Below are positions 1-33,146 of a stretch of 33,146 nucleotides of DNA, one piece after another. The stretch's first letter is position 1, and the number at the start of each line of letters is the position of its first letter. The translations under genes and the position numbers were made by a program. Origin of the DNA: an uncultured Lentisphaerota bacterium (lineage in GTDB: Bacteria; Verrucomicrobiota; Kiritimatiellia; RFP12; UBA1067); the NCBI GenBank assembly GCA_900321575.1, contig ONWT01000062.1, positions 1 through 33,146 on the forward strand. The letters are read 5' to 3'. The notes under the pieces are model-generated. The model searched no databases and was not told the DNA's origin. It worked only from the letters and a program-made list of their open reading frames with translations.

Positions 1-2
1 AA

Positions 3-329
3 CATGTTTTAAAAGCTTTGAAGAAGAAAGAGACAGACTTTATGGACCCCAAAATTCTAGAGTTTTGGGATGTTTATGTGAAGCCCAATCTGTGTAAATA
101 CATACGCGCTATGAATAGAGCCGCTTCACCACAAAAGTGAGGAAGTGATTTGTTTGGTGTGTTTAGAAGAAAGTTTGCAATGAAACGAGACTACAGACAG
201 ACGAATTCAAGCGGACATGGCGCGATGAATTTATTGAGAGGATTAGCGGTGATGCGAATATCTATGGGAGTGGTTCTTGCGAGCAATTATAAGTGGATGC
301 AAAAGGGTCTGAGCTTATTGAGACAGTAG
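3..329 (+). pseudogene. Broken unidentified reading frame at the left edge
   Basis: One frame stays open from the window edge to a TAG at 327-329 except for an in-frame TGA at 138-140. The part before the TGA reads like protein (for example MDPKILEFWDVYVKP and KYIRAMNRAAS), and the part after it continues with basic, protein-like sequence (KRDYRQTNSSGHGAMNLLRG). I do not recognise the family. Base composition is clearly AT-richer than the genes that follow, as expected for a decayed mobile-element or other acquired gene, but no transposase motif is visible. It could also be the intact end of a gene stopping at 138-140 followed by chance open frame. From 330 to 432 I see no gene, only purine-rich sequence and a 10-base palindrome AACAGCTGTT at 393-402. 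Confidence 0.35.
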
Positions 330-432
330 CTGTGATGCAGTAGTTTGGTTGTGCGGCAAGAGAGAGGGGAGGGGGATGAAGGGTCAGAGCTCAACAGCTG
401 TTTCCGAGCACTGCCGGCCAGGCCGATGGGAC

Positions 433-462
433 TTGAAATCTCCACGCGGAAAGTGATATAAT
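433..462 (+). promoter_or_regulatory. Promoter of the V-ATPase D-I-K unit
   Basis: TTGAAA at 433-438 serves as -35, followed by an 18-base spacer and TGA TATAAT at 454-462 (extended -10). Only 8 bases separate TATAAT from the ATG at 471, with no Shine-Dalgarno site, so the transcript should begin at or within about three bases of the start codon. Confidence 0.8.
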
Positions 463-470
463 ACGAGCAA

Positions 471-1088
471 ATGGCCAAAATCAAACTAACCAAGACCGAG
501 TTGAAGGCTCAGACGGACGCGCTGAAGCGGTTTCAGCGCTTTCTGCCGATGCTGCAGCTCAAGAAGCAGCAGCTCCAGAGCGAAATAGCCGGCATATCCG
601 CCAAGGCGGACGAAGTGGGCGCCAGAGAGCGCGCGGTGCGCAAGGCGCTCGACAAGTGGGTCGGCCTTTTTGCGACCGACGAGGAGTTGCTGTCCGGTCT
701 GGTGAAGGTGCGCGAAGTGCGCACGGGCACGGCGAATATCGCTGGCGTGGCCATACCGACGTTCGAGGCGATAGAGACGGACGTCAAAGAGATAGATCCG
801 TGGGCGACGCCCGCGTGGGTGGACGACGCGGTAAAGGCCGCCACCGACATACTTTCGCTGCAGTGCGAGCGTGCGGTCTACGAAGAGCAGCGCCGCCTCG
901 TGACGATCGAGCTGCAGACGACCTCGCAGCGCGTCAATCTGTTCGAGAAGGTGAAGATACCGCAGTGCAAGGAGGCCATCCGCGTGATAAAGATTGCGCT
1001 TGGCGACGAGCAGACCGCCGCAGTCACGCGCGGCAAGATCGCCAAGGGCCGCTCGCCCGATTCCAGCAGCGAGGAGGACGCGGCATGA
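471..1088 (+). CDS. ntpD: V/A-type ATP synthase subunit D (central stalk)
   Basis: This 205-residue protein is subunit D of a V/A-type rotary ATPase, the long coiled-coil shaft that turns inside the A3B3 head and couples it to the membrane ring. The sequence has the family's features: an N-terminal helix rich in Lys, Leu and Gln (TKTELKAQTDALKRF, LQLKKQQLQ), a short central globular part, and a second long helix ending near residue 185 (TSQRVNLFEKVKIP is the typical C-terminal signature). A charged tail follows. It starts 8 bases after a TATAAT box with no Shine-Dalgarno site, and its stop overlaps the start of subunit I as ATGA. Catalytic subunits A and B are not in the window, so this unit begins at D under its own promoter. 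Confidence 0.93.
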   Translation: MAKIKLTKTELKAQTDALKRFQRFLPMLQLKKQQLQSEIAGISAKADEVGARERAVRKALDKWVGLFATDEELLSGLVKVREVRTGTANIAGVAIPTFEAIETDVKEIDPWATPAWVDDAVKAATDILSLQCERAVYEEQRRLVTIELQTTSQRVNLFEKVKIPQCKEAIRVIKIALGDEQTAAVTRGKIAKGRSPDSSSEEDAA

Positions 1089-2728
1089 TCGTCAAGATGA
1101 AGCATCTGGACCTGGTGTGCGTCGCCGCCGAGAAGGACGAAACCCTCGCGAAACTGCGCGACCTCGGCGCCGTGCATCTCGACCTCAGAAGCGCGAACGG
1201 CGCACAGGTGGGTGCGGCCAAGGTTGAGGCCGACGATGCCGAGCGGGCGGTTCGCATAATACTCAAGGCGCGCGAAGGCAAGGCGAAAGAGCCGATCGAG
1301 ATACGGCCGCGTCCGGTGGACGAGATTCTGCAGATAGACGCCGACGCCCGAAAACTCAAGGCTGATATAGAAGAATTGAAGCGCACGATCGCGGTCTACG
1401 AGCCGTATGGCGACTTCGACCCCGCGCTGGCGCGCAAGCTGCTCGACGCCGGGGTGGACGTGGCGTCCGTCGCCGAGCTGCCCGAGAAGTTGCCCGAGAT
1501 GAGGCTGTCCGAGATGAAGGCCAAGCTCGCGCGGCTGGAGACGCTGGGCGCGGCGGGCGAAGCGCGTCTCGCCGGCAGCGACGAAAAGGCGATATTGAAG
1601 CTTTATCCGGCGCTTGCCGACAAGATCGCGTTCGAATGCGCGCGCGAGCTGATGTCGGAGAGCGGGCCCGTGGCGTTCGTGTCGGGGTGGATAGCCGAGC
1701 GGAATATGGCGGCCGTCCGCGACGCGGCCCACCAGGCGGGTTGGGGGCTATTGGCCAGAGACCCCGAAGCGGGCGAGACGCCGCCTACGCTCATAGAGCC
1801 GCCGAAGTTGTTCCGTCCCGTGAAGGTTCTGTTCGACGGCTTGGGGATAGCGCCGGCCTATACGGAGGCCGACGTGTCGGTTCCGTTCATGTGCTACTTC
1901 TCGCTATTCTTTGCGATGCTTGTGGGCGACGGCGCATACGGGGCGATATTCCTCGCGGCAACGCTGGCGCTGAGGAAGAAGCTGCCGCGCAGCTGGTTCG
2001 TGCTGCTTTCGGTGTTTTCGTCGGCGACGGTGGCGTGGGGGCTTCTTTCGAACACGTGGTTCGGCGCGGGGTTGCCGTGGTGCGCGGATTGGCCGACGGT
2101 GAAATGGCTCGCCGACCCGAGCTACGGCAACATGATGCTCTTGTGCTTCACCATAGGCGTCTCGCATCTCATGCTCGCGCGCCTCTGGAACGGCGTCTGC
2201 CGCCTGCCCGACACTACGGCGCTGGCGGAGTTCGGCTGGGCGGGGATATTGCTGTTCATGTATTTTGTGACGAATTCCATCGTCGGCATATTCGCGGCCA
2301 TTCCTCAGGCGATGTTCTGGGTGTTCGGAGTCTCGCTTGTTCTGGTGTTCGGGTTTACGGTCAAGCCGTCCGAACTCAAGGAGCGCGGGGCGGAACTCGG
2401 AATGCTGCCGCTGAACATCATGAGCGCGCTCGGCGACATAATAAGCTATGTGCGTCTCTTCGCCGTGGGGCTCGCTTCGGTCAAGGTGGCCGAGAACTTC
2501 AATTCGATGGCGACGGGTCTTGTCGCCGGGGCCGATGCGATATGGCTGAAGGCCTTGATGTCCGTGGCGATGGTGGCGATACTCGTGGTCGGCCACGCTC
2601 TCAATCTGGCCATGGCGGGGCTTTCGATTCTGGTGCATGCGGTGCGCCTTAATACGCTTGAATTTTCGAACCACAAGGGAGTGTCGTGGTCGGGGTACGC
2701 TTTCAGTCCATTCAAAAAAACCAACTAA
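1085..2728 (+). CDS. ntpI: V/A-type ATP synthase subunit I (stator, ion channel half)
   Basis: Subunit I (the 'a' subunit) forms the membrane stator beside the rotor ring and carries ions to and from it. The ATG at 1085 overlaps the D stop codon (ATGA) and gives 547 residues, somewhat shorter than the usual 600-660. The N-terminal half (about 1-265) is the cytoplasmic, helical arm; the C-terminal half has about seven hydrophobic segments. The key motif ISYVRLFAVGLA places the essential channel arginine at residue 457, equivalent to yeast Vph1 Arg735, and GHALNLAMAG and HAVRLNTLEF match the last two helices of the family. The open frame continues upstream of 1085 only as an overlap with D, so the ATGA start is preferred. 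K follows after 18 bases with a good Shine-Dalgarno site. Confidence 0.93.
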   Translation: MIVKMKHLDLVCVAAEKDETLAKLRDLGAVHLDLRSANGAQVGAAKVEADDAERAVRIILKAREGKAKEPIEIRPRPVDEILQIDADARKLKADIEELKRTIAVYEPYGDFDPALARKLLDAGVDVASVAELPEKLPEMRLSEMKAKLARLETLGAAGEARLAGSDEKAILKLYPALADKIAFECARELMSESGPVAFVSGWIAERNMAAVRDAAHQAGWGLLARDPEAGETPPTLIEPPKLFRPVKVLFDGLGIAPAYTEADVSVPFMCYFSLFFAMLVGDGAYGAIFLAATLALRKKLPRSWFVLLSVFSSATVAWGLLSNTWFGAGLPWCADWPTVKWLADPSYGNMMLLCFTIGVSHLMLARLWNGVCRLPDTTALAEFGWAGILLFMYFVTNSIVGIFAAIPQAMFWVFGVSLVLVFGFTVKPSELKERGAELGMLPLNIMSALGDIISYVRLFAVGLASVKVAENFNSMATGLVAGADAIWLKALMSVAMVAILVVGHALNLAMAGLSILVHAVRLNTLEFSNHKGVSWSGYAFSPFKKTN

Positions 2729-2746
2729 CAAACGAAGGAGAAACCA

Positions 2747-3199
2747 ATGAGTGATTCAGCTATGATCGTCGCGGGCGCAATCGCCTGTCTGGGGCTCGCG
2801 GGCGCGGGCAGTGCGTTCGGAACCGGCTTTGCCGCGGCCGCCGCGGTCGGCGCGTGGAAGAAGTGCTACGCCGCGAACAAGCCGGCGCCGTTCCTTCTGC
2901 TCTCGTTCGTGGGCGCGCCCATCACGCAGACGCTTTACGGAATGATTCTCATGTTCATCATGCTCGGCAAGGTGGCGGTTCCTAACGCGGGAGTCCCCGT
3001 GCTTGTTTCGGGCGTGTTCGCAGGGCTTGCGATCGGCCTTTCGGCGCTCTTCCAGGGCAGGGCCGGCGCGGCGGCGTGCGACGCCCAGGCCGAGACCAAC
3101 CAGGGCTTCACCAACTATCTCGCGGCGCTTGGCATCGTCGAGACGGTCGCGATTTTCGCAATGGTCTTCGCGCTCATAGCGCTCGGCAAGATCGGCTAA
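2747..3199 (+). CDS. ntpK: V/A-type ATP synthase subunit K (rotor ring proteolipid)
   Basis: This 150-residue, four-helix proteolipid is two fused hairpins and forms the rotor ring. Gly/Ala-rich helices are plain (AGAGSAFGTGFAAAAAVGAW in the first). The ion site is readable: T60-Q61 in PITQTLYG, Q103 in LFQGRAG and E132 in GIVETVAI. These line up with Thr64, Gln65, Gln110 and Glu139 of the Enterococcus hirae Na+-ATPase ring, where they bind Na+. The first hairpin lacks an acidic site residue, so there is one ion site per four-helix unit, as in other bacterial V-type rings. The start has a Shine-Dalgarno AAGGAG 6 bases upstream. The stop is immediately followed by the ATG of the next gene (TAAATG). 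Confidence 0.95.
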   Translation: MSDSAMIVAGAIACLGLAGAGSAFGTGFAAAAAVGAWKKCYAANKPAPFLLLSFVGAPITQTLYGMILMFIMLGKVAVPNAGVPVLVSGVFAGLAIGLSALFQGRAGAAACDAQAETNQGFTNYLAALGIVETVAIFAMVFALIALGKIG

Positions 3200-4972
3200 A
3201 TGCGCCTGAGCCGTCGCCAGGCATGGTTCCTCGCCTTTACTGCGGTATTCGCGGTTCTGGCGGGGTTCGTCTTTTGGGGAACGTGGAGTCTGTCGGCGTG
3301 TCCCGTAATGCCGGACGCGCGAATGGCGTTTCCGACGGACGGGTATTGGGGCGACGTGCTGCGCGGCTGGATCGGCAACGGCAAGTTCGTGCCGTGGGAC
3401 ATCACGAACTTCATCGGTTCGCCATATCTGTGGCAGGAGCTCCAGTATGCGCTCGCCGCCTATTTCTCCGCGCTGGGGGCGGCCTATTATCTGCGCGGGC
3501 GCGGAGTGTCGCGCCTAAGTTCGTACGGGGCGGGGCTCTTTCTGGGCTTTTGCGGATATTGGCTGACGCTGTTTTCGGCGGGCCATGCGGGCTGGTTCAG
3601 ATGGATGCTCTTCGGCGTTTTCGCGTTCGGTCTCGCCGACCGCGCAGTGAGGAAGGACAAGCTCAAGAATTGGGTGCTGCTCGGCGCCTGCGTCGCATGG
3701 GCCAGTTTCTACCAGCCGGACCTCTGGCTTTTGTTCACGATATTCACGGCGGCGTATTTCGTCTGGTGCTGCGTGCGCGAGCGCAAGCTGCCGCGGGTCA
3801 AAGGCGTGGCCGCCGCGCTTGGCGCGTTTCTCGTGATAGGCGCGCCCAGCTTTATCGGCGCCGCAGCCGACAAGGACCGCAGAGACAGCGACATCGCAGG
3901 CTTCAACGAGGCGGGCTCGGCCCTTACGGGAGGCAAGCGGGCCGACGACCGCGAGGCCAGGTGGATATTCGTGACCAACTGGTCGCTGCCGCCCGCGGAA
4001 ACGCTCGAGTTTTTCATGCCTAGGATAAACGGCGACACGAGCTGTCCCACGGTTCTGGGTCTGGGCAGAAGCCAGAACACGGGCGTCCGGCAGTATACTG
4101 GCGCTTTGGGGCGGCCGATAAACGCGAAGCAGGGCAACTACCGGCAGCATTCTCTCTATGTCTGAAGGGTGACCTGCCTCATGGCGCTTCTTGGCGTCGT
4201 CTTGGGTTTCAGAAAGCGCGAGGTGGTCTTTTTCGCCGTGTCGGCTCTCTTGTTCTGGCTTCTTTCGATGGGGCGCTATTTCGAGCCCCTCTACAGATTG
4301 GTCTTCATGCTGCCGGTGGGCGATTCGATAAGGGCGCCGGTGAAGTGGCACCATCTCACGGAGTTGTGCCTATGCATTCTCGCCGGCTACGGACTCGAGG
4401 CGGTGCGGCTCAGCATCGAGGCGACAGGCAGGTTTTCGAAGCGGGCCGTCTGCGCCATGATGTGCGGCATAGTGCTCCTGGGTGCGGCCGATCTGGCGCG
4501 GGTGGACAGGCTTTACTGCGCGGCGATGGACCTCTCGATCGTCCAGGCGAAGAATCCTGCGGCCGAAGAGATCATAAGGCGCGGCGGCGGCAGACTCGCG
4601 GAATTGATCGACGGAGGCAACGGACCTGTCGGGTGGAGCTTTTCTTCGCGGCGCATAAAGGTGACGGCCGACCCGGCAGCCGCAGACGCGAGGTTCGTCT
4701 TCGCCGGCGGAGACCAGCTCGCGAACAAGCGGCTTATGGGATGGATGAAGGCAAGGGGCGCAGTGCCGGTCGGGGCGTATGCCGTGACGTCCAAGGCGAT
4801 ACGTTCCGCGAACAAAGAAGCGGCCAACGCGATTCTTTTCGAGCTGCCGGACGCACCGAAGGCGCCGCCGGCGAAGCCGCAAACCCCGCCGGCGACATTC
4901 GTCACATGGCTCGGCGCGCTGTCGCTCATAGGCACGATCGGGGTCGCGGCATACGGGATTAAAAAAGCATGA
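3200..4972 (+). pseudogene. YfhO-like polytopic membrane protein, interrupted by in-frame TGA
   Basis: One frame runs from ATG 3200 to the stop at 4972 (590 sense codons plus one internal stop) and is broken only by TGA at 4163-4165 (codon 322). Both halves belong together. The first has a TM helix, a luminal-type loop (PTDGYWGDVLRGW, FVPWDITNFIGSPYL) and more helices; the second continues with helices (LMALLGVVLGF, FFAVSALLFWLLSMG) and RAPVKWHHL, as in YfhO/GT-C-type membrane proteins linked to cell-surface glycosylation. The sequence just before the stop (QHSLYV) followed by RVTCLMALLG suggests an original Gly codon GGA changed to TGA. A restart at GTG 4169 or ATG 4181 has no Shine-Dalgarno site. 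TGA ends many normal genes here, so recoding is unlikely; nonsense mutation or a sequence error are the alternatives. Exact family is moderately sure. Confidence 0.65.
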
Positions 4973-5376
4973 ACAAGTTTCTCAAATCTGTGGCGGATGT
5001 ACTCGAAACGGACGATTTGACGCTAGACACGCCATTCCGCGAGACGGAAGGCTGGTGCTCGCTGAAGGCGTTCGGCCTGCTGGTTCTTCTCGAGAACGAT
5101 TGGGGCGCGCCGACGGCGATCGAAAAGTTCATGGCGCTCAAGACCGTGCGCGACCTTCTTCGCGAGGCCTTCATAGCCTTTGCGGCGGGAGTGTTGAAAG
5201 TGCCGCGGGAAAAGCTATCGGGGACGACCGGCATGGGCGATATTCCCGAGTGGGACAGCGTCAACCACCTGCGCCTTGTGATGGAGGCCGAACCGCGCTT
5301 CGGCGTGGCGTATCCGCTGGAGAAGATACCGTCCATAAAAACCATCGACGACTTCATTCACGCATTTGTGGTATAA
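4969..5376 (+). CDS. Tandem acyl-carrier-protein-like protein
   Basis: This 135-residue protein appears to hold two carrier-protein-like four-helix units in tandem. The second (about 66-135) is clear: the motif EWDSVNHLRLVME places the phosphopantetheine-attachment serine at residue 97, followed by FGVAYPLEKIPSIKTIDDFI, the usual helix III/IV pattern. The first (about 1-65) is more diverged: GWCSLKAFGLLVLLENDWG would place a serine at 31, followed by ALKTVRDLL. Carrier proteins hold acyl or aminoacyl chains as thioesters for lipid, polyketide or surface-polymer modification; the substrate here is unknown. It overlaps the broken membrane protein by ATGA, suggesting a shared job in surface modification (inference). 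Its TAA stop lies inside the -10 box of the next promoter. The second domain is confident, the first less so. Confidence 0.75.
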   Translation: MNKFLKSVADVLETDDLTLDTPFRETEGWCSLKAFGLLVLLENDWGAPTAIEKFMALKTVRDLLREAFIAFAAGVLKVPREKLSGTTGMGDIPEWDSVNHLRLVMEAEPRFGVAYPLEKIPSIKTIDDFIHAFVV

Positions 5377-5377
5377 T
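5369..5377 (+). promoter_or_regulatory. Extended -10 promoter of the SemiSWEET-pfk-kinase unit
   Basis: TGG TATAAT at 5369-5377, 6 bases before ATG 5384. The stop codon TAA (5374-5376) of the carrier protein gene lies inside the TATAAT box. I see no convincing -35. Confidence 0.7.
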
Positions 5378-5383
5378 ATTGGC

Positions 5384-5692
5384 ATGTTGAGCGAAGCGCT
5401 AGAATTCGGCATGTTGTTTGCATTCGGCTTTTCGTGGCCGTTTGCGATCGCGCGCACATACAGGGCGAAGCGGGTCGACGGCAAGAGCCCCGTTTTCATG
5501 GCGATGGTCATAGCCGGCTATTGCTGCGGAATCGCGGCGCATGTCGTCGACGGAACCAAGCTGTGGCTCTGCTGGGTGTACTTGGCCGACATGGCGCTGG
5601 TGGCCACGGATTTATTCTTGTACTTCCACTACGCGCGGCTGACCCGCAGCGGCGACAAAAAGGAGGAATTGCGCAATGAGCAATGTGATTGA
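5384..5692 (+). CDS. SemiSWEET/PQ-loop-like small membrane protein
   Basis: A 102-residue protein with three predicted membrane helices (about 8-25, 38-58 and 62-82) and a charged tail. The pattern resembles single-unit PQ-loop proteins (SemiSWEETs), which dimerise to move sugars or other small solutes: a Trp-Pro in helix 1 (FSWPFAIARTYRAK) at the place of Pro-Gln, then a conserved loop DGKSPVF, a helix with GYCCGI, and a third helix ending in LFLYFHY. The assignment rests on this layout, not on an alignment. An in-frame TTG at 5366 lies upstream of the -10 box, so ATG 5384 is the start. No Shine-Dalgarno site is present, consistent with a leaderless mRNA. It overlaps the phosphofructokinase start by 17 bases. 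Confidence 0.7.
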   Translation: MLSEALEFGMLFAFGFSWPFAIARTYRAKRVDGKSPVFMAMVIAGYCCGIAAHVVDGTKLWLCWVYLADMALVATDLFLYFHYARLTRSGDKKEELRNEQCD

Positions 5693-7055
5693 GAAGATAA
5701 CGGCCTCGCCGGAGAAGTATTCGTTCGATATCGAGACGCTCGGCGAATGCAAGATAGCCTCGCCCGTGCGCAGGCACGAGTTCGTGCAGGACGACGAGCG
5801 CATATTCATCACCGAGAACAGTTCTTTCTACAAGAGACTGCGCGAACTGCTCGGGCGCGAACCGACGTTCGAGCGGGCGGGGCCCAAGCTGAACATATTC
5901 CACGATCCCAGCTGGACGCGCGTAGGTATCGTGACGGCCGGCGGTCTTTGCCCCGGGCTCAACAACGTGATCAAGGGGCTGGTCGAGATTCTCACCTACG
6001 ACTACGGGGTCAAGACGATCTTCGGCATCAAGTACGGCTATGCGGGGCTCAACCCCGCGTGCGGCTACCAGCCGATCATGCTGAATCCGGATGTCGTCGA
6101 TACGATACACGAAATCGGCGGGACGATTCTCGGCTCCAGCCGCGGGCAGCAGCCGTCGGACATAATGGTCGACACGCTGGTTAGGATGAACATCAACATT
6201 CTGTTCTGCATCGGCGGCGACGGATCGCTCCGCTGCGCCGCAGACGTCGCAGACGAGGTGAAGAGGCGGGGGCTCAAGATATCCGTAGTGGGTATTCCCA
6301 AGACGATAGACAACGACCTCATGTTCGTGGGCCGCAGCTTCGGCTTCGAGACGTCGGTCGCCGAAGCGGCGAACGTGATACGGTGCGCCCACGTGGAGGC
6401 GAAGGGCACGCCTGGCGGAATCGGGCTCGTGAAGCTCATGGGGCGCGATTCGGGCTTCATAGCGGCATATGCCTCGATGTCCAACCCGGTCGTTAATTTC
6501 TGCCTTGTGCCTGAGAGTCCGTTCAGGCTCGACGGGCCGGAGGGGCTTTTCGCGGCGTTGGAAAACCGCTTTGCGGCCGGCAAGGACCACGCGGTTATCG
6601 TCGTCGCCGAGGGCGCCGGGCAGGAGCTCTTCAAGGAGATTCCCGACGTGAGGGACGCGTCGGGGAACATACTGAAGAAGGACATAGGCGAATTTCTAAA
6701 GCGCGCCATAGAGTGCCACATGAAGAGCCGCGGGATAAAGAGTTCGGTCAAATATTTCGACCCGAGCTACACGATACGCAGCTGTCCCGCAAAGGGAACG
6801 GACGCGATACGCTGCTACATGCTCGCGCGAAACGCGGTGCACGCCGCGATGGCGGGCCGCACGAACTGCGTGGTCGGCAACCTCGGCGAGACGTTCGCGC
6901 TGGTGCCGATACGCCTGGCCACGATAGAGCGCCAGAAGATACGCACCGACCGCGAGATGTGGCGAAGCGTGATGGACGCCACGGGGCAGGAGTTCTATTT
7001 CGGCGGCAAAGACCGCAAGGCGGGCGGCGCCGGGCTCGACTTCGACGCGCCGTGA
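5676..7055 (+). CDS. pfkA: 6-phosphofructokinase (group with long N-terminus)
   Basis: Phosphorylates fructose 6-phosphate to fructose 1,6-bisphosphate, the committed glycolytic step, in the cytoplasm. The 459-residue chain carries an extra N-terminal region of about 80 residues, then GIVTAGGLCPGLNNVI (about 84-99), GGDGS (180-184), the catalytic loop PKTIDND (208-214), and MGRDSGFIA. The Gly in GGDG, at the position where pyrophosphate-dependent enzymes have Asp, favours ATP as donor even though PKTIDND carries the Lys seen in pyrophosphate and plant/trypanosome-type enzymes. That mix is known from ATP-dependent trypanosomal PFKs, so donor choice is an inference. The start has AGGAGG at 5661-5666, 9 bases upstream. 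It ends in GTGA, overlapping a possible start of the next gene. Confidence 0.92.
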   Translation: MSNVIEKITASPEKYSFDIETLGECKIASPVRRHEFVQDDERIFITENSSFYKRLRELLGREPTFERAGPKLNIFHDPSWTRVGIVTAGGLCPGLNNVIKGLVEILTYDYGVKTIFGIKYGYAGLNPACGYQPIMLNPDVVDTIHEIGGTILGSSRGQQPSDIMVDTLVRMNINILFCIGGDGSLRCAADVADEVKRRGLKISVVGIPKTIDNDLMFVGRSFGFETSVAEAANVIRCAHVEAKGTPGGIGLVKLMGRDSGFIAAYASMSNPVVNFCLVPESPFRLDGPEGLFAALENRFAAGKDHAVIVVAEGAGQELFKEIPDVRDASGNILKKDIGEFLKRAIECHMKSRGIKSSVKYFDPSYTIRSCPAKGTDAIRCYMLARNAVHAAMAGRTNCVVGNLGETFALVPIRLATIERQKIRTDREMWRSVMDATGQEFYFGGKDRKAGGAGLDFDAP

Positions 7056-7069
7056 CGGCGGGGGCGGCC

Positions 7070-8005
7070 ATGGGGAGCATGAGCATAGACGAATTGAATG
7101 CGCTGACTGCGAGCGGGCGCATAGACGAGTTCATCCGCGTCTGCGAAGCCAGGCAGTGCAAGGCGCTCTCGCACATAGCCGACGACATAGTATCGCGCCC
7201 GGGGATCAGGCTGATACTTCTCGCTGGCGCCAGCTCGGCAGGCAAGACCACCACCGCGAAGCGCCTTTGCACGCAGCTGCGCGTGAACGGCGCCGAAGCC
7301 GTGCATTTCTCGACGGACGACTACTTTGTCGGGGACGCGAGAAATCCGCGCGACGAGAACGGCGAGCTCGACTACGAGACGGTCGAAGCGGTAGATGCGC
7401 CGCGCCTGGCGGCCGACATCAACACTTTGCTCGCTGGCGGCGAGATATACCCGCGGCACTTCGATTTCGTCAAACACGAGGGGTTCGACGGCGCGGAAAA
7501 GATGAGCGTCCCGGGCAACGGCTATATCGTGCTTGAGGGAATACACGCGCTCAATCCGATATTGACTGGTGGGGTGCCCGACAATTGCAAGTACAGGATT
7601 TTCGTGGAGCCGAAGACGCAGCCCAAGGTGTTTTTCGAGACAAAGCTGACCCCTGCCGACGCGAGGCTCTTGAGGCGTCTCGTGCGCGACAACCAGTTCC
7701 GCAAGATGAGTCCGCTGGACACGTTTCACCTGTGGCCGAAAGTGCTTGCGGGCGAAGAGAAGTGGATAAATCCGTTTCGCGGCAACGCCGACGTGGAGTT
7801 CGATTCGGCGCTGGAGTATGAATTGTGCGTGCTCAAGTCGTATGTGGCCGGGCTGCTGGAGATCGTCAAGCGCAAAAAGCCGGACGAGGTGAAGGCCTCG
7901 ATCCTGTCGGACGTGCTGGCGACGGTCGATCCCGTGTCGCCCGTTGTGGTTCCCGGAGACTCTATTTTGCGCGAGACGATAGGGTCCAGTCAGTTGGATT
8001 ACTGA
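7070..8005 (+). CDS. Uridine-kinase-like P-loop nucleoside kinase, stand-alone domain
   Basis: A member of the phosphoribulokinase/uridine kinase family, probably phosphorylating a nucleoside with NTP. The Walker A motif is GASSAGKTT (about 53-61); DDYFVGDARNPRDENGE is the substrate loop; FDFVKHEGF, IVLEGIHALNP and LLRRLVRDNQFR follow in family order. Many relatives carry this as the C-terminal half of a protein of about 550 residues, behind a TGS and threonyl-tRNA-synthetase-like region. Here only the kinase half (311 residues) is present, beginning with the linker-like ELNALTASGRIDEFIRV. Start is uncertain: GTG 7052 overlaps the upstream stop as GTGA, in keeping with other junctions here; ATG 7070 and ATG 7079 are alternatives. 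It shares a unit with phosphofructokinase. Confidence 0.82.
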   Translation: MGSMSIDELNALTASGRIDEFIRVCEARQCKALSHIADDIVSRPGIRLILLAGASSAGKTTTAKRLCTQLRVNGAEAVHFSTDDYFVGDARNPRDENGELDYETVEAVDAPRLAADINTLLAGGEIYPRHFDFVKHEGFDGAEKMSVPGNGYIVLEGIHALNPILTGGVPDNCKYRIFVEPKTQPKVFFETKLTPADARLLRRLVRDNQFRKMSPLDTFHLWPKVLAGEEKWINPFRGNADVEFDSALEYELCVLKSYVAGLLEIVKRKKPDEVKASILSDVLATVDPVSPVVVPGDSILRETIGSSQLDY

Positions 8006-8031
8006 TTTCGCCGCATCCACCGCAAAATTTT

Positions 8032-8040
8032 TGATATAAT
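8032..8040 (+). promoter_or_regulatory. Extended -10 promoter of the acyl-CoA synthetase gene
   Basis: TGA TATAAT at 8032-8040, 8 bases before ATG 8049, in an AT-rich run with no Shine-Dalgarno site. No -35 hexamer is evident at the expected distance, so the TGn extension probably compensates. Confidence 0.8.
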
Positions 8041-8048
8041 ACACCATT

Positions 8049-9785
8049 ATGTCCGAATTCAAGCTAACCGATCCGTTTGGCTCCGCACCGTCGAAGCCGC
8101 CGTTCAAGCAGAGCGTATCTACAGGTGTGCCGTGGCACAACCTGCCGATTACGCGTGAATATACGCTCGGCCAGTTGCTAGACCAGACCATAGCCCGCTG
8201 CGGCGAGAATGATGCGGTGGTCTACGCAGACCGCGATTATCGACTTACGTGGTATGAATTCGGTGAGGAAGTGGACCTCGTCGCCAAGGGGCTCATGGCG
8301 CTTGGCGTGAAGCGGGGCGAGAAAGTCGCGCTTTGGGCTACGAACGTGCCGCACTGGGTCGTGCTGATGTTCGCGACAGCGAAGATCGGCGCGGTATTGC
8401 TGCCGCTGAACATAAACTACAAGTCGGCGGAGATAGATTTTGCGCTGAAGCAGTCCGACGCGGAAAATCTGTTTCTCATAAACGGCTACCGCGACTGCGA
8501 CTATGTGGAGACGCTGAACAAGCTCATTCCGGAGCTGAAGGAATGTCCGCGCGGCGAGTTGAAGAGCGCCAAATATCCGTGCCTGAAGCGCGTGTTCTTC
8601 CTGGGCGGCGAGAAACATCGCGGCATGTATTCCCTCAACGAGGTGAAGAGCCTCGCGGCGGAGACGACGACCGAAGAGTATCTCAAGCGCCAAAGCGAGG
8701 TTGATGTAAACGATATTGTGAACATGCAGTACACGAGCGGAACCACGGGTTTCCCGAAAGGCGTGCAGCTGACCCACCGCAATATCGCGAACGACGGCTT
8801 CTGGATCGGGGCGTGCCAAAACCTGAGCTCCAGAGACCGCGTGTGCATACCCGTGCCGCTTTTCCACTGCTTCGGCTGCGTGCTGGGGGTGATGAGTTGC
8901 GTGAACCACGGGTCTACGATGGTGTTTCTGGAGAAATTCGACCCTGTGCAGGTGATGACCTCGATAGAACGCGAGAAGTGCACTGCGACATATGGCGTGC
9001 CGACGATGTATATCGCGATGCTGGACCATCCTCTGTTCAGCAGGTTTGATTTCAGGTCGCTCAGGACGGGCATAATGTCCGGCTCGGCGTGTCCTGTTCA
9101 TCGCATGCAGCAGGCACAGACCAAGATGTTCATGCGCGAGATCACAAATCCGTACGGATTGACGGAATCTGGCCCTGTGATGACGATGACCCGCTATTTC
9201 GAAGAGTCCATCGACCGCAAGTGCAAGACGATCGGGCAGGCGCTGCCCGGCGTGGAGGTCGCCATCATAGACCCCGAGACGGGAGATCTCGCGCCGCTCG
9301 GTACGGATGGCGAGATATGCTGCCGCGGCTACAACACCATGAAGGGCTACTACAAGATGCCCGAGCAGACCGCCAAGTGCATCGACAAGAACGGGTGGCT
9401 GCATTCCGGCGATATCGGCAAGATGGACGAGCAGGGCTACTTCTACATAACGGGGCGGCTCAAAGACCTCATCATCCGCGGCGGCGAAAACATCAGCCCC
9501 AAGGAGGTCGAGGACTTCCTCGGCACGATGCCTGGCGTGAAGGATGTCGCTGTCGTAGGATGCCCCTCGAAGAAATACGGCGAGCAGCCTGCCGCCTTCA
9601 TAATCCCCTCCGATGGAGCGGAATTGAAGGAAGAGGACGTCGCAGAGTTCTGCAAGGACAAGATATCGTGGTTCAAGATTCCGAAATACGTGCATTTCTT
9701 GGACGTATTCCCGATGACCGCCTCGCAGAAGATCCAGAAATACAAGCTGCGCGAAATGGCGCACGAGCTCTGGCCGAACGCCTGA
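8049..9785 (+). CDS. Acyl-CoA synthetase (AMP-forming, FadD/ANL family)
   Basis: Activates a carboxylic acid to acyl-AMP and then acyl-CoA. The 578-residue chain has the ANL-family motifs in order: the phosphate-binding loop YTSGTTGFPKG at 228-238, the adenine motif NPYGLTESGP, the GWLHSGDIGKMDEQGY aspartate motif, the hinge GRLKDLIIRGGENISP, and near the C-terminus ASQKIQKYKLRE with the catalytic Lys at about 561 (usually GKI, here QKI). Best match in memory is to medium/long-chain fatty-acyl-CoA synthetases. It starts 8 bases after TATAAT with no Shine-Dalgarno site. A FadL-type channel gene lies 440 bases downstream of its stop, which supports a role in using imported fatty acids, but no beta-oxidation genes are nearby; lipid recycling is an alternative. 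Confidence 0.9.
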   Translation: MSEFKLTDPFGSAPSKPPFKQSVSTGVPWHNLPITREYTLGQLLDQTIARCGENDAVVYADRDYRLTWYEFGEEVDLVAKGLMALGVKRGEKVALWATNVPHWVVLMFATAKIGAVLLPLNINYKSAEIDFALKQSDAENLFLINGYRDCDYVETLNKLIPELKECPRGELKSAKYPCLKRVFFLGGEKHRGMYSLNEVKSLAAETTTEEYLKRQSEVDVNDIVNMQYTSGTTGFPKGVQLTHRNIANDGFWIGACQNLSSRDRVCIPVPLFHCFGCVLGVMSCVNHGSTMVFLEKFDPVQVMTSIEREKCTATYGVPTMYIAMLDHPLFSRFDFRSLRTGIMSGSACPVHRMQQAQTKMFMREITNPYGLTESGPVMTMTRYFEESIDRKCKTIGQALPGVEVAIIDPETGDLAPLGTDGEICCRGYNTMKGYYKMPEQTAKCIDKNGWLHSGDIGKMDEQGYFYITGRLKDLIIRGGENISPKEVEDFLGTMPGVKDVAVVGCPSKKYGEQPAAFIIPSDGAELKEEDVAEFCKDKISWFKIPKYVHFLDVFPMTASQKIQKYKLREMAHELWPNA

Positions 9786-9794
9786 TATCGGGCA

Positions 9795-10151
9795 ATGTTC
9801 TGGCGGCGAAGCGATGAACTGGCGACGGTGAGGATTGACCCGTACAATCCGTCGCCGGAGTTTCTCCGCGACTGTTTCGCCGAGATATTCGCTTCACTTG
9901 ACGAGCGGCCGCGCAGGCTTCGCGTGGATGTCTACGCGGGGAGCGCATCGCGCTCGGAGACGGTCATGACAATGGTGGAGGGCAACCCTGTTTTCGTAAT
10001 AGACGGGAACGGCGTCATGTGCGCCAATTTCAGGCGGCGCTGGCTTGCGGAGCATCCAGTGCCGCTCGTATTCGGCCAGGACAAACCCACCAAACTCGTC
10101 ATGATACCAACGACAGGAAACAGAGTGAAGGTCCGGCGGTGCATGTTTTGA
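9795..10151 (+). CDS. Hypothetical protein, 118 residues
   Basis: I do not recognise this protein. It begins 9 bases after the acyl-CoA synthetase stop, without an obvious Shine-Dalgarno site, and has codon use like its neighbours. It is basic and has no membrane segment or signal peptide. Visible features are an early RIDPYNPSPEFL, a beta-like core (RLRVDVYAGSASRSE), a stretch VMTMVEGNPVFVIDGNG, and a basic end (TGNRVKVRRCMF). The arrangement suggests a small alpha/beta protein. Position suggests co-transcription with the synthetase. Its TGA stop lies within the left arm of the first candidate operator of the fadL promoter. Confidence 0.6.
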   Translation: MFWRRSDELATVRIDPYNPSPEFLRDCFAEIFASLDERPRRLRVDVYAGSASRSETVMTMVEGNPVFVIDGNGVMCANFRRRWLAEHPVPLVFGQDKPTKLVMIPTTGNRVKVRRCMF

Positions 10152-10172
10152 CAAAATTCGCTATTGTGTCAT
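10148..10172 (+). promoter_or_regulatory. Candidate operator 1 (TTGACA-N13-TGTCAT)
   Basis: TTGACA at 10148-10153 and TGTCA at 10167-10171 form an inverted repeat with a 13-base centre. It overlaps the -35 region of the fadL promoter. A second copy with identical spacing starts exactly 53 bases downstream. Likely target of the TetR protein encoded at 11514 (inference). Confidence 0.5.
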
Positions 10173-10192
10173 GCGAAAATATATGGTATAAT
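10164..10192 (+). promoter_or_regulatory. Promoter of the fadL-tetR unit
   Basis: TTGTGT at 10164-10169 as -35, a 17-base spacer, and TGG TATAAT at 10184-10192. Transcription should start near 10199, giving a leader of about 28 bases before ATG 10228. The core lies between two copies of an inverted repeat. Confidence 0.8.
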
Positions 10193-10200
10193 ACAAACAA

Positions 10201-10225
10201 TTGACACAAAAAAGGAAACTGTCAA
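10201..10225 (+). promoter_or_regulatory. Candidate operator 2 (TTGACA-N13-TGTCAA)
   Basis: Perfect 6-base arms TTGACA (10201-10206) and TGTCAA (10220-10225) separated by 13 bases, at or just after the predicted transcription start and covering the AAAGGA ribosome site. Same arm sequence and spacing as the upstream copy. Confidence 0.55.
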
Positions 10226-10227
10226 CT

Positions 10228-11514
10228 ATGAAGAAACTAGTAATCGCTGTTCCTGTCGTTCTCGCGGCTTGTGCAGTTCACGCTGCAGGCTTCGGCATAT
10301 ATGAGGCTTCTGCACGCGGCAATGCCGTCGGCGACGCCCTTGTCGGCGAGACTGACACGGTCGATGCTTCGGCAAACTACTACAACCCGGCCAATATCGC
10401 ATTCGCCGAAAAGGTCCAGTTTGCCGCAGGTGCGTCGTTCATCAATCCTTACTGCGATGTCGATGTCGACCACAAGTCGCAGGACAGGATGAATCCGGGC
10501 TGGTTCACTGTACCCACATTCTTCATGACGGTTCCCGTAGGCGCCGGCTTTACGCTCGGCTGGGGCAACTACACGGAGTATGGCCTCGGTTCGCGTTACG
10601 GAACTGGCTGGGATCTCGCCGGCGATACGCAGAAGACGACGATGCGCCAGGTGACGCTCAACCCGAATCTCGCCTACAAGATCACCGACAGGTGGAGCGT
10701 TTCCACAGGCCCCAGGATAAGCTGGATACAATTCACGAACCACAAGCAGCCGTACCACGGCGATTCGTTCTATTACAACCATCCTCTTTACGGAACGCTT
10801 TCGGTGCCGAACGCCTACAATCTGCGCACGAAGCTGAAGGGTGACGACTGGGGTCTCGGCTACAATGTGGCGACTTCGTTCAAGGTGACGGATACTGTTT
10901 CGGTAGGCCTCATCTACAGGTCGCAGATGCGTCACAAGATAAAGGGGAATTTCGATCTCAAAGGCGATGTGACGACTCCGCTCGGCGCGATGCCGCAGAC
11001 GGTGCACGGTCCCGCGAGCGCCGTTCTCACTCTGCCGCGCTCTGTCGTGCTCGGCATCAACTGGCGCGCGACCGAAAAGTGGCGTCTGGGCGTGGCCGCC
11101 ACCTGGACGGAATGGTCGAGCGTGAAGAACATACACTTCCGTCTGCCTGAGAACTACAGCTACACGCAGCATCTCAAGTGGCACAACACGGGCCGTTTCG
11201 GCTTCGGTACCGAATACGATCTTTACGACTGGCTGACCGTCCGCGGCGGCTATGTGTATGACATGGACCCGACCGACAAGCACAACAGCACGACGATGCT
11301 GCCGGCCGGCGACCGCCACATCATGAGCGGCGGTCTGGGCTTCAAGCTCGCCGAAAACCTCTGGCTCGATGTCGGCTACACATTCATACGCATGACCAAC
11401 GACGACCGCGTCATCGCGCTGGCCCATACCGATGGCACTGTCAAGGAGCACAAATTCTCGACCCACAACGGTTTCTCGCACATTGCCTCCGCGACGCTCC
11501 GTTATTCGTTCTGA
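10228..11514 (+). CDS. FadL/OmpP1-type outer-membrane channel
   Basis: A 428-residue outer-membrane beta-barrel of the FadL family, which takes up long-chain fatty acids or other hydrophobic compounds. It has a Sec signal peptide (MKKLVIAVPVVLAACAVHAA) and the family's mature N-terminus GFGIYEASARGNAVGDA, followed by YYNPANIAFAEK (the conserved NPA region) and alternating barrel strands to a final aromatic RYSF. LAAC inside the signal could also be read as a lipobox, but FadL proteins normally use signal peptidase I. ATG 10228 is preferred, with AAAGGA at 10211-10216; an in-frame TTG at 10201 lies 8 bases after TATAAT and would be a leaderless alternative. The stop overlaps the tetR start by one base (TGATG), so channel and regulator are probably co-expressed. 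Confidence 0.88.
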   Translation: MKKLVIAVPVVLAACAVHAAGFGIYEASARGNAVGDALVGETDTVDASANYYNPANIAFAEKVQFAAGASFINPYCDVDVDHKSQDRMNPGWFTVPTFFMTVPVGAGFTLGWGNYTEYGLGSRYGTGWDLAGDTQKTTMRQVTLNPNLAYKITDRWSVSTGPRISWIQFTNHKQPYHGDSFYYNHPLYGTLSVPNAYNLRTKLKGDDWGLGYNVATSFKVTDTVSVGLIYRSQMRHKIKGNFDLKGDVTTPLGAMPQTVHGPASAVLTLPRSVVLGINWRATEKWRLGVAATWTEWSSVKNIHFRLPENYSYTQHLKWHNTGRFGFGTEYDLYDWLTVRGGYVYDMDPTDKHNSTTMLPAGDRHIMSGGLGFKLAENLWLDVGYTFIRMTNDDRVIALAHTDGTVKEHKFSTHNGFSHIASATLRYSF

Positions 11515-12140
11515 TGGCGAAGAAGAGCGCGATAAACCACAAAGAACGCAAGCGCGAAATCCGTGCTGCAGGGCTGAAGCTTTTCGCCCGGCACGGATTC
11601 GCCGATGTGAACTTTGGCATGATTGCGGAAGAGTGCGGCATCGCCCGCACTCTTATCTATACCTATTTCAAGGACAAGCGCGCCATTTTCAACGAGGCCG
11701 TGAAGGAGGCGACATCGACGGTCGAGACCCAATATCGCGAAATAATGCGAAGCCGTCAGTCCGCCGACGCAAAACTGCGCCAGCTTTGCGTAGCGGTGTT
11801 CGCCATGCTGTTCGACAATCGCGACTTTTTGTGCGTCATAGTCGATTTTCTCTGCGAGTTTCGTCGCAAGGGCAGCATACCCGTCGACAACATAATGCGC
11901 CATACGGTCGGGCTGAAGCGTATAATCCACTCGCTTATCGTCGAAGCGAAACATCGCGGCGAGTACGAGGCGGCGCTGGATCCAAACCGCGCGACATCGC
12001 TCATCTATTCGCAGTTCGAGGTTGCGGTTTTGCGGATTGCGGTTTCGGGAGACGCGCAGCTTTCCGACAGCATCGACAAGATGAACGCCATACTTTTGGC
12101 GTTCCGGTCCCAAGAGGGCGTTTTGCGCCGGTTCAACTGA
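11514..12140 (+). CDS. TetR/AcrR-family transcriptional regulator
   Basis: A 208-residue one-component repressor. The N-terminal helix-turn-helix is typical: GLKLFARHGFADVNFGMIAE leads into CGIARTLIYTYFKDKRAIF (roughly residues 20-60). The C-terminal ligand-binding half is variable and all helical. It is translated by a one-base overlap with the FadL-type gene and so probably controls that unit itself; the paired inverted repeats around the fadL promoter are the natural binding candidates. By analogy with FadR-type TetR proteins the ligand may be a fatty acid or acyl-CoA, but this is inference from the neighbours. Confidence 0.9.
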   Translation: MAKKSAINHKERKREIRAAGLKLFARHGFADVNFGMIAEECGIARTLIYTYFKDKRAIFNEAVKEATSTVETQYREIMRSRQSADAKLRQLCVAVFAMLFDNRDFLCVIVDFLCEFRRKGSIPVDNIMRHTVGLKRIIHSLIVEAKHRGEYEAALDPNRATSLIYSQFEVAVLRIAVSGDAQLSDSIDKMNAILLAFRSQEGVLRRFN

Positions 12141-12189
12141 GTCGCCGCCGGAGCAGGCGCCACGCGGGCTTGCGTTTTGCGCCGGCGAC
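12141..12189 (+). other. Imperfect inverted repeat after tetR
   Basis: GTCGCCG at 12141-12147 pairs with CGGCGAC at 12183-12189, with an inner GCGC/GCGC pairing, followed by GAATTTT. It could act as a weak terminator for the fadL-tetR unit. The right arm overlaps the hydE -35, and the long loop makes this doubtful. Confidence 0.25.
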
Positions 12190-12205
12190 GAATTTTCGGT
12201 ATAAT
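12177..12205 (+). promoter_or_regulatory. Promoter of the hydE-nadA unit
   Basis: TTGCGC (12177-12182), 17-base spacer, TATAAT (12200-12205), then 8 bases to ATG 12214. Here the extension reads CGG instead of TGn. No Shine-Dalgarno site precedes the start. Confidence 0.75.
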
Positions 12206-12213
12206 ATATTTCA

Positions 12214-13326
12214 ATGTCTGGGACAGGTTCAACATACAATCTGGACGATCTTCTCGATCGTGCCTTATCTTCGCCGCTGGCTCTCTCGTCCGGCGAGATG
12301 GCTTATTTGCTTTCGCTGGGCGATGACGCAGACGTCGCGAAGCTTCACGCCGCTGCGAGAAGCGTCAAGCTCAAGTGCTGCGGGCGCGGGGTGTCAGTTC
12401 GCGGACTTGTCGAGGCGGGCAACATTTGCGCTAAGGACTGTCTCTATTGCGGCATAAGAAAGAGCAATGCCGAGGTAGAGCGATATTCGCTGGACGCGGA
12501 TTCCATCGTAGCGGCGGCGCAGGAGGCGAAATCGCTGGGCTACGCATCGCTTGTGATCCAGAGCGGCGAAATAGAAAGCGAGGCCCATACGCAATTCATC
12601 GAGACGGTTCTCGGGCGGATAAAGCCGCTCGATCTCGGTGTGACTCTTTCGCTTGGCGAGCAGACGGAAGAGGTTTATGCGCGTTGGCGCGAAGCCGGCG
12701 CAGAGCGCTATCTTTTGAGAATCGAGACGTCCGATCCGGCGCTGTACGCCACGATACACCCGGCAGAGTGCCGCTGGGAGCGCCGCGCGGAATGCCTGCG
12801 CGCCTTGCGCCGCACAGGCTACCAGGTAGGCACTGGGGTCATGTGCGCGCTGCCCGGGCAGACGTTCGCCAGCCTGGCGCACGATATAGAGTTTTACGGC
12901 GGAATCGACGCGGACATGATAGGCATGGGGCCGTATATTCCCCATCCCTCGACTCCGCTCGGACAGAACGCGCAGTTCGACCCGAAGCGGGCGCTTTCGC
13001 TCGCTCTCAATATGATAGCGGTAACGAGGCTTTATCTCCACGACATAAACATCGCGGCCGCGACGGCTCTCCAGGCGCTCGCCGACGACGGACGCGAACG
13101 GGGCGTAATGGCCGGCGCGAATGTGATAATGCCGAACGTGACCGACACGCGCTACCGCCGCGCATACAAGTTGTACAGCAACAAGCCGTGCCTGGACGAG
13201 GCCGCAACAATGTGCCGAGCCTGTTTGGACAGAAGGCTCGCGGCGATCGGCGAGGAGCTTCTTTTGGGACAGCGCGGCGACAGCCCGCATTTTCACAGGA
13301 GGATGGATAAATGCCTGAAAGCATAA
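12214..13326 (+). CDS. hydE: [FeFe] hydrogenase maturase HydE (radical SAM)
   Basis: Radical-SAM enzyme that helps build the organometallic H-cluster of [FeFe] hydrogenase. The 370-residue chain has the CX3CX2C cluster motif CAKDCLYCG (C72, C76, C79), the downstream LSLGEQTEEVYARWREAGAE, YLLRIETSDPALY, GTGVMCALPGQT and DMIGMGPYIPHPSTPL, all in HydE order. Near the end three cysteines at 326, 334 and 337 match the spacing of the optional second cluster of Thermotoga maritima HydE. Biotin synthase and PylB are related alternatives but fit these motifs less well. No HydF, HydG or hydrogenase lies in the window. It is leaderless by position, and its end overlaps nadA by 16 bases. Confidence 0.88.
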   Translation: MSGTGSTYNLDDLLDRALSSPLALSSGEMAYLLSLGDDADVAKLHAAARSVKLKCCGRGVSVRGLVEAGNICAKDCLYCGIRKSNAEVERYSLDADSIVAAAQEAKSLGYASLVIQSGEIESEAHTQFIETVLGRIKPLDLGVTLSLGEQTEEVYARWREAGAERYLLRIETSDPALYATIHPAECRWERRAECLRALRRTGYQVGTGVMCALPGQTFASLAHDIEFYGGIDADMIGMGPYIPHPSTPLGQNAQFDPKRALSLALNMIAVTRLYLHDINIAAATALQALADDGRERGVMAGANVIMPNVTDTRYRRAYKLYSNKPCLDEAATMCRACLDRRLAAIGEELLLGQRGDSPHFHRRMDKCLKA

Positions 13327-14219
13327 CCGATGAAATAAACCGCCTCAAGAAAGAGCGCAAAGCGGTGATACTCGCGCACAACTATCAGCGGGCGGAAGTC
13401 CAGGCGATTGCCGATTTCACGGGCGATTCTCTGGAGCTGGCGCGCAAGGCGACGCAGGTCGAGGCCGATGTGATAGCGTTTTGCGGCGTCTACTTCATGG
13501 CCGAGACGGCGGCGATACTGAACGCCTCGAAAACAGTGCTGATACCGGACGCGTCTGCCGGGTGCCCCATGGCCGACATGATAACGGGCGAACAGCTCAG
13601 GGCGCTGAAGGCCAAGCATCCCGGCGCGATTGCGGTATGCTACGTCAACTCGACGGCCGAAGTGAAGGCCGAGTGCGACATCTGCGTAACATCCGGCAAT
13701 GCGGAGAAGATTATGGCGTCCCTGCCAAAGGGACGCGAGGTGCTGTTTGTGCCGGATCAGCACCTTGGCGGATATATCGCCGACAAGCGCGGCGAAAAGT
13801 ACGTGTTGTGGCCGGGGTGCTGTCCCACGCACCAGCGGCTCACGGCCAAAAAGATCGCCGATGCCCGTGCGGCCCATCCTGGCGCGCCGGTGCTGGTACA
13901 TCCCGAGTGTCCGAAAGACGTGCGCGATGCCGCCGACGAGTGCCTGTCGACGGGCGGAATGTGCGCCTATGCCAGAAAGTCGGATGCGCGCGAGATAATC
14001 GTCGGCACCGAGATCGGCATACTTTACCGGCTGAGAACCGAGAATCCCGGAAAGACGTTCTGGCCGGTGGATGATGCGACCGTCTGTCCAAACATGAAAA
14101 AGACCACGCTCGAAAACCTGCGCGACTGCCTGCGCGACTTGTCGCCGCGGGTCACGGTGGCGCCTGATATCGCATCAAAGGCGAAGAGGGCGATCGACGC
14201 CATGTTGGCTGTATCGTAA
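13311..14219 (+). CDS. nadA: Quinolinate synthase NadA
   Basis: Condenses iminoaspartate with dihydroxyacetone phosphate to quinolinate in NAD synthesis, using a [4Fe-4S] cluster. The 302 residues start with AVILAHNYQRAEVQAIADF and include the three cluster cysteines: C85 in GCPMAD, C170 in GCCPTHQ (C171 is the adjacent alternative) and C259 in CPNMKK. HPECPKDV and GTEIGILYRL are also typical. The length matches the short, cluster-only form of the family. AGGAGG (13297-13302) lies 8 bases before the ATG, inside hydE. NadB and NadC are not in the window. Sharing a unit with hydE joins two iron-sulfur enzymes, possibly because both are oxygen sensitive (inference). Confidence 0.95.
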   Translation: MPESITDEINRLKKERKAVILAHNYQRAEVQAIADFTGDSLELARKATQVEADVIAFCGVYFMAETAAILNASKTVLIPDASAGCPMADMITGEQLRALKAKHPGAIAVCYVNSTAEVKAECDICVTSGNAEKIMASLPKGREVLFVPDQHLGGYIADKRGEKYVLWPGCCPTHQRLTAKKIADARAAHPGAPVLVHPECPKDVRDAADECLSTGGMCAYARKSDAREIIVGTEIGILYRLRTENPGKTFWPVDDATVCPNMKKTTLENLRDCLRDLSPRVTVAPDIASKAKRAIDAMLAVS

Positions 14220-14233
14220 ACTTTGTGCGGATT

Positions 14234-14242
14234 TGGTATAAT
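14234..14242 (+). promoter_or_regulatory. Extended -10 promoter upstream of the 14269 gene
   Basis: TGG TATAAT at 14234-14242 with no clear -35. Unlike most units here, it leads into a leader of about 20 bases holding a strong Shine-Dalgarno site, AAAGGAGG at 14255-14262, six bases before ATG 14269. Confidence 0.75.
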
Positions 14243-14268
14243 ACAACCATCTTGAAAGGAGGCGCTTC

Positions 14269-15000
14269 ATGAATCTTATGACATCCAAAAAGTCCTGGCT
14301 GACGGCTCCGGTAGCCGCAACAGTTTGTCTAGCCGCTCTTTTGATAGTGTGGGCCGCGCTTGAGCCCGCCACTATCAAAAGCCTTTTCGACAACCACGGC
14401 GCTTCTCCGGTAGAGCTTATGACGCTGCCGCTTTTTGCGTTGCTGGTGCCCTTGACGTGGCTTTGTCCGCCATGCTCGGGCGACACGAAGCGCAAGTGCC
14501 TTTGGGCGTCGCTCTGGTCGCTTTTGGCGGTAATGGCGATAGTGCGCGAGACAGATCTGCACAAGATGCTGTTCGCCCAAATATGGCCTGACGTGGTCGC
14601 CAATTTCTCCGGCACTGTGTTCAAGATGCGTTTTCTTAAGGCCGCCGACATCCCGATTATGCCGAAACTGTTCGTGCTGGTCTTCTTTGCGGCGTTCTTC
14701 GCGGCGGTGGTGATACCGCTCGTGAGATATATTGTCCCTCTTGTCAAGGGATTCTTCAAGCTGGAGCCGGTAGCGTGGACAATGGCCTGTTTCGGAGCGA
14801 CGACTCTGGTTGTGATGACGGTGGACCGTCTGCCGGCGAATCTGCGCCATGCCGGCGTTGATATTTCGGAGTCCACCCGCGCTTTGCTGACTGTTCTGGA
14901 GGAAGGCGGCGAAATGACAATGGCGCTTCTGGCGCTGCTGGCTGCGCTTCAGGCCCATTTGATATTCGGGCGACCCGCTGACGATGGCACTGCCGCGTGA
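14269..15000 (+). CDS. Uncharacterised multi-span membrane protein
   Basis: A 243-residue inner-membrane protein with about five or six hydrophobic segments (near 13-30, 48-65, 80-92, 130-150, 160-185 and 215-235). I cannot name its family with certainty. Conserved-looking polar motifs stand out between helices: VRETDLHKMLF and VFKMRFL in the middle, and LEEGGEMTMAL before the last helix. A family of bacterial membrane proteins with a comparable RExDxHK motif exists as far as I recall, without known function. It has the best Shine-Dalgarno site in the window, and its last 17 bases overlap the next gene. Confidence 0.75.
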   Translation: MNLMTSKKSWLTAPVAATVCLAALLIVWAALEPATIKSLFDNHGASPVELMTLPLFALLVPLTWLCPPCSGDTKRKCLWASLWSLLAVMAIVRETDLHKMLFAQIWPDVVANFSGTVFKMRFLKAADIPIMPKLFVLVFFAAFFAAVVIPLVRYIVPLVKGFFKLEPVAWTMACFGATTLVVMTVDRLPANLRHAGVDISESTRALLTVLEEGGEMTMALLALLAALQAHLIFGRPADDGTAA

Positions 15001-15754
15001 TACAAAGCAAAGGCTCGTCGAGCTGGCCGCACGATACGAAACCGCCGCCTTTCTGGAGGGCGATCCTTCCTGTTTTATGCATTCCGTGAGCGGTGAAACC
15101 AACCGCGAGGCGACGGCATTCGTGGCTTCGGCGCTCAGTTTCGGGTCGCGCGCCCAGTTTATGCCGAAGATTGCGAGCCTGATCGGCGCCGCAGGAGGCG
15201 ATATGGACAGGTGGATAAGGAGCGGCGCGTATTTGACGGAGTTTGACGGGAAAGATACGCGTTGCTTCTACCGGTTCTTCACGTACGGAGCAATGTCGAG
15301 GTTTTTCGGCGCCTATCGGGCGCTTATGTCGAGTTTCGGCACGCTCGGGGAATATGTCCGCAAAACATGCGAAGGGGATGCGCAAAAGGCGGTTTCGGCG
15401 ATTTGCGGATGGTTTTCGCGCAACAACGGCGGTGGCGTGGTGCCGAAGGACGCGAAGTCGTCCTGCAAGAGAGTGTGCATGTTTTTGCGTTGGATGGTCC
15501 GTTCCGGTTCGCCCGTCGATCTGGGCCTTTGGGCCGATTTCATTGATCGGCGAACGCTTATAGTCCCTCTGGATACGCATGTCGTGCAGGAGGCGGTCGC
15601 GCTTGGGCTTCTGCGTAGCCCTTGCGGCTCGATGTGCGCGGCGAGACGGCTGACGGCCAATCTTGCGGAGGTGTTTCCGAACGATCCGTGCCGGGGAGAT
15701 TTCGCGCTCTTCGGATATGGAGTGGACAAGTCTTCCCATGGAGGAGAAGCATGA
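14984..15754 (+). CDS. TIGR02757/DUF2400 family protein
   Basis: A 256-residue soluble protein of a widespread family of unknown function. Recognisable blocks are EATAFVASALSFGSRAQFMPKI, CFYRFFTYG, SSCKRVCMFLRWMVR, DLGLWADFI, LIVPLDTHV and DFALFGYG, in the order seen in the family. The last part resembles helix-hairpin-helix DNA glycosylase folds, so a nucleic-acid role has been suggested for such proteins, but this sequence gives no proof. The ATG lies inside the preceding membrane protein gene (17-base overlap), and its stop overlaps the YitT-type gene as ATGA, so translation of the three genes is probably coupled. Confidence 0.85.
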   Translation: MALPRDTKQRLVELAARYETAAFLEGDPSCFMHSVSGETNREATAFVASALSFGSRAQFMPKIASLIGAAGGDMDRWIRSGAYLTEFDGKDTRCFYRFFTYGAMSRFFGAYRALMSSFGTLGEYVRKTCEGDAQKAVSAICGWFSRNNGGGVVPKDAKSSCKRVCMFLRWMVRSGSPVDLGLWADFIDRRTLIVPLDTHVVQEAVALGLLRSPCGSMCAARRLTANLAEVFPNDPCRGDFALFGYGVDKSSHGGEA

Positions 15755-16662
15755 AGTCTCAAGTAAAGTCTGAAATAGTCAGCTATCTCGTTCTCACTTT
15801 TGCGGCGCTGGTGATGGCGGTCGACTACCGCACCTTCGTCGAATGGGGCAATCTTTATCCTGGCGGTGCGGTAGGCCTGGCGATGTTGATGCAGCGCGTC
15901 GCGCAGTCGGTGTGCGATTCGCTGGGGTGGCACATTACGGTGCCGTTCGGCCCGATCAACATAGTGCTGAACGCTATACCGGTGTGGATTGGGTTCAAAT
16001 ATATAGGGCGCAAGTTTACTTACAAGTCCCTCTACATAATCTTCATGTCCGGCTTTCTTGCCGATTTGGTGCCGGTGGATGCGATTTCCGCGGCAATACC
16101 CGCCGAAGATTTGCTGCAGCTCCAGTCCGATCCGTTCTTGATGTCCCTCTTTGGCGGCATTGTGTTCGGGTTTGGAATCGCGCTTTGCCTCAGGTGCAAT
16201 GCTACATCGGGGGGCACGGACTTCATCGCCATATACCTTTCGGAGAAGAAGGGACAGGAAACATGGAATCTCATACTGGCCTTCAATGCGCTGGTTCTTC
16301 TCGCGGGCGGGTTCAAGTCTGGCTGGACGAGCGCTCTGTATTCGATAATCTACCAGTTTGTCTACATACAGGTCGTCCATCTGATGTATCGAACCTATCA
16401 GTATCAGACGCTTATAATAGTCACTACACAGCCCAAAAAGGTATGCGAGGCTATATATCGCATAAGCCATCACGGCGCGACGGTCATAAACGCAAAGGGC
16501 GCGTTCAAGGGCGAAGACAAGAGCGTTGTCATGTCGGTTGTCGCGGCGGATGACACGACGCGCATATACGCCATCTGCAAATCGCTTGATTCGGAGGCGT
16601 TTATCAACACCATCAGCACTTCGCGGGTTATCGGCCGGTTTTATCTGCGCCCGCGCGATTGA
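15751..16662 (+). CDS. YitT family membrane protein (DUF161 + DUF2179)
   Basis: A 303-residue protein with five or six membrane helices followed by a small cytoplasmic domain. The membrane part shows the YitT signature: NLYPGGAVGLAMLMQR near residue 35, PINIVLNAIPVWIGFKYIG, GIALCLRCNATSGGTDFIA, and ALYSIIYQFVY. The C-terminal DUF2179 domain (about 225-303) begins around TLIIVTTQPKKVCEAIYR and contains GATVINAKGAF. Function of the family is not settled; transport has been proposed. ATG 15751 overlaps the previous stop (ATGA) and has GGAGGAG at 15740-15746; the frame is open further upstream only within the neighbouring gene. Confidence 0.9.
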   Translation: MKSQVKSEIVSYLVLTFAALVMAVDYRTFVEWGNLYPGGAVGLAMLMQRVAQSVCDSLGWHITVPFGPINIVLNAIPVWIGFKYIGRKFTYKSLYIIFMSGFLADLVPVDAISAAIPAEDLLQLQSDPFLMSLFGGIVFGFGIALCLRCNATSGGTDFIAIYLSEKKGQETWNLILAFNALVLLAGGFKSGWTSALYSIIYQFVYIQVVHLMYRTYQYQTLIIVTTQPKKVCEAIYRISHHGATVINAKGAFKGEDKSVVMSVVAADDTTRIYAICKSLDSEAFINTISTSRVIGRFYLRPRD

Positions 16663-16672
16663 GCGCGATTTA

Positions 16673-16681
16673 TGGTATAAT
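16673..16681 (+). promoter_or_regulatory. Extended -10 promoter of tRNA-Leu
   Basis: TGG TATAAT at 16673-16681, 10 bases before the mature tRNA. GGTATAATACC (16674-16684) is a perfect odd palindrome around the box. The same element as used for protein genes here, so it is not specific to leaderless mRNAs. Confidence 0.8.
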
Positions 16682-16691
16682 ACCGCGCAAA

Positions 16692-16779
16692 GCCAGGATG
16701 GTGAAACGGCAGACACAGGGGACTTAAAATCCCTTGCCCAGTTTCGGGCGTGCGGGTTCGAGTCCCGCTCCTGGCACCA
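16692..16779 (+). tRNA. tRNA-Leu (anticodon UAA)
   Basis: The acceptor arms GCCAGGA (16692-16698) and TCCTGGC (16769-16775) pair perfectly, followed by A and an encoded CCA. The anticodon stem GGGGA/TCCCT closes the loop CTTAAAA with anticodon TAA. A long variable arm (class II) and the T-arm GCGGGTTCGAGTCCCGC are present, as expected for leucine tRNA. Confidence 0.97.
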
Positions 16780-16812
16780 GATATGCCACAACCCTGCGCG
16801 GGGCGGCGGCAA

Positions 16813-16841
16813 TTGTCTCACCGGTAGAAATATGGTATACT
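16813..16841 (+). promoter_or_regulatory. Promoter of the repeat-protein/coaE/rho/uvrA unit
   Basis: TTGTCT (16813-16818), 17-base spacer, TGG TATACT (16833-16841), then six bases to ATG 16848. It differs from the others by one base in the -10 (C for A). No Shine-Dalgarno site. Confidence 0.75.
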
Positions 16842-16847
16842 ACTTGT

Positions 16848-19800
16848 ATGAGCATAAATGTTCCCAGAATCATTTCTATGATTGCGGTCGCCATCGCAAC
16901 GATGCTCCCAGCTACATCGGTGGCGCAATATACATTTTGTTCGCTTAAAGAACGCCAGACGAGCGGTGCGTTCATCTACGACTGTGCTTTCGATGGTGGT
17001 GCTGAGTCCATATGGGTGGATCAACAAAGTTGGTCATACGACAACCTTTCAGGGGTGGTTTCGCATGATGACGGCCTCAGGTCGGGTTGGGGCGAATCGT
17101 ATTCTCCTAATTGCCCAGACACGCTTGAAGTCAACAACCATACCTATCGATTGCTGACCCTCGCGGTGTTTAATGAAGATGGCGAAACGCCGACAAGTTA
17201 TCATCCCAAGACAGATACGATATATGGGTGTGACTACGACTACGACGACTTAGGCTTCGCAACCCTTATAGTTCCAATTTATGTTCGTGAAGATTGGACC
17301 GTCACATTCATCGCCAACGGCGGCAGCGTCTCGCCGACATCAAAGGCTGTCACGCGCAAATCCGCCTACGGCGACCTGCCGACCCCGACGCGCACAGGGT
17401 ATACTTCTGCCGGGTGGTATACCGTCGCATCGGGAGGAACCAAAATAACGGCTTCTTCCGTCTACAGCCTTGCAACAAATCAGACTCTCTATGCCCAGTG
17501 GACTGCAAAAAAGAGCGCTTTGACATTCGATGCCAACGGCGGATCGGGCACGATGACTACCGGCCTAAGCGCCACATACGGTTCTGCTATGCCCACGCCA
17601 GTTGCTTTGCCGACTCGCACAGGCTACACCTTCGCTGGCTACTACGATGCCACAAGTGGCGGAACGCAGTATTACACCGCCGCGGGAGCGAGCGCCAGAA
17701 GCTGGAACAAAAACACTACAAGCGGCACAACCCTCTATGCCCATTGGACGGCGAAGCAAAGCGCCCTGACCTTCAACACCAACGGCGGCTCGGGCACGAT
17801 GACTACGGGGCTAAGTGCTACATATGATTCCGCAATGCCCACGCCCATCAATCTTCCTACTCGTGCCGGCTACACGTTTGCGGGTTTTTACGACGCGACA
17901 AGCAGCGAAACTAAATACTATAATGCGAATGGAACAAGTGCCACAACGTGGAACAAGAATACGACGAGCGGCACGACACTCTATGCCCGTTGGACGGCGA
18001 ACTCCTATACTGTTGCATTCAATGCGAATGGCGGAACGGGCACAATGTCCAACGAGACATTCACCTACGGCACCGCCAAGGCCCTGACGGCAAACTCTTT
18101 TACTCGCACGGGTTACACCTTTGCAGGCTGGGCAACCAGCGCGAGCGGAGCCAAGGTCTATAATGACAAGCAATCCGTCTCCAATCTCACGGCGACCAGT
18201 GGGGCAACCGTAACACTCTATGCAACGTGGACTGCGAACACCTATACCGTCACGCTCGACAAGCAAATCGGCTCTGGCGGCACGGCAAGCGTTCCGGCCA
18301 CATACAATAATAATATGCCTCCCATTGAAGTGCCTACCCGAAATGGCTACACCTTCGGTGGCTATTATGATCAGACCGATGGCGCTGGCACTCAGTATTA
18401 TAGCGCGAATGGGTCTAGCGCAAGCGTGTGGGATAAAGCAGTGGCGACCACACTTTATGCCAAGTGGACTGCAAAAACGTACACAATCACATTTAACGCG
18501 AATGGCGGAGCGGGAGGTACATGCCAGGAACTAGAGTATGGGGCGACTATTGTTGTGCCAACAGTAACACGCGAAGGCTATACGTTCAGTGGGTGGAGCC
18601 CCTCTGTGCCAGCGACGGTTTCTGGGGACGCTACTTATGTGGCACATTGGACTGTGAATAAGTATACGATCACATTTGATGCGAATGACGGCGAAGGTGG
18701 TTCGTCCACTGAAATGGATTATGGGGCGGCTATTGTTGCGCCGACAGTAACGCGTGAAGGCTACACATTCAGTGGCTGGCAACCAGCCGTGCCTGATACG
18801 GTGCCGGCCAGCAACGCAACATATGTTGCGCAGTGGATCGCCGATTTGCGCTTTACGATAACCTTCGAAGTGGAAGGCGGCGAGTTTGCCGATCCCGGAA
18901 CGAATAGCGTCAATACGGTTTATACGAACGGCTGCGCATATGGCTGGTTGCCGATGGCAACAAAGGAGAATCATGAATTCGCCGGTTGGTGGACTTCGCG
19001 AGAGCCGATCAATCGTGTCCAGCAATTGACGACCGATACTGCGACAAATACGATTTCCAAACTTTATGCCAGATGGAAAGAGTCGTTGCCAATGGTAACT
19101 GTCTCGGAGGATAGTAATAGCACTAATGTAGTATGGGGAACGGAATTTGGCGATCTTAAAATGATCCCTTCAACTGTTCCGGACGGCAAGTACTTCGCAT
19201 GGTGGTGCGATACAGATGGCAAGCCGATAGCAGATGACTATGTTGTCACAAACGATATCACAGTCACGCCCCAATGGTCGGTCGCTGATATACTGCGGGG
19301 CGAGGTTGCGTTCGAAAAAGACGAGTGGACTTACGCCAATGGTGGATTTTGCAGCAAAGATTTTACGAAGGCAAACAGTAGAGAAACCAAGTCGTTGACA
19401 GCTTACCTTCGATATGCAGGGGTTGTTTCATTTGACTATTCCGCACGCCTTGCTGAAGATGAAGAAAATAATCTGTATACGTCATTTGGATGGCAAATGG
19501 ATGACACGAACGCGCTGTTTGTAGCCGTTAATCAAGGTGAAACCCAAGGCAGCGCAAATGTCTTAGCGAAAGAAGCGATATATTGGAAGATAGAAGGGGG
19601 CGGGGTAAATAGCATCGATGACTACGCCGCGATCTCGAATATCCAATACAATATCGCTACATCGGAATGGGTTGATGCGTGGTGCTCGACAAACTCGGGC
19701 GCCCGCACGTTGACGCTTGTGACCCCGGCTGAAGCGGGTGTGCTATCGTTCAACTGGCGCGTAAATGGCGAGACCGGATATGTCGATACGAATGGTGTTT

Positions 19801-20390
19801 ATCGTCTGTGCGATCGTCTGTCTTTCCGTGAGCTTGGCGGCACGTCGCTTCGGGTGGAGGGTTTTTCAGAAGAAAACGGGTTTACGCATGTATGCGTTAC
19901 CAACGAAAATGCGTCCTCGCATATCTTTATCTGGCGATATGAGAAAGACTACGACTGCAAAGCAGGCGATGATGCCGCCTGGATCAAAGATATAGTTTGG
20001 ACGCCGCTCGCGCCATCCGCAGAAGATACGGTAATTGAATACACATCGCTAGACGGGACGGAAATGACGGTTAGTATTCCCAATAGTTGGATAGACGACC
20101 GCAATCTGCGTACAGGCGAAATGTCGTATAGCGACGCCGTCAGCGGAATTTCCGCGACAAGCGGCCTGCGGTACTGGGCTGGTTACATTATCGATGAAGA
20201 TCCTGATGCCGAGTTTCGGATAACGAACTTTGTGGCCCATGCCGGCGCAATAGCAATAGGTTGGGCTCCAAACCGTCCGGATCGCGTCTATACGATTTGG
20301 GGCAAGACGAATCTGACCGACGCGGCTTGGCACACGCCCACAAATTCCGCGACCCGCTTTTTCACTGTAGAAGTTTCGATGCCGAAATGA
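16848..20390 (+). CDS. Large exported protein with Listeria-Bacteroides (InlB-type) repeats
   Basis: A 1180-residue exported protein. Residues 1-26 are a signal peptide (hydrophobic core IISMIAVAIATMLPATSVA, cut before Gln27). About eight repeats of 60-80 residues fill roughly 152-744; each starts with a strand like TITFNANGG, holds GYTFAGWY or a variant, and ends with TLYAQWTA. These small ubiquitin-like beta domains are common in surface adhesins. The remaining C-terminal part (about 830-1180) has no repeats, is rich in Trp, Asp and Asn, and ends in TNLTDAAWH and a final [11 protein letters not shown], a type of end I associate with PVC-group secreted proteins. No LPXTG or membrane anchor is seen. 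ATG 16848 follows the -10 box by six bases; the upstream open frame runs through the tRNA and is not coding. Codon use looks less GC-rich than in neighbours. Confidence 0.88.
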   Translation: MSINVPRIISMIAVAIATMLPATSVAQYTFCSLKERQTSGAFIYDCAFDGGAESIWVDQQSWSYDNLSGVVSHDDGLRSGWGESYSPNCPDTLEVNNHTYRLLTLAVFNEDGETPTSYHPKTDTIYGCDYDYDDLGFATLIVPIYVREDWTVTFIANGGSVSPTSKAVTRKSAYGDLPTPTRTGYTSAGWYTVASGGTKITASSVYSLATNQTLYAQWTAKKSALTFDANGGSGTMTTGLSATYGSAMPTPVALPTRTGYTFAGYYDATSGGTQYYTAAGASARSWNKNTTSGTTLYAHWTAKQSALTFNTNGGSGTMTTGLSATYDSAMPTPINLPTRAGYTFAGFYDATSSETKYYNANGTSATTWNKNTTSGTTLYARWTANSYTVAFNANGGTGTMSNETFTYGTAKALTANSFTRTGYTFAGWATSASGAKVYNDKQSVSNLTATSGATVTLYATWTANTYTVTLDKQIGSGGTASVPATYNNNMPPIEVPTRNGYTFGGYYDQTDGAGTQYYSANGSSASVWDKAVATTLYAKWTAKTYTITFNANGGAGGTCQELEYGATIVVPTVTREGYTFSGWSPSVPATVSGDATYVAHWTVNKYTITFDANDGEGGSSTEMDYGAAIVAPTVTREGYTFSGWQPAVPDTVPASNATYVAQWIADLRFTITFEVEGGEFADPGTNSVNTVYTNGCAYGWLPMATKENHEFAGWWTSREPINRVQQLTTDTATNTISKLYARWKESLPMVTVSEDSNSTNVVWGTEFGDLKMIPSTVPDGKYFAWWCDTDGKPIADDYVVTNDITVTPQWSVADILRGEVAFEKDEWTYANGGFCSKDFTKANSRETKSLTAYLRYAGVVSFDYSARLAEDEENNLYTSFGWQMDDTNALFVAVNQGETQGSANVLAKEAIYWKIEGGGVNSIDDYAAISNIQYNIATSEWVDAWCSTNSGARTLTLVTPAEAGVLSFNWRVNGETGYVDTNGVYRLCDRLSFRELGGTSLRVEGFSEENGFTHVCVTNENASSHIFIWRYEKDYDCKAGDDAAWIKDIVWTPLAPSAEDTVIEYTSLDGTEMTVSIPNSWIDDRNLRTGEMSYSDAVSGISATSGLRYWAGYIIDEDPDAEFRITNFVAHAGAIAIGWAPNRPDRVYTIWGKTNLTDAAWHTPTNSATRFFTVEVSMPK
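17301..19079 (+). repeat. Tandem InlB-type repeat-coding region
   Basis: About eight protein repeats begin near 17301, 17519, 17767, 18005, 18242, 18480, 18662 and 18852; a weak ninth follows near 19090. Repeats 2 and 3 are closest (both have NGGSGTMTTGLSATY and WNKNTTSGTTLYA), and 6 and 7 share VTREGYTFSGW. Their DNA differs at many third positions, so these are old copies held together at the protein level. Confidence 0.85.
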
Positions 20391-20917
20391 AGCGCGTCGC
20401 GTTAACAGGAGGAATCGCCTGCGGCAAGTCGCTTGCGGCCAAGTATCTCCGCGAGCTTGGCTATCCGACAATAGATGCCGACGATATCGCCCACTCGCTC
20501 ATTTCGCCGGAGGAACGCGCCCGTCTGGCGAAGACCGTGTTCAAGGACGCGTCGGCGCGGAAGGCTCTCGAAGCGCGCCTTCATCCGCAAATCAGGGCGC
20601 GGCTCAAGGCTGCGTACGAGGCGAATAAAGCGCATTTGCCGCTGATAGAGGTCATACCTCTGCTCTTCGAGGTGCAGTGGGACGCAGATTATGATATAAT
20701 ATGTTGCGTCACGTCTGAGAAGGCGACGCAGCTTTCCCGGATGATGGCCTGGCGCGGGCACACGCGCAGCGAGGCCGAAGCGCGGATCGACGCACAGATG
20801 CCGACCGCCGAGAAGGCCGCAAAATCCCACTACGTAGTCGCCAATGACGGGTCGGCAGAAGACCTCGAATCGGCGGTTTCGGAATTCGCGGGCTGGCTCG
20901 CGAAGCAACAATTGTAA
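20387..20917 (+). CDS. coaE: Dephospho-CoA kinase
   Basis: Phosphorylates the 3'-hydroxyl of dephospho-CoA, the last step of coenzyme A synthesis. The 176-residue protein (slightly short; about 200 is usual) begins with the P-loop [18 protein letters not shown], followed by the substrate motif [10 protein letters not shown], the central HPQIR, and the lid-like region [21 protein letters not shown]. The ATG at 20387 overlaps the stop of the large exported protein (ATGA), and rho follows after 11 bases. The coding sequence contains a TGATATAAT match at 20692-20700, the same element used as promoter elsewhere here. Confidence 0.93.
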
Positions 20918-20928
20918 GGAGAATCGAT

Positions 20929-22485
20929 ATGGCAGACGAACTAGACGTATTCGCAGGCGCGATGCCCGCGAAAGGCGGTGCGGAGGATGCGCCGCAATCC
21001 GCCCCGCAAGCGCCAAAGGCGGGCGGCGGAAAGAAGTTTTTCGGCGGACGAAAGCAATTCCAGCGGCGTCAGCAGCCTAAGCAGAACAATTCGCCGATAC
21101 GCGGCGCCAATGGCGAGGAGTCGGTGAATCCTCTTCTGAACGCGCCGCTGCCGGCAGAACAAAAGACCCAAGAGCCCGAGGCGCCGGCGAATCCGAACCG
21201 CAATCCCGAGCTGCCCGAGTACCGTCTGGCCGACATACAGACGTGGCCGGCGCCGGTCATTGTCGAGAAAATGATGCCTGGGGCGGATCCGGAGGAACTC
21301 GGAACGTATCGAAAGCACGAGCTCATCTTCGCGGCGATACGCACATATCTGAAGAACGGTGGCGCGGTTCTCGCTTCCGGCTGTCTTGAAATCATGCGCG
21401 AGGGACACGGCTTTCTGCGCTCGGCGAAGAACAACTTCCTGGCCTGCCCGGAGGATGTGTTCGTCACCCAGCAGCAGATACGCCGCCATGCGCTGCGCAC
21501 GGGCGACGTCGTCGAAGGGCCGATACGCGATCCGCGCGACCGCGACCGCTTCTTCTGCCTCGGCGGCGCGACGGCCGTCAACGGCAAGGAGCCTTCCGTG
21601 GCGGCACGCGTGATACATTTCGAAAACCTTACGCCGACCTTTCCGACGCGCCGCATAATACTCGAGACCGAGCCGACCGAGTATTCCACGAGAGTCATCG
21701 ACCTCTTTACCCCGATCGGCTTCGGACAGCGCGGCCTCATTGTCGCCCCGCCGCGCGTCGGCAAGACCGTTCTTTTGCAGAAAATGGCCAATGCCATAAC
21801 CGCAAACCATCCGGACGCGATTCTTATCGTGCTTCTCGTGGACGAGCGTCCCGAGGAGGTTACCGACATGCAGCGCAACACAAAGGCGATGGTTCTGTCG
21901 TCCACTTTCGACGAAGAGCCGCAGCACCATGTCAACGTGGCGGAGATGGTGATAGAGATGTCGAAGCGCCAGGTCGAGAACGGCAAGGACGTCGTGATAC
22001 TCCTCGACTCCATAACGCGCCTCGCGCGCGCCTACAACACAGTGCAGCCCCACTCCGGCAAGATTCTCACGGGCGGCGTGGACGCGCTCGCCCTGCACCG
22101 TCCGAAGCGCTTCTTCGGCGCGGCGCGCAATATCGAAGGCGGCGGTTCGCTGACAATCATTGCGACCGGCCTTGTGGATACGGGCTCGCGCATGGACGAA
22201 GTTATTTTCGAAGAGTTCAAGGGTACGGGCAACATGGAGCTTGTTCTCGACCGCGGCCTTGCCGACAAGCGGATCTTCCCGGCGATTGATATCGACAAAT
22301 CCGGCACGCGAAAGGAAGACTTGCTCCTTGATCCGCTTGAGCTGGAGAAGACGTGGGGCCTCAGACGCATACTCTCCGACGCCGGCCCCGAGTCGGCGAT
22401 GAAGAGCGTCCTCAATTCTCTCAAGAAGACGAAGTCCAATCCGGAGTTCCTGTTGGCGCTGGACCTCAAGAACGTCGTCAGGTGA
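20929..22485 (+). CDS. rho: Transcription termination factor Rho
   Basis: Hexameric RNA helicase that ends transcription at Rho-dependent sites. The 518-residue chain has an added N-terminal region (about 1-100) rich in Ala, Pro, Gln, Gly and basic residues ([18 protein letters not shown]), then the cold-shock-like RNA-binding domain with GHGFLR, and the RecA-like motor: Walker A PPRVGKT (about 274-280), [16 protein letters not shown] (Walker B and beyond), [11 protein letters not shown] (Q/secondary RNA loop region), and the R-loop [27 protein letters not shown] at 20915-20921 lies seven bases upstream of the ATG. The stop overlaps uvrA by one base (TGATG). Confidence 0.96.
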
Positions 22486-25247
22486 TGGATATAGAGATCA
22501 AGAACGCCCGAATGCACAACCTGCGCGGAATCGACGTTACGATTCCGCGCAACTCCTTGACTGTCGTTACGGGGCTGTCCGGCAGCGGAAAGTCCACGCT
22601 GGCGTTCGATACTTTATACGCCGAGGGTCAGCGGCGCTATGTCGAATCGCTGTCGGCTTACGCCCGCCAGTTTCTGGACCGGTTGCGCAAGCCGGAGGTG
22701 GACAAGATCGAGGGCTTGAGCCCGGCGATATCCATCGAGCAGCACACGACGGGGGGCAATCCGCGGTCGATCGTCGCTACCGTGACCGAGATACACGATT
22801 ACCTGCGCATACTTTTCGGCTCCGTCGCCACTCCTCACTGTCCAGAATGCGGCCGCGAGGTGCGCCGCCAGTCGGCGGAGCAGATTGTGGAGTCCATACT
22901 GAAAGGCGAGGGGCGCGTCATAATATATGCGCCCAAGGTGTCCGGCAAGAAGGGCCGGCACGAAGAGACGCTGGCGGCGATACGCCGGAACGGGTTTGCC
23001 CGTGTCCGGATAGACGGTGTGACATATCCCGTGGATGAAGTTCCCTCGCTGGACAAGAAGAAGGCGCACAGCATCGATATTGTTGTCGATCGCCTTGTGC
23101 TGCCGTGTGACAGGACCCGCCTCACGGATTCCGTCGAACTGGCGCTTAAACAGGGGGCGGGCGTGATGTATGTCGAAGATGCCGATGGCGCGGTGCGCAA
23201 GCCGTATTCCGAATTGAACGCCTGCGTGCACTGCGGCGTCTCTTTCGAGGAGTTGAAGCCCCGCTCGTTTTCGTTCAATTCTCCGTTCGGCGCGTGCCCT
23301 ACTTGCGCCGGCCTCGGCCAGCTGTATTATTTCGATGAAGAACTGGTCGTGCCCGACAAGACGCTTCCCCTGAGGGAGTGCATACATCCGTGGCGGCGCG
23401 CGGGGCATAATGCGATAATGTACTACAATGCCCTGCTGGAGCAGATCGCCAAGCAGTACGGAGTCGGTCTCGAGACGCCCTACGAGAAGCTGCCTGCGAA
23501 GTTCCGCCACGATCTCATGCACGGCTTCAAGGACGACCTCGTATTGCCGTGGCGCAGCGTGGACCGTCCGTTCGAGGGCGTTCTCGCTACGCTTCAACGC
23601 CGTCTCGAAGAGGCGGAGGACGACGAAACGCGCCAGAAGTGGGAGGCGTACCAGAATTTCAGGACGTGCCCCGATTGCCATGGTTCGCGTCTGCGCCCCG
23701 AGTCCAGAGCCGCCACTGTCGCGGGCAAGACGATAGTCGAAGTCATGTCCATGCCGATCAGAGAGGCGCTTGCGTTCTTCGAAGACGTCCCGAAGTTTCC
23801 GGGTATGGGTGACATCCTCAAGGAGATTGTCCGCCGCTTGCGATTCCTGATAGATGTCGGGCTGGACTACCTTACGCTCGATCGCGCGTCCGCGACGCTC
23901 TCGGGCGGCGAAATGCAGAGAATCCGCCTGGCTACCCAGATCGGCAGCGGTTTGACCGGCGTGCTGTACGTGCTTGACGAGCCGACGATAGGCCTGCATC
24001 CCCGCGACAACGAGCGTCTTGTCGCCACGCTGAAGGGGCTTCGCGACCGCGGCAACACCGTTGTCGTCGTCGAGCATGACGAGGAGATGATGCGTTCCGC
24101 CGATTGGATAATCGACTTGGGGCCGGGCGCGGGGCGCGAGGGCGGCAAGGTGATGTATCAAGGTCCCTTCGGCGGGCTCCTGGAGAGCGGCAGTCTCACG
24201 GCCGATTATTTGAGCGGACGCAAGAAAGTCGCCGCCCCGTCTGCCGCCCACGGCGCGGTTGGCGAGAAGGGCTGTCTGACGCTTTCGGGCTGCACGGAGC
24301 ACAACCTGAAGAACATAACGGTCAAGATTCCCGTAGGTTCGTTCACTGTCGTGACCGGCGTGTCGGGCAGCGGCAAGTCCACTCTTGTGGACGAGACGCT
24401 GAAACGCGCGCTGATGCGCCACTTCTACCGGTCCAAGGCCGTCCCCGGCAAGTATCGCAGACTGACCGGCGTGGAGAACTTCGACAAGGTTATCGAGATC
24501 GACCAGTCTCCCATCGGCCGCACTCCGCGTTCCAACCCTGCCACATATGTCGGATTCTTTTCGGACATACGCGAACTCTTCGCCCAGACCGAAGCGGCCA
24601 AGGCGCGCGGCTATACGGCAGGGCGCTTTTCGTTCAACGTCAAAGGGGGGCGGTGCGAAGTGTGCGGCGGCGACGGCCTGCGAAAGCTCGAGATGAGTTT
24701 TCTTCCCGACGTTTATGTCACGTGCGAGCAGTGCGGAGGGCGGCGCTTCAATGCCGAGACGCTGGAGGTGACCTACGGCGGAAAGAACATCGCCGACGTG
24801 CTCGAGATGACAGTCGCGGAGGCATGCGAGTTCTTCGCGAAGGTGCCTTCGCTCGCCCGGAAGCTCAAGACTCTTGAAGACGTCGGCCTCGGCTATATCG
24901 CGCTTGGTCAGTCCGCCACGACGCTGTCCGGCGGCGAGGCGCAGCGCATTAAACTCGCTACGGAACTTTCCCGCCGCTCTACCGGGCGCACGCTGTATCT
25001 TCTCGACGAGCCTACGACAGGTCTGCACTTCGACGACGTGGCCAAGCTCATGAAACTCTTGCTGCGCCTTCGCGACCAGGGCAATACGATAGTTGTGATC
25101 GAACACAACACCGATGTGATGAAGTGCGCAGACTGGCTTATCGATCTTGGCCCCGGCGGAGGCGACGCAGGCGGCAATCTCGTCTGCCAAGGTCCGGTCG
25201 AGGCCGTTCGCCGCTGCAAGGAGTCCGTGACCGGGAGATTTCTATGA
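22485..25247 (+). CDS. uvrA: Excinuclease ABC subunit UvrA
   Basis: DNA-damage sensor of nucleotide excision repair, a dimeric ABC ATPase. The 920-residue chain has two ATPase halves: Walker [10 protein letters not shown] near 31-39 and GVSGSGKST in the second half; signature motifs [13 protein letters not shown] and [13 protein letters not shown]; Walker [15 protein letters not shown] and [12 protein letters not shown]. Zinc-binding cysteine pairs are seen (CPEC near 120, CVHC with CPTC, CPDC, and CEVC with CEQC). [19 protein letters not shown] is the UvrB/DNA-interface signature. ATG 22485 overlaps the rho stop (TGATG). Its own stop overlaps the next gene as ATGA. The pairing with rho is probably operon organisation only. 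Confidence 0.97.
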
Positions 25248-26803
25248 AGATAATCCGCAACTGTACCATCGTGGATGGTGTCGGCACCGCCTCATTTCGC
25301 GGCGACATCGTCGTGGACGGCGACAGGATTGCCGACGTGGTGCGCGGCGGCGCGCCCGTCTGCCCCGGCGCGGAAGAGCTGGACGCGTCCGGATGCCTCG
25401 CGACGCCCGGGTTTATCGACGCCCATACCCATTCGGACGCGTACCTCGTGATAGAGCCGGACGCTCCGTCGAAGCTTACCCAAGGCGTGACTACGGAGAT
25501 CAATGGACAGTGCGGCGGCTCAGTCGCGCCACGCTACGGCGAGGCGAGGCTGTCGTCCGACTGGGCCTCGCTCTTGGGCGACCGACTGACATGGCGCTCG
25601 ATGTCCGAATACCGCGAAGTACTCGCCGCCGCGAAACCGGCCGTGAACACCGTACAGTTTGTCGGCCACAACACATTGCGGTCGTCCGTCGTCGGCTATG
25701 CGGGCCGCGCCGCCACCGCCGACGAGATGCGGCAGATGAAGCGCCTCCTCGAGCAGTCGCTCGACGAAGGCGGCTGGGGCCTAACGACAGGCCTCATATA
25801 CCAGCCGGGCAGGTATTCCACTCCACAGGAGGTCGTTGAGCTCGCCAAAGTCGCGGCCGATCGCGGCGGATTCTACGCCACCCATATGCGCTCGGAGGGC
25901 GACAGGATACTTGAAGCCATCGACGAGGTTCTCGATCTTGTGAAGGCTACCGGCATACGCGCCGAAATATCCCACCTCAAGACTAGCGGACGCAACAACT
26001 GGCGCAAGATTGACGCCGTGCTCGACAAGATGCAGTCCGCAGTCGATTCGGGGCTACTGCTTGGCAGCGACCGCTATCCGTATTGCGCCGCAGGGACCGA
26101 CCTGGATGTCGTCCTGCCCGACTGGGCCCAGGAGGGCGCCGCCAAGGCGGAGTGCGAAAGGCTCGCCGACCCTGCGACGCGCGCGCGTATCGTGGACGAA
26201 CTTGACGCCTCGGGACGCGACTGGTCCGCCGTGATGATAGGCGGCACGTGGCACCCCGAAACGAAACAATTCTCGGGGCGCGTCGTATCCGATCTCGTGC
26301 GCGAGCTTTCGCTTACGCCCGGCGAGCTGGTCTGCCGCATACTTGAAAAGGACCTTTGCCGAACAGGCGGATTCTTCTTTGGCATGAGCGAGGAGAATCT
26401 CGACAAGATCTACCGCCGCCCGTGGATCGTGCCTGGCAGCGACGCCTCGCTTCGTGCGCCGTGGGGACCACTCGGCGCGGACCATCCCCACCCGCGGGCC
26501 TATGCGACGATGCCGGAGTTCTATCGCCGCGTGCGTGCGCTCGGCTTTTCCCGCGAAGAGACTGTCGCCCGCATGACGTCCGTGCCTGCCCGCCGGTTCG
26601 GCCTTCGCGGCAGGGGCGTTATCGAGAAGGGGGCTTTCGCGGATATAGTCGTCTGGCGCGAAGAAGAATTCGTCGCGCGGTCTACCTATACCGCCCCCCA
26701 TCAGTTCTCGGGCGGCGTTGAATTCGTCATGGTCAACGGCTCCGTGCCGTATCGGAATGGACGTTTCACCGGCGACCGCGCGGGACGCTTTTTGGAAAAA
26801 TGA
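25244..26803 (+). CDS. N-acyl-D-amino-acid deacylase (D-aminoacylase family)
   Basis: Zinc amidohydrolase expected to release D-amino acids from N-acyl-D-amino acids, for example during peptidoglycan-derived compound recycling. The 519-residue protein begins with the small beta domain (IVDGVGTASFRGDIVVDGDR), then the metal motif FIDAHTHSD, the GQCGGS cysteine loop (metal bridging in D-aminoacylases), ATHMRSEGD, EISHLKTSG, and IVPGSDASLRAPWG with the catalytic Asp. The last part (GVIEKGAFADIVVW) closes the beta domain. Start ATG 25244 overlaps the uvrA stop (ATGA). Exact substrate is unknown; dihydroorotase-type relatives are less likely. Its TGA stop forms the TGn of the next promoter. Confidence 0.87.
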   Translation: MKIIRNCTIVDGVGTASFRGDIVVDGDRIADVVRGGAPVCPGAEELDASGCLATPGFIDAHTHSDAYLVIEPDAPSKLTQGVTTEINGQCGGSVAPRYGEARLSSDWASLLGDRLTWRSMSEYREVLAAAKPAVNTVQFVGHNTLRSSVVGYAGRAATADEMRQMKRLLEQSLDEGGWGLTTGLIYQPGRYSTPQEVVELAKVAADRGGFYATHMRSEGDRILEAIDEVLDLVKATGIRAEISHLKTSGRNNWRKIDAVLDKMQSAVDSGLLLGSDRYPYCAAGTDLDVVLPDWAQEGAAKAECERLADPATRARIVDELDASGRDWSAVMIGGTWHPETKQFSGRVVSDLVRELSLTPGELVCRILEKDLCRTGGFFFGMSEENLDKIYRRPWIVPGSDASLRAPWGPLGADHPHPRAYATMPEFYRRVRALGFSREETVARMTSVPARRFGLRGRGVIEKGAFADIVVWREEEFVARSTYTAPHQFSGGVEFVMVNGSVPYRNGRFTGDRAGRFLEK

Positions 26804-26809
26804 TATAAT
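26801..26809 (+). promoter_or_regulatory. Extended -10 promoter of rpe
   Basis: TGA TATAAT at 26801-26809, seven bases before ATG 26817. The TGA is also the stop codon of the D-aminoacylase gene. No clear -35 and no Shine-Dalgarno site. Confidence 0.75.
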
Positions 26810-26816
26810 ACAACCT

Positions 26817-27485
26817 ATGAAGCTGCAAATACTGCCATCGCTGCTCGCCGCCGACTTCGGTCGCCTTGCCGACGAGATTCTGCGCGCCGAGGCCTCCGGA
26901 GCGGACGCCTTGCATCTTGACATAATGGACCCCCACTTCGTGCCGAACATCTCGTTTGGCCCCGATGTCGTCGCGCTCTCGAAGCGTACCGCGCCGGATT
27001 TCTACCGCAACGTGCATCTCATGATGTCGCGGCCGGACCTTTATCTGGAGAAATTCGCCAAAGCCGGCGCGCAGACGATACAGATACACGTCGAGGCCGA
27101 CTGCGATTTGCACACGGAATTGCCGCGCATAAGGGCCTTGGGGGCGAAACCGGCCATAGTGCTGAATCCCGAAACGCCAGTAGAGAGGCTCGCTCCCTAT
27201 CTGGACGAGGTGGACGAGGTTCTCGTCATGACCGTACACCCCGGCTATGGCGGACAGAAATTCATCGCCGATTGTCTCCCGAAACTTGGCTGGATTCGCG
27301 AGCGCCGTCCCGGGCTCGACTTGATGGTGGATGGCGGCGTCAATGGCGAGACGGCCGTGGACTCGGTGCGCGCGGGCGCCAATCAGCTCGTCGCAGGCAG
27401 CTATCTTTTCCGCCAGGCCGATATGGCGGCCGCCATTGCCGATATGCGCAGCCGCTGCGCTTGCTCTCACCTATTTGCGCGGTAA
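26817..27485 (+). CDS. rpe: Ribulose-phosphate 3-epimerase
   Basis: Interconverts ribulose 5-phosphate and xylulose 5-phosphate in the pentose phosphate pathway. The 222-residue TIM barrel shows each family block: ILPSLLAADFGRLADEI, LHLDIMDPHFVPNISFGP (metal-binding His and catalytic Asp), VHLMMSRPDLYL, IQIHVEA, VMTVHPGYGGQKF and MVDGGVNGETA with the second catalytic Asp. The upstream open frame belongs to another gene; ATG 26817 lies seven bases after TATAAT. It is followed after 21 bases by a separate promoter and gene, so rpe seems to be a single-gene unit. Confidence 0.95.
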   Translation: MKLQILPSLLAADFGRLADEILRAEASGADALHLDIMDPHFVPNISFGPDVVALSKRTAPDFYRNVHLMMSRPDLYLEKFAKAGAQTIQIHVEADCDLHTELPRIRALGAKPAIVLNPETPVERLAPYLDEVDEVLVMTVHPGYGGQKFIADCLPKLGWIRERRPGLDLMVDGGVNGETAVDSVRAGANQLVAGSYLFRQADMAAAIADMRSRCACSHLFAR

Positions 27486-27490
27486 AAATG

Positions 27491-27499
27491 TGGTATAAT
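27491..27499 (+). promoter_or_regulatory. Extended -10 promoter of the K+ channel unit
   Basis: TGG TATAAT at 27491-27499, seven bases before ATG 27507; no Shine-Dalgarno site. The stretch 27490-27504 is a near-perfect palindrome (GTGGTAT-A-ATATCAC, one G/T mismatch) centred in the box. Confidence 0.8.
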
Positions 27500-27506
27500 A
27501 TCACTT

Positions 27507-28286
27507 ATGGTTCTACGCAAGCGCATATTCGATATCATCCAGCCGGACGACGGGACATCGGTGTTGAGCATGGTCTTCGATCGGCTGATCACCGTGCTGA
27601 TACTCATGAGCGTCGTGATGGTGTTTGCCGGCACGTTCGACCTTGCGCCCATTACGAGGCGCTGGCTTTATGTGCTTGAAAACGTCGCGTCGATCGTGTT
27701 CACCGTCGAATACGCGCTTCGCATCGCCACCGCAGATTTTCTGTACCCGGAGAGCGGGGCGGTTTCGTCCCGCCTGAAATACGTCATATCGCCCATGGCG
27801 CTTGTGGACCTCGCGGCGATACTTCCGTTCTGGCTGCCGATGGTTCTGCCCGATACGATGCTCGGCATAAGGGCTCTGCGTCTCGTGCGGCTTCTGAGAA
27901 TCTTCAAACTGAACCGCTATTTCGACGCGATGCGGACCATCGGCGAGGTCATAGCCGCGAAGAAGCGCGAACTTCTAGGCTCGCTGTTCTTCCTGGCGAT
28001 TCTGATGCTGATTGCTTCGCTGCTGATGTATTCCGCTGAGCACGACGCCCAGCCGGAAGTGTTCCGCAACGCGTTCTCCGGCCTGTGGTGGGCGGTGGCG
28101 ACATTGACGACGGTCGGCTACGGCGACATCTATCCCGTGACGGGGCCCGGCCGGCTGATAGGTGCGTTCATAGCCTTTGCGGGGCTGGCTGCGGTGGCGG
28201 TGCCGACTGGCATAATAACATCCGGTCTTACCGAGCGCAGAGGCAGGGAAAAAGGCGAGAGCGGCAAACCGGAGGGGGAGGTCTAG
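27507..28286 (+). CDS. Voltage-gated-type potassium channel
   Basis: A 259-residue six-helix ion channel subunit, expected to form a tetramer in the inner membrane. S1-S3 are visible at about 25-43, 55-74 and 96-114. S4 carries a positive residue at every third place: R122, R125, R128, R131, K134 and R137, a full voltage-sensor pattern. The pore has WWAVATLTTVGYGDIYP, with the K+ selectivity filter at about 202-207, between S5 (160-176) and S6 (214-235, ending PTGIITSGL). No regulatory domain follows. Leaderless by position. The stop is followed at once by the next ATG (TAGATG). Confidence 0.92.
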   Translation: MVLRKRIFDIIQPDDGTSVLSMVFDRLITVLILMSVVMVFAGTFDLAPITRRWLYVLENVASIVFTVEYALRIATADFLYPESGAVSSRLKYVISPMALVDLAAILPFWLPMVLPDTMLGIRALRLVRLLRIFKLNRYFDAMRTIGEVIAAKKRELLGSLFFLAILMLIASLLMYSAEHDAQPEVFRNAFSGLWWAVATLTTVGYGDIYPVTGPGRLIGAFIAFAGLAAVAVPTGIITSGLTERRGREKGESGKPEGEV

Positions 28287-28736
28287 ATGGGAGAATTCGG
28301 ATCGATAGAGGAGGCGCGGGAATATTTTGCGCGCGACATGTTCGCGACCGGCAACGGCATGCGCCTCGACGAGTGCGACGCGAGCCACGCGGTGGCGAGC
28401 ATGACGCTGGACGCGCGCCACAGAAATGCGCTCGGCGGCGTCATGGGCGGCGCGATATTCACGCTGGCGGATTTCGCCTTCGCCGCGCTGACGAACGACA
28501 AGAGCCGCTCGACCGTCGGGCAGCAGGTGAGCATAAACTACCTGTCGGCGCCGAAGGGAGAACGCCTCGTCGCCACCGCGCGCTACAGGCGCGACGGGCG
28601 CACGTCGTGCGTTGTGAACGTCGATGTGGCGGACGATACGGGGCGCGAGGTCGCGCAGTTCGTCGGCACCGGCTACAAGTTGCGGTGCTTGTCTGAAAAA
28701 TCCAGTCAAGGAGACATGAAACATGGGCTACTCTAA
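28287..28736 (+). CDS. PaaI-like hotdog-fold thioesterase
   Basis: A 149-residue hotdog protein, probably hydrolysing an acyl- or aryl-CoA. The catalytic-site block [19 protein letters not shown] (about 51-69) is close to the PaaI/YdiI consensus HxNxxGxxHGG, with Met in place of the usual His before GG. Later strands, [14 protein letters not shown] and [13 protein letters not shown], fit the fold. The changed His means activity or substrate may differ. Shine-Dalgarno GGAGG lies within the end of the channel gene. It overlaps rfbB by 14 bases. Cellular role cannot be told from the neighbours. Confidence 0.85.
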
Positions 28737-29823
28737 ACGGTGCATAGTTACAGGCGCGGCCGGCTTCATCGGCTCTGCGCTCGCGAGGCTTCTTCTGAAA
28801 GAGACGGAGGCCAGCGTTCTCGTCGTGGACAAGCTGACCTACGCGGGCGTCCCCGAGTCGCTCAAGGAGGTCGGCCTCGACCCCACGACGCTCGAATCGT
28901 CGAATCCGCGCCTCTCGTTTCTCAAGGCCGACATCTGCGACCAGGCCGCCATGGACCGCGCATTCGCCGACTTCAAGCCCGACACGATCTTCCACCTCGC
29001 GGCGGAGAGCCATGTCGACCGCTCCATCGACGGACCCGGCGAGTTCATCCGCACGAACGTTACCGGCACTGCTACGCTCTTGCAGGCGGCGCTCGGCTAC
29101 TGGCGCTCTCTGGGCGACGAGGCGAAGCGCGCGTTTCGCTTTCAGCACATATCTACGGACGAAGTCTACGGCACTCTCGGCGAGACGGGCTACTTCACCG
29201 AAGAGACGCCCTACAGTCCCCACTCGCCCTATTCCGCGAGCAAGGCGGCCAGCGACCACCTCGTCCGCGCGTGGCACGACACCTACGGCCTGCCGACGCT
29301 GATAACGAACTGCTCGAACAATTACGGTCCGTACCACTTTCCCGAAAAGCTCATACCGCTGATCATCCTCAACTGCCTCGACCGTAAGCCGCTGCCTGTC
29401 TACGGGAAGGGCGCGAACGTGCGCGACTGGCTGTTTGTTGACGACCACGCGCGCGCGCTTTTGCTGGTGAACGAGAAGGGCGAGCCGGGCGAGACGTACA
29501 ATGTCGGCGGACACAACGAGCGTACCAATCTCGAAGTTGTGAAGACGGTCTGTGCGATTCTCGACGGGCTGCGTCCCATGGACGGCGGCGCGAAATACGA
29601 GTCGCTCATAACGTACGTCGCCGACAGGCCGGGGCACGATCTCAGGTATGCGATAGATCCGGACAAGCTGATGGCGAAACTCGGCTGGCGGCCGCGCGAG
29701 AATTTCGACACGGGCATCCGCAAGACGGTGCAGTGGTATCTCGACAACGAATGGTGGTGGGGTCCGATTCGCGAAAAGCGCTATTCGGGCCAGAGACTCG
29801 GCAGATCGCAGGGTGCGTCATGA
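28723..29823 (+). CDS. rfbB: dTDP-glucose 4,6-dehydratase
   Basis: Converts dTDP-glucose to dTDP-4-keto-6-deoxyglucose, the first committed step towards dTDP-rhamnose and other deoxysugars. The 366-residue short-chain dehydrogenase has the NAD motif [31 protein letters not shown], the [11 protein letters not shown] active site with Asp/Glu, the YSASKAASD catalytic Tyr and Lys, [18 protein letters not shown], and [20 protein letters not shown] at 28708-28713 gives a 9-base spacing. RfbA, RfbC and RfbD are not in the window, so the sugar pathway must be completed elsewhere. The stop overlaps the NIF3 gene as ATGA. Confidence 0.95.
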
Positions 29824-30494
29824 AACTTGAGAAGATAACGGCCTGGCTCGACAAGACGCTCGATATCGGCGCGTTCGACGACGTCTCCAACAACGGACTG
29901 CAAATCGCGCGCGAAGACGGCGATGTGAAACTGGTCGCGTTCGCGGTCGACGGCAGCGCGGTCAGCGTGAAGGCGGCCGTCGCGGCGGGTGCGCAGCTGC
30001 TCGTCGTGCACCACGGCATAAGCTGGGGCGGCGGCATAAAGCGCATCGCGGGCGGCGAGTATAATGTCGTAAAGGCGGCTATCGGCGGCAATCTGGCGCT
30101 CTATGCGGCGCATCTGCCGCTGGACGCGAACAGGCGCGTCGGCAACAATTGGGAGCTCGCGAGATATCTCGGGCTCACGCGAATCAAGCCCGCGTTCTCG
30201 TATCACGGCAACATAATCGGCGTCACTGGCTACAATGCGCACGGAAAGAAAATCGGCGTCTGCTCTGGCGGCGCAGGCGAGTTCGCTCCCGCCGCGAAGG
30301 CCCTAGGCTGCGACCTCTACGTGACCGGCGAGGCCAGCTGGGGCGACAAGATCGCCGCAGAAAACGCCGGCATCGGGATGATCTGCGCGGGACACTACGA
30401 GACGGAGACTTTCGGCGTGAAGGCGCTCGCCGCCGCGATGGCCCGCGAGCTGAAGGTTAAGACGGTGTTTTTGGACAGGGAGGCAGACAAGTGA
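29820..30494 (+). CDS. NIF3/YqfO-family dinuclear metal protein
   Basis: A 224-residue member of the NIF3 family (GTP cyclohydrolase I type 2 by name; function unsettled). Metal ligands are placed as expected: [12 protein letters not shown] (two adjacent His), [18 protein letters not shown], and near the end [11 protein letters not shown] with His and Glu. The insert domain of longer relatives is absent. ATG 29820 overlaps the rfbB stop (ATGA), and its own stop overlaps the next gene as GTGA. Confidence 0.92.
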
Positions 30495-30967
30495 AACGCT
30501 TCGCCATTGTGCTCGCGCTCGCTCTGGCGGTGCAGGCGATCCTCGCCGGCGACGATGATGAGGCGTACGCGTTCGACCGCTTCTACGCTGGCGTCGCTGG
30601 GACGGCCGTTCTGCCGCAGGGCGGGGGACGCATGGGCGACCGCGCGGGCGCGGCGTTCAGGGCGGGCTGCTACATCGGCGAACTCTTCGCCGTCGAGGGT
30701 GAGGCCGCCTGTCTGGGCCATCGCGCAGGACTCGCCGCAAGGGGACTTTGGCACTGGTGGGGCTACGAGCGGCTCGACCCGTTCTTCACGTTCGGCGCTA
30801 AGGGATGGATGAACGACGGACAGGTCGGCCCTTGCGGAGGGCTCGGCGCGTTCTACCATTTGACGGAGTCCCTGTCGCTGCGCGCCGATGCGGACGCGAC
30901 GCTCGGCCTTGATACGCGCCGGGAAATGGTCTATTCGCTTTGCGCAGGATTGCAGATTTCGTTTTGA
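30491..30967 (+). CDS. Small exported protein, probable outer-membrane barrel
   Basis: Not assigned to a family. The 158 residues start with a GTG and a signal peptide ([20 protein letters not shown]), then alternate polar and hydrophobic residues with Gly and aromatic residues in a pattern of beta strands (FYAGVAGTAVLPQG, GAAFRAGCYIGELFAVEGEA, RLDPFFTFGAKGW, SLSLRADADATLGL), and end with CAGLQISF, a C-terminal Phe as in outer-membrane barrels. An eight-stranded OmpA/OmpX-like barrel is plausible (inference). GTGA overlap with the NIF3 gene, with GGGAGG a few bases upstream, fixes the start. Confidence 0.7.
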   Translation: MKRFAIVLALALAVQAILAGDDDEAYAFDRFYAGVAGTAVLPQGGGRMGDRAGAAFRAGCYIGELFAVEGEAACLGHRAGLAARGLWHWWGYERLDPFFTFGAKGWMNDGQVGPCGGLGAFYHLTESLSLRADADATLGLDTRREMVYSLCAGLQISF

Positions 30968-30978
30968 GAAGGACAACG

Positions 30979-31752
30979 ATGAAAGACGCGAGAGAAGAAT
31001 GGTATGACAGTGCGGCAAAGGTCGCGGTCACGATAGTCGATGTCACCAGTGCCGCGCAGGCACTGGCGAGGGGTCACCTGTGCGGGCCGACAAGCGCATA
31101 TTTCCTGACGAAGGCGCTCTCGGCCGCGGCGCTGCTCGGCGCCGAAACGAGTGAAAAGGACGAGGTCGTCTCCATACAGATGAAGTGCTCGGGCCCGCTG
31201 GGCGGCTTCAATGTCGAATGCTCCGCGGACGGCGCATTGCGCGGCTATACCGAGAAGAAGACGATGGACGGTTTCGACGGCATCGCCAAGCCCGACGCGA
31301 AGAAGGCCGTCGGCGACAGGCGCCTTCAGATCACGCGCTCGGTGCCGGGCAGGATCATTTCGCAGGGAATCTCCAATTCGCTGGACGGCTACCTGGCTGG
31401 TTCGCTGCAGCGCAAGGCGTGCATATATCTCGAAGCGTCCGTCAGCGACGAGGTCGAGGTTCTGGAGGCACGCGGGGTGATGGTCGAGGCGCTGCCGGAC
31501 TCTTCGGCCGCCGTTTCGGAGCTCGTCCCAGAGAAGCTCGGCGTCGCATCGCGCAACATACTCGGCCAGCTGGGGCTCCCGCACGCCGAGCTCAAGAAGT
31601 CCGTCCCGCTCCGTTTCGAATGCCGCTGCTCGCCAGAACGCGCGGCGGCGATGCTCGGGGCGCTCGGTGAAGAGGAGCGGGCGAATCTGCCGGCCGCGGT
31701 GGATGTCACGTGCCACATGTGCGGACGCACTTTTACCGTGAGGACAAAATGA
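30979..31752 (+). CDS. hslO: Redox-regulated chaperone Hsp33
   Basis: Cytoplasmic holdase activated by oxidation. The 257-residue protein has the N-terminal domain with RGHLCGPTSAYFLTKALSA, the turn GPLGGFNVEC, TRSVPGRIISQGIS, and the C-terminal redox switch: CRC (residues in FECRCSPER) and CHMC in VDVTCHMCGRTF, the CXC-CXXC zinc site. ATG 30979, with AAGGA just upstream, is preferred over an earlier in-frame start inside the previous gene. The stop overlaps alr as ATGA. Confidence 0.95.
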   Translation: MKDAREEWYDSAAKVAVTIVDVTSAAQALARGHLCGPTSAYFLTKALSAAALLGAETSEKDEVVSIQMKCSGPLGGFNVECSADGALRGYTEKKTMDGFDGIAKPDAKKAVGDRRLQITRSVPGRIISQGISNSLDGYLAGSLQRKACIYLEASVSDEVEVLEARGVMVEALPDSSAAVSELVPEKLGVASRNILGQLGLPHAELKKSVPLRFECRCSPERAAAMLGALGEEERANLPAAVDVTCHMCGRTFTVRTK

Positions 31753-32891
31753 GTTTTGAGATGAAGCGGAGGGTGCGCGTCGAAATAGACCTCGGCGCGA
31801 TAAAGCGAAACTACAAGAAAATAGCCGCGCACGTGAAGCCAGCCAAGGTGCTTTGCGTGCTGAAGGCCAATGCGTACGGTCTCGGCGTGGCCGACTATGC
31901 CCGCGCCCTGGCGCGGACGGACTGCGCGGGGTTCGGCGTCGCGGAACCCTTCGAGGCGCTGCAGCTGAAAAGCGAACTGACCGGGCTTGGCGTCGACAAG
32001 GACGTTCAGATACTGAGCTCGATATTGCCGGACGAGATACCCGCGATGGTCGAGGCCGGAGTGACCCTGCCGGTAATCGACTTGGCTACGGCCGCGCTAA
32101 TATCGCGTGAAGCCGTCAAGCAGCGGCGCACGGCGAAGGTGCACGTAAAGCTTGATACCGGCATGGGGCGGCTCGGCATACCCGTGGCCGACGCGCCTTG
32201 CGTGGTGCGCGAAGTGAAGGCGCTGCCGGGGCTGGATATCGAGGGCGTCTTTTCGCACTTTCCGATGGCCTACGATCCCGAAGACCCGTTTACAATGCGC
32301 CAAGGCGAGCTGTTCAAGGGGTTTCTCGCCGCCGCTGCGGGATACGGCCTCGCCTTCCGCAAGGTGCACATTGCGGCGAGCGACGCGATAAACAACTTTC
32401 CCATGTTCGCCAAGCCGCCGTTCAATATGGTCCGCACGGGCATCAATCTGCACGGCAGCTTCGACCCGAACGGACGCAAGGCGCTCAAGGTTGAGCCTGT
32501 TTTGACCCTGAAGACGCGCGTCGCCCAGGTGCGCGAGCTGCCCGCCGGGACGACGCTCGGCTACGGGCGCACGTGGTGTCTCAAGGAGCCGACGAAGATC
32601 GCGACGATTTCCGCCGGCTACGCTGATGGACTGCCGCTGGCGCTGACGAATCGCGGGCATGTGCTGATCAACGGCGCGGTGTGTCCGTTTGTAGGGCGAA
32701 TCTCCATGGACTACGCCACCGTCGACGCGACGCTTGCCAAGGGGGTCAAGCCTGGGGACGATGTGGTGTGTCTCGGCAAGAGCGGCCGCCATGTCGTGAC
32801 GCCGGACGACTGGGCGCGGCTGAAGGGGACGCACGCCTACGACATAATCTGCTCGCTGGGCACGCGCGTCCAGCGAATCGCCGTTGACTAG
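31749..32891 (+). CDS. alr: Alanine racemase
   Basis: PLP enzyme that makes D-alanine for peptidoglycan. The 380-residue chain has the PLP lysine at 39 in CVLKANAYGLG, KLDTGMGRLGIP, VFSHFPMAYDPEDP, RTGINLHGSF, GYGRTW and the second catalytic residue Tyr at about 291 in SAGYADGLPLAL, then VGRISMDYATVD. A second in-frame ATG lies 12 bases downstream; the first is chosen because it forms the ATGA overlap with hslO. Last gene of the unit. Confidence 0.96.
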   Translation: MSFEMKRRVRVEIDLGAIKRNYKKIAAHVKPAKVLCVLKANAYGLGVADYARALARTDCAGFGVAEPFEALQLKSELTGLGVDKDVQILSSILPDEIPAMVEAGVTLPVIDLATAALISREAVKQRRTAKVHVKLDTGMGRLGIPVADAPCVVREVKALPGLDIEGVFSHFPMAYDPEDPFTMRQGELFKGFLAAAAGYGLAFRKVHIAASDAINNFPMFAKPPFNMVRTGINLHGSFDPNGRKALKVEPVLTLKTRVAQVRELPAGTTLGYGRTWCLKEPTKIATISAGYADGLPLALTNRGHVLINGAVCPFVGRISMDYATVDATLAKGVKPGDDVVCLGKSGRHVVTPDDWARLKGTHAYDIICSLGTRVQRIAVD

Positions 32892-32953
32892 CCCTTCGCT
32901 CTGCACAACCTTCTGGCGTTTCGGCTTCTGCTTCGGCGAGGAGCTGATTGGTT

Positions 32954-32978
32954 TGCGGCTTTGATACGCAGAGCCGCA
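32954..32978 (+). other. Inverted repeat downstream of alr
   Basis: TGCGGCT (32954-32960) and AGCCGCA (32972-32978) form a 7-bp stem with an 11-base loop. No T-run follows, so it is not a standard intrinsic terminator; it may protect the 3' end of the transcript or be unrelated. Confidence 0.3.
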
Positions 32979-33003
32979 GACTGCGCGGGGATTCGGAGGT
33001 GCT

Positions 33004-33146
33004 TTGTTTATTCCTCCGCCCAATTGTTGTGTTGTGTTGTGGATTGTCGTGTTGTGTGCCGTGTTGTGCTGTGTTCTGTACAGCGTGCGGTCACGTTCGG
33101 GGCAACCGTACTCGCCCGACGAGAAATGGGCGATTCGCGCGTCCTT
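33004..33146 (+). CDS. Possible start of a membrane protein, cut by the window edge
   Basis: A frame open from 32965 to the edge encodes, after a possible TTG start at 33004 (GGAGGT just upstream), a hydrophobic stretch (VVLWIVVLCAVLCCVLYSV) followed by a polar, plausible sequence (RSRSGQPYSPDEKWAIRAS). The DNA is GT-rich low-complexity (TTGTG units), which by itself yields Val, Leu and Cys codons, so this may be chance. No -10 element like those of the other units is seen here. Confidence 0.3.
   Translation, partial: MFIPPPNCCVVLWIVVLCAVLCCVLYSVRSRSGQPYSPDEKWAIRAS

Follow-up and report, generated by a model that had tools for sequence, protein, structure and literature searches.

Palindromes at the fadL promoter of an uncultured gut bacterium are probable operators of the TetR-family protein encoded in the same transcription unit

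The fadL gene of E. coli is regulated by a GntR-family FadR, and both the regulator family and the operator are unrelated to the TetR system described here. The closest described TetR-family regulators are the FadR proteins of Bacillus, which respond to acyl-CoA and control beta-oxidation genes (B. subtilis, structures 3whb and 3whc; B. halodurans, 5gp9), and those of Thermus thermophilus and Sulfolobus acidocaldarius, which have palindromic operators of 15 bp (TTRNACYNRGTNYAA, PMC5597230) and 16 bp at fatty-acid genes. Some operators of S. acidocaldarius FadR are bound by two dimers cooperatively (PMC6449355). Across TetR–DNA structures, operators of single dimers measure 15–17 bp and those of pairs of dimers measure 22–32 bp (PMC4150764).

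The window analyzed here, a 33,146-nucleotide contig (ONWT01000062.1), comes from a genus of Kiritimatiellae known mostly from ruminant-gut metagenomes. Its forward strand carries fadL (10228–11514, ATG at 10228), encoding a 428-aa outer-membrane channel of the Toluene_X/OMPP1-FadL-TodX family whose Pfam match (PF03349, E 1.3e-72) spans residues 11–428 and so covers most of the protein length. The start codon of tetR (11514–12140, forward strand, 208 aa) overlaps the fadL stop as TGATG, and its product has the N-terminal TetR helix–turn–helix domain (TetR_N, PF00440, E 3.8e-13). Upstream of fadL lie a CoA-ligase gene (8049–9785) and a 118-aa open reading frame (9795–10151) without a family match in Pfam or NCBIfam; directly after tetR there are a HydE-like radical SAM maturase gene and then nadA (12214–14219). 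The predicted fadL promoter (10164–10192, forward strand) consists of a −35 element TTGTGT (10164–10169), a 17-bp spacer, and a −10 element TATAAT (10187–10192) that aligns among the fadL promoters of relatives, which would place the transcription start at about 10199–10200.

Two palindromes, O1 (10148–10172) and O2 (10201–10225), occupy this promoter region, and on the basis of sequence comparison with about 50 relatives, in which fadL has one or two such copies, we consider it highly likely that both act as operators for the product of tetR, the second gene of the unit, and serve repression and autoregulation. The initial annotation had described twin inverted repeats with the same arms that start at 10148 and 10201, 53 bp apart, and both are exact: TTGACA-N13-TGTCA occurs at 10148–10171 (TTGACAAAATTCGCTATTGTGTCA), followed by T in O1, and at 10201–10224 (TTGACACAAAAAAGGAAACTGTCA), extending in O2 to a perfect TTGACA-N13-TGTCAA at 10225, and the common core TGACA-N13-TGTCA lies at 10149–10171 and 10202–10224. 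Their 13-base centers, which had been called the same, are equal in length and differ in sequence (AAATTCGCTATTG versus CAAAAAAGGAAAC). O1 had been assigned to the −35, which holds for its right half, overlapping TTGTGT at 10164–10169, but not for the TTGACA at 10148 itself. O2 had been placed on the start site and the ribosome site; it does cover the ribosome site AAGGA, but lies just after the predicted start and ahead of the fadL start codon. The 118-aa reading frame ends inside O1, where its TGA stop is overlapped by the first arm. When the 141-bp region was shuffled 4000 times, two inverted repeats sharing a 5-bp arm and a spacer length arose in only 4 cases (p about 0.001), and the genome search that the annotation had called for returned only O1 and O2 as mismatch-free copies of TGACA-N13-TGTCA in the 1.44-Mb, 82%-complete assembly.

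The palindrome is conserved in the genus. Among 61 genomes, mostly from the ruminant gut, we scanned 250 bp upstream of those fadL copies that could be retrieved and found [TC]GACA-N13-TGTC[AG] in 43 regions, so that the arms pass the test of conservation in relatives on which the annotation had staked its reading. Spacers of 0–12 and 14–20 gave 0 or 1 match each in the same scan. A weaker signal at spacers of 21–24 derives, at least in clade B and as judged by eye, from the −35 just before the arm; in this clade (L056, L080, L058, and similar loci) a −35 of TTGACA, TTGACG, or TTGACT a few bases ahead of the arm creates a secondary TGACA-N21/22-TGTC pattern. Among 38 fadL regions collected earlier, TGACA was the top arm at N13 among all 1024 5-mers (25/38), followed by CGACA (5/38), the clade-B variant. 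O2-class sites occur in about 20 relatives, and the position and sequence class of O1 recur in G006, G007, G001, and G010. The operator overlaps the −35, the −10, or the start region in the clades examined: in clade A it follows the −10 and precedes the start codon, and in clade B and in G016 and G024 it overlaps the −10. To shift relative to the promoter and yet stay at a blocking place is the behavior expected of a repressor site; neither a promoter element nor an RNA hairpin would be expected to show it.

If O1 and O2 are operators of this TetR, it is an even question whether they act together. The two sites may instead be independent, O1 being an auxiliary operator gained in some sublineages with no cooperative same-face contact, as is suggested by the fact that most relatives carry O2 alone and by other offsets of 110, 34, 36, and 26 bp. 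The twin arrangement is dispensable, because the close sister G064 lacks a conserved O1. On the other side, the doubled sites of clade A, three of which show a single mismatch within or close to the distal site, lie at offsets of 53, 54, 54, 55, 55, 73, 73, 74, 74, and 75 bp, or about five or seven turns of 10.5 bp; these ten cases go back to just two or three independent origins. For the same reason we make no statistical claim from helical phasing (resultant 0.82 at 10.5 bp), and same-face cooperation of O1 and O2 is no more than suggested by these spacings. The remaining offsets comprise one of 110 bp, a third site at 26 bp, and 34 or 36 bp in clade B. Three palindromes precede fadL in G001 (L033, 3232–3335; offsets 55 and 26 bp), and G010 and G025 have a decayed third copy. 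Each palindrome is likely to accommodate two TetR dimers, given that the arm centers are 18 bp apart and that the operator length of 23–27 bp falls among the dimer-pair class of structures introduced above; within the 13-base spacer, a search for inner half-sites showed A/T richness but no other clear symmetry.

The regulator that binds these sites is very probably the TetR of the unit. The operator is present (one mismatch allowed) in every one of the 43 genomes in which the TetR was detected and the fadL promoter was readable, and among the 10 genomes with no detected TetR it is present in three and absent from seven (43/0/3/7; Fisher 8e-7, ignoring phylogeny). This association is partly an effect of paralogy, because the fadL copy of most genomes lacking the operator is a divergent one, and where a TetR-bearing genome has a second fadL, this copy is likewise without the site. 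The three genomes that combine an operator with an undetected TetR would favor a different, unlinked regulator, with tetR merely traveling alongside fadL; they are the draft assemblies G003, G081, and G075, the first two of which have fadL at a contig edge. We regard such a regulator as improbable given two further observations. Firstly, in two relatives from a different family, G038 and G043, tetR itself is preceded by the palindrome at a distance of 96–122 bp. Secondly, operator sequence follows TetR type where the two genes are unlinked, and does so against the fadL tree. In about 20 genomes tetR immediately follows fadL; in others it sits among unrelated genes, and the genomes in which it is unlinked (G005, G016, G024, G026, G012, and G032) keep the operator at fadL. 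In the clade-B genomes G002, G029, G014, G058, G065, and G078 the order is tetR, operator, fadL; the operator there lies between tetR and the downstream fadL, and tetR is thus not obviously under its control.

The correspondence between operator and TetR extends to a single position, and this covariation is the strongest of the lines of evidence. TetR proteins with arginine at position 50 of the recognition helix (YRYF/YRYY) are matched by arms of the form TG[CT]GACA at the proximal site (14/14), those with threonine, alanine, glycine, or asparagine at this position by arms without that G (28/28), and the outgroup G043, with lysine, has one arm of each type. The window TetR has the recognition helix ARTLIYTYFKDKR, with Thr50. 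Operator type requires one change on the TetR tree (support 100/99, with a program warning of long branches), compared with seven changes to the G-type on the fadL tree, at least six of them forced by well-supported branches. G015 and G068 combine an A-lineage fadL and a G-type operator with an Arg-type TetR, and G012 and G032 combine a B-lineage fadL and a T-type operator with a Thr-type TetR, in each case on separate contigs. Operator type tracks the TetR and not the fadL lineage. Residue 50 is the obvious candidate for a contact to the operator arm base; we are cautious on this point since the division at residue 50 falls on a deep branching of the TetR tree, across which other residues differ too and could be responsible. 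In-frame TGA codons in some TetR relatives, considered as possible recoding, proved where traced to be the terminal stop read through. Taken together, the conservation of the operator, its covariation with residue 50, and the one change as opposed to at least six argue that the TetR very probably binds the palindrome and represses fadL-tetR, and they support the annotation's proposal of operators for the co-encoded TetR and hence of autoregulation.

A second reading makes O2 a translational control hairpin in the leader of the fadL mRNA and explains O1 as a decayed or accidental copy; it appears very improbable. The O2 transcript can indeed fold into a 6-bp stem (UUGACA/UGUCAA) that leaves the ribosome site in its loop (−3.2 kcal/mol), but the stem is not more stable than those of shuffled sequences (z −0.83), O1 would not be transcribed either, and in clade B and in G016 and G024 the palindrome overlaps the −10 and is mostly untranscribed while its arms are still conserved; the covariation of an arm base with a residue of the DNA-recognition helix of TetR also counts against this reading. 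Least credible of all is that the arms are −35 elements of tandem or divergent promoters, for although TTGACA is the sigma-70 −35 consensus, no TTGACA of O1 or O2 lies 17 bp from TATAAT (for the one at 10148 the distance to the −10 is 33 bp, too large for a −35), both arms are conserved at a fixed N13 in the 43 upstream regions, and the palindrome changes its position relative to the −10 between clades.

With the palindromes read as TetR operators, a simple switch can be proposed. The comparison of genomes shows, at the level of sequence, what the operator is, that it is linked to this TetR, and where on the promoter it stands; repression of fadL-tetR we infer from operator position, the palindrome overlapping the promoter of the unit that includes or adjoins tetR. 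Without inducer, TetR would occupy O2 and O1 and keep RNA polymerase from starting fadL-tetR, so that it would limit its own synthesis as well. TetR would then be released by an inducer, for which the likeliest candidate is a long-chain fatty acid or its acyl-CoA, derived from the material that FadL imports.

A fatty acid or acyl-CoA is a plausible inducer in view of a weak similarity of the TetR to FadR and of the fadL target. The structure model has a TetR fold (mean pLDDT 84.8) that matches Bacillus FadR over its full length (3whb, 3whc, 5gp9; Z about 17), and it matches KstR2, AcrR, and EthR equally well, for which reason we do not assign FadR identity from structure. Sequence identity to Bacillus FadR is about 20%, and the best NCBIfam match of the TetR is the Bacillus FadR model NF053878 at 54.1 bits, below the cut-off of 200. 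No ECH_1 (enoyl-CoA hydratase) protein was found in the six draft genomes G000, G006, G010, G012, G017, and G067, and no credible thiolase in G000, where the matches are partial (about 44 positions) and probably represent ketoacyl synthases. G000 has one acyl-CoA dehydrogenase gene, located beside a gene that by eye is EtfA-like, and all six genomes combine a regulated fadL-type gene with one acyl-CoA dehydrogenase. The lack of ECH_1 and of a credible thiolase makes a FadR-like role in degradation unlikely and fits control of uptake better than control of degradation.

Other candidate targets did not hold up. A match at 8031, which would have put an operator at the upstream CoA-ligase gene, has two mismatches and is within chance. 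Exact 25-mers elsewhere in relatives, considered as a wider regulon, are scattered, and most have G+C-rich centers and are probably coding; the A+T-rich copy (G001:C109) has a tRNA-like sequence, rather than a lipid gene, in its vicinity.

We tentatively sketch a fuller picture that seems rather doubtful as a whole: a lineage-wide, nearly single-target TetR switch that governs how bacteria lacking classical beta-oxidation take up lipids, with a wide N13 operator bound by dimer pairs, cooperative twin sites at five or seven turns, and Thr or Arg at residue 50 setting TTGACA or TG[CT]GACA, respectively. We found no description of a TetR–fadL operator in this lineage in the open-access literature; the genetic switch is new, and ordinary in type. 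Uncultured gut Kiritimatiellae thereby gain a regulator–operator pair with a precise code, and the pair offers a candidate natural case of a specificity change in a TetR recognition helix that involves one residue and a single base of the operator. For bacteria apparently without beta-oxidation, a further question is which substrates a regulated FadL takes up and what purpose they serve.

Compared with the systems introduced at the outset, the TetR described here resembles Bacillus FadR in its fold and in its linkage to fatty-acid handling. It differs from Bacillus FadR in that control of beta-oxidation did not emerge from these draft assemblies, the sole exact sites of this assembly being those at fadL. 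It shares with the FadR proteins of T. thermophilus and S. acidocaldarius the presence of palindromic operators at fatty-acid genes; their shorter operators are not of the TGACA-N13-TGTCA form. Finally, QacR and CprB, which bind as a dimer of dimers to operators of 22–32 bp (PMC4150764), are similar to this system in operator length only, their ligands and targets being different from those of this TetR.
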